Assembly: GCA_024304985.1 (NCBI GenBank)
Contig: JAMWZC010000006.1
Location: 62,001 to 126,000, forward strand
DNA: 64,000 bases
DNA from: Paracoccaceae bacterium
Lineage (GTDB): Bacteria > Pseudomonadota > Alphaproteobacteria > Rhodobacterales > Rhodobacteraceae
Direction of reading: 5' to 3'
The position numbers were made by a program, and so were the translations under genes. The notes under the pieces are model-generated. The model was given only the letters and a program-made list of their open reading frames with translations. It was not told where the DNA came from and did no database searches. Positions 1-64,000 of the stretch are shown here, piece after piece. Numbering within the stretch: position 1 is the first letter of the stretch; each line of letters begins with the position of its first letter.

Positions 1-2
1 AC

Positions 3-539
3 GCGATCAGCGCAGGCGCGATGCGGCCCGGTGACATCCTGCCCTCGCGCAAGGGTCTCACGGTCGAGATCAACAATACCGACGCCGAAGGACGGCTGGT
101 GCTGGCCGATGCGCTGGCGCTGGGGGCCGAGGAAAATCCCGATCTCATGGTGTCCATGGCCACGCTGACCGGCGCCGCGCGGGTGGCGGTGGGGCCAGAC
201 CTGTCGCCATATTTCACCGATGATTCCGGCGTCGTTGCCGCGCTGGAAGGGGCGGCGGCGCGGGTCGCCGATCCGGTCTGGCGCCTGCCTTTCTGGACCC
301 CTTACGAGGCGGATATCGAACCGGGCATCGCCGATCTGGACAATGCGCCCAAATCCGGCTTCGCTGGGGCGATCACGGCGGCATTGTTCCTGCGCCGCTT
401 CGCGGGCGATGCCGTGCGCTACACCCATTTCGACATCTACGGCTGGCAACCCAGCGCAGCGCCCGCCCGTCCCAAGGGCGGCGTCGGCATGGGGGCAAGG
501 GCGCTGCTGGACGCGCTGCCCGAGGTGCTGGGGCTGTGA
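3..539 (+). CDS. pepA: Leucyl aminopeptidase (M17 family), C-terminal part
   Basis: The gene enters from the left edge, so only the last 178 residues are visible, read in frame from base 3. It contains the M17 signature NTDAEGRLVLADAL near the start, which carries two of the metal ligands of this two-zinc cytosolic exopeptidase, followed by the conserved MATLTGAA segment. M17 enzymes remove N-terminal residues, preferring leucine, and help recycle peptides. The stop TGA at 537-539 overlaps the GTG start of the next gene, which suggests translational coupling. The family is certain; leucyl aminopeptidase versus a PepB-like subgroup cannot be settled without the N-terminus. Confidence 0.93.
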   Translation, partial: AISAGAMRPGDILPSRKGLTVEINNTDAEGRLVLADALALGAEENPDLMVSMATLTGAARVAVGPDLSPYFTDDSGVVAALEGAAARVADPVWRLPFWTPYEADIEPGIADLDNAPKSGFAGAITAALFLRRFAGDAVRYTHFDIYGWQPSAAPARPKGGVGMGARALLDALPEVLGL

Positions 540-1366
540 GCCCTGATCCGCGCTTGACCCCGGCCAATGGGCGCGTCGCCGCGCTGTCCCTCAAGGGGCA
601 GGTAAAGGCTGCAACCTTTGTGGATGGCTGGACGCGCCATGTCGCGCGGCCCGTGGTGGCGCTGCGCAACGCACCGGACGGACGGCGCGAACGCGAACTG
701 CTGCGCGGCGAGGCGGTGACCGTGTTCGAGGATCGGGACGGCTGGTGTTTCGTGCAGGCCGCACGGGATGGCTATGTCGGCTATCTGCCCCGCGACGCGC
801 TGCATGAGATGGACAGACCCGATCTGCGGGTCTGCGTGCGCGCCACCCATGCCTATGCGCGGGCTGATCTGAAATCACCGGATCTGATGACCCTGAGTTT
901 CGGCAGCCGTCTGCGCCATTTGGGGCAGGAGGGGCGGTTCATCCTGACCGATGCGGGCCATGTGCCGGTCATGCATCTGGCCCCGGTCGAGCGGTGCGAG
1001 GATGATCCCGTCTCGGTCGCGACCCTGCTCTTGGGCACGCCCTACCTCTGGGGCGGCAACAGTGCCTTCGGAATCGACTGTTCAGGTCTGGTCCAGACGG
1101 CCTGTCTGGCCTGCGGGATTGCCTGCCCCGGTGACAGCGATCTGCAAGCCGCTGGATTGGGTCATGCCGTCACGGATGGCAGCGCGCCACGCCGGGGCGA
1201 TCTGCTGTTCTGGAAAGGGCATGTGGCCTGGGTATCGGGCCCCGACACGATCCTGCATGCCAATGCGCATCACATGGCCGTCGCCTTCGAGGGGCTGGCC
1301 GAGGCGGTGACGCGCATCGACGCGCAGGGTGGCGGTCCGGTCACGAGCCACAGGCGTTTGGGCTGA
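536..1366 (+). CDS. NlpC/P60 family cell-wall endopeptidase with SH3-like domains
   Basis: A 276-residue protein starting at a GTG that overlaps the upstream stop. Residues about 35-150 look like two bacterial SH3-type modules, and residues about 155-276 form an NlpC/P60 catalytic domain. The catalytic Cys182 lies in GIDCSGLVQ, and His229 (KGHVAW) and His241 (HANAHH) fit the His/His part of the triad. NlpC/P60 enzymes usually cut gamma-D-glutamyl-diamino acid bonds in murein peptides. No signal peptide is seen, so it may act on imported muropeptides, consistent with coupling to an aminopeptidase. The exact substrate is inferred. Confidence 0.88.
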   Translation: MSPDPRLTPANGRVAALSLKGQVKAATFVDGWTRHVARPVVALRNAPDGRRERELLRGEAVTVFEDRDGWCFVQAARDGYVGYLPRDALHEMDRPDLRVCVRATHAYARADLKSPDLMTLSFGSRLRHLGQEGRFILTDAGHVPVMHLAPVERCEDDPVSVATLLLGTPYLWGGNSAFGIDCSGLVQTACLACGIACPGDSDLQAAGLGHAVTDGSAPRRGDLLFWKGHVAWVSGPDTILHANAHHMAVAFEGLAEAVTRIDAQGGGPVTSHRRLG

Positions 1367-1378
1367 GGACGCGGTTTT

Positions 1379-1400
1379 GAGTATTTGGGGAACAGTGAAG
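1379..1400 (+). repeat. Dispersed intergenic element, degenerate copy
   Basis: This stretch, 12 bases after the NlpC/P60 stop, begins GAGTATTTGGGG and ends GTGAAG. It matches the family consensus TATTTTTGGCAAGATGAAG found at other gene borders in the window, though its middle has diverged. It lies between the ends of two convergent genes. Function unknown. Confidence 0.5.
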
Positions 1401-1408
1401 GGGGCGGA

Positions 1409-2338
1409 TCACGCCCCCAGATCGCGTTTCAGCTTCGCCAGTGCCACCAAGGCCACGTCGCGACGGCGGGCCAGGTCTGCCGGGCTTTGTCCCTCGGTCG
1501 CCTCCTCTATCCCCGCGACAAGCGTTTCGATCAGCTCAGGAGTAAGGACAGGCGTGGTCTGATCCGCCCAACGTGCGACCTGCGTCGGTCCCAGATGATC
1601 GAGGTAATGGCGATACCCGCCCGCGCCGCCGCCCAGATGATAGGTCAGATGCGGCCCCATGAAGGCCCAGCGCATCCCCGGCCCATGGGCGATGGCGCGG
1701 TCCACATCCTCGACCGTGGCGACACCTTCGGCGACAAGGCTCACCGCCTCGCGATACAGCGCCGAGGTCAGGCGGTTCGCCAGATGGCCCACCCGTTCCT
1801 GTCGCACCACGACCGTCACGCGGTCGATCCTGTCATAAAACGCGCGGGCGGCGGCGATGCAGGCGGGATCCGTCGCGCGGCCGGCCACCAGTTCCACCAG
1901 CGGCACCAGATGCGGCGGGTTCATCGGATGCGCCACAAGAATACGGCCGGGGTGGCGGGCCCCGGTCTGGATGTCGCTGGCCATCAGAGACGAGGTCGAA
2001 GAGGCGATGATGGCATCAGGTCCCAGCGTGGTTTCGATCTGCGCCACGATCTGCTGTTTGATCGCGATGCGGTCGGGACCACATTCCTGCACCAAGTCGG
2101 CCTCTGCACAGGCCATGGCAATGTCCTGCGTGACATGCAGCATCTCAAATGGGGGGGCTGCGGCGATTTCGTCCAGTTGCGCCAGATCGTGCCACGCGGT
2201 CGTGATGAAGGCGGGCAGGCCGTCCAATGCCTGCCGGGACGGATCGCTGACCGTCACCCGCAGCCCCTTGGACAGGAACAGCGCGGCCCAGCTGGCCCCG
2301 ATCAGGCCGGCACCGATGATGGCGACATGGCGGATCAT
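1409..2338 (-). CDS. 3-hydroxyacyl-CoA dehydrogenase family protein (lambda-crystallin / L-carnitine or L-gulonate dehydrogenase type)
   Basis: A 309-residue NAD-dependent dehydrogenase. The Rossmann motif is VAIIGAGLIGASWA at residues 4-17. The signature HPMNPPHLVPLVELV near residues 140-155 and the C-terminal GPGMRWAFMGPHLTYH block are typical of the lambda-crystallin-like branch, which oxidises hydroxyacids such as L-carnitine or L-gulonate rather than acyl-CoA. It stands next to DUF2794 and paaX on the same strand. It does not resemble PaaH, so it is probably not the missing 3-hydroxyadipyl-CoA dehydrogenase of the nearby paa genes. Substrate unresolved. Confidence 0.85.
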   Translation of the reverse strand: MIRHVAIIGAGLIGASWAALFLSKGLRVTVSDPSRQALDGLPAFITTAWHDLAQLDEIAAAPPFEMLHVTQDIAMACAEADLVQECGPDRIAIKQQIVAQIETTLGPDAIIASSTSSLMASDIQTGARHPGRILVAHPMNPPHLVPLVELVAGRATDPACIAAARAFYDRIDRVTVVVRQERVGHLANRLTSALYREAVSLVAEGVATVEDVDRAIAHGPGMRWAFMGPHLTYHLGGGAGGYRHYLDHLGPTQVARWADQTTPVLTPELIETLVAGIEEATEGQSPADLARRRDVALVALAKLKRDLGA

Positions 2339-2367
2339 GCTGTCTGGCTTTCACGGCTGGGCAAGGG

Positions 2368-2712
2368 TCAGTCCACCGCACGGATCAGCTTGCGTTCCAG
2401 CACATGCAGCACGGCCCGCAACTCGTGCCCGCGCTTGAGGACCTGCCCATCCATGCCGATGACGGCGTAGAGCCCCTGCTTGTTGCGCAGCTTGGGGCGT
2501 TTCTCGATCCGGTAGATCGGATTCTCCGCGGTGCGCCGGAAGATCGAGAATACGGCCACCTCGCGCAGATGGGAAATCCCGTAATCGCGCCATTCACCCA
2601 GCGCCACCATGCGACCATAGAGGGTCAGGATCTGACCAAGTTCGCTGCGGTCGAAGGCCACCTGTTCAGGGGCCTGCGTGGCGGCGAGGGGGATGGGCGG
2701 TGGCAAGGACAT
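2368..2712 (-). CDS. DUF2794 domain-containing protein
   Basis: A 114-residue protein that matches the alphaproteobacterial DUF2794 family. The core motifs are FDRSELGQILTLYGRMVALG (about 20-39), EWRDYGISHL, AVFSIFRR, YRIEKRPKL and LKRGHEL. It has no signal peptide or membrane segment. The family is widely conserved in Rhodobacterales but its function is unknown. It lies 29 bases upstream of the dehydrogenase on the same strand. No good ribosome binding site precedes the ATG at 2712, so the start is chosen mainly from the match to the family N-terminus. Confidence 0.85.
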   Translation of the reverse strand: MSLPPPIPLAATQAPEQVAFDRSELGQILTLYGRMVALGEWRDYGISHLREVAVFSIFRRTAENPIYRIEKRPKLRNKQGLYAVIGMDGQVLKRGHELRAVLHVLERKLIRAVD

Positions 2713-2750
2713 GCGCCCAGAGTTGCGCCGATATCCGCTGAAATCAAGCC

Positions 2751-3560
2751 CTATGCGGGCAAAGCCATGTGGAAGCGCCGGGCAAGGCTGCTGTCGGGCG
2801 GCGGCATGGCGGCGATTTCACCCTCGGCGCTGTCCAGCCAGTTTTCCGTGCCCGGTGTGAGATGCCGATAGACCGCCGCCACGCGGGCGCGCGGGTCCTC
2901 TTGGGCCAGATCACCGCTCAGCACCTCGGGAGGCAGGTCGGGATACCGCAGGACGATACGCCGCCAGCGATGCACCAGCAGGATGCGGGCGGCGGCATGG
3001 GTGAGCGGATCGCCTTGCAGGGTTGCAAGATGATCGAGGTCATCCAGCAGGCGGCGCAAGGCGGTGGCATGTTCGGCGCTGATCAGGCTGTCGCGCATGG
3101 CAGGCGTCAGATCGGTCAGGCGCCCGACAAGGCGGAAAGCGGGTTTGGCGGGCTGCGGCGTATCCGCCGGCGCAAGCCAGAGCCCGCCAAGCGCAAGGGC
3201 CGTTTGTGGCGTGCCGTCCGAAGACAGGGACCATGCGGTGACCGGCGACAGGCGGGGGGCGGCGTAAATGCGGCTGGTGGCTTCGGTGAACCGCGCCAGA
3301 CCCGAGGGGCTCAGGCGGTAATGGCTGAGGCGTCCTGTGCGTTCGCTATCCACCCAGCCATCCCGTCCCAGACGCGAAAGGGCCGTGCGCAGTGCCCCCG
3401 GCTCTACACCGATGCGGCCCAGAAGCCGCCCGAGCCGCGCGGTCGAGATGGCCCCGCCGCGATGCTGCACGCAATCACCGAAAACGGTGATCACCAGCGA
3501 CCAGACGCGCAGGCGGGATTCGGCGTGCAGCGCCGTGATGACAGGGTCAAGCGGGTCCAT
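2751..3560 (-). CDS. paaX: PaaX family transcriptional regulator
   Basis: A 269-residue protein with an N-terminal winged helix (about 10-80, SRLRVWSLVITVFGDCV through GALRTALSRLGRDGWV) and the PaaX C-terminal domain (ARILLVHRWRRIVLRYPDLP at about 195-214). PaaX proteins repress phenylacetate genes and are released by phenylacetyl-CoA. It is on the same strand as paaZ and 87 bases downstream of it. A TetR-type PaaR regulator also sits in this cluster, so the locus appears to carry two different regulators. PaaX membership is clear; which promoters it controls is inferred. Confidence 0.88.
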   Translation of the reverse strand: MDPLDPVITALHAESRLRVWSLVITVFGDCVQHRGGAISTARLGRLLGRIGVEPGALRTALSRLGRDGWVDSERTGRLSHYRLSPSGLARFTEATSRIYAAPRLSPVTAWSLSSDGTPQTALALGGLWLAPADTPQPAKPAFRLVGRLTDLTPAMRDSLISAEHATALRRLLDDLDHLATLQGDPLTHAAARILLVHRWRRIVLRYPDLPPEVLSGDLAQEDPRARVAAVYRHLTPGTENWLDSAEGEIAAMPPPDSSLARRFHMALPA

Positions 3561-3624
3561 ATCCGCCTGTTACACGCATTGCGCGCGCGATTGAACCGTT
3601 TGTCTGCGATGGCGCGGGCGGATG

Positions 3625-3645
3625 GATATTTGGAGCAAGAAGAAG
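3625..3645 (+). repeat. Dispersed intergenic element, GAAGAAG subtype
   Basis: The stretch reads GATATTTGGAGCAAGAAGA followed by AG. It sits just past the paaZ stop, between paaZ and paaX, on the strand opposite to both genes. It matches the second subtype of the dispersed element (also at 12728, 38372 and 62880). Confidence 0.65.
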
Positions 3646-3647
3646 CA

Positions 3648-5678
3648 TCAGCCGCGCGTATAGGCCACCATGGTCAGAAGCTCGTATTGCGCCACCTGAT
3701 CGCCATCCTGATTGGTCAGGGTCGCGTTCCACGCCACCTCGCCATAGCTGTCGGTGCGCCGCGTCTTGCGCTTGCAGGTCAGCGCCACGCGGATGCTGTC
3801 GCCGGGGCTGACAGGCTTCTGGAAGCTGAGGGCGTTGAGGCCGGTATTGGCCAGAACCGGGCCGGGATCGGGTTGCACGAACAGGCCCGCCGCAAAGCTG
3901 AGCAGCAGATAGCCATGGGCGACGCGACCGGGGAAGAACGGGTTCGCGCGGGCGGCGTCCTCATCCATATGGGCATAGAAGGTGTCGCCGGTGAAATGGG
4001 CGAAATGCTCGATATCCTCCAGCGTGACGGTGCGGGGATCGGTGTGGATCGTCTCGCCGATCTGGATCTCGGTGAAGGTCCGCTGGAACGGATGGGTGGC
4101 ATTCGTCGTTTGTGCGCTGCCATTCACCCATGTGCCGGTGATGGCACTCAGCATGTCGGGGCTGCCCTGAATGGCCGTGCGCTGCATGTAATGCAGCACG
4201 CCGCGCACGCCGCCCAATTCCTCGCCCCCTCCCGCGCGGCCCGGCCCGCCATGGATCATATGGGGCAGGGGGGAACCATGTCCCGTCGCCTCGGCCGCCG
4301 ATGTGGCGTTGTTGATATAGATGCGCCCATGCCAGGCGGCGCTGTCCAGCACGATCTGACGCGCGACGCTTGGATCAGCGGTGAAGAGCGACGAGACAAG
4401 CGAGCCGCCGCCGCGATTGGCGAGCGAAGCCGCATGGGCCGTGTCGCGGTAGGGCATGAGGGTCGACAACGGCCCGAATGCCTCCACCTCATGCACCGCA
4501 CGCGCCGCATCGGGATCAGCGCAGGACAGCAGCATCGGCGGCAAAAACGCTTGATCGGGGTCCGCATCCACCAGCGTTATCTTGTCGGGATCGCCATGGA
4601 TCAGCCGCGCCTCAGCCTGCAACTGCGCCAGTCGCGTCAGAACATCGGCCTTCTGCGCATGAGAGGCGAGCGCCCCCATCCGCACGCCCTCAGCCGCCGG
4701 ATTGCCCACCGTGATCGAAGCCAGTTTCTCGGACAGCGCCTCGCCCACCGCCTCCATCATCGCCGCGGGCACGATCAAACGCCGCGTGGCGGTGCATTTC
4801 TGCCCGGCTTTCGTGGTGATCTCGGTCACGGCTTCCTTGATGAACAGGGCAAATTCCGCACTCTCCACCCCCGCATCCGGCCCAAGGATCGACGCGTTCA
4901 GACTGTCCTGCTCCGCCATGAACCGCGTCGAATGGCGCATCAACGCCGGATTGCTCCGCAGCATCAGCGCGGTATCCGCCGATCCGGTAAAGGCCACCAC
5001 ATCCTGAGCGCCCAGACGGTCCAGCATGTCCCCCGTCCGCCCGATCACCAGTTGCAGCGCACCCTCAGGCAGGATGCCGCTGTCAACGATCAGCCGCACG
5101 CAAGCCTCGGTCAGATAGCAGGTCTGCGTCGCAGGCTTGACGATCGACGGCACCCCCGCCAACAGGGCCGGGGCCAGCTTCTCAAGCATCCCCCAGACCG
5201 GGAAGTTGAAGGCGTTGATCTGCACCGCCACACCTTGCAAGGGCACCGCGATATGCTGCCCAAGGAAGGTGCCCTTGCGGCTGAGCATTTCCACATCGCC
5301 GTCGATATAGACATGACCATCGGGCATCTCGCGCCGCCCCTTGGCGGCGAACAGGCCCATTGTGCCGATCCCGCCGTCGATATCCACCCAGCCATCCCGC
5401 CGCGTCGCCCCGGTCATGGGGTTCAACGCATAAAGCTGCTCCTTTCGCTCATCCAGATACCCGGCCAGCGCCTTGATCATGCGGGCACGGTCGTGAAATC
5501 CCATCGCGCGCAGGGCAGGGCCACCCACAAGCCGCGCATGATCCAGCATCGCCTGCATGTCGAGCGCGGCCCCACCCGCCCGCGCGATCGCGTGGCCCGT
5601 GACGGGGCCGATGATATCCGCCGCCGCAGCGCCCGGCGCGATCCATTGGCCGCAGGCATAGCTATGGGGTCTGAGCAT
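3648..5678 (-). CDS. paaZ: Bifunctional oxepin-CoA hydrolase / 3-oxo-5,6-dehydrosuberyl-CoA semialdehyde dehydrogenase
   Basis: A 676-residue fusion that opens the phenylacetate-derived oxepin-CoA ring and oxidises the resulting aldehyde. The N-terminal aldehyde dehydrogenase domain (about 1-510) has Glu256 in FMAEQDSLN and Cys295 in [11 protein letters not shown], the same numbers as the E. coli PaaZ catalytic residues. The C-terminal MaoC hot-dog domain (about 535-676) has [12 protein letters not shown] with Asp565 and His570. The start at 5678 is preferred over an upstream ATG at 5720 because it follows a strong AGGGAGG and gives this numbering. It is divergent from paaI across a shared regulatory region. 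Confidence 0.96.
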
Positions 5679-5749
5679 CGGAAATCCTCCCTTGAGATCG
5701 CGCATCATGCCGCGCAGCATGGCGCAGGTTGCAAGTCAAAGCAATACTC

Positions 5750-5765
5750 TTGACCGCGTGGTCGG
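5750..5765. promoter_or_regulatory. Candidate TetR-type (PaaR) operator
   Basis: The sequence TTGACCGCGTGGTCGG contains a perfect GACC-N4-GGTC palindrome (5752-5763) with partly symmetric flanks. It resembles the ACCG/CGGT palindromes bound by many TetR repressors. It lies in the 128-base gap between divergent paaZ and paaI, and a TetR gene ends the paaIJK operon. The first six bases could also serve as a -35 box for paaI. The assignment to PaaR is inference. Confidence 0.55.
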
Positions 5766-5806
5766 TTTTGTGCAGGCTGCGGGAAATGTCAGGGGGAGGA
5801 GAGACC

Positions 5807-6253
5807 ATGACGCCTCAGGAACGCGCCGAACGCTCGGCGGCTGCGATGTGGTCCACCGATGTGGCCTCGCAATCCCTTGACCTGAAACTCACCCGGATCG
5901 CCCCCGGTCAGGCCACGATGACCATGACCGTGCGGCCTGAACACTTGAACGGGCATGGCATCTGCCACGGCGGCTATATTTTCACGCTGGCCGATACCGC
6001 CTTTGCCTATGCCTGCAACAGCCACAACAAGCTGGTCGTCGCGCAGGAGAATACGATCACCTTCCTCAGCCCCGGCAAACCCGGCGAGGTGCTGACCGCG
6101 ACAGCCACCGAGGTGCATCTGGCCGGACGTTCCGGCGTTTACGATGCGCTGGTGACGGGCGAGGATGGGCGCAAGGTCGCCCTGTTCCGTGGCCTGTCGC
6201 GGCAGGTGTCCGGCGAACATTTCAAGGAAGAGACAACGGAGGACAAGGCATGA
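5807..6253 (+). CDS. paaI: Hydroxyphenylacetyl-CoA thioesterase PaaI
   Basis: A 148-residue hot-dog thioesterase. The motif NGHGICHGGYIFTLADTAFA at 48-67 places the catalytic Asp at 63, equivalent to Asp61 of E. coli PaaI. PaaI hydrolyses dead-end ring-hydroxylated phenylacetyl-CoA esters and frees trapped CoA. The start at 5807 follows AGGGGGAGGAG; an upstream in-frame ATG at 5729 lies inside the regulatory region and lacks such a site. Its stop overlaps the paaJ start as ATGA, so it is the first gene of a coupled paaI-paaJ-paaK-paaR unit. Confidence 0.95.
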   Translation: MTPQERAERSAAAMWSTDVASQSLDLKLTRIAPGQATMTMTVRPEHLNGHGICHGGYIFTLADTAFAYACNSHNKLVVAQENTITFLSPGKPGEVLTATATEVHLAGRSGVYDALVTGEDGRKVALFRGLSRQVSGEHFKEETTEDKA

Positions 6254-7443
6254 GAGAGGCATTCCTGTGCGAGGGGCTGCGCACCCCGATCGGCCGCTAT
6301 GGCGGGGCGCTGTCCTCGGTCCGGCCCGATGATCTGCTGGCCGGCGTGATCCGCGCCGTCACGGCGCAGTTTCCCGGCATGACGGTGGATGAATGCATCA
6401 TGGGCTGCGCCAATCAGGCGGGCGAGGATAACCGCAACGTCGCCCGCATGGCCGTGCTGCTGGCGGGCCTTGGCGAAGGCGTGCCGGGCGTCACCGTGAA
6501 CCGCCTCTGCGGCTCGGGCCTCGATGCCGTGGGCCAAGCCGCGCGCGCCATCAAGACGGGCGAGGCCGAGGTCGTTCTGGCAGGCGGCGTCGAATCGATG
6601 TCGCGCGCACCCTTGGTGATGCCCAAGGCCGACAGCGCCTTTTCCCGCCGGGCCGAGATCTATGACACCACCATCGGCTGGCGATTCGTGAACCAGGCGA
6701 TGCACAAGGCCTACGGCACCGATTCCATGCCTGAAACCGCCGAGAACGTGGCGGCGGATTTCAACATCTCCCGCGCCGATCAGGATGCCTTCGCCCTGCG
6801 CTCGCAGATGCGCGCCATTGCGGCCATCGAAAGCGGGCGGCTCGCGCGTGAGATTGCTCCTGTGACGATCCCGCAGCGCAAGGGCGATCCCGTGGTGGTC
6901 TCGCAGGACGAACACCCCCGCGCCACAACGATCGACAAGCTGGCCGCGCTGCCCACGCCCTTCCGCGATGGTGGCTCGGTCACGGCGGGCAACGCCTCGG
7001 GCGTGAACGACGGGGCTGCGGCGCTGATCATTGCCTCCGCCGATGCGGTGGCGAAATACGGGCTGACGCCTAAGGCGCGGATCGTGTCGATGGCCACGGT
7101 CGGCGTGCCCCCCCGCATCATGGGCATCGGACCTGCACCCGCGTCGCAGGCTTTGCTGGACCGGCACGGGCTCAAGATCAGCGATATCGACTTTGTCGAG
7201 CTGAACGAGGCCTTTGCCGCCCAAGGTCTGGCCACGATGCGCCAACTGGGCCTGCCCGATGACGCGGATCACGTGAACCCCCACGGCGGGGCCATCGCGC
7301 TGGGCCATCCTTTGGGCATGTCCGGTGCGCGGCTGGCGCTGACGGCGGCGATCAACCTGTCGGATGCAGGGGCCAAACGCGCGATCTGCACCATGTGCAT
7401 CGGCGTGGGCCAGGGCATCGCCCTGATGTTGGAGGCTGTGTGA
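6250..7443 (+). CDS. paaJ: 3-oxoadipyl-CoA / 3-oxo-5,6-dehydrosuberyl-CoA thiolase
   Basis: A 397-residue thiolase with the nucleophile Cys87 in NRLCGSGLDA, His353 in ALGHPLGMSG and Cys383 in the C-terminal CTMCIGVGQG motif. PaaJ acts twice in phenylacetate degradation and yields acetyl-CoA and succinyl-CoA. Its place between paaI and paaK supports PaaJ over PcaF of the beta-ketoadipate pathway, although the two are very similar. It overlaps both neighbours (ATGA with paaI, TGATG with paaK). The paaABCDE, paaG and paaH genes needed for the full pathway are not in this window. Confidence 0.93.
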   Translation: MREAFLCEGLRTPIGRYGGALSSVRPDDLLAGVIRAVTAQFPGMTVDECIMGCANQAGEDNRNVARMAVLLAGLGEGVPGVTVNRLCGSGLDAVGQAARAIKTGEAEVVLAGGVESMSRAPLVMPKADSAFSRRAEIYDTTIGWRFVNQAMHKAYGTDSMPETAENVAADFNISRADQDAFALRSQMRAIAAIESGRLAREIAPVTIPQRKGDPVVVSQDEHPRATTIDKLAALPTPFRDGGSVTAGNASGVNDGAAALIIASADAVAKYGLTPKARIVSMATVGVPPRIMGIGPAPASQALLDRHGLKISDIDFVELNEAFAAQGLATMRQLGLPDDADHVNPHGGAIALGHPLGMSGARLALTAAINLSDAGAKRAICTMCIGVGQGIALMLEAV

Positions 7444-8753
7444 TGGAAGACCTCTCCCCGAAACCCGGCGATCTGGAACCGATCGAGACCGCCAGCCGGG
7501 ACGAACTGTCGGCGCTGCAACTGGAGCGGATGAAATGGTCGCTGCGCCACGCCTATGACAACGTGCCCCATTACCGCGCCAGTTTCGACGCGGCGGGGGT
7601 GCACCCGGACGATCTGACATCCCTTTCCGATCTGGCGAAATTCCCGTTCACAACGAAAGCCGATCTGCGGTCCAATTACCCCTTCGGCATGTTCGCCGTG
7701 CCGCGTGAACAGGTCGCGCGGGTCCATGCCTCATCCGGCACGACCGGTCAGCCCACGGTGGTCGGCTATACCCGCGCCGATCTGGATGTCTGGGGCACGG
7801 TCGTGGCGCGCAGCTTGCGCGCGGCGGGGCTGCGTCCGGGGCATATCCTGCACAATGCTTACGGCTATGGGCTTTTCACCGGCGGCTTGGGGATCCATCT
7901 GGGGGCGGACAAGCTGGGCCTGACCACGGTGCCGGTATCCGGTGGCATGACACCCCGGCAGGTCCGCCTGATCGAGGATTTCCGCGCCGACGGGATCACG
8001 GTGACGCCCTCCTACGCGCTGTCGATCCTGGACGAATACGCCAAACAGGGTCTCGACCCGCGCAAATCGCCGCTCAAGGTGGGGATCTTCGGGGCCGAGC
8101 CATGGACCAATGCCATGCGCCGCGAGATCGAGGATGCCTTTGATATGCATGCCGTCGATATCTACGGCCTGTCCGAGGTGATGGGGCCGGGGGTCGCCAA
8201 TGAATGCGTGGAAACCAAGGACGGTCTGCATATCTGGGAAGATCACTTCTACCCCGAGGTGATCAACCCCGACACGGGCGAGGTGCTGCCGGATGGCGAG
8301 CTGGGCGAGCTGGTCTTCACCTCTCTCACCAAGGAGGCGTTCCCGATTGTCCGTTATCGCACCCGCGATCTGACCCGGCTGATGCCGGGCACGGCGCGCA
8401 GCATGCGGCGGATGGAAAAGATCACCGGGCGCAGCGACGACATGATCATCCTGCGCGGCGTCAACGTCTTCCCGACCCAGATCGAGGAAGTGCTGATGCA
8501 GGTCCGCGACCTTGCCCCGCATTTCCAGATCGAACTGCACCGCAAGGGGCGGATGGATGCGATGCGCGTGCTCTGCGAAGCCTGCGAGGGGGTCGGCCCC
8601 TCTGGACGTGAGGCGGCGGCACGGGACATGTCCCATCGGATCAAGCAGATGGTCGGCCTGTCCGTCGAAATCCATGTCTTCGATCCGGGCGGCGTGGCCC
8701 GCAGCGAAGGCAAGGCCGTGCGCATCATCGACAACCGCCCCAAGGGCGACTGA
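7443..8753 (+). CDS. paaK: Phenylacetate-CoA ligase
   Basis: A 436-residue adenylate-forming ligase that activates phenylacetate to phenylacetyl-CoA, the first step of the pathway, with ATP and CoA. The ATP-binding loop SSGTTGQPT is at 97-105, followed by GAEPW and YGLSEVMGPGVANEC, and a C-terminal lid domain begins near 330. Length and motifs match PaaK. The start ATG at 7443 overlaps the paaJ stop; an upstream frame extension lies inside paaJ and is rejected. Confidence 0.96.
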   Translation: MEDLSPKPGDLEPIETASRDELSALQLERMKWSLRHAYDNVPHYRASFDAAGVHPDDLTSLSDLAKFPFTTKADLRSNYPFGMFAVPREQVARVHASSGTTGQPTVVGYTRADLDVWGTVVARSLRAAGLRPGHILHNAYGYGLFTGGLGIHLGADKLGLTTVPVSGGMTPRQVRLIEDFRADGITVTPSYALSILDEYAKQGLDPRKSPLKVGIFGAEPWTNAMRREIEDAFDMHAVDIYGLSEVMGPGVANECVETKDGLHIWEDHFYPEVINPDTGEVLPDGELGELVFTSLTKEAFPIVRYRTRDLTRLMPGTARSMRRMEKITGRSDDMIILRGVNVFPTQIEEVLMQVRDLAPHFQIELHRKGRMDAMRVLCEACEGVGPSGREAAARDMSHRIKQMVGLSVEIHVFDPGGVARSEGKAVRIIDNRPKGD

Positions 8754-8770
8754 CTTGGCGGGCGACTGAC

Positions 8771-9340
8771 ATGGCGCGCGGACTGGCACGCGATCACGAT
8801 GAAAAACGCGCCGCCCTGCGCAAAGGGGCGGCGGACTACTTTGCGCAGCATGGCTATGACCGGGCCTCGATGACCGGGGCCGCCAAACATTGCGGCGTGT
8901 CCAAGGCATTGATCTATCACTATTATACCAGCAAGGAAGACCTGCTGTTCGATATTCTGGACGACCACCTGGGCGCGCTGGTCGATGTGGTTGAATCCGC
9001 CAGCGGCGAGGGGTTGCGCGGTGTGATCCGGGCCATTCTGTCCGCCTATGAAGATGCGGATGCCGAGCATAAACTGCAACTCGACGCGCTGGCGACACTG
9101 CCGCCCGAACGCCAGGCGCCCCTGATCGCCGCGCAGCGACGGCTGGTGACGGTGATGGCCGAGGCGGTGGACGCCGCACGCCCCGGTCTGGACGCCGATC
9201 ACCTGCGCGCGCTGACCATGTCGGTCTTCGGTATCCTCAACTGGTTCTACATGTGGCACCGCCCCGGCAAGGGCCTCAGCCGTGCCGCCTATGCCGATCT
9301 GGCAGCCGAATTCGTGCTGGGCGGCCTGCGCGCCGTCTGA
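8771..9340 (+). CDS. paaR: TetR/AcrR family regulator, probable PaaR
   Basis: A 189-residue regulator with an N-terminal helix-turn-helix (about 32-60, ASMTGAAKHCGVSKALIYHYYTSK with the usual TetR YYTSKEDLL ending) and an all-helical ligand domain. Last gene of the paaIJK run, 17 bases after paaK. TetR regulators named PaaR control phenylacetate genes and respond to phenylacetyl-CoA. The palindrome at 5752-5763 is the best candidate target in view. The role follows from context; the TetR family assignment is certain. Confidence 0.88.
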   Translation: MARGLARDHDEKRAALRKGAADYFAQHGYDRASMTGAAKHCGVSKALIYHYYTSKEDLLFDILDDHLGALVDVVESASGEGLRGVIRAILSAYEDADAEHKLQLDALATLPPERQAPLIAAQRRLVTVMAEAVDAARPGLDADHLRALTMSVFGILNWFYMWHRPGKGLSRAAYADLAAEFVLGGLRAV

Positions 9341-9352
9341 GGCGTCGGATTT

Positions 9353-9410
9353 GAGTATTTGCAGCAAGATGAAGGGGCATGCGCGCCCCGCTTCATCTTG
9401 CCGTAAATAC
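9353..9410. terminator. Bidirectional hairpin built from two inverted copies of the dispersed element
   Basis: One element copy in plus orientation (9353-9374) and one in minus orientation (9390-9410) flank GGGC-atgcgc-GCCC. Together they can form a near-perfect stem of about 25 bp between 9355 and 9410. It lies between the convergent ends of paaR and the imuB-like gene and ought to terminate transcription from both sides. Confidence 0.7.
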
Positions 9411-9423
9411 CAATTCAGACCTG

Positions 9424-11061
9424 TCACGCAAAGCTGCCATGGCAGAACCAGCCACGCGACATGGCTGCCCCATGCGCAAAGTAGAGCCACAGACGGCTAC
9501 CGCATGCGGTGGTGACGATCCAGTAATCTCGCGTGCCGCTGCGCCAGTCGGGCTCGTCCAGCCACCATTCCGGCGCGATGCGCTCGGGGCCTTGCGCGCA
9601 GGCCAGCGCCAGATCGCGCCGCCGCCAGCGAAACCGCGCGGGCGGGTGAGGGGTGTCCGGGGCCGTCACGGGTTCGGGCCGCCATAGCAGCGCCGGGCGC
9701 GGGGCGGCAGGGGCGGGCCAGTCGGGGGCGGGCTCCGACCATGCGGCGGCCAGGATTTGTGCCGCTTTCTCCGGGATATGGCTGTTGCCGGGATGATGGC
9801 GGGTGATCGCCTCCATCCCGATGCGGGCACCAAGGCGGGTCGTCAGATCCTCGATCGCGGTGTCACGCGCGGCGCGGCTGGCGGCGGCGCGGGCAGCCTC
9901 CAGATGGCCGCTGGACTGTTTGTCATGCAGCGGCTCGGTGCGCAGCGCCTCAAGCCGGAACATGTCGATCCCGAAACCCGCGTCAATCTGATCCAGCCGC
10001 ATCGCCAGAAGTGGACGGATGCGGGCGGGGTCATGGCTGGCGCGGGCAAGGGTCAGGGTAATGTCCTGCCGCTGGCCATCGCTGCGATACGCCTCAAGCC
10101 GCAGGATGCGCGCGCCTTGCCGCTTGTCGTGCAGCATCTCGCACAGGTGCGGCAGCAGACGGTCGAGGGCGGCCAGCATGTCCGCCTCAAGCCCGATGGG
10201 CTCCGGCAGGCTGAGGCGCGTGGCAAAGGCCGTGTCGGGGCGGGCGGGGCTGATCGGCTCGGGCGCGCTGCCCAGCGCCTGATCCAGCCGCAGCACCAGC
10301 CCCTTGCCAAAGCGCCGTGCCAGCGCCGCGCGGGGTTGTCCGGTCAGATCGCCTACATGGCGCAGGCCCAGCCGCGTCAGTTCCGCCACCGTAGCGGGGT
10401 CCAGTCGCAGCGCCGCTACGGGCAGACGGGCCAGTGCGGAATGGGTCTGGCCAATCGCCGCGATGGCAGGGGCGAAGGTTGTGGCGCCGGGGCCGGGCGC
10501 ATGGCGGGGCCGTGCCGCGGCGCGCGACCGGGTGGCGCGCGCCTCCTGCTGGATGGCGTCCCCGCTGCGGCCTGTCGCGGCGCGGCCTCCGGCATGCCGT
10601 GCCAGCGCCCAGGCGGCCCCCGGCGTATCGGCCAGACCCGCCTGCACCGACAGGCCCATGCCTTCAAGCGCGGCACCGATCCGCTCGACCATCGCCGCCT
10701 CGCCGCCGAACAGATGCGCGCAGCCCGTGATGTCAAGGGTCAGCGCATCGGGCGGCTCTTCCGCCACCAGCGGCGCGAATTGCCCGGCCCAGCGGCGCAG
10801 CCGCGTCAGGAACGCCGCCTCTGCCGCCGCATCCCGGGCCTGCGTCGCAAGCTGGGGGCAGATCGCCAGCGCATCGCGCAGCGGTTGACCCGGATAGACC
10901 CCCGCCCCCTGCGCCAGCACCGAGACCGAGGCGATCCGCTGCATCTGTCCGGTCTGTTCGACCACCGCGAAAGGCGTATCGGGCAGGCCGCGCATCGCGC
11001 GCAGCAGCCGTTCCGCGCCAAGGCGGGGAAACCAGAGCGAGAGGATTCGTTTGGGGGCCAT
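9424..11061 (-). CDS. imuB: ImuB-like Y-family DNA polymerase homologue
   Basis: A 545-residue protein with the DinB/UmuC fold. The N-terminus reads ILSLWFPRLGAERLLR, where active Y polymerases have an acidic DxDxFF-type motif, so the catalytic site looks degenerate as in ImuB. TLDITGCAHLFGGE near 100 and the LGLRHVGDLTG region near 225 are typical. ImuB proteins bridge the replication clamp and the error-prone polymerase DnaE2 during SOS mutagenesis. A LexA box lies about 20 bases upstream of the start. Neither imuA nor dnaE2 is next to it here, which is unusual, since the three commonly form a cassette. Confidence 0.85.
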   Translation of the reverse strand: MAPKRILSLWFPRLGAERLLRAMRGLPDTPFAVVEQTGQMQRIASVSVLAQGAGVYPGQPLRDALAICPQLATQARDAAAEAAFLTRLRRWAGQFAPLVAEEPPDALTLDITGCAHLFGGEAAMVERIGAALEGMGLSVQAGLADTPGAAWALARHAGGRAATGRSGDAIQQEARATRSRAAARPRHAPGPGATTFAPAIAAIGQTHSALARLPVAALRLDPATVAELTRLGLRHVGDLTGQPRAALARRFGKGLVLRLDQALGSAPEPISPARPDTAFATRLSLPEPIGLEADMLAALDRLLPHLCEMLHDKRQGARILRLEAYRSDGQRQDITLTLARASHDPARIRPLLAMRLDQIDAGFGIDMFRLEALRTEPLHDKQSSGHLEAARAAASRAARDTAIEDLTTRLGARIGMEAITRHHPGNSHIPEKAAQILAAAWSEPAPDWPAPAAPRPALLWRPEPVTAPDTPHPPARFRWRRRDLALACAQGPERIAPEWWLDEPDWRSGTRDYWIVTTACGSRLWLYFAHGAAMSRGWFCHGSFA

Positions 11062-11081
11062 GAGCAGCTTTACGGCAAAAT

Positions 11082-11096
11082 GTTCACTATTTGTTC
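11082..11096 (-). promoter_or_regulatory. LexA (SOS) box of imuB
   Basis: The plus strand reads GTTC-ACTATTT-GTTC, an exact match to the GTTC-N7-GTTC direct repeat known as the alphaproteobacterial SOS box. It ends about 20 bases upstream of the imuB start, where bound LexA would block transcription. DNA damage induction of imuB is therefore expected. Confidence 0.85.
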
Positions 11097-11140
11097 TTAT
11101 CTAGCGCCGCCCCTGCACAGAGTCGAGTCCGCCAACGGTC

Positions 11141-11416
11141 TCAGCCGCACCAGATCCGCGTGATCCGGCCTTGGGCGTCATAGGTCACGTTCAAACGGTC
11201 GGGGCGATAATCCATCGTCATCGGACTGCCATCGGCCATGATGCGCCGGGCCGCGATCGCGGAAAAATCCTGATCGGCGACAGGCGCACCCAGCAACTGT
11301 TGCAGGGCGGCCGCGCCGCAGGCGTCCTCGGCGGGCAGGGCGACGTTCGGCTCTTCCGGCACGCAGGCGGCCAGAATGAGGATGGCGCCAAGGGCGGCGG
11401 GGGCGGGATGATGCAT
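11141..11416 (-). CDS. I78-type peptidase inhibitor-like lipoprotein
   Basis: A 91-residue protein with a short lipoprotein signal; the lipobox ends LAAC at about residue 18. The mature part has CGAAALQQLLG, GSPMTMDYRPDRLNV and a C-terminal ITRIWCG, the layout of the I78 (potato-inhibitor-like) family, including the two cysteines. Members are thought to inhibit serine proteases, but most bacterial ones are untested. It is divergent from the formaldehyde dehydrogenase gene. Confidence 0.75.
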   Translation of the reverse strand: MHHPAPAALGAILILAACVPEEPNVALPAEDACGAAALQQLLGAPVADQDFSAIAARRIMADGSPMTMDYRPDRLNVTYDAQGRITRIWCG

Positions 11417-11543
11417 GATGTCGGCCTTTGCAGCATTTGATCCGCTTGCAGCCTAGACCGAAACCGCGCCGCCGGGTAGGAGGAGGTTGAATATCGGCGC
11501 GCTTTCGCAAAAGGTGGCGCCCAACAACAGGAGGACGCGAGAC

Positions 11544-12674
11544 ATGCGCACACGTGCCGCAGTGGCCCTTGAGGCCGGCAAACCGCTGGAAGTGATGGAA
11601 GTGAACCTTGAAGGACCGAAAAGGGGCGAAGTCCTGATCGAGGTCAAGGCGACCGGCATCTGCCACACGGATGAATTCACCCGCTCGGGCGCGGACCCGG
11701 AGGGGCTTTTCCCCTGCATCCTCGGCCATGAGGGCGCAGGGATCGTGATCGAGGTGGGCGAGGGCGTGACCACGCTGAAGCCGGGCGATCACGTGATCCC
11801 GCTTTATACGCCGGAATGCCGCGAATGCTATTCCTGCCTGTCCGGCAAGACCAACCTCTGCACCGCGATCCGCAACACCCAAGGGCAGGGTCTTATGCCC
11901 GATGGCACGACGCGGTTCTCGATGCTGGATGGCACCCCGATCTATCATTACATGGGTTGCTCGACCTTCGCCAATCACACGGTCATGCCTGAAATCGCGC
12001 TGGCCAAGGTGCGCGACGACGCGCCTTTCGACAAGATCTGCTATATCGGCTGCGGCGTGACGACGGGCATTGGTGCTGTGATCAACACGGCAGGAGTCGA
12101 GATCGGATCGACCGCGGCGGTCTTCGGTCTGGGCGGGATCGGCCTGAACGTGATTCAGGGCCTGCGGATGGCCGGGGCCGACATGATCATCGGTGTCGAT
12201 CTGAACGACGACAAGGAAGCGATGGCCCGCAAATTCGGGATGACGCATTTCATCAACCCGAAGAAGATCGAAGGCTCGGTCGTGCAGGAAATCGTCAACC
12301 TGACCAAGCGCGGGATCGACCATATCGGCGGCGTGGATTACTCCTTCGACGCGACCGGCAACGTCAAGGTGATGCGCGACGCGCTGGAATGTTCGCATCG
12401 CGGCTGGGGCGTGTCGGTCATCATCGGCGTGGCCCCCGCAGGCGCGGAAATCAGCACCCGCCCCTTCCAGCTGGTCACGGGCCGCGTCTGGAAAGGCACG
12501 GCCTTCGGCGGCGCCAAGGGCCGCACGGATGTGCCGAAATTCGTGGACTGGTACATGGATGGCAAGATCGAGATCGACCCGATGATCACGCACACCCTCA
12601 GCCTTGATGAGATCAACCACGGCTTTGATCTGATGCATGAGGGCAAGTCGATCCGCGCGGTCGTCACCTATTGA
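11544..12674 (+). CDS. frmA: S-(hydroxymethyl)glutathione dehydrogenase / class III alcohol dehydrogenase
   Basis: A 376-residue zinc enzyme that oxidises the glutathione-formaldehyde adduct with NAD. Catalytic zinc ligands are Cys40, His62 and Cys170; structural zinc ligands are Cys92, Cys95, Cys98 and Cys106; the NAD motif GLGGIG is at 195-200. The start at 11544 follows AGGAGG, and an in-frame ATG at 11487 is rejected. The partner esterase fghA lies about 4 kb downstream. Together they form the glutathione-dependent formaldehyde oxidation route, which would handle formaldehyde from the demethylases at 40-46 kb. Confidence 0.96.
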
Positions 12675-12727
12675 TCCCTACCCCGTCGGAGGCGTCTGGC
12701 CGCAGGGCCGGATGCGCTCCGCGCGGG

Positions 12728-12748
12728 GATATTTACAGCAAGAAGAAG
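12728..12748 (+). repeat. Dispersed intergenic element, GAAGAAG subtype
   Basis: The stretch reads GATATTTACAGCAAGAAGA followed by AG. It lies between frmA and the GNAT gene, 12 bases before the GNAT start codon, so its purine-rich tail could influence translation initiation there. Confidence 0.65.
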
Positions 12749-12760
12749 CAGAGTTGCGCG

Positions 12761-13279
12761 ATGAGTGACATAACGATGCGCGCGGCCACGGCGGCGGATC
12801 ATGCAGCGGTCTGGGATATCCTGCGCCCGGTGTTCCGCGCGGGTGAAACCTATGCCATTGATCCGGCCATATCGCAGGCCGATGCGCTGGCCTATTGGTG
12901 CGGGCCGGGGCGTGAGGCGCGCGTGGCCGAGGCAGGCGGCGCGGTGCTTGGCAGCTATTACATCCGTCCCAATGCCGAAGGCGGCGGCGCGCATGTGTGC
13001 AACTGCGGCTTCGTGACGGCTGCGTCCGCGCAGGGCCGCGGCGTGGCGCGCGCCATGCTGGCTGATGCGCTGGACCGTGCGGCGCAATCAGGCTACCGTG
13101 CGATGCAGTTCAACTTCGTGATCAGCACAAATACCCGCGCCGTGGCCCTGTGGCAGACCGCCGGGTTCGATATCGTGGGACGCCTGCCCGGCGCCTATCT
13201 GCACCCGACACAGGGTTATGTGGATGCGCTGGTGATGTATCGCAGCCTGTTGCCCGACGTGGCAGCAGACGCAACCTGA
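12761..13279 (+). CDS. GNAT family N-acetyltransferase
   Basis: A 172-residue acetyltransferase. The acetyl-CoA binding motif appears as AASAQGRGVARAMLADAL near 88-105, followed by the beta-bulge stretch YRAMQFNFVISTNTRAVALWQTAGF typical of GNAT motif B. The start at 12761 is chosen from the match to the fold; the upstream in-frame ATG at 12671 overlaps the frmA stop and the repeat element. Substrate unknown. It is followed after 15 bases by the NYN gene. Confidence 0.85.
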   Translation: MSDITMRAATAADHAAVWDILRPVFRAGETYAIDPAISQADALAYWCGPGREARVAEAGGAVLGSYYIRPNAEGGGAHVCNCGFVTAASAQGRGVARAMLADALDRAAQSGYRAMQFNFVISTNTRAVALWQTAGFDIVGRLPGAYLHPTQGYVDALVMYRSLLPDVAADAT

Positions 13280-13294
13280 CAGACTGGACAGACC

Positions 13295-14017
13295 ATGGAC
13301 AACCCTTCCCGCCCGCCGCTTCTGGCCGTGCTGATCGACGCCGACAATACCTCGCCGCGCTGGACCCGCGCCATTTTCGAAGAGATTGCGGGCATGGGCG
13401 AGGCGAGCGTGCGCCGCGTCTATGGGGATTTCTCCAGCCCGCAGATGAATGGCTGGAACAAGGTGCAGGCCGAATTCGGTCTGGTGCCGCATCATCAGCC
13501 CGCCAATACCGTGGGCAAGAACGCATCCGATATCGCGCTGGTCATCGACGCGATGGACCTGATGCATTCGGGACGGTTCGACGGCTTCGTGCTGATCTCG
13601 TCCGACAGCGATTTCACGCGGCTGGCCAGTCGCATCCGCGAACAGGGCTTGGATGTCTTCGGCATCGGCGCGCAGAAAACACCCGAGGCGTTCCGCAAGG
13701 CCTGCAAGCGGTTCATTTTCCTCGAAAACCTGATGGGCGCGGACCCGACCGACAAACCCGCCGCCAAGACCACGCCGCTGCCCGCCAGCAACCTGAGCGA
13801 AGCGCGCGATCTGATCCTCAAGGCGATGGACAGCATCGACCAGGAGGATGACTGGTATGCGCTGGGCCCCTTGGGCCAGTTCATCACGGCGGCCAATCCC
13901 GATTTTGACACCCGCAGCTATGGCAAGAAGAAGCTGAGCGATCTGGTCGCGGATCTGAAGATATTCGAGACCAAGCGCGGATCGGGCAATCAGCTTCTGG
14001 TGCGGCGGATCGACTGA
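13295..14017 (+). CDS. NYN domain protein with C-terminal OST-HTH/LOTUS domain
   Basis: A 240-residue protein. Residues 8-150 form a NYN (LabA/DUF88-like, PIN-fold) domain, with acidic residues in LIDADNTS, NASDIALVIDAMDLM and ISSDSDFTRLA that should bind metal for RNA cleavage. Residues 168-240 resemble an OST-HTH/LOTUS RNA-binding module (ARDLILKAMDSI, YGKKKLSDLVADLKIFE). The pairing suggests a sequence- or structure-directed ribonuclease. No target is evident from the neighbours. Confidence 0.85.
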   Translation: MDNPSRPPLLAVLIDADNTSPRWTRAIFEEIAGMGEASVRRVYGDFSSPQMNGWNKVQAEFGLVPHHQPANTVGKNASDIALVIDAMDLMHSGRFDGFVLISSDSDFTRLASRIREQGLDVFGIGAQKTPEAFRKACKRFIFLENLMGADPTDKPAAKTTPLPASNLSEARDLILKAMDSIDQEDDWYALGPLGQFITAANPDFDTRSYGKKKLSDLVADLKIFETKRGSGNQLLVRRID

Positions 14018-14021
14018 TCCG

Positions 14022-14657
14022 TCAGCCCGCGGTGCCGTAGCGGGCCAGGAAGGTGGCAACGGCACCGTCGACCACCCGGTCGATCTCGGCATCCGTGAAG
14101 CTGGTCTGAATCCCGAAGACAGCGCGTGTCCACAGATCCGCCTTGCACAGTTCGGCGAATTGATCGGCGGCCAGTTCCATATCGGCAATCGCCACTTCGC
14201 CGCGTCCGCGGGCCTGCGACAGATAATCCATGATCCGGGCACGCCCCAAGGCGGGGCCGCTGTCATAAAAGGCCTGCCCCAGTTCGGGAAAGCGGTCCGC
14301 CTCGGCCACGCAGACGCGGAAGATGCGCTGCGCGAAATCGGACAGAAGAATGCGGATCAACCGATGCGCGGCAAGCCGGAGCACCTGTGCGGGCGGGGCG
14401 TTCATGTCGATCACCTGCAAGGCGGCGGCGGCCTGACGGCCACATTCGCGTTCGGCCATGGCCGTGAACATCAGCCGCTTGTCGGGGAAATAGCTGTAGA
14501 GCGTGGCCTTGGACACGCCCGCCGCGCGGGCGATATCATCGACCGAGGCCCCCTCGAACCCGGCCATAAGAAACACTTCGCGCGCGCCGTCCAGCACTTG
14601 GTCGTATTTGCGCCCCTTGCGGGGTTTTACACGCGTGTGAACCGCACTCATGTTCAT
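14022..14657 (-). CDS. TetR/AcrR family transcriptional regulator
   Basis: A 211-residue regulator with a TetR helix-turn-helix (about 25-60: GASVDDIARAAGVSKATLYSYFPDK) and a C-terminal domain of the TetR_C type. The ATG at 14657 follows GGGGGA; a second ATG is at 14651, and a longer frame from 14732 would read through the operator and is rejected. A 19-bp inverted repeat lies 32 bases upstream, which suggests autoregulation. No efflux genes are adjacent, so its regulon is unknown; mbfA is the divergent neighbour. Confidence 0.85.
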   Translation of the reverse strand: MNMSAVHTRVKPRKGRKYDQVLDGAREVFLMAGFEGASVDDIARAAGVSKATLYSYFPDKRLMFTAMAERECGRQAAAALQVIDMNAPPAQVLRLAAHRLIRILLSDFAQRIFRVCVAEADRFPELGQAFYDSGPALGRARIMDYLSQARGRGEVAIADMELAADQFAELCKADLWTRAVFGIQTSFTDAEIDRVVDGAVATFLARYGTAG

Positions 14658-14688
14658 GATGTTATCCCCCTGCACCCTCCAATAGTTT

Positions 14689-14707
14689 AAACTGATTGGT
14701 TCAGTTT
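14689..14707 (-). promoter_or_regulatory. TetR autoregulatory operator
   Basis: A perfect inverted repeat AAACTGA-N5-TCAGTTT. On the minus strand it falls between a possible -35 (TTGTCG) and -10 (TAAACT) for the TetR gene at 14022-14657. This is the usual geometry for a self-repressing TetR gene. Confidence 0.65.
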
Positions 14708-14737
14708 CGACAAGCGATCTGCTGCGCGCCATCGCAC

Positions 14738-14766
14738 TTGCCGCAGGATGGGGAATGGCTTAGATT
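14738..14766 (+). promoter_or_regulatory. mbfA promoter
   Basis: A -35 TTGCCG at 14738-14743 and a -10 TAGATT at 14761-14766 are separated by 17 bases. The predicted transcription start, near 14773, falls inside the Irr-type box that follows. Confidence 0.5.
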
Positions 14767-14779
14767 AGAACAATTCTAA
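14765..14779. promoter_or_regulatory. Iron control element (Irr box) at mbfA
   Basis: The perfect palindrome TTAGAA-CAA-TTCTAA matches the iron control element bound by Irr in alphaproteobacteria. It overlaps the -10 box and the predicted start point of mbfA, so binding by Irr under low iron should repress this iron exporter. Confidence 0.8.
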
Positions 14780-14798
14780 TATTCCGGGAAGCCGATCC

Positions 14799-15773
14799 AT
14801 GTCCTTTCTGTCCCATCGTCGCCAGTTCCGTGATCTGAGCGAGCGTGAGGTTCTGGCGCTGGCGATCTCGTCCGAGGAGGACGACGCCCGCATCTATCGC
14901 AGCTATGCCGAGCGTCTGCGCGCCGATTATCCCGACACCGCGGCGCTGTTCGACGGCATGGCGACCGAGGAGGACGGCCATCGCCGCCGCCTGATCGACC
15001 TGCACAGCGCCCGCTTTGGCGATGTCATCCCCTTGATCCGGCGCGAACACGTGGCGGGCTATTATGCCCGCCGCCCGGTCTGGCTGATCGAGAATCTGGG
15101 AATCGACCGCATCCGCGCCGAGGCCGAGGGGATGGAGCGCGAGGCGGAAGCCTTCTACCTCAAGGCCGCGCAGCGCAGCACGGATGCGGCCACGCGCAAA
15201 TTGCTGGGCGATCTGGCCGCAGCCGAGGCGGGGCATCAGGCGGTGGCCGGTGATCTGGAATCGCGGCATCTGGCCGGTGATGCCAAAGCGGCCGAGGCGC
15301 GCACCTCGCACCGCCAGTTCGTGCTGACATGGGTGCAGCCGGGCTTGGCCGGGTTGATGGACGGCTCGGTCTCGACCCTTGCGCCGATCTTTGCCACGGC
15401 CTTTGCCACGCAGGATACCTGGACCACATTTCAGGTGGGTCTGGCGGCGTCCATCGGGGCAGGGATTTCGATGGGTTTCACCGAAGCGGCCTCGGATGAC
15501 GGCGAATTGTCCGGGCGTGGATCGCCCGTCAAGCGGGGTGTCTCCTCTGGCGTCATGACCACAGTGGGCGGGCTGGGCCACGCGCTGCCCTATCTGATCA
15601 CCGATTTCTGGACTGCGACAGTGATCGCCATCGCGGTCGTCTTTGTCGAGCTGTGGGCCATCGCATGGATCCAGAACCGCTATATGGAAACCCCGTTTTT
15701 CCGCGCCGCCTTGCAGGTGGTGCTGGGCGGGGCGCTGGTTCTGGCAGCGGGTGTGCTGATCGGCAGCGGGTGA
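14799..15773 (+). CDS. mbfA: Membrane-bound ferritin-like iron exporter MbfA
   Basis: A 324-residue fusion. Residues 1-165 form a ferritin-like helical domain with Glu/His clusters (SSEEDDARIY, ATEEDGHRRR, AAAEAGHQAV). Residues about 170-324 form a CCC1/VIT1-type membrane domain with about five segments, beginning TWVQPGLAGLMDGSVSTLAP. MbfA proteins export iron and protect against iron and peroxide stress. The upstream Irr box supports the call. The ribosome binding site is weak (GGGAAG). Confidence 0.92.
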   Translation: MSFLSHRRQFRDLSEREVLALAISSEEDDARIYRSYAERLRADYPDTAALFDGMATEEDGHRRRLIDLHSARFGDVIPLIRREHVAGYYARRPVWLIENLGIDRIRAEAEGMEREAEAFYLKAAQRSTDAATRKLLGDLAAAEAGHQAVAGDLESRHLAGDAKAAEARTSHRQFVLTWVQPGLAGLMDGSVSTLAPIFATAFATQDTWTTFQVGLAASIGAGISMGFTEAASDDGELSGRGSPVKRGVSSGVMTTVGGLGHALPYLITDFWTATVIAIAVVFVELWAIAWIQNRYMETPFFRAALQVVLGGALVLAAGVLIGSG

Positions 15774-15864
15774 TCGGGCATGGGGCAGGGCGTGGGCATC
15801 TTCGGTCGCACGGGACGCGCGCATCTGAGATTGACGCCGCCCCCTGCCATGCTACCAACGGCTG

Positions 15865-16794
15865 ATGTTCGAAATTTTCCTGAAGACCCTGCCTTTCTTC
15901 ATGGTGATCGGCGTCGGCTACGGCGCGGGGCGGACCGGCTTTTTCACCGAGGCCGCGACGGCATGGCTGACCAAGTTCGTCTTCTATTTCGCATTGTCGG
16001 CCATGCTGTTCCGCTTTTCCGCGAACCTGTCGCTCGCGGCGGTCTTTGATCTGACCTTCGTGAAGGCCTATCTGTTGGGCACGGTGGTGGTCTATCTGCT
16101 GGCGACAGGCGTGGCGATCCTGCGCCGCATCCCGGTGCAGGAAGCCGCGGTCGAGGCGCAATGCGCCACCATCGGCAATGTCGGCTTTCTGGGCATCCCG
16201 ATGCTGGTCCTGCTGCTGGGAGAGGCGGCGATTGCCCCTGTGATGCTGGTGCTGGCGGTCGATCTGATCGTGTTCGGCAGCCTGATCGTGATCATCATCA
16301 CCGGCGCGCGCGACGGGCGGCTGTCCTTCGGCATCTTCCGCAGCATCGGGATCGGGCTGATCAAGAACCCGATGATCGTGTCCATCGTGCTGGGCCTGAC
16401 ATGGTCGGGGCTGCAAATCCCCATCCCGGGCCCGCTGAATGAATTCGTGATCCTGCTGGGCAATGCCGCCACCCCCGGCGCGCTGTTTGCCATCGGGGCC
16501 TCGCTCGCGTCGAAATCGGCGGAGCGGGTGTTCGTGGCGGGCTGGCTCTCGTTCTGCAAACTGGTCCTGCATCCGGCGGCGGTGGCCGTGGCGGCCCTCG
16601 TGATCTTTCCTGTCGAACCCTATGCGGCAGGTGTCATGATCGCGGCGGCAGCCCTGCCTGTGGCGGGCAATGTCTATATGCTGGCGCAGCATTACGGGAT
16701 TGCACCGCATCGCGTCTCGTCCTCCATCCTGATTTCCACGGCGCTCAGCATCGTCACCGTCTCGTTGGTGATCGGCTGGGTCTCGCTGCTTTGA
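15865..16794 (+). CDS. AEC family transporter (auxin efflux carrier type)
   Basis: A 309-residue inner-membrane protein with about ten hydrophobic segments in the two-times-five AEC layout. Conserved features include the N-terminal FFMVIGVGYGAGRTGFF and the discontinuous-helix region near IGNVGFLGIPM (about 106-116). AEC proteins export or exchange small organic acids such as malate or malonate. Substrate not predictable from this sequence. It is followed by fghA 33 bases later on the same strand. Confidence 0.88.
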   Translation: MFEIFLKTLPFFMVIGVGYGAGRTGFFTEAATAWLTKFVFYFALSAMLFRFSANLSLAAVFDLTFVKAYLLGTVVVYLLATGVAILRRIPVQEAAVEAQCATIGNVGFLGIPMLVLLLGEAAIAPVMLVLAVDLIVFGSLIVIIITGARDGRLSFGIFRSIGIGLIKNPMIVSIVLGLTWSGLQIPIPGPLNEFVILLGNAATPGALFAIGASLASKSAERVFVAGWLSFCKLVLHPAAVAVAALVIFPVEPYAAGVMIAAAALPVAGNVYMLAQHYGIAPHRVSSSILISTALSIVTVSLVIGWVSLL

Positions 16795-16827
16795 CCAATG
16801 ACCAACACCACAAAGGAGGGTTCACCC

Positions 16828-17658
16828 ATGCAAACCATCTCGGAGAATGCCTGTTTCGGCGGTGTGCAGGGCGTCTATAAACACGCCTCCAAGGCCACGG
16901 GCACCGACATGACCTTCGGCCTGTTCCTTCCGGCCGAGGCGAAGGACGGCCCCGTCCCCGTCCTGTGGTATCTGTCGGGCCTGACCTGCACGCATGAAAA
17001 CGCGATGGTCAAGGCCGGCGCGCAGGGCTGGGCGGCGGAACAGGGCATCGCCTTGGTCTTTCCCGACACCAGCCCGCGCGGCGAAGGCGTGGCCGATGAC
17101 GCGGCCTATGATCTGGGGCAGGGGGCGGGCTTCTACGTCAACGCGACGCAGGCGCCATGGGCCCCGCATTTCCGCATGTGGGATTATGTGGCCGAGGATC
17201 TGCCGGGCCTGCTCTTCAACGAATTCGCCCTCGACCCGGAACGGCAGGCGATCACGGGGCATTCCATGGGTGGTCACGGCGCACTCACCCTCGCCATGGG
17301 CCTGCCGGGGCGCTTCCGTTCGGTCTCGGCCTTCGCGCCGATCTGCAACCCGACGGGCGCGGACTGGGGGCGCAAACAACTGACTGCTTATCTGGGCACG
17401 GACGAAAGCACTTGGGCGCGCCACGATGCCAGCCTGATGATGCGCGAGGTGGGTCTGGATATCCCGCTGCTCTGCGATACCGGCACCAAGGACCAGTTCC
17501 TTGACAACCTCCGCCCCGAAACGCTGGCCCATGCCGTGATGACCCGCCGCGCGCAGGCCACCCTGCGCCTGCAACCGGGCTATGATCACAGCTATTTCTT
17601 CGTCTCCACCTTCATGGAGGATCACGTAACCTTCCACGCCGAGGCGCTTTATACGTGA
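16828..17658 (+). CDS. fghA: S-formylglutathione hydrolase
   Basis: A 276-residue esterase-D-type serine hydrolase that converts S-formylglutathione to formate and glutathione, the step after FrmA. Nucleophile Ser146 lies in [10 protein letters not shown]; the acid is in CDTGTKDQ near 222 and the base in YDHSYFF near 255. The start at 16828 follows GGAGG by eight bases; an upstream ATG at 16798 is rejected. The stop overlaps the GTG of the next gene. Confidence 0.95.
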
Positions 17659-18110
17659 GCACGCTCTACATCGACGCCGACGCCTGCCCGGTCAAGGAAG
17701 AGGCTGAACGCGTGGCCAGCCGCCACGGCATCGCGATGAAACTCGTCAGCAACGGCGGGCTGCGCCTTTCACGCAATCCGCTGGTCGAGGTGGTGATCGT
17801 GGATGCTGGCCCTGACGTGGCCGATATGTGGATCGCCGACCGCGCCGGGCCGGGCGATGTGGTGGTGACGGGCGATATCCCCTTGGCCGCGAAATGCGTG
17901 GCCGCTGGCGCGCGCGTGCTGAAACATAATGGCGAGGCGTTGACACAGGCGAATATCGGCAATGTTCTGGCAACACGCGACCTGATGACCGACCTGCGCG
18001 CCGCCGATCCCTTCCGCCAAGGCGGTGGCAAGGGCTTTACAAAGGCGGATCGGTCGCGCTTTCTTGAGGCGCTGGACCGCGAACTCCGCGCGGCCCTCCG
18101 GCAGGGATAG
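17655..18110 (+). CDS. YaiI/YqxD family protein (DUF188)
   Basis: A 151-residue protein starting at a GTG that overlaps the fghA stop. The N-terminal [17 protein letters not shown] and the [17 protein letters not shown] motif define the DUF188 family, which has a PIN-like nuclease fold. The cellular role is unknown. It is coupled to fghA and followed after 15 bases by a HAD gene, but no functional link is obvious. Confidence 0.9.
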
Positions 18111-18125
18111 CAGAGGGAGAGACGA

Positions 18126-18746
18126 ATGTCCGTTCAGGCCGTGATCTTCGATATCGGCAATGTGCTGATCGAATGGCAGCCCGAACGGTTCTATGACGCC
18201 ACCATCGGCCCTGACCGCCGCCGCTCCATGTTCGCGGATGTGGACCTGCACGCGATGAACGACCGTGTGGATTCAGGCGGCGACTTCGCCGGCGAAATCC
18301 AACGCACCGCAAGCGAATTCCCTGCCCATGCCGAGTCGATTCTGATGTGGCACCAGCACTGGCTCGACATGGCCCGCCCCGACATCCCCCATTCCGTGCG
18401 CCTCATGCGGGCCCTGCGCGCCCGTGGCGTGCCGGTCTTTGCCCTGTCCAACTTCGGGCTGGAACCCTTCGCCATGGCGCGCGCCAGCTATCCCTTTCTT
18501 GATGAGTTCGACCAGCTGTACCTCTCGGGTGCGCTGGGCGTGACCAAACCCGCCCCGCGCATCTATGAACTGCTCGAACAGGACTGCGGCATCCCGCCCT
18601 CCGCGCTTTTGTTCACCGATGACCGGGCCGAGAATATCGCCGCCGCCGCCGCGCGCGGCTGGCAAACCCATCTCTTCGACGGACCCGAAGGCTGGGCCAA
18701 CCGCCTGATATCCCAAGGTCTCTTGACCGCAAAGGAGGCCGCATGA
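18126..18746 (+). CDS. HAD-superfamily (IA) phosphatase, YihX-like
   Basis: A 206-residue hydrolase. Motif I is FDIGNVLIEW with nucleophile Asp9 and Gly rather than Asp two residues on, as in YihX-type sugar phosphatases. Motif II is FALSNF near 105, the motif III lysine is in GVTKPAPRIYE, and motif IV is FTDDRAENI. A good site (GGGAGAGACGA) precedes the ATG. Substrate likely a small phosphorylated metabolite. It overlaps the next gene by ATGA. Confidence 0.88.
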   Translation: MSVQAVIFDIGNVLIEWQPERFYDATIGPDRRRSMFADVDLHAMNDRVDSGGDFAGEIQRTASEFPAHAESILMWHQHWLDMARPDIPHSVRLMRALRARGVPVFALSNFGLEPFAMARASYPFLDEFDQLYLSGALGVTKPAPRIYELLEQDCGIPPSALLFTDDRAENIAAAAARGWQTHLFDGPEGWANRLISQGLLTAKEAA

Positions 18747-19657
18747 CCATCCCCATGATCCCCTTCACCGCCGAGGCGCATCTGGACTGGCTGGACCTGA
18801 CCCGCGCCATCACCCACGGCCACACCCTGCCAAAGGCCGAGATTGCGGATACCTTCCTCTATCGCACCCCCGACACGCTGCTCAATCGCGCCGCATGGAT
18901 CGACGGGCTGGGGCTGGCGGTGAAATCCGCCACGATCTTTCCGGGCAACGCCGCCATCGGCAAACCTGCCGTCAATGGCGGTGTCACCCTCTATTCCGAC
19001 CGCGACGGCATGCTCGAGGCGATTGTCGATTTCCATCTGGTGACCAAGTGGAAAACCGCAGGCGACAGCCTCTGTGCCGCGCTGCGCCTTGCCCGCCCCG
19101 ACAGCCGCAAAATCCTGATCGTGGGCGCAGGCACCGTGGGCCGCTCTCTCCGGCAGGCTTATGGCGCGGGCTTTCCCGACGCCCAGTTCACCATCTGGAA
19201 CCGCACAAGGGCCGGGGCCGAGGCTTTGGCCGCCGACTGGCCTGATATGACCGTGGCCGATGATCTGGCGCAGGCCGTGACACAGGCCGATATCATCACC
19301 TGCGCCACCATGAGCACGAACCCGATCATCAAGGGCGATTGGCTCCGCCCCGGTCAGCACCTTGACCTGATCGGCGCCTATCGGCCCGACATGCGTGAGG
19401 CCGACGACACCGCCCTGCAACGCGCCCGCATCTTCGTGGACAGCTACGACACCACCATCGGCCATATCGGCGAGGTCAAGGACCCGCTCGCCCGCAACGT
19501 GATTTCGCGCGCCGATATCCTTGCCGATTATTACGCGCCCGACGCTTTCGCGCGCCGGTCAGAGGACGAGATCACCCTGTTCAAGAACGGCGGCGGCGCG
19601 CATCTGGACCTGATTACCAGCCGCTATATCCTTGACGCGTGGAGGGCGGCGCAATGA
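18743..19657 (+). CDS. Ornithine cyclodeaminase / mu-crystallin family protein
   Basis: A 304-residue NAD(P)-binding protein. The dinucleotide motif ILIVGAGTVGRSLRQAY starts near residue 124, and the following YRPDMREADD motif is typical of the family. Members include ornithine cyclodeaminase, alanine dehydrogenase and 1-piperideine-2-carboxylate or 1-pyrroline-2-carboxylate reductase. Sequence alone does not fix the substrate. It is coupled by ATGA overlaps to the HAD gene before it and the hydrolase after it. Confidence 0.85.
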   Translation: MTIPMIPFTAEAHLDWLDLTRAITHGHTLPKAEIADTFLYRTPDTLLNRAAWIDGLGLAVKSATIFPGNAAIGKPAVNGGVTLYSDRDGMLEAIVDFHLVTKWKTAGDSLCAALRLARPDSRKILIVGAGTVGRSLRQAYGAGFPDAQFTIWNRTRAGAEALAADWPDMTVADDLAQAVTQADIITCATMSTNPIIKGDWLRPGQHLDLIGAYRPDMREADDTALQRARIFVDSYDTTIGHIGEVKDPLARNVISRADILADYYAPDAFARRSEDEITLFKNGGGAHLDLITSRYILDAWRAAQ

Positions 19658-20595
19658 CATGGGTCTTGTTCCTGCTGGCCCTCGTGGCCGTCATCGCCCT
19701 GTTCCCCTTCGCCCGTGAGGCCATGCGCCAACCCATGAACGCAGAGGCGCGCCGCGATGCCCCCGGCGACGTCGTGCACCTGTCGCAAGGGATCACCCAT
19801 TTCCGCTGGATCGGCCCCGTGCGCGGGCCTGTGGCCGTGTGTGTGCATGGCCTGACCACGCCGTCGATGGTCTGGGATGCGGTCGCCAAAGGTCTGGCGC
19901 TGATGGGCTTTCGGGTTCTGGTCTATGACCTCTACGGGCGCGGCTATTCCGACCGCGCGCCGGGTTTGCAGGATCAGGATTTCTTTATCCGTCAACTAGA
20001 GGATCTGCTGAACGATCAGGGCATCACCGAGGATGTGACCCTGCTGGGCTATTCCATGGGCGGGGCCATCGTCACCGCCTTTGCCGCGCGCCACCCCGAA
20101 CGGGCGCGCCGCCTGATCCTGCTGGCCCCGGCGGGCATGGGTCATGATCTGGGCAAGATGGCCCGCTTCACCCGCGACACGCCGATCCTTGGCGATTGGC
20201 TGATGCTGTTGCGCTATCCCGCCGCCCATATGCAGGGCACCGAAGCCGAACGTGCCCTGCCATCCGAGGTCAAGGGCATCATCGATTATCAACAAGCGGA
20301 ACTGTCCAAGCGCGGCTTCATCCCAGCCGTCCTCTCATCCCTGCGCGGGATCCTGCCCCGCCCGTTGGAGGAAGCACATCGCCAGATCAGCCGCGAAGGC
20401 ATCCCCGTGCTGGCCATCTGGGGGCGCGAGGACAAGGTGATCCCGATCCGTGCCATGGGCAAACTGGCGCAATGGAACCGCACCGCGCGCCACGAGGTGA
20501 TCGAGGGCGCGGGCCACGGCCTGACCTATACCCATGCCAGCGCCGTGCTGCGGGTGATCGAGGAAACCCTCACCGCCGAAGCGGTCGGTGACTGA
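19654..20595 (+). CDS. Membrane-anchored alpha/beta hydrolase
   Basis: A 313-residue hydrolase with an N-terminal hydrophobic anchor (residues 2-20). The oxyanion motif is VCVHGLTTP (62-70), the nucleophile Ser134 is in LGYSMGGAIV, and the His is in EGAGHGLTYT near the C-terminus. The fold matches lipase/esterase-like alpha/beta hydrolases. The start at 19654 overlaps the previous stop as ATGA; an in-frame ATG at 19639 is also possible. Substrate unknown. Confidence 0.87.
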   Translation: MTWVLFLLALVAVIALFPFAREAMRQPMNAEARRDAPGDVVHLSQGITHFRWIGPVRGPVAVCVHGLTTPSMVWDAVAKGLALMGFRVLVYDLYGRGYSDRAPGLQDQDFFIRQLEDLLNDQGITEDVTLLGYSMGGAIVTAFAARHPERARRLILLAPAGMGHDLGKMARFTRDTPILGDWLMLLRYPAAHMQGTEAERALPSEVKGIIDYQQAELSKRGFIPAVLSSLRGILPRPLEEAHRQISREGIPVLAIWGREDKVIPIRAMGKLAQWNRTARHEVIEGAGHGLTYTHASAVLRVIEETLTAEAVGD

Positions 20596-20606
20596 CAAAG
20601 CCCGCC

Positions 20607-21869
20607 TCAGGCCGCCGTCGCACCCAGCGGCATCGGCTTTTCGCGCACCGGCAGATGCACGATGGCGCTGAACGCCCCCACGCCCACGCCGATCCACCAG
20701 ACCAGCGTGTAATCTCCCGTCAGGTCATACATCTTGCCACCCAGCCAGACACCCATGAAGCTGCCCAACTGGTGGCTGAAAAAGACGATCCCATAGAGCG
20801 TGCCCATGTAGCGCAGCCCGTAGATATGCGCGATCAGCCCCGAGGTCAGCGGCACCGTGGCCAGCCACAGCGATCCCATCGCCGCCGAGAACAGCAACAC
20901 GGTCGCAGGTGTGATCGGCGTCATGATGAAGGCCGCCGCCACCACTGTGCGCCCGGCATAGATCCCGGCCAGAAGGTACTTCTTGGAATAGCGCTTGCCC
21001 GCCCAGCCAGCCGTCAGCGTGCCCACGATATTGGCCAGACCGATCAGCGAAATCGCGACCGCCCCCAGCGCCGAGGTGGTTGTGACCCCGATGTTGTGCA
21101 GGATGTCACCCGGCATGATGGGGCCACACATTTCCGTCACGAAGGCCGGAAAATGCGCCGTGATGAAACCCAACTGATAACCACAGCTGAAAAAGCCAAG
21201 GAAGATCAGCGTATAGGACGGATCGCGGAACGCTTTGGTCAGGATCGCGCCCATGCTTTCCTCAAGCTCGGCCTTGCTGGCGGGCGGCGTCGGGGCGCGC
21301 ATCAGGGGCAGGAACACCAGCATCCCGAGAATCGCCGCGGCAAAGACCAGAAACACGTTCTGCCAACTCATCATGGTCAGCAGCCACTCCGCCAGCGGCG
21401 CGCCAAACACCTGCCCCGCCGATCCCGCAGCGGTGGCGATGGCAAGGCTCATCGACCGGTTCTCATCGCTGGACGCGCGCCCCACGACGGCCAGGATCAC
21501 GCCAAAACCGGTCCCCGCCACGCCGAAGCCGACAAGGATCTCATAGATCTGATGTTCGGTCGGCGTCACGGCATAGGAGGACAGCACCAAACCTGCCGCA
21601 TAGACCAGCGCACCAAGGATGATCGCCTTGCGGTTGCCCACCTTGTCGGCCATCGCCCCGAACAGCGGTTGTCCGATCCCCCACGCAAGGTTCTGGATGG
21701 CGATGGCAAGGCTGAACTCGGCCCGCAACCAGCCGAATTCCTCGGCAATCGGGATCTGGAACACGCCGAAACTGGCGCGCACCGCGAAAGAGACCATGAT
21801 GATGAAGCAACCGACGATCAGCACCGGCGTGAAGATCGAAGCGGGTTTCGCGGGGGCAACACTGTGCAT
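20607..21869 (-). CDS. MFS transporter
   Basis: A 420-residue membrane protein with about twelve transmembrane segments and the MFS loop motif GAMADKVGNRKA between segments two and three. The sequence style (FGVFQIPIAEEFGW, YGIVFFSHQLGSFMGVWLGG) resembles the monocarboxylate/oxalate-formate porter branch. A ribosome binding site AGGAAT lies before the ATG at 21869. It converges with the hydrolase gene and is divergent from zapE. Confidence 0.88.
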   Translation of the reverse strand: MHSVAPAKPASIFTPVLIVGCFIIMVSFAVRASFGVFQIPIAEEFGWLRAEFSLAIAIQNLAWGIGQPLFGAMADKVGNRKAIILGALVYAAGLVLSSYAVTPTEHQIYEILVGFGVAGTGFGVILAVVGRASSDENRSMSLAIATAAGSAGQVFGAPLAEWLLTMMSWQNVFLVFAAAILGMLVFLPLMRAPTPPASKAELEESMGAILTKAFRDPSYTLIFLGFFSCGYQLGFITAHFPAFVTEMCGPIMPGDILHNIGVTTTSALGAVAISLIGLANIVGTLTAGWAGKRYSKKYLLAGIYAGRTVVAAAFIMTPITPATVLLFSAAMGSLWLATVPLTSGLIAHIYGLRYMGTLYGIVFFSHQLGSFMGVWLGGKMYDLTGDYTLVWWIGVGVGAFSAIVHLPVREKPMPLGATAA

Positions 21870-22007
21870 TTGGGAATTCCTGAAAGGCTCGGGCGAAACC
21901 TAAGCTATTCATTTGCAGCGTCAATTGACGAAATGTGAGGATGCGCCACAGCTTTGCTGATGGTGAGGCGTCTTTTCATGGATCAGGGCGCGGGCTAAGG
22001 AGAGGGC

Positions 22008-23072
22008 ATGACAACACTGCTCCAGATCTACGAAGCCCGCGTCCGCGATGGCAGCCTGACCGCCGATGACGCGCAGCTTGAAGCGCTGCCCGAGTTCGAG
22101 CGTATCCGCGCCGCATTGGCCCAGCCGGTGAAGCGGGGCCTGTTCCGCAAACCCCCCGAACCGCCCAAGGGCCTGTATCTCTGGGGCGGTGTGGGACGCG
22201 GGAAGTCCATGCTGATGGACCTCTTCGTCGAGAATCTGGACGTGCCGGTGCGCCGGGTGCATTTTCACGCCTTCATGCAGGAAATCCACAACGGCATGCA
22301 CAAGGCCCGCCAGCGCGGGGTCGAGGATGCGATTGCCCCGGTCGCCGCCGATGTCGCGGCCTCGGTCAAGGTTCTGGCCTTCGACGAGATGCAGATCACC
22401 GACATCACCGATGCCATGATCGTGGGCCGCCTGTTCGAGGCGCTGTTCAAGGCCGGTGTCGTGGTGGTGACCACGTCGAACCGCGTGCCGGATGACCTGT
22501 ATAAACACGGGCTGAACCGGCAGATCTTCCTGCCTTTCATCGCGCTGCTGAAAGACCGGATGGTGGTGCATGAACTGGTCAGCCACCGCGATTACCGGCA
22601 GGATCGGCTTGAGGGCTCGCCCGTCTATTTCACACCGATCAACGATGCCGCCCGCACCGCCATCGCGCAGGTCTGGACCGATCTGACAGGCGGTGCGGCC
22701 GAACCCCTGACCCTGCATGTAAAGGGCCGGCAGGTCGAGATCCCGGCCTTCCGCAACGGCGTGGCCCGCGCATCCTTCTATGACCTGTGCGGCAAGCCCC
22801 TCGGTGCGGCCGATTATCTGGCACTGGCCGAAGCCGCACGCGTGCTGGTGCTTGAGAATATCCCCAGTCTCGGGCGGTCGAATTTCAACGAGGCCAAGCG
22901 TTTCGTTACCTTGATCGACGCGCTCTACGAGGCGAAGGTCAGGCTGATCTGTTCCGCCGCCGCCCCACCGGAATATCTGTATCTCGAAGGCGAAGGCACC
23001 TTCGAGTTCGAACGCACGGCCAGCCGCCTGCGCGAGATGCAATCGGCGGATTGGGCGCGTCAGCCCGGCTGA
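22008..23072 (+). CDS. zapE: Cell division protein ZapE (AFG1-like ATPase)
   Basis: A 354-residue AAA-type ATPase. Walker A is WGGVGRGKSMLMD at 59-71 and Walker B is VLAFDEMQITDI near 125, followed by FNEAKRFVTLIDALYE near the C-terminus. ZapE interacts with the FtsZ ring in E. coli; mitochondrial AFG1 works in protein quality control. A strong AAGGAGAGGG precedes the ATG. Length fits the family. Confidence 0.94.
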   Translation: MTTLLQIYEARVRDGSLTADDAQLEALPEFERIRAALAQPVKRGLFRKPPEPPKGLYLWGGVGRGKSMLMDLFVENLDVPVRRVHFHAFMQEIHNGMHKARQRGVEDAIAPVAADVAASVKVLAFDEMQITDITDAMIVGRLFEALFKAGVVVVTTSNRVPDDLYKHGLNRQIFLPFIALLKDRMVVHELVSHRDYRQDRLEGSPVYFTPINDAARTAIAQVWTDLTGGAAEPLTLHVKGRQVEIPAFRNGVARASFYDLCGKPLGAADYLALAEAARVLVLENIPSLGRSNFNEAKRFVTLIDALYEAKVRLICSAAAPPEYLYLEGEGTFEFERTASRLREMQSADWARQPG

Positions 23073-23164
23073 TCGGCATTCCCTTGCCGACGGTCAAAGA
23101 ACCTGTTCTGTCAGCGCAGGCAGCAGAGTATCAGGTTTTCAGGTTTAATTTGTCCGAGGTCGTG

Positions 23165-23647
23165 ATGGTATCCTTTTCCCGCCGTGCAGCCCTTGGTTTG
23201 ATCATGTCCCTTGCCGTTGCGGCCTGCGGACGTGCGGACCGGGCCTCCGAGGAGGCGATGCCCTCCGGCGCGACGCCGCTCTATCCCAACGAAACCCCCG
23301 AGTTGCGACGCCTGATCGAGGCCGCCGCGCGCGAAAACGACGTGCCGGTGGCGCTGGTGCAGCGGGTAATCGTGCGCGAAAGCACCCACCGCCCCGGCGC
23401 GCGCAACGGCCCCTATTACGGACTGATGCAGATCCTGCCCGCGACCGCCCGCACGATGGGCTTCCGCGGTCAACCGTCCGATCTTCTGGATGCGGAAACC
23501 AACCTGCGCTACGCGGTGCGCTATCTGCGCGGGGCATGGCTTCTGGCGGATGGCAGCCATGATCGCGCGGTGATGTGGTACGCGCGCGGCTATTACTACG
23601 AGGCGAAACGGCGCGGAATGCTCCGTGAAACCGGCTTGCGCACCTAG
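23165..23647 (+). CDS. Lytic transglycosylase lipoprotein (SLT domain)
   Basis: A 160-residue protein with a lipoprotein signal ending VAAC, lipidated Cys at 21. The SLT domain holds the catalytic Glu72 in VRESTHRPGARN, then GLMQILPATARTMGF and the RYAVRYLRG and WYARGYYYE motifs. It should cleave the glycan backbone of murein in the periplasm. The start ATG at 23165 has GAGGT upstream; a longer frame from 23051 lies inside zapE and lacks a signal at its start. It is small for the class. Confidence 0.9.
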   Translation: MVSFSRRAALGLIMSLAVAACGRADRASEEAMPSGATPLYPNETPELRRLIEAAARENDVPVALVQRVIVRESTHRPGARNGPYYGLMQILPATARTMGFRGQPSDLLDAETNLRYAVRYLRGAWLLADGSHDRAVMWYARGYYYEAKRRGMLRETGLRT

Positions 23648-23667
23648 ATCTGCGGGATCGTGCCGCA

Positions 23668-23704
23668 TAAAAAGAAAGGGGGCCGTTGAATCGACCCCTC
23701 TTTC
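23668..23704 (-). terminator. Rho-independent terminator of the candidate sRNA
   Basis: On the minus strand GAAAGAGGGG pairs with CCCCCTTTC across a 12-base loop and is followed by TTTTT. On the plus strand it could also weakly stop transcription of the lytic transglycosylase gene, 27 bases upstream. Confidence 0.75.
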
Positions 23705-23779
23705 GTTTCCTGCCTGCCTTGTCCTGTAACGCACAAGGCGCGCCGATTGACCGCAACTGAACCGCGCGCCGCAAATCCT
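23668..23779 (-). ncRNA. Candidate small RNA, about 112 nt, three stem-loops
   Basis: Read on the minus strand, this gap between two convergent genes has all the parts of a small RNA gene. A sigma-70-like promoter lies at 23786-23815. The transcript would fold into stem 1 (GGCGCGC / GCGCGCC, 23737-23770), stem 2 (CCTTGT / ACAAGG, 23717-23738) and a terminator hairpin (23674-23704) followed by TTTTT. Stems 1 and 2 share two bases, so one would be shortened. No open frame of convincing size exists. It matches no RNA family that I recognise. Expression is inferred, not shown. Confidence 0.55.
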
Positions 23780-23785
23780 GATCAA

Positions 23786-23815
23786 CGTATAGGCGAATCG
23801 ATTCGAATCAGTCAA
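23786..23815 (-). promoter_or_regulatory. Promoter of the candidate sRNA within a GANTC cluster
   Basis: On the minus strand TTGACT and TATACG are spaced by 18 bases. The spacer holds the palindrome CGAATCGATTCG and three GANTC sites; six GANTC sites lie within 23795-23857. CcrM methylation at these sites could modulate the promoter. Confidence 0.5.
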
Positions 23816-23879
23816 CAGAAAGTGATTCGCTTGCCCAGAGAATCGCACAAGTGAGTCCCGATATGCCTGTCGCGCGCGC

Positions 23880-25154
23880 CTAGCCGTTGTCGCGCAGCAC
23901 GCCGCCCGCCAGATAAAGCGACCCGCAGATCAGGACGCGCGCCCGCGGATCATGCGCGGCGATATCACCCAGAGCCTCGGCCACCGAACCCGAGATCGTG
24001 GCCGCAATCCCCGCCGCTGTCGCGGCTTGCGCGGTCTCTTCGGCGGGCAGGGTGGCCGCCGTGTCAGGAATGCTGACGGCATGCAGGCTGGCGACATGCG
24101 GGGCCATCGGGCGAAGATAGCCACCGATATCCTTGGTGTTCAGCATCCCGCAGATCAGATGCGTAGGCCGCCGGGGCAGGGTCGCCAGATGCGCGCCGAT
24201 CGCCTCACCCGCCGCAGGGTTATGCCCGCCGTCCAGCCACAATTCGATCTCGGGGGCCAGATCGACCAACGGACCCTGCCGCAAGCGCTGCATCCTGGCC
24301 GGCCAGAAGGCGCGGGTCACGGCGGCCTCATATGTGACGTCAGACTGGCCCAGATGGCGCAAGGCGGCCAGCGCAGCCCCCGCGTTCTGGATCTGATGCG
24401 CGCCGGGCAGGTTCGGCAAAGGCAGGTCCAGCAGGCCGTTCTCATCCTGATAGACCATCCTGTCGCCTTCCCGCGTTCCATGCCAATGCTGCCCGTGGAT
24501 CAGCAGCGGCGCACCGACACGCGCGGCAATCGTTTCAATCGCCTCAAGCCCTTCCTCGGATTGCGGCCCGACAACGCAAGGAACGCCGCGCTTGAGGATG
24601 CCTGCCTTCTCACCCGCGATCTTGGCAAGGCTGTCGCCCAGATACTGCTCATGGTCCATCGACACGGGTGTGATGATGCAAAGCGCGGGCTTTTCGACCA
24701 CGTTCGTGGCATCCAGTCGCCCACCCAGACCAACCTCCAGCAAGGTGTAATCCGCAGGCGTCCGGGCAAAGGCCAGCAGGGCGGCGCAGGTCGTGATCTC
24801 GAAATAGGTGATGTTCGCGCCCGCATTGGCGGCGTAACACTCCTCCAGCAGCGCCGTCAGATCTTCCTCAGAGATCAACGCGCCTGCCAGCCGGATCCGT
24901 TCGTGAAACCGCGCCAGATGCGGTGAGGTATAGGCATGCACGCTGTGACCCGCCGCTTCCAGTCCGGCACGGATCATGGCCTGCGTGCTGCCCTTGCCAT
25001 TGGTGCCCGCGATATGGATCACGGGCGGCAGCCGGTCCTGCGGATTGCCCAGGGCGTCCAGCAGACGCCAGACCCGATCCAGCGTCAGGTCGATGATCTT
25101 CGGGTGCAGCGCCATCATCCGTTCAAGGATGACGTCCGATCCGGGGGCTGTCAT
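23880..25154 (-). CDS. folC: Bifunctional folylpolyglutamate synthase / dihydrofolate synthase
   Basis: A 424-residue ligase that adds glutamate to dihydropteroate and tetrahydrofolate. The ATP loop AGTNGKGS is at 49-56 and is followed by VHAYTSPHLARFHERIR. The metal/ATP motifs SMDHEQYLG and DGGHNPAAGEAIG are also present. It lies seven bases downstream of accD on the same strand, the accD-folC order common in proteobacteria. Folate polyglutamates would support the THF-dependent demethylases elsewhere in the window. Confidence 0.96.
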   Translation of the reverse strand: MTAPGSDVILERMMALHPKIIDLTLDRVWRLLDALGNPQDRLPPVIHIAGTNGKGSTQAMIRAGLEAAGHSVHAYTSPHLARFHERIRLAGALISEEDLTALLEECYAANAGANITYFEITTCAALLAFARTPADYTLLEVGLGGRLDATNVVEKPALCIITPVSMDHEQYLGDSLAKIAGEKAGILKRGVPCVVGPQSEEGLEAIETIAARVGAPLLIHGQHWHGTREGDRMVYQDENGLLDLPLPNLPGAHQIQNAGAALAALRHLGQSDVTYEAAVTRAFWPARMQRLRQGPLVDLAPEIELWLDGGHNPAAGEAIGAHLATLPRRPTHLICGMLNTKDIGGYLRPMAPHVASLHAVSIPDTAATLPAEETAQAATAAGIAATISGSVAEALGDIAAHDPRARVLICGSLYLAGGVLRDNG

Positions 25155-25161
25155 GGTCCGG

Positions 25162-26076
25162 TCAGGTCTTGCTGGCGGGTGCGGCAGGGGCCGCGTCCGG
25201 TGCGGGCAGATCTCCCCAGACGGCAGGCGTCTGGCGCAGCAGCATCCGGGTAATGGTGATCAACTCCTCGCGCAGTTTGGTCCGGGGTGTCACGCGGTCC
25301 AGCATCCCGTGATCCAGCAGATATTCGGCGCGCTGGAACCCTTCGGGCAGCTTCTCGCGGATCGTCTGTTCGATCACGCGGGGGCCGGCAAAGCAGATCA
25401 AGGCACCGGGTTCGGCGATCTGCACATCACCCAGCATGGCATAGGACGCGGTCACGCCGCCCGTGGTCGGATGGGTCAGCACCACGATGTAAGGAAGCCC
25501 CGCCTCTTTCAGCATCTGGATCGCCACGGTGGACCGCGGCATCTGCATCAGGGACAGAATCCCCTCCTGCATGCGCGCGCCACCGGCAGCCGAAAACAGG
25601 ATCAGCGGCCGCTTCAGCTTCACCGCCTCTTCGGCGGCGGCGATGATCGCATTGCCCACATACATGCCCATGGACCCGCCCATGAAGCTGAAATCCTGCG
25701 CCGCCGCCACGATGGGCGTGCGCCCGATCTCGCCCGCTGCCACCAGCATCGCGTCACGTTCGCCGGTGGATTTCTGCGCCGCCTTCATCCGTTCGGGATA
25801 TTTCTTCTGGTCGCGGAACTGCAAAGGATCGGCCAGCGGCTCAGGCACGGCGACTTCGGTGAAGATGCCGCCGTCGAACAGCGCCTTGAACCGCGCGCGG
25901 GGCGTGATCGACATGTGATGTCCGCAGGACGTGCAGACATTCTGATTGTCGCTCAGCTCACGGTGAAACAGCATCGTCCCGCAGGCATCGCATTTCGTCC
26001 AGAGGTTCTCGGGCACTTCACGGCGCGAGAAGATCGAGTTGATCCGCGGGCGGACGTAGTTGGTGATCCAGTTCAT
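25162..26076 (-). CDS. accD: Acetyl-CoA carboxylase carboxyltransferase subunit beta
   Basis: A 304-residue subunit that, with AccA, transfers the carboxyl group from biotin to acetyl-CoA to form malonyl-CoA. The N-terminal zinc ribbon uses Cys29, Cys32, Cys48 and Cys51. The crotonase-like core has [15 protein letters not shown] and the glycine-rich [11 protein letters not shown] motif. Length is typical. The ribosome binding site is weak. Confidence 0.97.
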
Positions 26077-26158
26077 GGGCGGCGGGCCTTTTTACGGGGT
26101 CGTGTGTCCTGATGGACGCTTCAGGGGCCGAGTTAAGCCCTCGGGCGACAAATTGCAA

Positions 26159-27088
26159 TCAGCGCCATATTGCAATCCGCGCCGCGATCCACAGCGTTAC
26201 GATACCCGCCATATCCAACACAAACACCAGATCAAAGGCGGGTGGGTCCACGAATGCCTCCTCCGGCAGGGCATCGGGAAAGGCACCGGGCGCCAATTCC
26301 GACGGAAACAGGAACAGCGCCAGACCGGAATCCATCCCCTGCGCCTCGCCATAGATCAGGAACGCCATGGCATTGTTCACAAGATGAAAGCCGATCGCGG
26401 GGCCCAGATGTCCACTGCGCGCCGTCAGATCGGCGGCCGCCACCCCGAAACAGAAGGCCCATAGCAGGTATTGCACCGCCTCGACATAGGACATGTCCGG
26501 CGAATAATGCGCCGCAGCGAACAGCAGGCTGGGCAGCACCATCCACGACCACGGCGTGTCATACCGCGCCGCCAGTTGTTGCTGCACATAGCCGCGATAG
26601 AACAGCTCCTCGGCCCCCGATTGCACCAGTATGGCCGCCAGCGACAACGGCAAGAGCGCCAGCCACGGCCCAAGGGAGCGCATCTCGGCATAGCGCAGCA
26701 TCTCGGGGTCCAGCCACAGGATCTGCACTGCCAGCATCAGCCCGCCCGCGATCACCGTCACTTGCATGGTCTGGCGCAGCACCGGCCCAACCGGGCCAAG
26801 CAAACTCAGGAAGCCGCGCCCATGAAGACGCCGCACCACCAGCACCACAGCCAGGCCGAGCGTGACAAAACTGAATAATTGCACCCGCAGGCCTGCCGGA
26901 GTCGAGCCGTTCCTCACCTCATACGCGGGGATCACATCAAACAGCGTGAAAAAAGGGTCGATCAGATGCGACGTGGCCAGATAGATCACCTCGACCAGCA
27001 GAACACCCACCACCAGAAGGCGCAGATCAGACACCGCCCGCGCCGGTTCGATGAAACGCGCATGCGCGGCATAGGCGGCGCGCGGCAT
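26159..27088 (-). CDS. CPBP family intramembrane metalloprotease (second copy)
   Basis: A 309-residue membrane protein with about eight hydrophobic segments. The catalytic motif GAEELFYRGY places Glu160, Glu161 and Arg165, with later histidines in AAHYSPDM and GFHLVNNAM, as expected for CAAX-type prenyl endopeptidase-like (Abi/CPBP) proteases. The start overlaps the stop of its paralogue (TGATG), so the two are translated together. Bacterial roles range from bacteriocin immunity to membrane protein processing; none can be assigned here. Confidence 0.85.
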   Translation of the reverse strand: MPRAAYAAHARFIEPARAVSDLRLLVVGVLLVEVIYLATSHLIDPFFTLFDVIPAYEVRNGSTPAGLRVQLFSFVTLGLAVVLVVRRLHGRGFLSLLGPVGPVLRQTMQVTVIAGGLMLAVQILWLDPEMLRYAEMRSLGPWLALLPLSLAAILVQSGAEELFYRGYVQQQLAARYDTPWSWMVLPSLLFAAAHYSPDMSYVEAVQYLLWAFCFGVAAADLTARSGHLGPAIGFHLVNNAMAFLIYGEAQGMDSGLALFLFPSELAPGAFPDALPEEAFVDPPAFDLVFVLDMAGIVTLWIAARIAIWR

Positions 27089-27975
27089 CAGCGGCGGATC
27101 GCCAGACGTGCGGCCAGCCAGCCGATCAGGATCATTGTCGCGTCGATCAGCAGATAGGGGCGCAAGGCCACCGGGTCGGCCATGTCGATCTGCAACCGGA
27201 ACAGCGCCAGCCCCGACAGCGTCCCTTCCGCCGACAGGATCAGCAACGCACTGGCATTCGACATGAAATGCAGCCCGATCGCCGGCCCCAGAGTGCCCGC
27301 CCGCGCGGTCAGATCAGCCGCAGCCAGCGCAAAGCCAGCGGCCCAAAGCATGATCAACCCACCGTTGGCCCCGGCATCCGGGCGGTAATGCAACACCCCG
27401 AACAGCAGCGCAGGGGCGACCATCCAGATCACCGGGCTGCGAAACCGCGCTGCCAGTTGTTGCTGCAGATAGCCGCGGAACAGGATCTCCTCGGCCGATG
27501 TCTGGATCAGGACGGCCAAAAGCGCCAAAGGCAAAAGCAAAAGCCATCGCAAGGGGGGCAGGCCCGCGCTGACCGGATCGTCAAACCCCCATGGCGGCAA
27601 CACCGCAATGGCGATTCCCAACGCGATCAGCACCGCCACCACCGCCCCGAATTGCCGCATCATCAAGGGGATCGGCCCCAAAAGGGTCAAAGGACTGCGC
27701 CGGTGCAACTGCGCGGTCACCACCACCACGGCCAGCGTCATGATCAGAAAGCTGTAAAGCAGGGTCAAGACCCCGGCGGCGGTCTGGCCCGTCCCCTCCA
27801 GCCGGGTGATGTCGCGGTGCAGCGCGTCACCGCCATAGGTCAGCACGGCCATGTGAAACAGCGCAGTCAGGCCAAGCACGATCGCCACGATCAGGACAAG
27901 CCCTAACAGCAGGCGCCAGATCTCGGCCCGGCGGCGTGCGGGCGCGACAAAGGCGGAATGGGCATCATATCGCAT
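27088..27975 (-). CDS. CPBP family intramembrane metalloprotease (first copy)
   Basis: A 295-residue paralogue of the downstream gene, with the same order of segments. The motif SAEEILFRGY gives Glu162, Glu163 and Arg167, and later histidines lie in LHYRPDA and GLHFMSNA. Both copies share QQQLAARF/Y after the motif, so they arose by tandem duplication. The ATG at 27975 is chosen because it aligns with the N-terminus of the paralogue; a TTG at 27990, with GGAG six bases before it, is a real alternative. Confidence 0.85.
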   Translation of the reverse strand: MRYDAHSAFVAPARRRAEIWRLLLGLVLIVAIVLGLTALFHMAVLTYGGDALHRDITRLEGTGQTAAGVLTLLYSFLIMTLAVVVVTAQLHRRSPLTLLGPIPLMMRQFGAVVAVLIALGIAIAVLPPWGFDDPVSAGLPPLRWLLLLPLALLAVLIQTSAEEILFRGYLQQQLAARFRSPVIWMVAPALLFGVLHYRPDAGANGGLIMLWAAGFALAAADLTARAGTLGPAIGLHFMSNASALLILSAEGTLSGLALFRLQIDMADPVALRPYLLIDATMILIGWLAARLAIRR

Positions 27976-28066
27976 AGGGGCGGCCTGCAAGACATTCTCC
28001 GCCCGAAACTAGCGCGCCGGACCGATGCCGAACAGGGGGGTCGTCCCCCGACATCATGTCTTTGCC

Positions 28067-29050
28067 TCAGGCCGGCCGGGACGAGGCGATGCGCAGCACG
28101 TCCAGATAGGTCTCGGCGATCTGCATCCGCGCCGCATGGCCCCGCGCCACCAGCATCTGGTGCAGACGTGGCAGGTTCCGCGCGGGCACATGCATCACCA
28201 GATGATGCTCAAGATGGTAATTGACCCAATAGGGCGCCACCAGCAGCCGCATCAGCGGCCCCGCCTTCGTCGTGCGCGTGTTGCGCAAAGGGTCATCCAC
28301 CGCCTCGACCGCGCCATGTTCCGCGATATTGCGGATGCGCAGGACCAGCTGGAACCACGTCAGCAGCGGCAACACCCAGAAGGCCAGCCACCACCACCAC
28401 GCGCCCACCGCCCACATCAGCGCGAACAGCACCGCATTGGCAATCAGCGCCCGCCCGATCACAGGGCCGGAAAACGCCTGCGCCAATTCCTGTGCGCCGG
28501 GCTGGCCTTCCACCTCGCCCGCCATCTTCAGCGCGAACATGATCTGTTGGCTGCGCTGCTTGATCCCCGTGCGCCCCGTGATGTCGCGCCACAGTTTGCG
28601 CCGCAGCGACGCGCGGGTCGTGGGAAAGGGTTTCGACAGGATCAGATCGGGGTCTTCCTCCGTCTGCGTATGCCGATGGTGTTTCAGGTGATAGCGCCGA
28701 TATTCGGCCAGATCGGCCAGAATGGGCCGCCCGCACAGCCACTCGCCCACCCACTCATTCAGGGCGCGCGACCGGAACAGCGCGTTATGCGCCGCCTCAT
28801 GCATCAGGATCGCCAGACCCAGCTGCCGCGACCCGATGATCACCACGGCCAGCAGGAATGTCAGCGGATTCGGCCACACCCCGAACAGCGCCAGCGCCAG
28901 CGCGATGGTGCCCCAGCAATGCAGGATCAGCCACCCGCCCCAAAGGTCGGATCGTTCCGCCAGCGCCCGGATCTCCTCGGTCGAAAAGAAGTCGCGCCCC
29001 AGCGCCTGATGGGACTTGCCCGCCATATCCATCTTGCTGTCCGGTGCCAT
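28067..29050 (-). CDS. Fatty acid desaturase family protein
   Basis: A 327-residue membrane di-iron desaturase. The three histidine boxes are HEAAHN (84-89), HLKHHRHTQ (about 120-128) and HLEHHLVMH (about 284-292). Four hydrophobic segments surround them. Members introduce double bonds into fatty acyl chains or modify carotenoids; the membrane-lipid role is the likelier one. The start at 29050 follows GGGAGG; the frame extends upstream to 29101 without a binding site. Confidence 0.88.
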   Translation of the reverse strand: MAPDSKMDMAGKSHQALGRDFFSTEEIRALAERSDLWGGWLILHCWGTIALALALFGVWPNPLTFLLAVVIIGSRQLGLAILMHEAAHNALFRSRALNEWVGEWLCGRPILADLAEYRRYHLKHHRHTQTEEDPDLILSKPFPTTRASLRRKLWRDITGRTGIKQRSQQIMFALKMAGEVEGQPGAQELAQAFSGPVIGRALIANAVLFALMWAVGAWWWWLAFWVLPLLTWFQLVLRIRNIAEHGAVEAVDDPLRNTRTTKAGPLMRLLVAPYWVNYHLEHHLVMHVPARNLPRLHQMLVARGHAARMQIAETYLDVLRIASSRPA

Positions 29051-29216
29051 CTCGTCCTCCCCTCCGCGATGATGGGCACAGTCTTTGCCTGCAAACCGCA
29101 TGTGTCAACGCCGCAGCAGGCCCGCGCGCCCTGTGACGCCACGTCCGTCAATCACCCTTGTGCCATGCCAAACGCTTCTTTATTCCGAACCGGACACAGT
29201 TACCGGGGAGGCCGCC

Positions 29217-30953
29217 ATGTCCACAAAACCGCGCATCGACAAATCCAAGTTGCCCAGCCGCTATGTGACCGAGGGGCCCGCCCGCGCGCCGCATCGGTCA
29301 TATCTCTACGCCATGGGCCTGAACGAGGAAGAGATCCACCAGCCTCTGGTCGGCGTCGCGACCTGCTGGAACGAGGCCGCCCCCTGCAACATCGCCCTGA
29401 ACCGTCAGGCGCAAGCCGTGAAGATGGGCGTCAAGCAAGCCTTCGGCACCCCGCGCGAATTCACCACGATCACCGTGACCGACGGCATCGCCATGGGTCA
29501 CGAGGGGATGCGCTCATCCCTCGCCAGCCGCGAGGCGATTGCCGACACGGTTGAACTGACCATGCGCGGCCATTGCTATGATGCGATTGTCGGTCTGGCC
29601 GGCTGCGACAAATCCCTGCCCGGCATGATGATGGCCATGGTCCGCCTGAACGTGCCGTCCGTCTTCATCTATGGCGGGTCGATCCTGCCGGGCCGCCTGA
29701 ACGGCAAGGACGTGACCGTGCAGGACGTGTTCGAAGCCGTGGGCCAGCATCAGGCCGGCAACATGTCCGATGCCGAGCTTGAAATTCTGGAACGCGTCGC
29801 TTGCCCGACTTCGGGGGCTTGCGGCGGTCAGTTCACCGCCAACACCATGGCCTGCGTGTCCGAGGCGATCGGCCTTGCGCTGATGAACTCCTCCGGCATG
29901 CCCGCCCCCTATGAAAGCCGCGACCAGTATGGCGAGGCGTCGGGACGTGCGGTCATGAACCTGATCGAAAAGAACATCCGCGCCCGTGACGTGGTCACGC
30001 TCAAGGCGCTGGAGAACGCGGCCCGCGTCGTGGCCTGCACCGGCGGCTCGACCAACGCGGGGCTGCACCTGCCCGCCATCGCCCACGAGGCCGGCATCGA
30101 CTTCTATCTGGACGATGTCTGCGAAATCTTCCGCGACACCCCCTATTTCGTGAACCTCAAGCCGGGTGGCGATTACGTCGCCAAGGATCTTTATGAAGCG
30201 GGCGGCGTGCCGGTCGTGATGAAGGAACTGCGCAAGGCGGGTCTCATCCACGAGGATTGCATCACCGCCAGCGGCTACAGCATCGGCGAGGAACTGGACA
30301 AGATCACCCGCGAAGCGGATGGCAAGGTCATCCACACCGTTGCCAACCCGATCACCAAGACCGGCGGCGTCGTCGGCCTCAAGGGCAATCTGGCCCCCAC
30401 CGGTGCCATCGTGAAAGTGGCGGGCATGTCCGAGGATCAGCAGGTCTTCACCGGCCCCGCCCGCGTCTTCGAATGCGAGGAAGACGCCTTCGCCGCCGTG
30501 CAGAAGCGCGACTACAAGGAAGGCGACGTCATCGTCATCCGCAACGAAGGCCCCGCAGGCGGCCCCGGCATGCGCGAGATGCTGGCCACCACCGCGGCCC
30601 TGTCCGGTCAGGGCATGGGCAAGAAGGTGGCGCTGATCACCGATGGCCGTTTCTCTGGCGCGACCCGTGGTTTCTGCGTCGGCCATGTCGGACCCGAGGC
30701 GGCGCATGGTGGCCCCATCGCCCTGATCAAGGATGGCGACATGATCACCCTGAACGCCATCAAGGGCGAAATCAGCGTCGCTCTGACCGATGCCGAACTT
30801 GAGGCGCGCAAAGCCGACTGGAAAGGCCCGCGCCCCACGATCTATGCCAGCGGCGCGCTCTGGAAGTACGCCCAGCAGGTCGGTGAAACCTACAAGGGTG
30901 CAGTCACCCATCCGGGTGCCAAGGCCGAGAAACATATCTATATGGATCTCTGA
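29217..30953 (+). CDS. ilvD: Dihydroxy-acid dehydratase
   Basis: A 578-residue iron-sulfur dehydratase of valine, isoleucine and leucine synthesis. Likely cluster ligands are Cys57 (APCN), Cys130 (GLAGCDKS) and Cys202 ([10 protein letters not shown]); [11 protein letters not shown] near the C-terminus is the other family hallmark. Length and motifs are close to the standard bacterial enzyme. The start at 29217 follows GGGGAGG. It is divergent from the desaturase gene. Confidence 0.97.
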
Positions 30954-30966
30954 CATCGGTATCCGG

Positions 30967-31569
30967 GTGCCAACACGGGCAGCGATTGCCCTGTCGCTGG
31001 TTATGATGCTGGCGGGCTGTCTTGCGATGACGGGCGGGCCTTCGGGCGTGCCCGTCCTGCGCGAGGCGACCTTGGCCGGCGGCGCAGTCGTTTTGAAACC
31101 GCCGCCCGGCTATTGCATCGACGCGCGCAGTTTCAGCGACAGGCCCGGCGGTGGCTTTGCCCTCATCGGCAGTTGCGCCAGCCTGACCGGCGAAGCGGCG
31201 GGCGTTCTGGTGGAACCCGCGATCATCACGATTTCGGCCTCCCCCGCCCAAGACGACGCGGTGGCGACCGACAGCCGCGCCTTCCAGACAGCTTTGGGGC
31301 GCGGGCGCATCCTCAAGGCCATCAGCCGCGACGACGGGCTCAGCCTCCTGCAGGTCGAAGGCGGGTCCCGCGTGCCGCCGAGCGCCGACCCGCGTCACTG
31401 GCGGGGACTGATGACGGTGCAGGGACAGGTTCTGGGCCTCGCGCTTTATGCCGGGATCGACAGCCCCATGGTCGCGGATCCGGGGATGCAGATGATGATC
31501 GATCTGGCCGATGCGATCCGCAGCGACAGTGCAGCCGCGGCGACAACGGCGGCGAATGCGGCCGAGTGA
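30967..31569 (+). CDS. Predicted lipoprotein of unknown function
   Basis: A 200-residue protein from a GTG at 30967, thirteen bases after ilvD. The first 18 residues form a signal ending LAGC, a lipobox. The mature part begins with a GGAVVLKPPPGYCIDARSF stretch and has a second cysteine pair, and it ends in an alanine-rich tail. I recognise similar uncharacterised lipoproteins in Rhodobacterales but no functional family. No clear ribosome binding site precedes the GTG, so the start rests on the signal peptide. Confidence 0.7.
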   Translation: MPTRAAIALSLVMMLAGCLAMTGGPSGVPVLREATLAGGAVVLKPPPGYCIDARSFSDRPGGGFALIGSCASLTGEAAGVLVEPAIITISASPAQDDAVATDSRAFQTALGRGRILKAISRDDGLSLLQVEGGSRVPPSADPRHWRGLMTVQGQVLGLALYAGIDSPMVADPGMQMMIDLADAIRSDSAAAATTAANAAE

Positions 31570-31704
31570 TCGCCTCACAGCGTTTCCCGAATTGCATCAG
31601 TCGAAAGCGTCGTTAAATATTGTTTCTGTAAATGTCGTTACAGGCTTGCGGGTGGCGACAAGGGCCACAGGTCAGGCAACCGGGTAAAAGGGCGGATCAA
31701 GGCA

Positions 31705-32478
31705 ATGGCAGAGTTGGGCGGCAAGATGTTTCAGGCAATCGCCTTCGCGCGCAGCCGCAACCGCTGGGCCAATGCCGCACGCCAGGCAGACAAGACCGAC
31801 CTCTCCGAATTGCGCGTGCAACGCCAGCGCGCACGCCAGTTGCGCCGCCATCTGGACGAGCTGATTCATGTCGCCGAAAGCCGGCTTGCCCTGCCGATGA
31901 TCGGCTCCACCGCCTTCCGCCGCCCGCATGGCTCGGACTGGGGATGGCGGCCCGAACTGTGGCGCGGTCCGTTGCCAACACCCGGTCTTGCCTCGGTCCA
32001 GAGCAAAAGCATGCTGGGCAGCGAAGTGACCCTGTTTCACGACTGCGACCGCTCCGAACTGACCCTGCGCCAGCTACGCAACCGGCGCGAACAGGATCTC
32101 GCCCCCTTCGGCCTGCGGATGGATGTGTTCCGCTTCGATGGCTCCTTTCTGTCGCTTGTGGTGGATCTGCCGCCTGACGCGGTCGCGGGCCTCAAGCGGC
32201 GGCACCTGATCCGCATGAACACCATCGTCGAGATGGAAAAGCCGCTGGAAATCTTTGCCCGTCTGAACATCCGGCACGGCCCCAATACCGAACAGATCGT
32301 GCGCGAACTGCCCCTGCATGAAGAGGACATCATGGTCGAATTCGATCTGGCCTATTCCAACATGAACGAAAAGCGGGTCGAGAAAGCCTGGATCGACCTG
32401 ATCTTCGAGGGCCCAGAAATGAACCAGGTCGTTCTGCGCGACCTGACTTTCAGCCGCCGCCCCCGCGCCGAACTCTAG
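31705..32478 (+). CDS. DUF6478-like conserved protein
   Basis: A 257-residue soluble protein. The N-terminal part is basic and helical (RSRNRWANAARQADKTDLSEL, RQRARQLRRHLDELI), followed by a predicted beta-rich domain with SDWGWRPELW, SLVVDLP and FDLAYSNMNEKRVEKAWIDLIFE. This matches my memory of a Rhodobacterales-restricted unknown family (DUF6478). It has no catalytic motif. It is followed by two small genes on the same strand, which may form one operon. Confidence 0.75.
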   Translation: MAELGGKMFQAIAFARSRNRWANAARQADKTDLSELRVQRQRARQLRRHLDELIHVAESRLALPMIGSTAFRRPHGSDWGWRPELWRGPLPTPGLASVQSKSMLGSEVTLFHDCDRSELTLRQLRNRREQDLAPFGLRMDVFRFDGSFLSLVVDLPPDAVAGLKRRHLIRMNTIVEMEKPLEIFARLNIRHGPNTEQIVRELPLHEEDIMVEFDLAYSNMNEKRVEKAWIDLIFEGPEMNQVVLRDLTFSRRPRAEL

Positions 32479-32519
32479 AACCTGCCCAAGTCTCGTCATT
32501 TACCCGTAAGGATGGTCCC

Positions 32520-32897
32520 GTGAGCGATCTGAAAGTCACCAAGACACGCCTGTTTCAAGGCATATGGGAAGGGCTCGTCACAGGCACAGCCCCCGGCCAC
32601 CGTCCTGCGATAGCCGTGACCCATCTGGAACAGCCCGTCCCCGGCGCCGAACTGCTTGAGGCACCTGAAACCGCAGGCGGCTGGCTCCTGCGCATCCCTG
32701 TCCCGCGTGAGGCGCTCAGCGACGGGATACACACCTTCCTGATCCGCAGCGCCGACACAGGCGAGACTCTGGCCAGTTTTGCCATTCTCGCGGGCGAAGC
32801 TCTGGCCGACGATATCCGCGCCGAAATGGACCTCCTGCGCGAGGAACTGGACCTTCTCAAGCGCGCCTTCCGGCGGCATTGTCTCGAGACGATGTAG
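32520..32897 (+). CDS. Small conserved protein of unknown function
   Basis: A 125-residue protein starting at a GTG at 32520. The first 90 residues look like a beta-sandwich, with alternating hydrophobics in LLRIPVPREALSDGIHTFLI. The last 35 residues form a charged helix rich in Glu/Leu/Arg (EMDLLREELDLLKRAF) that could be a coiled coil. I do not recognise the family. It sits 41 bases after the DUF6478-like gene and 14 before the next. Confidence 0.65.
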   Translation: MSDLKVTKTRLFQGIWEGLVTGTAPGHRPAIAVTHLEQPVPGAELLEAPETAGGWLLRIPVPREALSDGIHTFLIRSADTGETLASFAILAGEALADDIRAEMDLLREELDLLKRAFRRHCLETM

Positions 32898-32911
32898 AAA
32901 AGGACAGCCCC

Positions 32912-33205
32912 ATGATCACCGAAATCGTCACCTTCCCGATCCCCGACGGCATGACCCGCGAACAGGTCATCGCCAATTTCGAGGCGACGATGCCCGGCTG
33001 GGCCGCCAATCCCGATCTGATCCGCAAGAACTACCTCTACGATCCCGAAGGGCGGCGCGGCGGCGGCGTCTACCTGTGGAAAACGCGTGAAGCCGCCCAA
33101 TCAGGCCATGACGCGGCATGGTGCGAAAAGGTGCGCGGCATCTACGGCGCGCCACCCAGTTTCGCCTATTTCGAGACACCCTTCGTGCTGGACAACACCC
33201 TCTGA
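32912..33205 (+). CDS. Small YdhR-like monooxygenase-type (dimeric alpha/beta barrel) protein
   Basis: A 97-residue protein with the ferredoxin-like strand-helix pattern of antibiotic-biosynthesis monooxygenase/YdhR folds: TEIVTFPIPDGMT at the N-terminus, GGGVYLWKTREAAQ in the middle and FAYFETPFVLDN at the end. Such proteins usually dimerise; many are uncharacterised. The ATG at 32912 follows AAAGGA. An in-frame ATG at 32879 overlaps the previous gene and is not favoured. Confidence 0.7.
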   Translation: MITEIVTFPIPDGMTREQVIANFEATMPGWAANPDLIRKNYLYDPEGRRGGGVYLWKTREAAQSGHDAAWCEKVRGIYGAPPSFAYFETPFVLDNTL

Positions 33206-33225
33206 CGGCGATGCCCGCCTCCTGA

Positions 33226-35319
<2,094 letters not shown>

Positions 35320-35324
35320 CCCCT

Positions 35325-35346
35325 CTTCATCTTGCCTAAAATACTC
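35325..35346 (-). repeat. Dispersed intergenic element, GATGAAG subtype
   Basis: On the minus strand it reads GAGTATTTTAGGCAAGATGA followed by AG. It starts six bases after the fadH stop, between convergent genes, and is followed by a GC-rich hairpin. Confidence 0.7.
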
Positions 35347-35352
35347 CGGGGT

Positions 35353-35380
35353 CCGGGGCAGCGCCCCGGCTCTGCCCCGG
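35353..35380. terminator. Bidirectional terminator hairpin
   Basis: A perfect 9-bp stem CCGGGGCAG / CTGCCCCGG with a 10-base loop between the convergent ends of fadH and the glutamine-synthetase-like gene. No strong T-run follows, so termination efficiency is uncertain. Confidence 0.6.
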
Positions 35381-35382
35381 TA

Positions 35383-36780
35383 TCACACCGTATGCAGATA
35401 CAGATCGTAATCCACATCCGAAATCGTCCGCGCCACGCGGGCATATTCCGCCGCTTTCACCGCCACGAAGGTGCGGTGCATATCCTCGCCCAAAGCGCCC
35501 TTCAGAAAGCCCGAGTCCCGCGCCGCCGCGATCGCCGCGCCCCAGTCGCGCGGGATGCTGTCATCGCCCCCCGCCTCGTCATAGCCATTCCCGGTCGTCT
35601 CGGGCCCCGGATCCATCCGCTGCGCCAGCCCGTGCCTGATCCCCGCCAGCACGGTCGCCGCCACCAGATAGGGGTTTGCATCCACCCCCGCCGGGCGATG
35701 CTCGATCCGCCGCGCGCGCTTGTCGCCCGCCGGGATGCGCAGCGCCACGGAACGGTTATTGACCCCCCAACTGGTGGACACGGGCGCATAGCTCTGGTTG
35801 GCGAAGCGCCGCCATGAATTGGCATGGGGCGCGAACACCAGCATCGATTCCCCCATCGTGTCGCGCAACCCGCCCAAAGCGTGCAGCAAAGGCTCTGACC
35901 AAGCCCCTTCAACGCTTTCGGTAAACACATTCCGCCCCTCGGCGTCCTGCAAGGACACATGGAAATGCATCCCCGAACCGGCATAATCCTCGATCGGCTT
36001 GGCCATGAAACAGGCGGTCACCCCATGCGCCCGCGCCTGCGCCCGCACGATCCGCTTCAACCGCATCAGATCATCGGCGGCCTGCATCACATCAGTGCGG
36101 TAATGCAGCGTCAGCTCATATTGCCCCGGCGCATATTCCGAAATCATCGTCTCGGCCTTGATCCCGGCCTTTTCCGCGCCCGCGTAAATGTCGGAAAACA
36201 ACGGTAGCATCCCATGCAGGTGATCGACCGAATAGACTTCCGTCCGGTGGCTCGCCCGCCCGTCCAGCACATCCGCCGCAGGGCGCACCCGCCCATCCGC
36301 CCCGCGCTCATTGGCCAGCAGGAAGAACTCCAATTCAAACGCGCCTGCGGGATAAAGCCCCTCCGCCGCCATCGCATCCACCTGCGCCTGCAAGGCATGG
36401 CGCGGGTCCGATGTCATCGGCTCCCCCTCCAGTGTATAAAGCGACATCAACACCTCGCCGCGCGGCGGCACGGTGCCGTGCAGGGGTTTCAGCGTGCCGG
36501 GAATGGGCCAGGCCCGCAGATCGCCATCACCCTGATCCCAGATCAACCCGGTCTCATGCACATCCTCGCCGCAGATATCCAGACCGAGGATTGAGATCGG
36601 CAAAAACCGCCCCGACTGGTAGAACGCCAGCAGTTCGTGCCGCCGGATGATCTTGCCCCGCCCGATCCCGTTGGAATCATGCAGCACGATATCGAAGGCC
36701 TCGATCTCGGGGTGCGCCTCAAGAAAGGCTTCCGCCTCGGTCACACTCGCGCCCGAAGGGGCAGGGGTCTTGTTCGTCAT
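35383..36780 (-). CDS. Glutamine synthetase family ligase (gamma-glutamylputrescine synthetase-like)
   Basis: A 465-residue ATP-dependent ligase. It has the N-terminal GS beta-grasp region (about 20-110) and the catalytic barrel with GAFELEFFLL, GQYELTLHYRTD, the ammonium/histidine loop GSGMHFHVSLQD and NRSVALRIPAG. PuuA-type enzymes glutamylate amines such as putrescine; others act on ethanolamine or aniline. It begins one base after the aminotransferase stop, so the two are co-translated. Context suggests amine catabolism rather than ammonium assimilation. Substrate unresolved. Confidence 0.85.
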   Translation of the reverse strand: MTNKTPAPSGASVTEAEAFLEAHPEIEAFDIVLHDSNGIGRGKIIRRHELLAFYQSGRFLPISILGLDICGEDVHETGLIWDQGDGDLRAWPIPGTLKPLHGTVPPRGEVLMSLYTLEGEPMTSDPRHALQAQVDAMAAEGLYPAGAFELEFFLLANERGADGRVRPAADVLDGRASHRTEVYSVDHLHGMLPLFSDIYAGAEKAGIKAETMISEYAPGQYELTLHYRTDVMQAADDLMRLKRIVRAQARAHGVTACFMAKPIEDYAGSGMHFHVSLQDAEGRNVFTESVEGAWSEPLLHALGGLRDTMGESMLVFAPHANSWRRFANQSYAPVSTSWGVNNRSVALRIPAGDKRARRIEHRPAGVDANPYLVAATVLAGIRHGLAQRMDPGPETTGNGYDEAGGDDSIPRDWGAAIAAARDSGFLKGALGEDMHRTFVAVKAAEYARVARTISDVDYDLYLHTV

Positions 36781-36781
36781 C

Positions 36782-38179
36782 TCAATCCTCATCCGGCCCG
36801 AACAGCAGGGCCAACGTCTCATCAAACGCGGCAATCAGCCGGTCGATCTGTGTCGTCGTGGTCACCGGGCTGACCAGCATCATGTTGTGAAAGGGCGCGA
36901 TCAGACAGCCTCGGTTCAGAAGGCAGGTATGCACTACCCCCTCCACCTCCGGCTGATGCGCCGCCTCCGCCTCGGTCCCGTTGCGCAAAGGCCCCGGCGC
37001 ACAGATGAATTCCACCCGCGCCCCCACCCGCACCACATGCCATGGCGCGCCATGCCGGGCGATGGCGGCACTTAACCCCGCCTCCAACCGCGCGGCTCCA
37101 GCCTCCATATGAGCATAAGCCTCCGGCGTCATCACCTCGGCCAGCGTCGCGCGCAAACAGACGAATTGCATCGGGTTCGCCGACAGCGTGGTCCCCATCC
37201 CGGAATGGCCGGGTGCCCGCATGGCATTATAGGCGGCAAACCGCGTGGCCACATCATCCCGCAGCCCCCAGATGGCCGTCGGCATCCCGCCCGCCACGCA
37301 TTTGCCCGCGACAAAAATATCAGGGTCCAGCCCATGCACGGCGGTGTAACCACCCAAGCCGCTGGACACCGTATGCGTCTCGTCAATGATGAGCAGCGCG
37401 CCATACTGCCGCGACAGCCGCCGCAGCCCCTCATGAAAGCCGGGATCAGGCAGGACCATGCAGGAATTCGTCATCACGGGTTCGGTCAGGATCGCCGCCA
37501 CCTCGCCTGTGGCCAGCGCCGCCTCGACCCCTGCCAGATCGTTGAACTCCACCGCGACGGCGGTCCGGGTCAGATCTGCCACCTGCCCGGTCAGGCCGGG
37601 CCGCGCGACGGTCTGACCGTCCCGCAGGGCCACCATCGCCTCATCCACCGTGCCATGATAGCAGCCGTTGAATACCAGCACGCGTGGCCGCCCCGTCACC
37701 GCGCGTGCCACGCGCAGCGCGAAACGGTTGGCATCGGTCGCGGTCGTGGCGATCTGCCAGCGGAAATCCCCGAACCGTTCGACCAGCAGCCGCCCAGCCT
37801 CCAGCGCCGCTTCGGTCGGCAGCATATAGGTCAGCCCGTCCCTTGCTTGCCGCCTGATGGCGCGCGCGACAGGGGCAGGGGAATGGCCGAACATCGATCC
37901 GGTATCGCCCAGACAGAAATCGTCGATACGGTGCCCGTCCAGATCGGTCAGCCGCGCCTTGCGCGCGCGTGCCACCAGCATCGGAAAGGGCATCGGCCAG
38001 TCCTTCATCCAGTGCATCGGCACACCGTCCAGCCAAGCCTCCGTGCCATCGACCAGCGCCGCCTTTGTAACAGGACGCGCGGCGGCATAGACAGCCGCCT
38101 CACGCGCGCGCACCGTTTCCAGTCGCGCGACCAGCACGCCCGCGATGATATCCGCGCTCTGTTCCCTTACCCCGTCCAT
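36782..38179 (-). CDS. Class III (PLP) aminotransferase, glutamate-1-semialdehyde aminotransferase-like
   Basis: A 465-residue PLP enzyme. The Schiff-base lysine is in FVAGKCVAGGMP (about 293) and the cofactor Asp is in IIDETHTVSSG (about 266). The N-terminal GDTGSMFGHSPAP motif is typical of the GSA-aminotransferase-like aspartate aminotransferase family proteins. The start is uncertain: ATG at 38179 is used, while a TTG at 38200 just after AAAGAGG is possible. It forms a two-gene unit with the ligase downstream. It probably transaminates an amine or amino acid whose identity is not evident. Confidence 0.85.
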   Translation of the reverse strand: MDGVREQSADIIAGVLVARLETVRAREAAVYAAARPVTKAALVDGTEAWLDGVPMHWMKDWPMPFPMLVARARKARLTDLDGHRIDDFCLGDTGSMFGHSPAPVARAIRRQARDGLTYMLPTEAALEAGRLLVERFGDFRWQIATTATDANRFALRVARAVTGRPRVLVFNGCYHGTVDEAMVALRDGQTVARPGLTGQVADLTRTAVAVEFNDLAGVEAALATGEVAAILTEPVMTNSCMVLPDPGFHEGLRRLSRQYGALLIIDETHTVSSGLGGYTAVHGLDPDIFVAGKCVAGGMPTAIWGLRDDVATRFAAYNAMRAPGHSGMGTTLSANPMQFVCLRATLAEVMTPEAYAHMEAGAARLEAGLSAAIARHGAPWHVVRVGARVEFICAPGPLRNGTEAEAAHQPEVEGVVHTCLLNRGCLIAPFHNMMLVSPVTTTTQIDRLIAAFDETLALLFGPDED

Positions 38180-38224
38180 GGCGTCATCACCCCGGCTCAA
38201 GCCTCTTTCCTGCTGTATCCATAT

Positions 38225-38300
38225 ATTTGATCAAATGTGAATGGAACAATTTTGATCCATCTTGCTGATGTTCCTCTGAAATCCCTGTATTTGATCATAT
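38225..38300. promoter_or_regulatory. Cluster of TTTGATC operator-like sites in the 38180-38531 gap
   Basis: The gap of about 350 bases between the aminotransferase and the plus-strand LysR gene holds three related sites: the perfect 12-bp palindrome ATTTGATCAAAT at 38225-38236, ATTTTGATCCAT at about 38249-38260, and ATTTGATCATAT at 38289-38300. They cover the likely minus-strand promoter. The region is clearly more AT-rich than its surroundings. The rest of the gap (38301-38531) holds one dispersed element and no supported gene. The regulator could be the adjacent LysR protein; this is inference. Confidence 0.5.
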
Positions 38301-38371
38301 TTTCAGCCGCCTCTCTGCAAGAGGCCCCACGACAGGCGCAGCCCGTGCCCGGTTGATCCGCCGCGATTATG

Positions 38372-38392
38372 GATATTTCCGGCAAGAAGAAA
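38372..38392 (+). repeat. Dispersed intergenic element, GAAGAAG subtype
   Basis: The copy reads GATATTTCCGGCAAGAAGA followed by AA. It lies about 140 bases upstream of the LysR start, in the large intergenic region. Confidence 0.6.
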
Positions 38393-38531
38393 CAGACGGG
38401 TGACGGACTGTTTCCCCGTTTCCATGCCATTAACGATCCCTGACAATACCCCGATATTGTCCGCACCCTGCCGCAGTCGTGCCCGATTTCGACGCGATAC
38501 CGGAAACAACGCAATGAAAAGGGTGTCGCGC

Positions 38532-39437
38532 ATGGATCGTCTGACGGAAATGGAGGCCTTCGCCACGGTTGTGGATCAAGGTGGCTTCACCGATGCGGCC
38601 AAGAAGATGGGTATCTCGAAATCGGCCGTGTCCAAGCATGTGTCCAGCCTCGAGGCGCGTCTGGGGGCGCGTCTGCTGAACCGCACCACGCGCCGAGTCA
38701 GCCCGACCGAGATCGGCCTTGCCTATTACGACCGCGCCCGCCGCGTCCTGAACGATGCAGGCGAGGCGGATGCGCTTGTCACCTCGATGCAATCGGCGCC
38801 ATCGGGCCTGTTGCGGATTTCGGTGGCCACGGATTTCGGGGTCAATCACCTGTCGCCGGTGCTGGGCGATTTCCTGTCGGAATTCCCTGATATCACCGTG
38901 AACATGGTGCTGAACAACCGCTATGTGGAACTGATCAGCGAGGGCTTCGACATGGCCGTGCGGATCGGCGAACTGGAGGACAGCACCCTGCGCGCCCGCA
39001 AGCTGACCGAGACGACCAAGCGGATGATCGCCAGCCCCAGCTATTTCGCCAAATATGGCCGCCCGCAGAAGATCGACGATCTGAACGATCACAAGCTGCT
39101 GCACTACTCCAACCAGTCCAACGGCAACGTCTGGAAACTGACCGCCCCTTCGGGCGAAAAACGGCAGGTCCGCACCGCGGGCTGGCTCAGCGTGAATGAC
39201 GGCCAATCCCTGCTGAACGCCTGTGTCGCGGGGCTTGGCATCGCCTATCTGCCCAGCTTCCTCTATGCCGACGCGATGGAGAAAGGTCTGGTCGAGGATG
39301 CCATTCCCGACCTGCCGGTGGAAACCCAGGGCATCTACGCGGTCTATCCGCCGGGCCGGTTCACCCAGCCAAAGGTGCGCGCCTTCATCGACTTTCTGGT
39401 GCATGAATTCGCAGACAAGGGGCCGACCGAGTGGTGA
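38532..39437 (+). CDS. LysR family transcriptional regulator
   Basis: A 301-residue regulator. The winged helix-turn-helix occupies residues 1-60 (MEAFATVVDQGGFTDAAKKM, GISKSAVSKHVSSLEARLG) and the periplasmic-binding-protein-like effector domain about 90-295. The style (SGLLRISVATDFG, NRYVELISEGFDMAVRIG) matches the PecT/DsdC-like subgroup with degraded effector specificity. The ATG at 38532 follows AAGGG; upstream ATGs at 38514 and 38400 are less likely. It is divergent from the aminotransferase-ligase pair, a possible target. Confidence 0.9.
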   Translation: MDRLTEMEAFATVVDQGGFTDAAKKMGISKSAVSKHVSSLEARLGARLLNRTTRRVSPTEIGLAYYDRARRVLNDAGEADALVTSMQSAPSGLLRISVATDFGVNHLSPVLGDFLSEFPDITVNMVLNNRYVELISEGFDMAVRIGELEDSTLRARKLTETTKRMIASPSYFAKYGRPQKIDDLNDHKLLHYSNQSNGNVWKLTAPSGEKRQVRTAGWLSVNDGQSLLNACVAGLGIAYLPSFLYADAMEKGLVEDAIPDLPVETQGIYAVYPPGRFTQPKVRAFIDFLVHEFADKGPTEW

Positions 39438-39487
39438 TCCTCATCTGATGACACGGCAAGCCCGCCCGCGCCCTCGGTGCGGGTTTG

Positions 39488-40351
39488 TCATTTCTGCGCG
39501 GCGCGTCCGGCGAAATGCGCGCGCAGCAGCGTGACCAGTCGCCGTTGCAGCGGGCGATGCCGCTGCCGCAGGGGCAGGGCGGCGAACACCGGCTGCGGAA
39601 TACGCGGCGCACCCGTCACCGCATGGGCCTGACCTGACGTGATCAATGCCTGCGCCGTATCCTCCAGCACATAACCCGCGCCATCCAGCGCAAGGATCAA
39701 CCCCGTGACGGTCGCGTTCTGCCCGCTCGACACCGGCGCAGCCGTCAGTTGCGGCAACAACCCCGCATGGGCGGCGCTGAACGCGGGCGAGATATTGGCC
39801 CGCACATAGCGTTCACCGGGCAAACCGGACAAAGTGACGGGACAGGTCGAGATCATGCGATAGGACAACTCCCCCACCGTCTCGAAATGCAGGTCCGGCT
39901 GCGGCTTCGGCGTGAACAAAAGCGCCAGATCCAGCGCCCCGCTGACCAGATCGGCACACATCTGCGCGGAATAATCCGCCTCGATGTAAAACGCCGCCTC
40001 CGGCAATGCGGCGCGGAACTGGCGCATCCAGTCGCCGATATGATGATCCGTCAGATCGCGCTGCAACCCGATCCGCAGGGTCATGGCGCGGCTGCCCGAC
40101 CCGGCGGTATCCTGCAACGCCTCGGTCCAGCTTTGGCGCAGCGCCCGCGCATGCGGCTCGAATCGCAGCCCCTCGGTCGTCAGGCCCGTGCCCGCGCGGG
40201 ACCGATGAAACAGCCGACACCCCAACGCCGTCTCCAGCACCCGCACCCGCCCCGAAATGGTGGATTGTGTCACCCCCAACCGATCCGCCGTGCGGTTGAA
40301 GCTGCGCGTCTCGCACAGGTCCAGAAAGGTTTCCAGAAGCTCGGTTTGCAT
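39488..40351 (-). CDS. LysR family transcriptional regulator of the demethylase operon
   Basis: A 287-residue LysR protein (MQTELLETFLDLCETRSFNR at the N-terminus, then ADRLGVTQSTISGRVRVLE as the recognition helix). It is divergent from the five-gene operon starting at 40457, the classic LysR arrangement. A 19-bp inverted repeat with an ATC-N9-GAT core lies between them. Two ATGs overlap at 40354 and 40351; the second is better spaced from AGGTG. The open frame continues far upstream, opposite the demethylase gene, but that part is not coding. The inducer is presumably the operon's substrate. Confidence 0.88.
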   Translation of the reverse strand: MQTELLETFLDLCETRSFNRTADRLGVTQSTISGRVRVLETALGCRLFHRSRAGTGLTTEGLRFEPHARALRQSWTEALQDTAGSGSRAMTLRIGLQRDLTDHHIGDWMRQFRAALPEAAFYIEADYSAQMCADLVSGALDLALLFTPKPQPDLHFETVGELSYRMISTCPVTLSGLPGERYVRANISPAFSAAHAGLLPQLTAAPVSSGQNATVTGLILALDGAGYVLEDTAQALITSGQAHAVTGAPRIPQPVFAALPLRQRHRPLQRRLVTLLRAHFAGRAAQK

Positions 40352-40360
40352 CATCGCACC

Positions 40361-40379
40361 TGATCGGTTTTTCCGATCA
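40361..40379. promoter_or_regulatory. LysR-type operator between lysR and the demethylase operon
   Basis: A perfect inverted repeat TGATCGG-TTTTT-CCGATCA, whose core is ATC-N9-GAT, the classical LysR recognition motif. It lies ten bases upstream of the lysR start and about 78 bases upstream of the operon start, as expected for a recognition site serving both. Confidence 0.7.
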
Positions 40380-40456
40380 ATAAACCCAAGTGCTGCGGAT
40401 TGATAGAGGGCGTGCCCGCGCCGATAGTCGCTCTGACAGACGACAAGGAGCAGGGC

Positions 40457-42883
40457 ATGGCAGAGTTTCCGACACAGGCGCGCGTGGTCATCATCGGTGG
40501 CGGCGTGGTGGGGACTTCCGCGCTCTATCATCTGGCCAAGGCGGGATGGACCGACTCGCTTTTGCTGGAGCGCAACGAGCTGACCGCAGGCTCCACATGG
40601 CATGCCGCAGGCAATGTGCCGACCTTTTCGTCCAGTTGGTCGATCATGAACATGCAGCGCTATTCCGCAGACCTCTATCGCCGCTTGGGGGCCGAGGTGG
40701 ATTATCCGATGAACTACCATGTCACCGGATCGCTGCGTCTGGGCCATTCCCGCGAACGGATGCAGGAATTCGCCCGCGTCGTCGGCATGGGCCGCTATCA
40801 GGGGATGGAGCTTGACCTGCTTGGCCCCTCCGAGATGCGCGGCCGCTATCCTTTCCTCGAAACCCACGATCTGCAAGGCGCGCTCTATGATCCCAATGAT
40901 GGCGACATCGACCCCGCGCAACTGACGCAGGCTTTGGCCAAAGGCGCGCGGCAGATGGGCGCGCGGATCGAACGCTTCTGCCCCGTCACCGCTGTCCGCC
41001 GCGAAGGCGACGAATGGGTGATCGTGACGCCGAAGGGCGAGGTGCGCTGCGAAAAGGTCGTGAACGCCGCAGGCTATTACGCGCGCGAAGTGGGCGCGAT
41101 GTTCGGCCGCGACGTGCCCATGATGGTGATGAGCCATCAATATCTTCTCTTCGACACGATCCCCGAACTCGCCGAATGGTCCGCCACACAGGGCGCGAAA
41201 CTGCCCCTCCTGCGCGATGTGGACAGTAGCTACTACCTGCGGCAGGAAAAGAACGGCTTCAACCTCGGCCCCTACGAATCCAACTGCCGCGCCCATTGGA
41301 TCACGCCAGACGATCCCATGCCCGAAGATTTCAGCTTCCAGCTTTTCCCCGACGATCTGGATCGTCTGGAATGGCATATCGCCGACGCCATGGCCCGCGT
41401 GCCCCTGCTGGAAAAGGCCGCGCTGCAAAAGGTGATCAACGGCCCGATCCCCTATACCCCCGATGGCAACCCGCTCATCGGCCCCATGCCCGGCCTGCCC
41501 AATGCGTTCGAGGCGTGCGTGTTCACCTTCGGCATCTGCCAGGGCGGCGGCGCGGGCAAGGTTCTGGCCGAATGGGTGACCGAAGGCGGCACCGAATGGG
41601 ACATGTGGTCCTGCGACCCCCGCCGCTTCACAGGGTTCGAGGATCGCGATTACTGCATCGCCAAGGGGATGGAGGTTTACGGCCATGAATACGGCATGCA
41701 CTTCCCCCATGCCCGCTGGCCCGCAGGCGCCGACAAGAAACTCTCGGCCCTGCACTCCCGCCTGAAAGACGAAGGCGCGCAATTCGGCGCCTATAACGGC
41801 TGGGAACGCGCCAACTGGTTTGCCGCCCCCGGCGATGACATCAGCTGGGACGGCAGCCAGACATGGGACCGCGCCGGCCCATGGGCGCCTCGCGTCGCCG
41901 CCGAATGCGCCGCCGTGCGTGATACATGCGGCGTGCTGGCGATTTCCGGCTTCACCCGCCTGTCGGTCGAAGGGCCGGGCGCGCAGGACTACGTCAATTC
42001 CCTCACCGCCTCGCGCATCCCGCGCGTGGGCCGCGTGGGTCTGGCCTATTTCGCCGATACCAAAGGCCGGATCGTCACGGAAATGTCCGTGATCCCGCGC
42101 AGCGCAGATTGCACATGGCTGATCACCGCAGGTGTCGCGCAAAGCCACGACCGCGAATGGATCGCGCGCACAGCCCCGGATGGCATCACCGTCCATGACC
42201 GCTCGGATAAATACGACTGCCTTCTGGTCACCGGCCCCAAGGCCCGCGCCATCCTCGCTCCGCTCACCGATGCCGACCTCACCCTGCCATGGCTCTCGGC
42301 CCAGGACGCCACCGTCTGCGGCGTCGATTGCACCCTGATGCGTGTCTCCTTCGCAGGCGAACTGGGCTGGGAAGTGCATTGCCCCGCCGCCGACGCCCCT
42401 GTGATCTGGGACGCCGTGACCGCTGCGGGAGCCAAACCCTTCGGCATGTTCGCCCTCAACGCCCTTCGCATCGAAAAGGGCTACCGCGCATGGAAAGGCG
42501 ATCTCTCCACCGATTACACCCTGCTGCAGGGCGGGCTCGATCGCTTCATCGACTGGTCCAAGGACTTTCCCGGCAAAGCCGCCCTGCTGGCCGAACAACA
42601 GGCTGGCGTCACCAAACGTTTCGTGACCCTCACGGTCGCAGCAGGCGATCAGGACGCGCCCTATATGTCCACCCTCTGGCATGACGGGCAGGTCGTGGGC
42701 GAAACCACCAGCGGCGCGTGGGGCTACCGCGTGAACGCATCCCTCGCGCTGGGCATGTTGCGCGCCGATCTGGCCCAACCGGGCACCCTGTTGGAGGTTG
42801 AAATCTTTGGTAAGCGTTATCCCGCAACAGTGATGCCGGATGGCCCGATCTGGGACCCGGCCAATGAAAGGATACGCGCATGA
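40457..42883 (+). CDS. FAD-dependent oxidoreductase / GcvT fusion (dimethylglycine or sarcosine dehydrogenase type), copy 1
   Basis: An 808-residue fusion. The N-terminal FAD domain (about 1-380) has VVIIGGGVVGTSALYHLAKAG at 10-30 and STWHAAGN with His49, the position of the covalent FAD histidine in dimethylglycine dehydrogenase. The C-terminal half (about 430-808) is a GcvT-like aminomethyltransferase that binds tetrahydrofolate (ERANWF, SFAGELGWEVHCPA). Such enzymes oxidise an N-methyl group and pass it to THF as methylene-THF. The start follows AAGGAG. It is the first gene of an operon coupled throughout by ATGA/TGATG overlaps. Confidence 0.92.
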   Translation: MAEFPTQARVVIIGGGVVGTSALYHLAKAGWTDSLLLERNELTAGSTWHAAGNVPTFSSSWSIMNMQRYSADLYRRLGAEVDYPMNYHVTGSLRLGHSRERMQEFARVVGMGRYQGMELDLLGPSEMRGRYPFLETHDLQGALYDPNDGDIDPAQLTQALAKGARQMGARIERFCPVTAVRREGDEWVIVTPKGEVRCEKVVNAAGYYAREVGAMFGRDVPMMVMSHQYLLFDTIPELAEWSATQGAKLPLLRDVDSSYYLRQEKNGFNLGPYESNCRAHWITPDDPMPEDFSFQLFPDDLDRLEWHIADAMARVPLLEKAALQKVINGPIPYTPDGNPLIGPMPGLPNAFEACVFTFGICQGGGAGKVLAEWVTEGGTEWDMWSCDPRRFTGFEDRDYCIAKGMEVYGHEYGMHFPHARWPAGADKKLSALHSRLKDEGAQFGAYNGWERANWFAAPGDDISWDGSQTWDRAGPWAPRVAAECAAVRDTCGVLAISGFTRLSVEGPGAQDYVNSLTASRIPRVGRVGLAYFADTKGRIVTEMSVIPRSADCTWLITAGVAQSHDREWIARTAPDGITVHDRSDKYDCLLVTGPKARAILAPLTDADLTLPWLSAQDATVCGVDCTLMRVSFAGELGWEVHCPAADAPVIWDAVTAAGAKPFGMFALNALRIEKGYRAWKGDLSTDYTLLQGGLDRFIDWSKDFPGKAALLAEQQAGVTKRFVTLTVAAGDQDAPYMSTLWHDGQVVGETTSGAWGYRVNASLALGMLRADLAQPGTLLEVEIFGKRYPATVMPDGPIWDPANERIRA

Positions 42884-43770
42884 CCAAGATCACACTTCTC
42901 GACGGTGGCATGGGGCAGGAACTGGTCCACCGCTCCGGCGACCGGCCCACCCCGCTGTGGTCCACCCAAGTCATGGTCGATCATCCGGGTATCGTGCAGG
43001 CTGTGCATGCCGATTACTTCGCCGCAGGGGCCACCATCGCCACCACCAACAGCTATGCCGTGCACCACGACCGCCTTGCTGGCACCCCGTTGGAAGGGCA
43101 ATTCGACGCCCTCATCGCACTCTCGCTCGCCGAAGCACAAGCCGCCCGCGCCGCCCATGGGTCAGGCCGCATCGCAGGCAGCATCGGCCCGCTGATCGCC
43201 AGCTACCGGCCCGATATCCACCCCGCCCATGATATCGCCGTCCCCCTCTATGCCGAGGTGGCCAATGCGCTGGCCAAAGGCTGCGACCTGATCATCTGCG
43301 AAACCGTCGCCAGCATCGCTCATGCCAAAGCCGCACTTGAGGGCGCAAGCCAATCCGGCAAACCTGTCTGGCTCTCGCTGACCGTGAATGACACCGACGG
43401 CACCCGCCTGCGCTCGGGCGAGGCACTCTCGGATGTCCTCGCCATCGCGGGTGACGCCGCCGCGATCCTCATCAACTGCTCCATGCCCGAGGCGATCCCC
43501 GCCGCTCTGGATATCCTCGCACAAGGCGACAAACCCTTCGGCGCCTATGCCAACGGCTTCACCAAGATCACCGAAGCCTTCCTTGCCCACAAACCCACCG
43601 TCGATGCCCTCTCGGCCCGGCAGGATTTGGGACCAGAGGCTTACGCCAAACACGCCATGGGCTGGATCGCCCAAGGGGCCACCATCGTCGGCGGCTGCTG
43701 CGAAGTTGGCCCCGCCCATATCACCGAACTGGCAGCCCAGATCCGCGCTGCGGGACATGAGGTTGTCTGA
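42880..43770 (+). CDS. Homocysteine S-methyltransferase family protein
   Basis: A 296-residue TIM-barrel methyltransferase. The zinc site is Cys200 (LINCSMPEA) and Cys273-Cys274 (GGCCEVGPAHI). Family members methylate homocysteine from S-methylmethionine or betaine, or act as the homocysteine module of cobalamin-dependent enzymes. It is flanked by two N-demethylases, which suggests a methylated nitrogen donor. It overlaps both neighbours. Donor identity is unknown. Confidence 0.9.
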   Translation: MTKITLLDGGMGQELVHRSGDRPTPLWSTQVMVDHPGIVQAVHADYFAAGATIATTNSYAVHHDRLAGTPLEGQFDALIALSLAEAQAARAAHGSGRIAGSIGPLIASYRPDIHPAHDIAVPLYAEVANALAKGCDLIICETVASIAHAKAALEGASQSGKPVWLSLTVNDTDGTRLRSGEALSDVLAIAGDAAAILINCSMPEAIPAALDILAQGDKPFGAYANGFTKITEAFLAHKPTVDALSARQDLGPEAYAKHAMGWIAQGATIVGGCCEVGPAHITELAAQIRAAGHEVV

Positions 43771-46214
43771 TGTCTGATCTTCCCGCCCGCGCACAGGCTG
43801 TCATCATCGGGGGCGGGGTTTCCGGCTGCTCCGTTGCCTATCATCTGGCCAAGGCTGGCTGGACCGATATCATCCTGCTGGAGCGTAAACAGCTCACCTC
43901 CGGCACCACATGGCACGCGGCGGGCCTCATCGGGCAGCTACGCGGCAGCCAGAACATGACCCGCCTCGCGAAATATTCCGCCGATCTCTATGTCAAACTG
44001 GAAGCGGAAACGGGTGTCGCCACCGGCATGCGCCAGACCGGGTCCATCTCGGTCGCCCTCACCCCACACCGGCTCGAAGAACTCCGCCGTCAAGCCACGC
44101 TCGCCCGCGCCTTCGACGTGGACGTGGCCGAAATCTCCCCGGCCGAGATCAAAGCCATGTATCCTCACCTTGAGGTCGGCGACGTGCTGGGCGGCGTCCA
44201 CCTGCCGCTGGATGGCCAATGCGACCCCGCCAATATCGCCATGGCACTGGCCAAAGGCGCACGCATGCGCGGCGCGCGCATCGTGGAAGGCGTCAAGGTC
44301 ACCCGCGTCACTGACAATGGCACCCGTGTCACAGGCGTCGATTGGGAAACGGCGGACGGCCGCGGCCATATCGCAGCCGATGTGGTGATCAACTGCGGCG
44401 GCATGTGGGGCCGCGATCTGGCCGCAGGGTCCGGCGTCACCCTGCCGCTGCATGCCTGCGAACATTTCTACCTGCTCACCGAACCCGTCGAAGGCTTGGG
44501 CCGTCTGCCCGTCCTGCGCGTCCCCGACGAATGCGCCTATTACAAGGAGGACGCAGGCAAGATGATGCTGGGGGCCTTCGAGCCGAAAGCCAAACCCTGG
44601 GGCATGAACGGCATATCCGAGGATTTCTGCTTCGACAGCCTGCCCGAGGATTTTGACCATTTCCAACCCATCCTCGAACATGCCATGCACCGCATGCCCC
44701 TGTTCCAGACGGCGGGGATCCACACTTTCTTCAACGGCCCCGAAAGCTTCACCCCCGATGACCGCTACTATCTGGGCGAAGCCCCGGAAAAACGTGGCTA
44801 CTGGATTGCCGCAGGCTACAACTCCATCGGCATCGTCTCATCCGGCGGGGCAGGGATGGCGCTGGCCCATTGGATCACTGAGGGCGCGCCGCCCTTTGAC
44901 CTGTGGGAAGTGGATATCCGCCGCGCCCAACCGTTCCAGCGCAACCGCCGCTACCTGCGCGAACGCGTGACCGAAACGCTGGGTCTGCTCTACGCCGATC
45001 ACTACCCCTACCGCCAGGTTGAGACCGCGCGCGGTATCCGCCGCTCGCCCCTGCACCAACATCTGGCCGACCGTGGCGCTGTGTTTGGCGAAGTCGCTGG
45101 ATGGGAACGCGCCAACTGGTTCGCCAAACCGGGGCAGGAGCGGGAATACCGCTACGACTGGCACCGCCAGAACTGGTTCGACAACCAGCACGCCGAACAC
45201 ATGGCCATCCGCAACGGTGTCGGCCTGTTCGACATGACCAGCTTCGGCAAAATCCGGGTAGAAGGACCGGACGCACTCCCCTTCCTGCAACGCCTCTGCG
45301 CCAATCAGATGGACGTGCCCGCAGGCCGCATCGTCTATACCCAGATGCTCAACGACCGGGGCGGGATCGAATCCGATCTGACCGTCACGCGCCTGTCGGA
45401 AACCGCCTTCCTTCTGGTCGTGCCGGGGGCCACGCTGCAACGCGATCTGGCATGGCTGCGCCGCCATCTGGGGGATGACCTCGCCGTCATCACCGATATG
45501 ACCGCATCCGAGGCCGTGCTCTGCCTCATGGGGCCAAAATCCCGCGACCTGATGGCCAGCGTCAGTCCCGATGACATGGGCAACACCGCCCATCCTTTCG
45601 GCACCGCGCGCGAGATCGAGATCGGCATGGGCCTCGCCCGCGCGCATCGCGTCTCCTATGTCGGCGAACTCGGGTGGGAGCTGTATGTCAGCACCGACCA
45701 AGCCGCCCATGTCTTCGAGGCGCTGGAGGAGGCAGGGGCCGACTTGGGCCTCACCCTTTGCGGTCTGCACACGCTGGACAGTTGCCGGATCGAGAAAGCC
45801 TATCGCCACTGGGGCCATGACATCACGGACGAGGATCACGTGCTGGAAGCGGGCCTTGGCTTTGCCACCCGCACAGGCAAGGGCGATTTCATCGGCCGCG
45901 ACGCGGTGCTGCGCAAACGCGAGGCGGGTCTGAACCGCCGCATGGTGCAACTGCTGCTGCAAGACCCCGAACCGATGCTCTTTCATAACGAGGCGCTGGT
46001 GCGCGACGGGCAGATCGTCTCCATCGTCACCTCCGCCAATTACGGCCACGCGCTCGGTGGCGCGGTCGGCATGGCCTATGTGCCTTGCGCGGGCGAAACC
46101 GCCGAACAGGTGCTGGCCTCAACCTATGAAATCGAAGTGGCGGGGCGGCGCTATGCCGCCAAAGCCTCGCTTGACCCGCTGTATGACCCCAAGGGCGAAA
46201 GGATGAAGGCATGA
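43770..46214 (+). CDS. FAD-dependent oxidoreductase / GcvT fusion, copy 2
   Basis: An 814-residue paralogue of copy 1 with the same domains: FAD motif VIIGGGVSGCSVAYHLAKAG at 11-30, TTWHAAGL with His49, and a GcvT half (about 430-814, ERANWF, SYVGELGWELYVS). The first 50 residues are very close to copy 1, while the substrate domain differs, consistent with duplication and specialisation for successive demethylation steps. The start overlaps the previous stop as TGATG. Confidence 0.92.
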   Translation: MSDLPARAQAVIIGGGVSGCSVAYHLAKAGWTDIILLERKQLTSGTTWHAAGLIGQLRGSQNMTRLAKYSADLYVKLEAETGVATGMRQTGSISVALTPHRLEELRRQATLARAFDVDVAEISPAEIKAMYPHLEVGDVLGGVHLPLDGQCDPANIAMALAKGARMRGARIVEGVKVTRVTDNGTRVTGVDWETADGRGHIAADVVINCGGMWGRDLAAGSGVTLPLHACEHFYLLTEPVEGLGRLPVLRVPDECAYYKEDAGKMMLGAFEPKAKPWGMNGISEDFCFDSLPEDFDHFQPILEHAMHRMPLFQTAGIHTFFNGPESFTPDDRYYLGEAPEKRGYWIAAGYNSIGIVSSGGAGMALAHWITEGAPPFDLWEVDIRRAQPFQRNRRYLRERVTETLGLLYADHYPYRQVETARGIRRSPLHQHLADRGAVFGEVAGWERANWFAKPGQEREYRYDWHRQNWFDNQHAEHMAIRNGVGLFDMTSFGKIRVEGPDALPFLQRLCANQMDVPAGRIVYTQMLNDRGGIESDLTVTRLSETAFLLVVPGATLQRDLAWLRRHLGDDLAVITDMTASEAVLCLMGPKSRDLMASVSPDDMGNTAHPFGTAREIEIGMGLARAHRVSYVGELGWELYVSTDQAAHVFEALEEAGADLGLTLCGLHTLDSCRIEKAYRHWGHDITDEDHVLEAGLGFATRTGKGDFIGRDAVLRKREAGLNRRMVQLLLQDPEPMLFHNEALVRDGQIVSIVTSANYGHALGGAVGMAYVPCAGETAEQVLASTYEIEVAGRRYAAKASLDPLYDPKGERMKA

Positions 46215-47791
46215 CTGAGCTGATTGTCGAAGGCTGCGCACCCGAACGTGCAAAGCGATCCGCCCTGCGGTCAGGCGGGCGGGCCGCCCGTGTCGCCGCA
46301 CGCGGCGCACCCTTGGCGGATAACATCCGCCCCGTGCGACCGGGCATGTCCGGCGGGCAATACAAACCCCTGACCGAGGCCGGGATGCAGCGCATCCATC
46401 AAGCCGCTCTCGACGCGCTGGAAACCATCGGTCTGGCCGACGCGCCCCCAAGCGGCGTGGAAATCATGACCCGCGCAGGTGCGATCCTCGGCACCGATGG
46501 CCGCCTGCGCTTCCCGCGTGCCTTGGTCGAGGATATGCTGGCCCTCGCCGCCCGCGACATCACCCTGTTTGGCCGCGATGCGAAACATGATCTGCACCTG
46601 TCGGGCAGCAAGGTCCATTTCGGCACGGCGGGGGCGGCGGTGCATATCGTCGATCTGGAAACCAACAGCTACCGCGACAGCACGGCGCAAGACCTCTACA
46701 ATGCCGCGCGCCTGACCCATCATCTGGACAATGTGCATTTCTTCCAGCGGGCCATGGTCTGCCGCGATGTGCTGGATAACTTCCAGATGGATATCAACAC
46801 GCTTTATGCCTGCTGCGCGGGCACCACGAAACATGTGGGCACGTCCTTCTCGGACCCCTCCCATGTCGATGGATGCTTCGACCTTCTGCACATGATCGCG
46901 GGCGGAGAGGCGGCGTGGCGCGCGCGCCCCTTCGTCAGCAATTCCAACTGCTTCGTCGTCCCGCCGATGAAATTCGCGACGGAAAGCTGTCAGACGATGG
47001 AAGCCTGCATCCGCGCCGGTATGCCCGTCCTGCTTCTGTCCGCTGGCCAAGCCGGCGCCACCGCACCCGCCCCCATCGCGCTGGCCATCGTGCAGGCGGT
47101 CGCAGAATGTCTGGCAGGCGTGGTCTATGTCAACGCCATGTCGCCGGGCCATCCTGCGATCTTCGGCACATGGCCCTTCGTGTCCGACCTGCGCACAGGC
47201 GCCATGTCCGGCGGCAGCGCGGAACAGGCGCTGCTGACCGCAGGCTGCGCCCAGATGCACCAGTTCTACCGCCTGCCGGGGGGGGCTGCCGCAGGCATCG
47301 CCGACAGCAAACTTCCCGACATGCAGGCGGGTTGGGAACAGGGCATCTCCAACGTCCTCGCGGGCCTCTCCGGCCTGAACATGGTCTATGAGGCGGTGGG
47401 GATGCATGCCTCCCTCCTTGGCTTCTGCCTTGAATCGCTGGTTCTGGGCGATGACATGCTGGGCCAGGTCATGCGCTGCGTGCGCGGCATCGACGTGACC
47501 GAGGACAGCGTGAGCATCGAAGCGATGCGCCAGGTCTGCCTTGAAGGTCCCGGCCATTATCTGGGATCGTCGCAAACGCTGGCCCTGATGCAGACCGAAT
47601 ATATCTACCCCGAAATTGCCAACCGCATGAGCCCAAAGGAATGGGCCGAGGCGGATAAACCCGACCTGCTGCGCGTCGCCCGCGCCCGCATGGACCGCAT
47701 CCTTGCGCACTCAGGTTCGCTGATTGACCCGGCCACCGACGCAGCCGTGCGCGCCAAGTTCCAAATCGCCTTTGACGGACGGCCAGCATGA
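46211..47791 (+). CDS. Trimethylamine methyltransferase family protein (MttB-like, non-pyrrolysine)
   Basis: A 526-residue protein of the MttB superfamily, TIM-barrel type (VHFGTAGAAVHIVDLET, FQRAMVCRDVLDNFQMDINT, GMPVLLLSAGQAGATAPAPIA). No in-frame TAG interrupts it, so it is the pyrrolysine-free branch that includes glycine betaine methyltransferase MtgB. Those enzymes usually transfer the methyl group to a separate corrinoid protein. None is encoded in the operon or anywhere in this window. It overlaps both neighbours. The acceptor is therefore unknown. Confidence 0.9.
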   Translation: MTELIVEGCAPERAKRSALRSGGRAARVAARGAPLADNIRPVRPGMSGGQYKPLTEAGMQRIHQAALDALETIGLADAPPSGVEIMTRAGAILGTDGRLRFPRALVEDMLALAARDITLFGRDAKHDLHLSGSKVHFGTAGAAVHIVDLETNSYRDSTAQDLYNAARLTHHLDNVHFFQRAMVCRDVLDNFQMDINTLYACCAGTTKHVGTSFSDPSHVDGCFDLLHMIAGGEAAWRARPFVSNSNCFVVPPMKFATESCQTMEACIRAGMPVLLLSAGQAGATAPAPIALAIVQAVAECLAGVVYVNAMSPGHPAIFGTWPFVSDLRTGAMSGGSAEQALLTAGCAQMHQFYRLPGGAAAGIADSKLPDMQAGWEQGISNVLAGLSGLNMVYEAVGMHASLLGFCLESLVLGDDMLGQVMRCVRGIDVTEDSVSIEAMRQVCLEGPGHYLGSSQTLALMQTEYIYPEIANRMSPKEWAEADKPDLLRVARARMDRILAHSGSLIDPATDAAVRAKFQIAFDGRPA

Positions 47792-48690
47792 TGCGGCTGG
47801 GTTTCATCGGTCTGGGCAATCTGGGCGGTCATCTGGCCGCCAGCCTGCTGCGCGCAGGGTTCCCCGTCACGGTCCACGACCGCGACCGTAGTTTGGGCGA
47901 CCGGCTTCTGGCGATGGGGGCCACATGGGCGGACAGCGCCGCCGACGTGGCCGCCGCGTCGGATACCGTTCTGACCTGCCTGCCATCCCCCGCCGTGTCC
48001 GAGGCGGTGCTGCACCAGATGCTGCCCGCCATGAAACCGGGCAACACATGGGTCGAGATGTCCACGCTGGGCCGCGACGACATCCTGCGACTGGCGGCCA
48101 TCGCCGGGGCGCATGGTGTGCGGATGCTGGAATCCCCCGTCACCGGCGGCGTCCATCTGGCCGCGCGGGGCGAGATCACCGTGCTGGCCGGTGGCGACAA
48201 GGACGTGTTCGAGGCGCATCGCACGGCGCTGGAGGCGATGGGCAACCGCATCTTCCACATCGGCCCCTTGGGATCGGCGGCGGTCATCAAGGTCATCACC
48301 AATATGCTGGCCTTCATCCATCTGGTCGCCGATGGCGAGGCCTTGATGCTGGCCAAACGTGCAGGGCTGGACCTCAAGACCGCGTGGGAGGCGATCTCCG
48401 CCTCCTCCGGCACCTCCTTCGTGCATGAAACCGAAGGCCAACTGATCCTGAACGGCAGCTACGACATCGCCTTCAGCATGGATCTGGCGCTGAAAGATCT
48501 GGGCTTCGCCATGGGCTTTGGTCAGGAATTCGGCGTCCCGCTGGATCTGGCGGGGCAGGTGCAGCAAACTTTCGTCAAGGGCCGCGCCGCCTACGGCGGT
48601 CAGGCGCAATCCACGCAGATCGTGAAACTGCTGGAAGATGTGCTGGGCACGGACCTGCGGGCCGAAGGCTTTCCGGCTCGGTTGGAATGA
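47788..48690 (+). CDS. Beta-hydroxyacid dehydrogenase (3-hydroxyisobutyrate dehydrogenase family)
   Basis: A 300-residue NAD(P)-dependent dehydrogenase. The dinucleotide motif is GFIGLGNLGGHLAASLL at 5-21, the family substrate loop is ESPVTGGVHLAARGEI near 115-130, and the catalytic lysine is in VIKVITNMLAF near 171. Last gene of the operon; its start overlaps the mttB-like stop. It probably oxidises a hydroxyl or reduces a semialdehyde formed after demethylation. Substrate unresolved. Confidence 0.88.
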   Translation: MMRLGFIGLGNLGGHLAASLLRAGFPVTVHDRDRSLGDRLLAMGATWADSAADVAAASDTVLTCLPSPAVSEAVLHQMLPAMKPGNTWVEMSTLGRDDILRLAAIAGAHGVRMLESPVTGGVHLAARGEITVLAGGDKDVFEAHRTALEAMGNRIFHIGPLGSAAVIKVITNMLAFIHLVADGEALMLAKRAGLDLKTAWEAISASSGTSFVHETEGQLILNGSYDIAFSMDLALKDLGFAMGFGQEFGVPLDLAGQVQQTFVKGRAAYGGQAQSTQIVKLLEDVLGTDLRAEGFPARLE

Positions 48691-48710
48691 GTATTTTTGG
48701 CAAGATGAAA
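48689..48710 (+). repeat. Dispersed intergenic element, GATGAAG subtype, fused to a stop codon
   Basis: The copy reads GAGTATTTTTGGCAAGATGA followed by AA, and its first two bases are the last two of the TGA stop of the dehydrogenase gene. This is the closest copy to the family consensus. Confidence 0.75.
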
Positions 48711-48746
48711 GGCAGGACGCGCAAGCCTTAGCCTGTGATCCAAAAC

Positions 48747-48785
48747 CCTGTCGCGCAGAACCGGATGGAGGTTCTGCGCGACAGG
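48747..48785. terminator. Strong bidirectional terminator hairpin
   Basis: A perfect 16-bp stem CCTGTCGCGCAGAACC / GGTTCTGCGCGACAGG with a 7-base loop lies between convergent genes. On the minus strand it is followed by GTTTT. It should stop both the demethylase operon and the minus-strand gene that ends at 48798. Confidence 0.85.
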
Positions 48786-48797
48786 ATCAAGGCGACC

Positions 48798-49784
48798 TTA
48801 GGCCGCCTGCAATTCCAGCCGCACCAGCGTCTGGTTCAGCAGCATATAGGCAATCTCGCCAAAGGTGACCGGCCCTGTGAACGACCCGGTCGCCTTTCCC
48901 TCAAGCTCGCCATACAGGTAGTTGAGGATGCAATTGCAGGAATACTGCCCCTCGCCCCCCACGCCCAATTGCCGCGAAAAGGCGGCGGCATAGTCATCCA
49001 GCGGTTTGGCAAAGCGATATTCCACGCCCTGCATCACAGGCGCGTAGAACGCGACCTCGCCGGACTCGTGATTGACGCTTTGAACCGAGACATTGATCAG
49101 CGCGCCCCCGTAATTGGCGATCAGCGGCAGACGTGTGTCGATGTCATTGTCGCGCAGATAGGCGGCAAGCGACATCTCGCGCCCGTCGATCAGGGCGGTC
49201 TTGGCCGCGAAACCGCTTTGCGGGAAACGGAACGCGGGGGCGGTCGCGTCATTCTGGGCGAAAATATTGACGATATCGACCTGCGGGACCAGCCCCTCGG
49301 ACAGGGACAGATGCATCACGACCGCTTCCTCCCCGTAGGATCTGCCGCTGCGGCCGTCAAAGACCTTGGGTGCGACGCGCCCAATATCGTCAAGATGCAC
49401 GCCCGAGATCCAGCCGACCAGCGGTTGGTTGAAAAAGCCGGCGTAGCTGGGACCATCCACGGCAAAGACGGAATGGGCCCTGGAAAAGGCGGGGATCAGG
49501 ATGATGGACAACCCGCCCGTCGCATAGCCCTGTGCGATCTGCGGCAATTCATCTGCCCCCAGAACGCGGATCTGCGCCACCGTCGCCTCGGGCAAGGTGG
49601 TGCAATACAGCTTGTCGCGGATCACCGCCCCGCCCGTTTCCGTGACGAAATAGACCGAGGTGCCGCCGATCCAGTTGCCGCGCGGCAGTTGCGCCAGAAG
49701 CGCCTCATCGCCCGCGATGGTCATCACGGCACCCGTGGCAATACGCGCCGCCGCAGCGTCGAGTGAAAGAAGTTCGTTTTTCAT
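48798..49784 (-). CDS. Conserved protein of unknown function (possibly DUF6976)
   Basis: A 328-residue soluble protein. Visible features are a beta-rich start with NWIGGTSVYFVTETGG and a C-terminal Cys-x-Cys (283/285) in CNCILNYLYGELEG, a pattern reminiscent of the C-terminal part of FIST-type sensor proteins. I think it belongs to a small unknown family (possibly DUF6976), but I am not sure. It is co-oriented with the small gene at 49802-50008, 17 bases upstream. The start at 49784 has no strong binding site. Confidence 0.65.
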   Translation of the reverse strand: MKNELLSLDAAAARIATGAVMTIAGDEALLAQLPRGNWIGGTSVYFVTETGGAVIRDKLYCTTLPEATVAQIRVLGADELPQIAQGYATGGLSIILIPAFSRAHSVFAVDGPSYAGFFNQPLVGWISGVHLDDIGRVAPKVFDGRSGRSYGEEAVVMHLSLSEGLVPQVDIVNIFAQNDATAPAFRFPQSGFAAKTALIDGREMSLAAYLRDNDIDTRLPLIANYGGALINVSVQSVNHESGEVAFYAPVMQGVEYRFAKPLDDYAAAFSRQLGVGGEGQYSCNCILNYLYGELEGKATGSFTGPVTFGEIAYMLLNQTLVRLELQAA

Positions 49785-49801
49785 GAGAGTGTCCGTCCGG
49801 T

Positions 49802-50008
49802 TCAGATATGGGCGAGATCGTCGGCGGCGTAGCGATTGACGCGCACGAACTCCATCAATTCGGTGACCTTGGCATCGATCAGGGTCGGGTTGTTGCGGAC
49901 CTCGATCCGAAGGCGGCCAAGAAGGATGCGTGTCGCCAGTGAGGCGCTGGAAATGTTGTCCTCTGACTGGATGAGTGTTTTCAGCTTGCTGGGGTTTGGA
50001 AGTGCCAT
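49802..50008 (-). CDS. Small protein of unknown function, 68 residues
   Basis: A 68-residue, mainly helical protein (LRIEVRNNPTLIDAKVTELM, FVRVNRYAADDLAHI). No signal peptide or membrane segment. It ends 17 bases before the start of the larger unknown gene on the same strand, so the two probably form a unit. The family is not recognised. Codon use and position support it, but the ribosome binding site is weak. Confidence 0.55.
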   Translation of the reverse strand: MALPNPSKLKTLIQSEDNISSASLATRILLGRLRIEVRNNPTLIDAKVTELMEFVRVNRYAADDLAHI

Positions 50009-50147
50009 AAGGGGTGATGACTTTCTTTTGGGTTTCGTTTCGCGCGTGACCCAACAGAATGAACGGCCTTGCAGCGGTCCCGTTTAACGGATGGTCGATT
50101 ATGTCGCAGCCCGTCGGGATATGCGGGCGGCCATGACACCAAAGCAA

Positions 50148-50179
50148 AAGCCTGCCGTGTCGCTGGACACGGCAGGCTT
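50148..50179 (-). terminator. Terminator downstream of pheT
   Basis: A perfect 14-bp stem AAGCCTGCCGTGTC / GACACGGCAGGCTT with a GCTG loop. On the minus strand it is followed by TTTTGCTTT, so it should end the pheS-pheT transcript, about 40 bases past the pheT stop. Confidence 0.85.
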
Positions 50180-50217
50180 CGATGGTCTTTTGACAGGAAC
50201 GCGGTTTCCCGTTTCCC

Positions 50218-52629
50218 TCAGCCGCGCAGCGCGCCCCCGGTGGCCTTGGTCACCTTTTCGATGATCTTTGCCCCCACGGCCTCGATCTCGGCTTCCTTCA
50301 GGGTCTTTTCCGTCGGCTGAAGCCGCACGGTGATGGCCACGGATTTCTTGCCCGCCCCCATCTGCGCCTCGGCCTTGGGTCCGGTGAACTCGTCAAAGAC
50401 GCGGACCTGATCGACCAGCGCCTTGTCGGCCCCAAGCGCGGCATTGACGATGGTCAGCGCCTCGACGTGGCTCTCCACGACAAAGGCGAAGTCACGCTCC
50501 ACCGCCTGCAGGTCACGCATCACCAAGGCGGGGCGCGTCGCACCCGTCTTGCGCGGCGCGGGGATGGCCGCGGGCCAGAGGGTAAAGGCCACGGCGGGCC
50601 CTTTCACATCCATCGCAGCCAGCACGCGTGGGTGCACTTCGCCGAACACCGCCAGCGGGTTCTTGGGGCCAAGGCTGATCACCCCATGACGACCCGGATG
50701 CCACCACGCCGCGCCATTGCGCAGGATCTGCACCCGCTCGGGCGCGCCAAGCGCGGCCAGAACCGCCTCGGCATCGGCCTTGGCGTCGAACACATCCACC
50801 GCCCGTGCGCTGCCATGCGGATCACGCGGGCCGGTGCGCCCGACCAGCAACCCGGCCACCTGCACCACCTGCTCGCCCGGTTCACCGCCGGTGAAGGCAT
50901 GGCCCACCTCGAACAGCGCCAGATCCGCGAACCCGCGCGCCTGATTGCGCGCCGCCGCCTGCAACAATCCGGCCAGCAGATCGGGGCGCATATGGGACAT
51001 TTCGGCGCTGATCGGATTGGCCAGCATCGTCGCATCCGTGCCACCACCGAACAGCGCGGCCGCCGCCTGATCAATGAAGCTGTAGCTGACGCATTCGTTA
51101 TAGCCCAAGGCGGCAACGGTCCGCCGCGCGATCTGCTCGCGCCGCTGGCCCAGCGACAGGATCGGCTTGGGCACACCCACATCCGCGCGCGGCAGGGGTC
51201 GACCGACCAGCTTGGTCAGCGACGCGATCCGCGCCACTTCCTCGACCAGATCAGCCTCGCCCAGCACATCGGGACGCCAGCTTGGCACCTGCGCCATATT
51301 GCCTTCCAGCTTGAAGCCCAGCTTCGTCAGGGTCTGGCGCTGCTCGCTTTCGGGAATGTCCATACCCACCAGAGACTGCACCCGCGCGGGGTCCAGCTTG
51401 TAGGCGCGGGTGACATCGGGCACCTTGCCCGCCACCACAACCTCGGACGCCTCGCCGCCGCACAGATCAAGGATCATCTGCGTCGCCAGATCGACCGCTT
51501 CCATGTTGAAGGCCGGATCAATCCCCCGTTCATTGCGGTACCGCGCATCCGAGTTGATCTTGAGCGCGCGCCCCGTCATCGCGATCTGCACGCGGTCCCA
51601 GACGGCGGCTTCAAGGAACACATTCACCGTGTCATGGGTGCAGCCCGTCGCCAGACCGCCCATGATCCCCGCAATGCTTTCCACGCCATGATCGTCCGAG
51701 ATCACGACCTGACCCGCATCGAAACGATAGGTCTTGTCGTCCAGACCGACCAGAGTCTCGCCGCCTGTCGTGCGGTGGATACGCAGGTTGCCTTTCACCT
51801 TGTCCGCATCGAACACATGCAGGGGACGGTTGCGGTCGAAGGTGAAGAAGTTGGTCACATCCACGAGGGCCGAGATCGGGCGCAACCCGATGGCGCGCAG
51901 CCGCGTCTGCAACCAGTCCGGGCTGGGTCCGTTCTTGACGCCACGGATCAGACGGCCCGTAAAGACCTCGCAGCCACCGACGCGCGTATCGTCATCAATG
52001 CTCACACCGATGGGGCAGGGGAAGCTGCCCCGGATCTCTGCCTCTTTCGCGGGCTTCAACGTGCCAAGGCCCCGCGCCGCCAGATCGCGCGCAACCCCGC
52101 GCACGCCCAAGGCATCGGGCCGGTTCGGCGTTATCGCAATCTCGATCACCGGATCGACCTTGGCCGGATCGTTCTTCGCCAGCCAGTCGATGAAGCGCTC
52201 ACCCACCTCGCCGCTGGGCAGTTCGATGATCCCGTCATGCTCTTCGGACAGTTCCATCTCACGCTCGGAACACATCATCCCGAAACTCTCGATCCCGCGG
52301 ATCTTGCCCACGCCGATGGTGGTGTCGATGCCGGGCACATAGGTCCCCGGCTTGGCCACCACAACGGTGATCCCTTCCCGCGCATTGGGCGCCCCGCAGA
52401 TGATCTGCGTCTCGCCTTCATCCGTCAGCACCTTGCACACGCGCAGCTTGTCGGCATCGGGATGCTTTTCCGCATGCACCACCTTGCCGATGGTGAAATC
52501 AGCCAGACGCGCGGCAGGGTTCTCGACGCCTTCGACCTCAAGCCCCAGATCGGTCAGCGCATAGGTGATCTCATCCACCGAAGCGGTGGTGTCGAGATGT
52601 TCCTTCAGCCAGGAGAGGGTGAATTTCAT
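50218..52629 (-). CDS. pheT: Phenylalanine-tRNA ligase subunit beta
   Basis: An 803-residue subunit that, with PheS, forms the (alpha-beta)2 enzyme charging tRNA-Phe. The N-terminal EMAP/tRNA-binding domain spans about 40-150 (IGKVVHAEKHPDADKLRVCKV). B3/B4 editing (about 210-390) and B5 follow, and the C-terminus ends with an FDX-ACB anticodon-binding domain (about 705-800). Length is normal. The gap to pheS is 75 bases. Confidence 0.97.
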   Translation of the reverse strand: MKFTLSWLKEHLDTTASVDEITYALTDLGLEVEGVENPAARLADFTIGKVVHAEKHPDADKLRVCKVLTDEGETQIICGAPNAREGITVVVAKPGTYVPGIDTTIGVGKIRGIESFGMMCSEREMELSEEHDGIIELPSGEVGERFIDWLAKNDPAKVDPVIEIAITPNRPDALGVRGVARDLAARGLGTLKPAKEAEIRGSFPCPIGVSIDDDTRVGGCEVFTGRLIRGVKNGPSPDWLQTRLRAIGLRPISALVDVTNFFTFDRNRPLHVFDADKVKGNLRIHRTTGGETLVGLDDKTYRFDAGQVVISDDHGVESIAGIMGGLATGCTHDTVNVFLEAAVWDRVQIAMTGRALKINSDARYRNERGIDPAFNMEAVDLATQMILDLCGGEASEVVVAGKVPDVTRAYKLDPARVQSLVGMDIPESEQRQTLTKLGFKLEGNMAQVPSWRPDVLGEADLVEEVARIASLTKLVGRPLPRADVGVPKPILSLGQRREQIARRTVAALGYNECVSYSFIDQAAAALFGGGTDATMLANPISAEMSHMRPDLLAGLLQAAARNQARGFADLALFEVGHAFTGGEPGEQVVQVAGLLVGRTGPRDPHGSARAVDVFDAKADAEAVLAALGAPERVQILRNGAAWWHPGRHGVISLGPKNPLAVFGEVHPRVLAAMDVKGPAVAFTLWPAAIPAPRKTGATRPALVMRDLQAVERDFAFVVESHVEALTIVNAALGADKALVDQVRVFDEFTGPKAEAQMGAGKKSVAITVRLQPTEKTLKEAEIEAVGAKIIEKVTKATGGALRG

Positions 52630-52704
52630 GATACTGTCCCGTCTCGTTTGGTGGGATATGCCCCACCCATGTCCTTGATCCGCCGGGGTTTTCCCGCGGG
52701 TTGG

Positions 52705-53778
52705 TTATCGCGAAAGGCCGCCATGCAGCGTAGGCTGATCCAAGGATGCAAAGCCGTAATGCCGCAGCCAGCGCAGGTCTGAATCGAAGAAGGCCCGCAG
52801 ATCGGGGATGCCGTATTTCAGCATCGCGATCCGGTCGATCCCCATGCCAAAGGCGAAACCCTGCCACTCATTGGGATCAATCCCGCCCGCCTGCAAGACC
52901 TTGGGGTGCACCATGCCCGAGCCCAGAATCTCCAGCCAGTCATCGCCTTCGCCCACTTTCAGCGTGCCACCCTCCCACGAGCAGCGGATATCCACTTCCG
53001 CCGACGGCTCGGTGAAGGGGAAATGCGAGGCGCGGAAGCGCAGCTCGACATTGTCCACCTCGAAAAACGCCTTCACGAATTCCTCAAGGCACCATTTCAG
53101 GTTGGCCATGGAAATATCGCGGTCAATCGCCAGCCCCTCGACCTGATGGAACATCGGCGTATGGGTCTGGTCGTAATCGGCGCGATACACACCGCCGGGG
53201 CAGATGATGCGGATGGGCGCGCCATGCGCCTCCATCGACCGGATCTGCACCGGGCTGGTATGGGTCCGCAGCACATGGGGCGGGCGCGGATCATCCGCGG
53301 CGCGGTGCATGTAGAACGTGTCCATCTCGGCCCGCGCCGGGTGATGCGAGGGGATGTTCAGCGCGTCGAAATTATACCAGTCCGTGTCGATGCGCGGGCC
53401 TTCCGCGACCGAGAATCCCATATCCGCAAAGATCGCCGCCACTTCCTCGGACACCTGGCTGATCGGATGGATCGTCCCGGCCCGGCGCCCACGCCCCGGC
53501 AGGGTCACGTCCAGCCACTCGGCCCGCAACCGCTCATCCAGCGCGGCATCGCCCAGGGCGGCCTTCTTCGCGGCCAAGGCACTCGTGATCTCATCCTTCA
53601 GCGCATTCAGCGCGGGACCGGCCACCTGCCGCTCCTCCGGGCTCATCTGGCCCAGTTCGCGCATCTTCAGGCTCAACTCGCCCTTCTTGCCCAACGCGGC
53701 AAGGCGCACATCCTCGATGCTGGCCTCATCCCCGGCGCTTGCGATCAGATCAAGATATTTGCGTTTCAGATCGTCCAT
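52705..53778 (-). CDS. pheS: Phenylalanine-tRNA ligase subunit alpha
   Basis: A 357-residue class II synthetase subunit. Motif 2 region ([16 protein letters not shown]), [12 protein letters not shown] and motif 3 ([18 protein letters not shown]) are all present; the N-terminal coiled coil spans about 1-85. The start at 53778 follows AAGGGA; the frame is open upstream to 53880, but that stretch has no good start. It is 120 bases downstream of rplT, with a hairpin in between. Confidence 0.97.
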
Positions 53779-53835
53779 CACATGGCGTCCCTTGCTGTTG
53801 TGACCCACCCCGAAAGGCATGGCCCGTTCATGCAA

Positions 53836-53868
53836 GAAGCCGCAAGACCCTGACAGGTCCGCGGCTTC
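53836..53868 (-). terminator. Hairpin between rplT and pheS
   Basis: A stem GAAGCCGC / GCGGCTTC encloses an inner GACC / GGTC stem. It lies 31 bases past the rplT stop on the same strand. The following sequence is only moderately T-rich, so it may act as a partial terminator or leader attenuator that sets pheST expression relative to the ribosomal genes. Confidence 0.55.
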
Positions 53869-53898
53869 CTTATTCTGCAACTCCGAAGACGGAGTGGC

Positions 53899-54261
53899 TT
53901 ACGCGAGCGCGGCCTTCGCCTGTGTGACGATGGCCCCAAATGCTTCGGGCTCATGCACGGCCAGATCGGCCAGAACCTTGCGGTCCACTTCGATCCCGGC
54001 CAGCGCCAGACCGTTGATGAAACGCGAATAGGTCATGGTTTCATCAAAGGCACGCACACCGGCGTTGATCCGCTGGATCCACAGCGCGCGGAAATTCCGC
54101 TTGCGGTTATGCCGGTCGCGGGTTGCGTACTGGTTGGCTTTATCCACGGCCTGTGCGGCAACGCGGAAGGTATTCTTGCGACGACCATAATAGCCTTTGG
54201 CGGCTTTGATGATCTTCTTGTGACGGGCGTGGGTGACTACACCGCTTTTGACGCGAGACAT
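53899..54261 (-). CDS. rplT: 50S ribosomal protein L20
   Basis: A 120-residue basic protein with the L20 signature: [50 protein letters not shown] and [17 protein letters not shown]20 binds 23S rRNA early in assembly. A clear AAGGAG precedes the start. It lies 12 bases downstream of rpmI. Confidence 0.98.
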
Positions 54262-54273
54262 ATCAGCTTCTCC

Positions 54274-54474
54274 TTAACGATCGTACGGCATCATCGACTT
54301 GATGATCTTCTCATCAGGGGCCGACATGACTGTGGTGCCGCGGGCGTTGCGGATGAACTTCTTGTGACGCTTGATCATGCCATGGCGCTTGCCGGCCTGC
54401 GCGGTCAGGATGCGTCCTGTCGCCGTCACCTTGAACCGCTTCTTGCAGCTCGACTTGGTCTTCATCTTGGGCAT
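54274..54474 (-). CDS. rpmI: 50S ribosomal protein L35
   Basis: A 66-residue protein beginning [20 protein letters not shown] and containing [20 protein letters not shown], diagnostic for L35. An in-frame ATG at 54525 would add 17 residues not found in the family and is rejected. GGAGACGGA precedes the ATG. It heads the rpmI-rplT unit. infC is not adjacent, as is common in alphaproteobacteria. Confidence 0.97.
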
Positions 54475-54552
54475 TTCCGTCTCCTTGACTTTGGGTCGGT
54501 TCACGCGCGACTCGGCATGCCACATTGGCCGGTCCCGCAGGTAAGAGCGCGC

Positions 54553-54581
54553 GATATACGAAGGATCGGCCCCACTGGCAA
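54553..54581 (-). promoter_or_regulatory. rpmI-rplT promoter
   Basis: On the minus strand TTGCCA and TATATC are separated by exactly 17 bases. The start point would be near 54546, giving a leader of about 70 bases before rpmI. The rest of the 184-base gap (54475-54658) shows no gene. Confidence 0.6.
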
Positions 54582-54658
54582 GCCCAAAGCGGCCCGGATG
54601 TCCGTGACTTTGCCGGGTTTTCGCAGAAATACCGCGGACGCGGGGGGCTGCCGCGTTT

Positions 54659-54880
54659 TCACAGCACGTCGGCGATCACCTTGATGAAGGCGCGTGGCAC
54701 ATCCTCGATCCGGTAGCCGCCGGGATTCTGCGTCAGCGCAAACAGCACCAGACCACCACCCAGCACAAGCGTCACCATGGCGGTGCGCGGTGTCCGCCCG
54801 TCCGAAAAGGCGCTGATGATGGCGGGGGCCGTAAAGATCAAAATCATCAGGCCGATGACCAATGCCAGATCGGTATTCAT
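54659..54880 (-). CDS. Small membrane protein of unknown function
   Basis: A 73-residue protein with two hydrophobic segments ([21 protein letters not shown] and [17 protein letters not shown]) separated by the short loop SDGRTPRT. The ATG at 54880 follows CGGAGGCCCGGAG. Small proteins like this occur next to pyk in Rhodobacterales; no function is known to me. The longer frame upstream of the ATG runs into pyk. Confidence 0.7.
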
Positions 54881-54930
54881 CTCCGGGCCTCCGCCTGCAC
54901 AGGATCGCGCCACGCTCGCGTAGGTGCAGA

Positions 54931-56376
54931 TTACTCCGGATCGGTGGCGAAGATCAAACGTTCCTCGCAGGGGGCGACACGCAGGATGTTGGTCGTTCCC
55001 GCCTTGTTGAAGGGCACACCCGCGATGACCAGAATCTGATCCGTCTCGGTCGCATAACCCTGCGCACGGGCGGCGCGGGCGGCATTGACGACCGCCATCT
55101 TGAACCGGTCCAGCGCCCCGGTCATCACGCAATTGACGCCCCATGTCAGCGCCAGACGCCGCGCCGTGCCGCGCAGGCTTGTCATGGCGATGATCGGCAC
55201 GCGGGGCCTTTCGCGGGCGGTCAGCAGCGCGGTCGTGCCCGACTGGGTATAGCAGCAGATCACCTTGATATCCGTGGTCTCGGCAATCTCGCGCGCGGCG
55301 GCGACGATCCCGTCGGCCACCGTGGTGCGCGTCGCTCTCCGGCTGGCCTCGATGATCTCGCGATAGGTGGGGTCGCTCTCCACTTCCACCGCGACATTGT
55401 TCATCGTGCTGACGGCTTCGACTGGGTAATGGCCCGCCGCCGACTCCGCGCTCAGCATGATCGCATCCGCCCCCTCATAGATGGCGGTGGCCACGTCCGA
55501 CACCTCGGCCCGCGTGGGCATCGGGCTCTCGATCATCGATTCCAGCATCTGCGTCGCCACGATCACGGGTTTCGCCACGGCCCGGCAACGCCGCACCAGA
55601 CGCTTCTGGATCGGCGGCACGTTCTGCACCGGCAGCTCCACCCCCAGATCACCGCGCGCGACCATGATCCCGTCGCTGACCGCCAGAATATCGTCAAAGC
55701 ATTTCACCGCCGCCGGCTTCTCGATCTTGGACAGGATCGCCGCGCGCCCCGCAGCCAGCTCCCGCGCCTCGATCACATCCTCGGGGCGCTGCACAAAGGA
55801 CAGCGCCAGCCAGTCCACGCCCAGCGCGCAGGCGAATTCCAGATCCTTGCGATCCTTGTCTGACAGGGCCGCCAGCGGCAGCACCACATCCGGCACATTC
55901 ACCCCCTTGCGGTTCGAGATGGTGCCCCCCACCGCCACCGTGCAATCCGCGAAATCCGGCCCGCAGCGGTCCACCGTCAGGCGGATCTTGCCATCATTCA
56001 CCAGAAGATTGGCACCCGGCTCCAGCGCCGCGAAAATCTCGGAATGTGGCAGGCAAACGCGGGTCGCATCCCCCTCGGCCGGGTCCAGATCCAGACGGAA
56101 CCCAGCCCCCTCGACCAATTCCTCTTCACCCTTGGCAAAGCTGCCGACCCGCAGCTTCGGCCCCTGAAGATCGGCCAGAATGGCGATCGGGCTGTCCAGA
56201 TCCTGTTCGATCTGCCGGATGATGGCATGGCGCGCGCGGATGTCGTCATGGGTGCCATGGCTCATGTTCAGGCGGAACACATCCGCCCCCGCCTCGTGCA
56301 AAGCGCGGATCATCGCGTAATCATTGGACGCAGGCCCAAGCGTTGCCACGATTTTCACATTCCGGTGCCGTCTCAT
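54931..56376 (-). CDS. pyk: Pyruvate kinase
   Basis: A 481-residue glycolytic enzyme converting phosphoenolpyruvate and ADP to pyruvate and ATP. It shows the N-terminal KIVATLGPAS, the substrate loop VFRLNMSHGTHDD, ILADLQGPKLRVG, the active-site lysine region ILSKIEKPAAV, MVARGDLGVELP and ATQMLESMI. GAGGATGACAGC precedes the ATG. Length is typical. Confidence 0.97.
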   Translation of the reverse strand: MRRHRNVKIVATLGPASNDYAMIRALHEAGADVFRLNMSHGTHDDIRARHAIIRQIEQDLDSPIAILADLQGPKLRVGSFAKGEEELVEGAGFRLDLDPAEGDATRVCLPHSEIFAALEPGANLLVNDGKIRLTVDRCGPDFADCTVAVGGTISNRKGVNVPDVVLPLAALSDKDRKDLEFACALGVDWLALSFVQRPEDVIEARELAAGRAAILSKIEKPAAVKCFDDILAVSDGIMVARGDLGVELPVQNVPPIQKRLVRRCRAVAKPVIVATQMLESMIESPMPTRAEVSDVATAIYEGADAIMLSAESAAGHYPVEAVSTMNNVAVEVESDPTYREIIEASRRATRTTVADGIVAAAREIAETTDIKVICCYTQSGTTALLTARERPRVPIIAMTSLRGTARRLALTWGVNCVMTGALDRFKMAVVNAARAARAQGYATETDQILVIAGVPFNKAGTTNILRVAPCEERLIFATDPE

Positions 56377-56517
56377 GCTGTCATCCTCTGGTCTGCAACC
56401 TTGAATCTCATGTTATCGCTAACAATCGCTGAATCCCGACCGCTGTGCAATTCCATTCCGCCCTGTTCTGTCCTAGGTCTTCGCCAAAGGAAATGACAGC
56501 CCCATGACGCAGGTGAC

Positions 56518-57258
56518 ATGACATACGCCCCCTTTGAAATTTCCGGTGCGGACCGGGTCTCGCGCTGGCTGGTGACCTGCGACCACGCCGCCAATACCGT
56601 GCCCGCTTTCGTGAACGGCGGCGATCTGGGTCTGGCCCGGTGCGACATGGAACGCCACATCGCCTATGACGTGGGCGCCGCAGGCGTCAGCCGCGCCCTG
56701 GCCGATGCCTTGGGATGCCCCGCGATCCTGTCCAATTTCTCGCGCCTCGTGATCGACCCCAACCGGGGCGAGGATGATCCGACCCTGCTGATGAAACTCT
56801 ATGACGGCACGATCATTCCGGCCAACCGCCACGCGGGGCGGGACGAACTGGAAACACGCCTCAACCGCTGCTACCGCCCCTATCACACGGCGCTGGCCGA
56901 ACTGGCCGAGCGGCGCGACGATACCGTGATCGTCTCGATCCACAGCTTCACCCCGCAACTGATGGGCCGCCCGCCGCGCCCATGGCATGTGGGCGTCCTC
57001 TATGCCGCCGACACCCGCTTCGCCCGCCCCCTGTTGGCGCGCCTGCGGGCCGAGGCTGATCTTTGCATCGGCGAGAATGAACCCTATGGTGGTCATCTGC
57101 CGGGCGACGCCATCGCCCGCCACGCCATTGCATGGCAACGCCTGAACGCGCTGATCGAGGTCCGCAACGACCTCATCACCAAACCCGACCAACAGGCCCG
57201 CTGGGCCGCCCGCCTTGCCCCGATCCTGCAACAGGCGCTGGCCGATACCGGCCAGTAA
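56518..57258 (+). CDS. N-formylglutamate amidohydrolase family protein
   Basis: A 246-residue zinc-dependent amidohydrolase of the HutG/FGase family. Conserved parts are VTCDHAANTVP near the N-terminus, SRLVIDPNRG (about 75-84), IVSIHSFTPQ (about 140) and CIGENEPYGG. The HutG reaction releases formate and glutamate in histidine breakdown. No hut genes are near, so the substrate may be another N-acyl glutamate; the D-glutamate module lies 1.4 kb away. AGGTG precedes the ATG. Confidence 0.85.
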   Translation: MTYAPFEISGADRVSRWLVTCDHAANTVPAFVNGGDLGLARCDMERHIAYDVGAAGVSRALADALGCPAILSNFSRLVIDPNRGEDDPTLLMKLYDGTIIPANRHAGRDELETRLNRCYRPYHTALAELAERRDDTVIVSIHSFTPQLMGRPPRPWHVGVLYAADTRFARPLLARLRAEADLCIGENEPYGGHLPGDAIARHAIAWQRLNALIEVRNDLITKPDQQARWAARLAPILQQALADTGQ

Positions 57259-57279
57259 GCCACCAGAAGGAGACCGATC

Positions 57280-57591
57280 ATGGACGACCAGACCCGTATC
57301 GAACTCGAGGCCGCCGCCTTCCGCGCCCTGCGCGATCACCTGATGGTCAAGCGCCCGGATGTGCAGAATATCGACATGATGAATCTGGCCGGCTTCTGCC
57401 GCAACTGCCTCAGCCGCTGGTATCAGGAGGCGGCGAACGAACGCGGCATCGCGATGACCAAGGACGAGGCCCGCGAAATCTACTACGGCATGCCCTACGA
57501 CGACTGGCGCGCCCAGAACCAGACAGAGGCCAGCCCCGAAAAGCAGGCCGAATTCAAGGACGCCTTCGCCCGCAACGTGGGCAAACCCTAG
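57280..57591 (+). CDS. DUF1244 domain-containing protein
   Basis: A 103-residue protein matching the DUF1244 family: AAAFRALRDHLMVKRPDVQNID, NLAGFCRNCLSRWYQEAA with a Cys-x-x-Cys, and REIYYGMPYDDWRA. The family is helical, common in alphaproteobacteria, and of unknown function. AGAAGGAGA precedes the ATG. It is 21 bases after the amidohydrolase gene, so probably in one operon. Confidence 0.9.
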   Translation: MDDQTRIELEAAAFRALRDHLMVKRPDVQNIDMMNLAGFCRNCLSRWYQEAANERGIAMTKDEAREIYYGMPYDDWRAQNQTEASPEKQAEFKDAFARNVGKP

Positions 57592-57720
57592 TCTGCATCT
57601 TGCCTGTTCATCACGCGCTGTGACTCCGGCTTGTCACTGGACACGACTGGCGAAAGCGTGAACACTCCGGCTGGTGATTCATGGTCCCGTCAAGGGGCCG
57701 GTGCCTGTGCAGGTGGTGTG

Positions 57721-58644
57721 ATGAGTGTGCTGTTGCTGGTGTTCATGCCAATGCTGATGATGGCCGGCTACCTGCTGGATGACGTCTTTTCCAACGAGGA
57801 CGGCGACGATGCCGCAGACGACACTTCGCCGGACTCCGGGATGGCCCCTCGCACCGAAGACGATCTGCTGACGGGCACGGCTGGCAATGACGCCCTTGAC
57901 GGTCAGTCAGGCGATGACACCCTCTCCGGCCTCGATGGCAATGACACGCTGATGGGCGGCGCGGGCGCAGATCTGCTGGAAGGCGGGGCAGGGGATGATC
58001 AACTCTCCGGCGGTGCCGGGGCCGACACCCTGTCCGGCGGTGATGGCGACGACAGTCTGGATGGCAACGGCGGCGACGACCTGATCGCCGGGGGCGCGGG
58101 CGAGGACACGCTGCAAGGCCAGTTCGGCGATGACACCCTGCGCGGCGGTGCGGACGACGACATCCTTTTCGGTGGAACGGGTGATGACCTGCTGGACGGC
58201 GGGGCCGGAAATGACGTGCTCACGGATTACGAAGGGGCCGATACGCTGCGCGGCGGCGGCGGCACTGACGCGCTTCTGGGCTTTGTCGCGGGGCGCTTCA
58301 CACCTTACGGCGCGGAACTCTACGGCGATGCAGGCAATGACTGGCTGGTCGGAGACCGCCTCGACACCCTCACGGGCGGAGAAGGGTCAGACTCCTTCAC
58401 AATCTACGATGTCGCCGATGGGGCCGCCCTCATCACCGATTTCGACCGGGCCACCGATTCCCTGCGGATCGTCGTGGATGGCGTCAGCGGCACCGACCCG
58501 GCCAGTCTCACGCTGCAACAGCGCCTTGCCGCCGATGGCAGCGGGCTTGAAATCGTTGTGAATGGTCAGGTGATGGCGAAACTCGCCGGTCTGGGCCTGA
58601 CCCCGCCCATCACCGTCGATCTGGCGATCGAGGGGCTGACCTGA
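57721..58644 (+). CDS. RTX-repeat calcium-binding protein with N-terminal membrane anchor
   Basis: A 307-residue acidic protein. Residues about 2-18 are hydrophobic ([17 protein letters not shown]). An Asp-rich linker follows, then about 14 GGxGxDxL-type nonapeptide repeats spanning roughly 45-190 ([24 protein letters not shown] and so on), which should fold as a calcium beta-roll. The C-terminal 100 residues lack repeats ([18 protein letters not shown]). A longer frame from TTG at 57631 is possible. No type I secretion genes are adjacent. Role unknown. Confidence 0.82.
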
Positions 58645-58666
58645 CGGCCAGCCGCCCCTTGCCGCG

Positions 58667-59527
58667 TCAGACAGCCGCCTTCATGCTCTCATCCAGATAG
58701 ATCTCGCGCAGCCGCGCCGCCACCTTGCCCGGCGCGCCGCTGCCGATTCTGGCACCGTCGATCTCGACCACCGGCATCACGAAGGTCGAGGCCGATGTGA
58801 TGAACGCTTCATCCGCGGCTTGCGCCTCGGCGATGGTAAAGGGCCGCTCCTCCACTTCCATCTGCGCCTCCTGCGCAAAGCGCAGAACGGCAGCGCGGGT
58901 GATCCCGTGCAGGATGTCATGGCTCAACTGCCGCGTGATGATCTTGTTGCCCTTGACGATATAGGCATTGTTGCTGGTGCCCTCGGTCACCGCCCCATCC
59001 TCGACCATCCAGGCGTCATCGCACCCGGCTTTCTTGGCCATCATCTTGCCCATCGACGGATAGAGCAACTGCACCGTCTTGATGTCGCGCCGACCCCAGC
59101 GGATATCCTCGATGCTGATGACCTTGATGCCCTTCTTGGCCACCGGATTGGCCGCCAGACCCGGCTTGTTCTGCGTGAACAGCACCAATGTCGGTTTGGT
59201 CACCTCCGGATCAGGGAAGGCGAAATCCCGGTCACCGGGCGCGCCCCGCGTCACCTGCAGATAGATCATCCCCTCCTCGATCCCGTTCAGCCGCACCAGT
59301 TCGCGGTGGATCTCCAGCAGGTCGTCGAACCCCTCGGGCTTGTCCATGTCCAGCTCCGACAAGGACCGCTCCAGCCGCTTCAGATGCCCGTCAAAGTCGA
59401 TCAGCTTGCCGCCCAGCACGCTCGTCACCTCATAGACGCCATCGGCCATCAGGAACCCGCGATCAAAGATCGACACTTTCGCCTCATTCTCGGGCAGGTA
59501 GTCTCCGTTCACATAGACGGTGCGCAT
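58667..59527 (-). CDS. dat: D-amino acid aminotransferase (class IV PLP)
   Basis: A 286-residue fold-type IV aminotransferase. The PLP lysine is Lys150 in RRDIKTVQLL and the conserved Glu is Glu182 in VTEGTSNNAY; FDRGFLMADGVYEV at 21-34 is the family start. DAAT interconverts D-alanine and D-glutamate with their keto acids. AAGGAG precedes the ATG. It lies 22 bases after dgcA on the same strand, which supports a role in D-amino acid metabolism. Branched-chain aminotransferase is the main alternative. Confidence 0.88.
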   Translation of the reverse strand: MRTVYVNGDYLPENEAKVSIFDRGFLMADGVYEVTSVLGGKLIDFDGHLKRLERSLSELDMDKPEGFDDLLEIHRELVRLNGIEEGMIYLQVTRGAPGDRDFAFPDPEVTKPTLVLFTQNKPGLAANPVAKKGIKVISIEDIRWGRRDIKTVQLLYPSMGKMMAKKAGCDDAWMVEDGAVTEGTSNNAYIVKGNKIITRQLSHDILHGITRAAVLRFAQEAQMEVEERPFTIAEAQAADEAFITSASTFVMPVVEIDGARIGSGAPGKVAARLREIYLDESMKAAV

Positions 59528-59549
59528 GATCTAATCTCCTTGCTGCGGG

Positions 59550-60515
59550 TCAGCCCCAAAGGCCCGGTTCGGGCGGATGCACGCCCGCCTCGTCGAACAG
59601 AAGCGGTGTGTCGCGGTCTTCGGCCAGAAGCAGCGGCCCGTCAAGATCCGTCACCATCGCCCCCTGCGCCACCAATGTCGCAGGCGCCATGGCAAGCGAG
59701 CTTCCGACCATGCAGCCGACCATGACCTTGAACCCCTGCGCCACCGCCGCATCGCGCAGCGCCAGCGCCTCGGTCAGGCCCCCGGTCTTGTCCAGCTTGA
59801 TGTTCACCACATCATATTTCCCCGCCAGATGCGGCAGGCTGGCGCGGTCATGACAGCTTTCATCGGCGCAGACCGGTACAGGCCGGTCCATCCCGATCAG
59901 CGCCTCATCCTCACTGGCAGGCAGGGGCTGTTCCACCAGCGCCACGCCCAGCCGCACCAGATGCGGGGCCAGATCGGCATAAACTGCCGCCGACCAGCCT
60001 TCATTCGCGTCCACGATGATCGTGGATTTCGGTGCACCACGCCGCACGGCCTCCAGCCGGGGCATGTCGTCCGGCGTGCCAAGCTTGATCTTCAACAGCG
60101 GCCGAAAGGCGTGCTTGGCGGCCTGCGCCTCCATCTCGGCGGGCTCCGCCAGCGACAATGTATAGGCCGTCACCTCGGGTCCCGGCTTGGCCAACCCCGC
60201 CAATTCCCAAACCCGGCGACCCGTCCGCTTCGCTTCCAGATCCCACAGCGCGCAATCCACCGCATTCCGCGCCGCCCCTGCGGGCAACAGGTCATACAGC
60301 GCCGCCCGCGTCAGCGCCCCGGACAGACCCTCGATCTGCGCGGTCACAGACTCCAGCGTCTCGTCATACCGGGCATAGGGCACGCATTCCCCCCAACCCG
60401 TCACATCCCCATCCGTGATCCGCACCGTCAGCACCTTCGCCTCGGTCCGCGACCCGCGGCTGATGGTGAACACCTGCGCCAGCCTGAACACATCCCGCTC
60501 AACCGTGATCTGCAT
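59550..60515 (-). CDS. dgcA: N-acetyl-D-glutamate racemase DgcA (enolase superfamily, dipeptide-epimerase-like)
   Basis: A 321-residue enolase-superfamily epimerase. The base pair sits in LLKIKLG (Lys142, Lys144) and VVNIKLDKTGG (Lys240). Metal ligands are Asp169 (IIVDANEGW), Glu195 (VEQPLP) and Asp218 (VCADES). By itself it would be called an L-Ala-D/L-Glu epimerase. Its pairing with a DUF1611 gene matches the dgcN-dgcA module of D-glutamate catabolism, where it racemises N-acetyl-D-glutamate. The start at 60515 follows GGGGGC. Confidence 0.88.
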   Translation of the reverse strand: MQITVERDVFRLAQVFTISRGSRTEAKVLTVRITDGDVTGWGECVPYARYDETLESVTAQIEGLSGALTRAALYDLLPAGAARNAVDCALWDLEAKRTGRRVWELAGLAKPGPEVTAYTLSLAEPAEMEAQAAKHAFRPLLKIKLGTPDDMPRLEAVRRGAPKSTIIVDANEGWSAAVYADLAPHLVRLGVALVEQPLPASEDEALIGMDRPVPVCADESCHDRASLPHLAGKYDVVNIKLDKTGGLTEALALRDAAVAQGFKVMVGCMVGSSLAMAPATLVAQGAMVTDLDGPLLLAEDRDTPLLFDEAGVHPPEPGLWG

Positions 60516-60524
60516 CGCCGCCCC

Positions 60525-60546
60525 CTTCATCTTGCCAAAAATACTC
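60525..60546 (-). repeat. Dispersed intergenic element, GATGAAG subtype
   Basis: On the minus strand it reads GAGTATTTTTGGCAAGATGA followed by AG. It sits between dgcN and dgcA, ending nine bases before the dgcA start codon, in the same orientation as both genes. Confidence 0.75.
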
Positions 60547-60597
60547 AAATCCCCCGGCGCAGCCGCAGCGCGCCAGAGGATGCCTGTCCAAGACCTC

Positions 60598-61599
60598 TCA
60601 GATCGCGGCCAACGCGTCCACCAGCTTGTCCGCGCCATAGCGGAACGGGTCGGTGGCCGGCAAACCCAGCCGCGCCTCGACATCCGCCAGATAGGTCTGC
60701 GCCTCGTCTTCGGTCATGTGCTGGGTGTTGATCGCATAGCCGATCACCTGACAGGCGGGATTGGCCACCTTCGCCAGATCCAAGGCCATGTCCCGCACCT
60801 GCTCCAGCGTCGGCAGCTTGTATCCCGGCAGACCGCGCATATGCTCGCGCGTCGGCTCATGGCAGATGACCAGCGCATCGGGTTGTCCGCCATGGATCAG
60901 CGCCAGCGTCACCCCGGAATAGGAGACATGGAACAAACTCCCCTGTCCCTCGATCATGTCCCAATGATCCGCGTCATTGTCCGGCGTCAGCCATTCGATG
61001 GATCCGGCCATGAAATCCGCGATCACCGCATCCAGCGGCACGCCGTCCCCGGTGATCAGGATGCCGGTCTGCCCGGTGGCGCGGAAACTGGATTTCATCC
61101 CGCGCGCCTTCATCTCGCGGTCCATGCACAGCGCCGTATACATCTTCCCGACCGAGCAATCCGTGCCCACCGCCAGACAGCGCTTGCCGCTGCGCTTGAC
61201 CCCATTGGCGATGGGATATTGCACGGAAGGCACCCGCACATCATGCAACTGCCGCCTGGTCGCCTTGGCCACCGCCACCAGATCAGGCTCGTCCCGCAGC
61301 AGGTTATGCAGACCCGAGGCCAGATCGAACCCTTCCTCCAAGGCCTGCACCAGCACCTTCTTCCACGCGGCCGAAATCACGCCGCCCCGGTTCGCCACAC
61401 CGATCACCAGCGTTTTCGCCCCGGCGGCCCGCGCCTCTTCCAGCGTCATGTCGGGCAGGCGCATGTCGGCGCGGCACCCCTCCATCCGGAACTGGCCGAC
61501 CGCGTTCTGCGGGCGCCAATCCTTGATGCCCTGCGCAACCTTGGCGGCCAAAGCGTCGGGCGCATCGCCCAGAAACAGAAGATATGGAGTCTCGATCAT
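60598..61599 (-). CDS. dgcN: N-acetyltransferase DgcN (DUF1611 family)
   Basis: A 333-residue DUF1611 protein. Residues 1-130 form a Rossmann-like domain (TPYLLFLGDAPDALAAKVA), and a P-loop-like motif GTDCSVGKMYTA starts at 145. As I recall, DgcN acetylates D-glutamate with acetyl-CoA before DgcA racemises it. The start at 61599 follows AAAGGG; another ATG is at 61617. It is the first gene of dgcN-dgcA-dat and divergent from mcl1. The alternative is a generic NAD-dependent epimerase-like annotation from older databases. Confidence 0.85.
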   Translation of the reverse strand: MIETPYLLFLGDAPDALAAKVAQGIKDWRPQNAVGQFRMEGCRADMRLPDMTLEEARAAGAKTLVIGVANRGGVISAAWKKVLVQALEEGFDLASGLHNLLRDEPDLVAVAKATRRQLHDVRVPSVQYPIANGVKRSGKRCLAVGTDCSVGKMYTALCMDREMKARGMKSSFRATGQTGILITGDGVPLDAVIADFMAGSIEWLTPDNDADHWDMIEGQGSLFHVSYSGVTLALIHGGQPDALVICHEPTREHMRGLPGYKLPTLEQVRDMALDLAKVANPACQVIGYAINTQHMTEDEAQTYLADVEARLGLPATDPFRYGADKLVDALAAI

Positions 61600-61648
61600 C
61601 GGGTTGCCCTTTCTCATGGCTTTGCGCCAGCGTTACGGATTCTGCATG

Positions 61649-61666
61649 GGATTGCATTGCAAATCC
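61649..61666. promoter_or_regulatory. TTGC-type semi-palindrome in the dgcN-mcl1 gap
   Basis: GGATTGCATTGCAAATCC lies in the 274-base gap between divergent dgcN and mcl1. Related motifs follow: TTGCGCAA at 61684-61691 and TTGGCGCAATTT near 61810. They resemble, but do not match well, the TTTGCAAA-type sites of ScfR/RamB regulators of short-chain acyl-CoA genes. Low certainty. Confidence 0.25.
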
Positions 61667-61873
61667 GCGGCTGTCGCAGCTATTTGCGCAAGATCCTCCG
61701 GTACTTGCCGAAAATCTGCGCAGGATCTTCGCAGGTATCGCCCGTTCCGCGCCGGAGATGCGGCGTTGCGGCAAGAATGCCGCGTCTGCAAAAGCCGCTT
61801 GCACCCTTTGGCGCAATTTCATACCCAAGGGCGCCAGAAATAAGCAATATCCTTACCCGAAAGGACCAAGCCG

Positions 61874-62830
61874 ATGAGCTTTCGCATCCAGCCTGCTGCC
61901 CCCGCCCGTCCGAACCGTTGCCAACTGTTCGGCCCCGGCTCGCGCCCCGCGATCTTCGAGAAGATGGCGACCAGTGCGGCGGATGTGATCAACATCGACC
62001 TCGAGGATTCGGTGGCCCCCTCCGACAAGGACAGCGCGCGCGCCAATGTCATCACGGCGCTCAATGACATGGACTGGGGCACCAAATACCTGTCGGTCCG
62101 GATCAACGGTCTGGACACACCATGGTGGTATCGCGACGTGGTCGATCTGCTGGAAAAGGGCGGCGAGCGTCTGAACCAGATCATGATCCCCAAGGTCGGC
62201 TGCGCCGAGGATGTCTATGCGGTCGATGCCCTCGTGACCGCCATCGAACGCGCCACAGGCCGCAAGACCCCCATCACCTTCGAGGTGATCATCGAATCCG
62301 CCGCCGGCATCGCCCATGTCGAAGCCATCGCCGCCTCCAGCCCCCGCCTGCAAGCCATGAGCCTTGGCGCTGCCGATTTCGCGGCCTCCATGGGGATGCA
62401 GACGACGGGCATCGGTGGCACACAGGCCAATTACTACATGCTGCATGAGGGCGCCAAATACTGGTCCGATCCGTGGCATTGGGCACAAACCGCCATCGTC
62501 GCCGCCTGCCGCACCCATGGCATCCTGCCCGTGGATGGCCCCTATGGCGATTTCAGCGATGACGAAGGCTTCCGCGCACAGGCCCGCCGCTCTGCCACGC
62601 TGGGCATGGTCGGTAAATGGGCGATCCACCCCAAGCAGGTGGCGCTGGCCAACGAGATCTTCACCCCCTCCGACGAGGCCGTGGCCGAGGCCCGCGAAAT
62701 CCTTGCCGCGATGGAGGCCGCCAAGGCCCGCGGCGAGGGCGCGACTGTCTACAAGGGCCGTCTGGTCGACATCGCCTCGATCAAGCAGGCCGAGGTGATC
62801 GTCCGCCAGTCCGAGATGATCGCCCGCTGA
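61874..62830 (+). CDS. mcl1: L-malyl-CoA / beta-methylmalyl-CoA lyase
   Basis: A 318-residue CitE-type lyase, the same length as Rhodobacter Mcl1. Conserved features are CQLFGPGSRPAIFEKM, VINIDLEDSVAPSDK, FEVIIESAAGIAHVE and GKWAIHPKQV. It cleaves malyl-CoA to acetyl-CoA and glyoxylate and methylmalyl-CoA to propionyl-CoA and glyoxylate. This is a hallmark of the ethylmalonyl-CoA pathway used to grow on acetate or methylated compounds. GAAAGGA precedes the ATG. Confidence 0.95.
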   Translation: MSFRIQPAAPARPNRCQLFGPGSRPAIFEKMATSAADVINIDLEDSVAPSDKDSARANVITALNDMDWGTKYLSVRINGLDTPWWYRDVVDLLEKGGERLNQIMIPKVGCAEDVYAVDALVTAIERATGRKTPITFEVIIESAAGIAHVEAIAASSPRLQAMSLGAADFAASMGMQTTGIGGTQANYYMLHEGAKYWSDPWHWAQTAIVAACRTHGILPVDGPYGDFSDDEGFRAQARRSATLGMVGKWAIHPKQVALANEIFTPSDEAVAEAREILAAMEAAKARGEGATVYKGRLVDIASIKQAEVIVRQSEMIAR

Positions 62831-62845
62831 TCCGCCGCGCCCCAT

Positions 62846-62868
62846 CGCCCCGTCGCGCAGGCGGGGCG
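62846..62868 (+). terminator. Hairpin downstream of mcl1
   Basis: CGCCCC pairs with GGGGCG, closed further by a G-C pair, 16 bases after the mcl1 stop. A dispersed element follows at 62880. No T-run, so it may act together with Rho. Confidence 0.5.
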
Positions 62869-62879
62869 GTGGCGTCCTG

Positions 62880-62900
62880 GATATTTGAGGCAAGAAGAAG
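62880..62900 (+). repeat. Dispersed intergenic element, GAAGAAG subtype
   Basis: The copy reads GATATTTGAGGCAAGAAGA followed by AG, and then CAGAG, shared with the copy at 12728. It lies between the convergent ends of mcl1 and the Lrp gene. Confidence 0.7.
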
Positions 62901-62918
62901 CAGAGCGGCGTGAATCGA

Positions 62919-63371
62919 TCAGCCGCGCTCGTCCTTGGGAGAGCCCATCACCACAAAGGACGTGATCGAATTCACCTGCGGCAGCGTGCCCAGCACATCG
63001 GTGTGAAACCGTTTATAGGCCGCCAGGTCCGCCGCCTCGATCCGCAGTAGATATTCCACATTGCCGGTGATGTTGTGACACTCCCGCACCTCGGGCGCGC
63101 GGGCAATGGCCTTCTCGAACGCCTCCTGCACGGATTTCGTATGCGCGTTCAGCCCGACGGTGATATAAGCGGTAAATCCCACGCCCATGGCCAGCGGGTC
63201 CAGAATGGCCCGGTAGCCACGGATCACCCCGCGCCGTTCAAGATCCTGAACGCGCCGCAGACAGGCCGATGGCGACAGGCCGACGCGATCAGCCAGATCC
63301 GTATTGCTGATCCGGCCGTTGCGGGAAAGCTCTCGCAATATGTGTGCGTTGATTTTGTCTGTATCTGTCAT
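62919..63371 (-). CDS. Lrp/AsnC family transcriptional regulator
   Basis: A 150-residue regulator with an AsnC-type helix-turn-helix (about 5-55: NAHILRELSRNGRISNTDLADRVGLSPSACLRRVQDLE) and a RAM/AsnC ligand domain (about 65-145, GFTAYITVGLNAH, VRECHNITGNVEYLLRIEA). It is divergent from a LysE-type exporter, the usual pairing for amino-acid-sensing control of export. A perfect TATAAT lies only eight bases upstream of the ATG, so the mRNA may be leaderless. Confidence 0.93.
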   Translation of the reverse strand: MTDTDKINAHILRELSRNGRISNTDLADRVGLSPSACLRRVQDLERRGVIRGYRAILDPLAMGVGFTAYITVGLNAHTKSVQEAFEKAIARAPEVRECHNITGNVEYLLRIEAADLAAYKRFHTDVLGTLPQVNSITSFVVMGSPKDERG

Positions 63372-63376
63372 TTGTT

Positions 63377-63398
63377 GCGATTATAGCGGTAGAATCGC
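63377..63398. promoter_or_regulatory. Lrp-type operator and lrp promoter
   Basis: An inverted repeat GCGATT-N10-AATCGC overlaps the minus-strand -10 box TATAAT (63380-63385); a weak -35 TTGCTT lies 18 bases further upstream (63404-63409). The site lies between the divergent lrp and lysE-like genes, so it could serve autoregulation and exporter control at once. Confidence 0.6.
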
Positions 63399-63443
63399 TA
63401 AAAAAGCAACCAAATTGCGTCAGGCCTCGCATAGTGTTGCGCC

Positions 63444-64000
63444 ATGATACCTGATGCGCTCCTGGCCCTCGCGGCCTTTGCCCTTGTCTCGTCCATCACG
63501 CCGGGACCCAACAACCTGATGCTCATGGCCTCGGGGGCCAATTTCGGTTTTCGCCGGACGGTGCCTCATATGCTGGGAATCGGGATCGGATTCGGGGTGA
63601 TGATTCTGCTGGTCGGGCTGGGTCTGGTGCGGATTTTCGACGCCTTTCCGGTCGCGCATCTGGTGCTGTCCGTCATCGGCGTCACCTATCTTCTGTGGCT
63701 GGCATGGAAAATCGCCAATGCCGGCGCCCCTGACGCGGCGCGCAAGACAGCGCGCCCGTTCAGCTTTGTCCAAGCCGCCCTGTTCCAATGGGTCAACCCC
63801 AAGGCATGGCAGATGGCCCTGACGGCGATCACCCTCTATGCGCCGGATCGTTCCGCCGTGGCCATCCTCTGGGTGGCGCTGGTCTTTGCCCTGATCAACC
63901 TGCCCTCGGTCAGTGTCTGGACCGTCATGGGACAGCAGATGCGCCGCGTCCTGTCCAGTCCGGCCCGCCTGCGCGCGTTCAACTGGAGCATGGCGGGATT
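63444..64000 (+). CDS. LysE family amino acid exporter, N-terminal part
   Basis: The gene runs off the right edge; about 185 residues are visible from the ATG at 63444. The translation starts MIPDALLALAAFALVSSITPGPNNLMLM, with the SxTPGPNN motif that defines LysE/RhtB translocators, and shows at least four further hydrophobic segments and FQWVNPKAWQMAL near 115. These inner-membrane proteins export amino acids such as lysine, threonine or homoserine lactone. The divergent Lrp gene probably regulates it. Confidence 0.9.
   Translation, partial: MIPDALLALAAFALVSSITPGPNNLMLMASGANFGFRRTVPHMLGIGIGFGVMILLVGLGLVRIFDAFPVAHLVLSVIGVTYLLWLAWKIANAGAPDAARKTARPFSFVQAALFQWVNPKAWQMALTAITLYAPDRSAVAILWVALVFALINLPSVSVWTVMGQQMRRVLSSPARLRAFNWSMAG

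Follow-up and report, generated by a model that had tools for sequence, protein, structure and literature searches.

According to a 2025 PNAS report on a marine pathway (PMC12478193), a trans-acting set of genes in Ruegeria pomeroyi serves both glycine betaine demethylation and methionine synthesis. In the sections of that report used here, mutants in mtgC and mtgD lost methionine synthesis as well as growth on glycine betaine, and the role of the shared MtgC in demethylation was thus shown genetically. The same sections mention up to 7 PF06253 ORFs per genome, which suggest further substrates. In the titles and abstract openings of the best-ranked PMC Creative Commons papers, no operon combining an MttB-type gene with two FAD-GcvT genes is described. 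The locus analyzed here has this combination, with a corrinoid system encoded elsewhere in the genome.

Layout, regulator and conservation of the operon

Five plus-strand genes, referred to as A to E, occupy positions 40457-48690 of the window, the 64-kb stretch of DNA that was analyzed. An ORF check found successive overlaps of 4, 1, 4 and 4 bases, confirming the tightly overlapping five-gene operon of the original prediction. A (40457..42883) is a FAD-GcvT demethylase of the DMGDH/SARDH type, with an in-frame TTG upstream at 40400, and C (43770..46214) is a FAD-GcvT demethylase of the DMGDH type; both match Pfam DAO, FAO_M, GCV_T and GCV_T_C. Between them lies B (42880..43770), a homocysteine S-methyltransferase-like protein. 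D (46211..47791) is by homology a methyltransferase of the MttB superfamily. E (47788..48690; NAD_binding_2 and NAD_binding_11) is a beta-hydroxyacid dehydrogenase of the 3-hydroxyisobutyrate dehydrogenase type, and its closest solved relative is 2-hydroxymethylglutarate dehydrogenase (3cky, 159 bits).

A LysR-type regulator (LysR2, HTH_1 and LysR_substrate) is encoded divergently on the minus strand at 39488..40354, where the start codon at 40354 is our reading of the sequence and the domain scan began at 40384. The gap between LysR2 and the operon contains the palindrome TGATCGG-N5-CCGATCA-ATA (40361..40382, plus strand), a putative LysR2 binding site. The motif, recovered from 39 non-redundant gaps of the LysR/A or LysR/D kind, reached 22.1 bits, compared with 8.4-8.6 in three shuffled sets, and it occurs about once per genome. 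The operon is probably controlled by the divergent LysR protein. The box did not serve as a mark of further operons: its core pattern occurs four times in the own genome, with the full palindrome at the operon site only, and the two extra matches in 29 other, hand-chosen genomes both lie within long open frames.

In order to assess conservation, the 80 loci nearest to D were collected, 58 of which extended 7 kb or more to either side of D (the other 22, with shorter flanks, were left out of the flank counts). Only two of the 80 (L012 and L013) had the exact five-gene order, whose conservation across relatives had been proposed as a check, but A, C and D persist. Both A and C (at least 60% identity) were found on the same fetched stretch as D in 45/58 full-flank loci, an association beyond chance, and a LysR2 homologue lay within 7 kb of D in 47/58. 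The recurrent core is the divergent LysR gene with A, C and D, often followed by E. D is not always partnered in this way, because it occurs without A or C in 9/58 full-flank loci, and neither gene was found in 18 of 20 loci with 67-74% identity. A D-type gene (E 1e-60 or better) was present in 175 of 295 sampled family genomes, a set with one genome per genus.

B matches PF02574 with 200 bits, in line with the homocysteine methyltransferase originally predicted within the operon, and its translation contains INCS and GGCC, which we take to be the Zn-binding Cys motif of homocysteine S-methyltransferases. The gene overlaps A and C and sits between them, and in all six loci where B was found (L012, L013, L024, L033, L045 and L076) it is positioned before C. 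It could therefore be argued that B is the acceptor enzyme of this lineage, a BHMT-like protein that transfers the first methyl group to homocysteine without cobalamin, with D as an auxiliary. We consider this highly improbable, since 74 of the 80 nearest loci lack B while their cores persist. Moreover, the homocysteine S-methyltransferase structure 5dml matched B with 87 bits, compared with 39-40 bits for BHMT, and B fell below every NCBIfam cut-off (BHMT model, 62.5 bits against a cut-off of 338), so that it does not qualify as a betaine-homocysteine methyltransferase. The case for B as methyl acceptor is thus weak, and with six occurrences in 80 loci it is an optional rather than a defining part of the operon.

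The demethylases and the clade of the MttB-like protein

For both A and C, dimethylglycine dehydrogenase was the closest match among solved structures, and both have the domain set of DMGDH/SARDH-type FAD-GcvT proteins together with the flavinylation histidine (His49 in each). At the conserved GcvT aspartate, a position that presumably has a role in THF chemistry, C has Asp488 and A has Ala495 instead. The aspartate is present in 63/63 C sequences and in 49 of 56 A sequences. The original prediction let both enzymes pass methyl groups to THF. This is plausible for C, which probably gives its carbon to THF, but the change from Asp to Ala counts against normal THF capture in A; because of it, A may release its carbon as formaldehyde in this lineage. 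The alanine did not track the presence of B. A was obtained from five of the six B-bearing loci, with Ala in L012 and L013 and Asp kept in L024, L033 and L076, and L021 has the alanine without B.

D belongs to the MttB superfamily, as indicated by a full-length PF06253 (MTTB) match of 351 bits covering positions 1-490 of the 500-position profile. It has Ile363 in the column of Pyl334 and no internal stop, and was thus rejected as a pyrrolysine MttB. Its identity to the two other MttB proteins of the genome, encoded on contigs C1 and C7, is 26-27%. In a tree of 51 rows, which leaves R. pomeroyi SPO2108 and SPO2134 outside, the clade of D had 100/100 support and was separate from the MtgB group, in which D. 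hafniense MtgB is found together with the mtgC-linked MttB proteins. Ten of 20 fetched mtgC loci encoded an MttB protein; eight of these were nearest to the C1 protein of the own genome, two to the C7 protein, and none to D. The column following Tyr364 of MttB separates the groups as well: D has Glu394, and Glu is found in 33/34 rows of the D clade, as opposed to His in 16/16 rows on the MtgB side. This histidine may bind the substrate on the MtgB side.

These observations bear on the possibility that the operon encodes a plain route from glycine betaine to glycine, with D as a third MtgB-like enzyme, C as dimethylglycine dehydrogenase and A as sarcosine dehydrogenase. The structural matches of A and C fit this route, and the best solved relative of D is the glycine betaine methyltransferase of D. 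hafniense. The surroundings of D in relatives also lend it some support. A Mesorhizobium relative (43% identical) has an ABC transporter annotated for glycine betaine in its vicinity, and some loci near D encode a Rieske protein resembling GbcA, a GMC protein of choline-dehydrogenase-like type or a carnitine 3-dehydrogenase; the carnitine 3-dehydrogenase of L090 scored above its cut-off, the GbcA-like and betA-like neighbours below theirs. Nevertheless, we regard the route as rather unlikely. The tree places D, with full support, apart from the MtgB group; D has Glu where all 16 MtgB-side sequences have His, and it scores nearly as well with pyrrolysine MttB (181-182 bits) as with MtgB (185 bits). 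The genome already has two further FAD-GcvT proteins and, in the C1 MttB, a member of the mtgC-linked clade and thus a closer MtgB candidate for glycine betaine. Finally, E and the betaine-aldehyde-dehydrogenase-like enzyme present in relatives would have no evident role in the conversion. Another trimethylammonium compound is the more likely substrate, judging from these comparisons. Carnitine, choline, hydroxyproline betaine, trimethylhomoserine (the betaine-lipid headgroup) and taurobetaine were considered as candidates, none of them established; the neighbours in relatives point different ways.

A corrinoid system encoded elsewhere in the genome

Neither the corrinoid cap domain (PF02607) nor the RACo domain (PF14574) had a match within the 64-kb window, as originally predicted; the matches of the genome lie on other contigs. 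The notion that the corrinoid system itself is missing was not borne out. The genome search suggested at the time located an MtgC-type protein with B12-binding and cap domains at C1:121571-122269, in a row with MtgE-type and DUF1638 genes, and a RamA/RACo activase domain at C12:134621-135436; the activase on C12 matched three RACo domains. Contig C12 also encodes an MtgD-type protein (query, L153 9032-10090), which scored 399 bits as a methyl-THF:corrinoid methyltransferase, above the NCBIfam cut-off of 259. The gene adjoins a MetF-like gene, whose product had no Pfam match and reached only 20.6 bits in NCBIfam, and which aligned with 171 bits to the solved 5,10-methylenetetrahydrofolate reductase 7xg9. 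MtgC, MtgD and RamA, the gene content of an MtgB system, are therefore all present. MetH and MetE were not found in the genome, and with no more than two proteins each of PF02574 and PF00809 it fits a pattern without MetH. As the trans-acting set in R. pomeroyi is reported to serve both roles (PMC12478193), the puzzle of the missing corrinoid protein is largely answered.

MtgC was detected in 274/295 family genomes, namely 168 of the 175 with a D-type MttB and 106 of the 120 without (Fisher p 0.019). Because MtgC is so common at baseline (93%), its co-occurrence with D is weak evidence. Two observations count against a trans-acting MtgC: MtgC, MtgD and MtgE were found in none of the 80 loci nearest to D, and MtgC was not detected in seven of the 175 D-positive genomes. 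Three of these seven, G136, G160 and G224, have a listed completeness of 96-97%, each in at least 100 contigs. Together with an active-site region that differs from MtgB, this might suggest that D has ceased to act as a methyltransferase or that its methyl group goes to an acceptor other than MtgC. We believe this to be hardly probable, since D has a full-length MttB domain, aligns with the structurally solved MttB and MtgB over at least 450 residues, and has Tyr393 in the column of MttB Tyr364, where 31 of 34 clade members have Tyr. An acceptor encoded at a distance, one of the options in the original prediction, is supported, with the C1 protein as the candidate.

Proposed pathway and comparison with known systems

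We consider it fairly likely that the operon serves the stepwise demethylation of a trimethylated quaternary amine, probably not glycine betaine, with MtgC acting in trans and the two FAD-GcvT proteins following. This agrees with the predicted order of events, an MttB-like protein that probably removes the first methyl group and then two DMGDH-like steps. D would move one methyl group to the cobalamin of the C1 MtgC-type protein, which would be common to this step and to a split methionine synthase. MtgD would hand the methyl group on to THF, the MetF-like enzyme encoded beside mtgD would oxidize it, and RamA and DUF1638 would re-reduce the cobalamin. By homology to DMGDH, A and C would then oxidatively demethylate the resulting tertiary and secondary amines, in either order, with THF as the probable carbon acceptor for C and possible formaldehyde release by A. 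E, and the betaine-aldehyde-dehydrogenase-like enzyme in relatives, would process the carbon skeleton. The optional B could make methionine from the onium compound itself or from the pool of methyl groups.

A broader reading seems to us evenly balanced. D would define a clade of aerobic N-methyltransferases, not yet characterised, that depend on cobalamin and carry out the first step in degrading a quaternary amine, one that is not glycine betaine. Its members, present in over half of the family genera sampled and also in Rhizobiales, would borrow MtgC from methionine synthase and be switched by their own LysR protein and palindrome. Relatives farther away (R. pomeroyi megaplasmid, Leisingera, Mesorhizobium) would have evolved towards other substrates, either N-methylated amino acids or sulfonates. 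If the substrate of D does differ from glycine betaine, bacteria of sea and soil share a common source of C1 units and nitrogen that has gone unrecognised, and the B12 demand of the bacteria with D is broader than known.

The claim of an undescribed pathway may hold mainly for the substrate; its corrinoid part has a precedent in MtgBCD(E) of R. pomeroyi and the split methionine synthase of Phaeobacter inhibens, as far as these are covered in the sections of PMC12478193 used here. Common to them and to the genome studied here are a PF06253 protein, MtgC-, MtgD-, MtgE-, DUF1638- and RamA-type and MetF-like genes in trans, DMGDH-type demethylases, and the lack of a detectable MetH or MetE. Unlike MtgB of that system, D is outside the mtgC-linked clade, has Glu for His in the active-site region, and usually sits beside its own A and C in a LysR operon. 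The D operon is a concrete test case for the proposal, published in the same report, that a single corrinoid protein works with many paralogues of MttB. With the MttB superfamily of anaerobes (Desulfitobacterium MtgB, Methanosarcina pyrrolysine MttB, Eubacterium limosum paralogues), D shares the full-length domain and, by homology, the likely removal of one methyl group from a quaternary or tertiary amine; it differs in its separate clade, the absence of an adjacent corrinoid gene and of pyrrolysine, and its aerobic DMGDH-type partners. Like glycine betaine catabolism with dimethylglycine and sarcosine dehydrogenases, the operon would employ two FAD-GcvT proteins after removal of the first methyl group, but it is set apart by E, the optional B, Ala495 in A and a LysR regulator of its own.

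Operon layout and the flavoenzymes

Open reading frames confirmed the five overlapping genes of the original prediction (40457-48690), all on the + strand and with successive overlaps of 4, 1, 4 and 4 bases. Pfam searches identified DAO, FAO_M, GCV_T and GCV_T_C domains in A and C, as in dimethylglycine/sarcosine dehydrogenases, a homocysteine S-methyltransferase domain in B, a full-length MttB domain in D, and both domains of 3-hydroxyisobutyrate dehydrogenases in E. Both the operon and the demethylation logic read from it hold up.

The best matches to DMGDH structures scored 573 bits for A and 467 bits for C. The flavinylation histidine was present in 56/56 A and 62/63 C sequences, and the conserved GcvT aspartate in 63/63 C and 49/56 A sequences. 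In the window, A (40457-42883) has Ala495 at the aspartate position, as do its counterparts in loci L012, L013 and L021; three other A sequences have asparagine. In T-protein, this aspartate supports THF chemistry. Because it is replaced by Ala495, A of the window may release formaldehyde. Two further FAO_M proteins are encoded in the same genome (contig C1, position 278140, and contig C2, position 97315). The FAD-GcvT from the C1 region (L151, 7920-10448) has glutamate in place of the GcvT aspartate, as do the Mesorhizobium and R. litoralis proteins adjoining MttB.

Divergent from the operon lies a LysR gene (39488-40354, start codon assigned by inspection of the sequence), and beyond it a second LysR gene (38496-39434, limits as scanned). 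The - strand carries a glutamine-synthetase-like gene and a PRK07046-type transaminase gene at 35383-38200. Since homologues of this pair occupy the same position in L012 and L013, the pair may be linked to the operon in that lineage. Two Rce1-like genes (CAAX protease family) lie side by side at 26159-27990, also on the - strand.

Gene neighbourhood and a putative LysR box

We compared the best 80 of 582 D relatives (75-96% identity), 58 of which had full flanks of 7 kb on either side of D. In these 58, the core neighbours within 7 kb were LysR (47), C (46), A (44) and E (37), followed by betaine-aldehyde-dehydrogenase-like ALDH (22), cystathionine-gamma-lyase-type (13), MDR (7), GMC (6), PEP-mutase-like (6), Rieske (5), B (4) and BKACE (1) genes; nine loci had neither A nor C. 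The original prediction had proposed testing conservation of the exact five-gene order. The order A-B-C-D-E occurred in 2 and A-B-C-D in 3 of the 80 nearest loci, and B at any position in 6; B is therefore a local addition. Among 20 hand-picked, more distant family members (67-74% identity to D, some fetched stretches short), L133 had A and C, L138 had C, and the other 18 had neither in the fetched stretch. An aminotransferase-like gene was near D in 9 of these 20 loci, D itself not being picked in 7.

The gap between LysR and the operon contains a putative LysR site, TGATCGG-N5-CCGATCA-ATA (40361-40382). Over 39 non-redundant gaps, which come from related bacteria and are not independent, the motif reached 22.1 bits in the best of six runs, against 8.4-8.6 bits for three shuffled gap sets. 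Of these gaps, 32 lie before A and 7 before D. As the box precedes A in one lineage and D in another, its distribution suggests a single regulon. The strict pattern was found in 19 of 29 chosen genomes, with 21 matches in all; coordinate comparison placed 19 of these at the LysR locus, and the remaining two are within long open frames. In the window's own genome a shorter core pattern matched four times, the full palindrome only at the operon site. With matches so concentrated, the LysR protein looks dedicated to the operon.

The D clade and its candidate substrates

D shares 26-27% identity with the MttBs on contigs C1 and C7 of its own genome (L008, 8307-9860, and L009, 8205-9764, respectively), neither of which has linked corrinoid genes. 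In a maximum-likelihood tree of 51 rows (rooted for drawing only, with pyrrolysine MttB as a long branch and R. pomeroyi MtgB1 and MtgB2 outside the set), 34 D-type rows formed one clade with 100/100 support, including relatives from the R. pomeroyi megaplasmid, Roseovarius, Mesorhizobium, Roseobacter litoralis and Leisingera. Sixteen rows with D. hafniense MtgB, PDB 4yyc and the C1 and C7 proteins were separate.

MttB genes were present in 10 of 20 mtgC loci from other alphaproteobacterial families; eight were closest to the C1 protein, the commonest type there, two to the C7 protein and none to D. On the evidence of these loci and the 51-row tree, D does not correspond to the published MtgB. 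The pyrrolysine position is Ile363 in D. PMC9842639 describes MttB Tyr364 as an active-site residue; in the corresponding column, tyrosine was found in 31/34 D-clade rows and leucine in 11/12 rows of the MtgB group. The following column has glutamate in 33/34 D-clade rows and histidine in 16/16 MtgB-side rows; this histidine may touch the substrate.

Partner genes differ between relatives. On the R. pomeroyi DSS-3 megaplasmid (L145, 10953-21249), LysR and a D-clade MttB accompany an aminotransferase, a pair of FAD-GcvTs and a TPP enzyme whose closest match is sulfoacetaldehyde acetyltransferase (401 bits, under the cut-off of 620); N-methylated taurine (taurobetaine) would be a speculative substrate. 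On a Leisingera caerulea plasmid (L150, 6562-18436), the D-clade MttB is surrounded by OYE-type, GbcA-like Rieske, mandelate-racemase-type, GMC, cystathionine gamma-lyase and TPP genes, a set that resembles hydroxyproline-betaine clusters. The Mesorhizobium relative has a glycine betaine ABC transporter among its partners. Closer to D, L090 encodes a carnitine 3-dehydrogenase above its cut-off, and other loci encode GbcA-like and betA-like proteins, both under theirs. Such variety fits a family whose members demethylate different quaternary amines. Glycine betaine is possible for the window's operon.

Corrinoid genes elsewhere in the genome

The original prediction had reported neither a corrinoid protein nor an activase. 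This stands for the window (C10:62001-126000) but not for the assembly (13 contigs, 3.76 Mb, 98.3% complete), which encodes an MtgC-type protein on C1 and a RACo activase on C12. In a profile search, PF02607 matched strongly at C1:121619 (68 bits) and only just on C11 (23.4 bits vs a cut-off of 23). The C1 gene row comprises an MtgE-type protein (PF02574), the corrinoid protein (PF02310 and PF02607) and DUF1638; PF02574 matched only MtgE and B in the whole genome. The single PF14574 match, on C12 (286 bits), also has RACo middle and linker domains. PF00809 matched two proteins genome-wide, one on C1, probably dihydropteroate synthase, and one on C12 scoring 399 bits with an NCBIfam methyl-THF:corrinoid methyltransferase model (cut-off 259). 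The C12 gene adjoins a MetF-like gene whose product gave 171 bits with 7xg9 and no match in a Pfam search. A PF01717 search of the genome found no MetE.

None of the 80 nearest D loci contained MtgC, MtgD or MtgE. Across the family, D-type matches (E 1e-60 or better, which in the own genome excludes the two other MttBs) occurred in 175/295 genomes, and in 166 at 1e-200 by manual count. MtgC was found in 168/175 D-positive vs 106/120 D-negative genomes (Fisher p 0.019), the exceptions among the former being G008, G068, G136, G156, G160, G224 and G236. With MtgC near-universal in the family (274/295), this difference is a modest one.

In PMC12478193, loss of mtgC or mtgD makes R. pomeroyi auxotrophic for methionine, and neither mutant can use glycine betaine for growth even when methionine is supplied; PF06253 genes number up to seven per genome, and the authors propose more substrates. 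The trans-encoded genes of the window's own genome correspond to the split methionine synthase/glycine betaine demethylase set of R. pomeroyi described there. This published work largely explains the absence of a corrinoid protein from the window.
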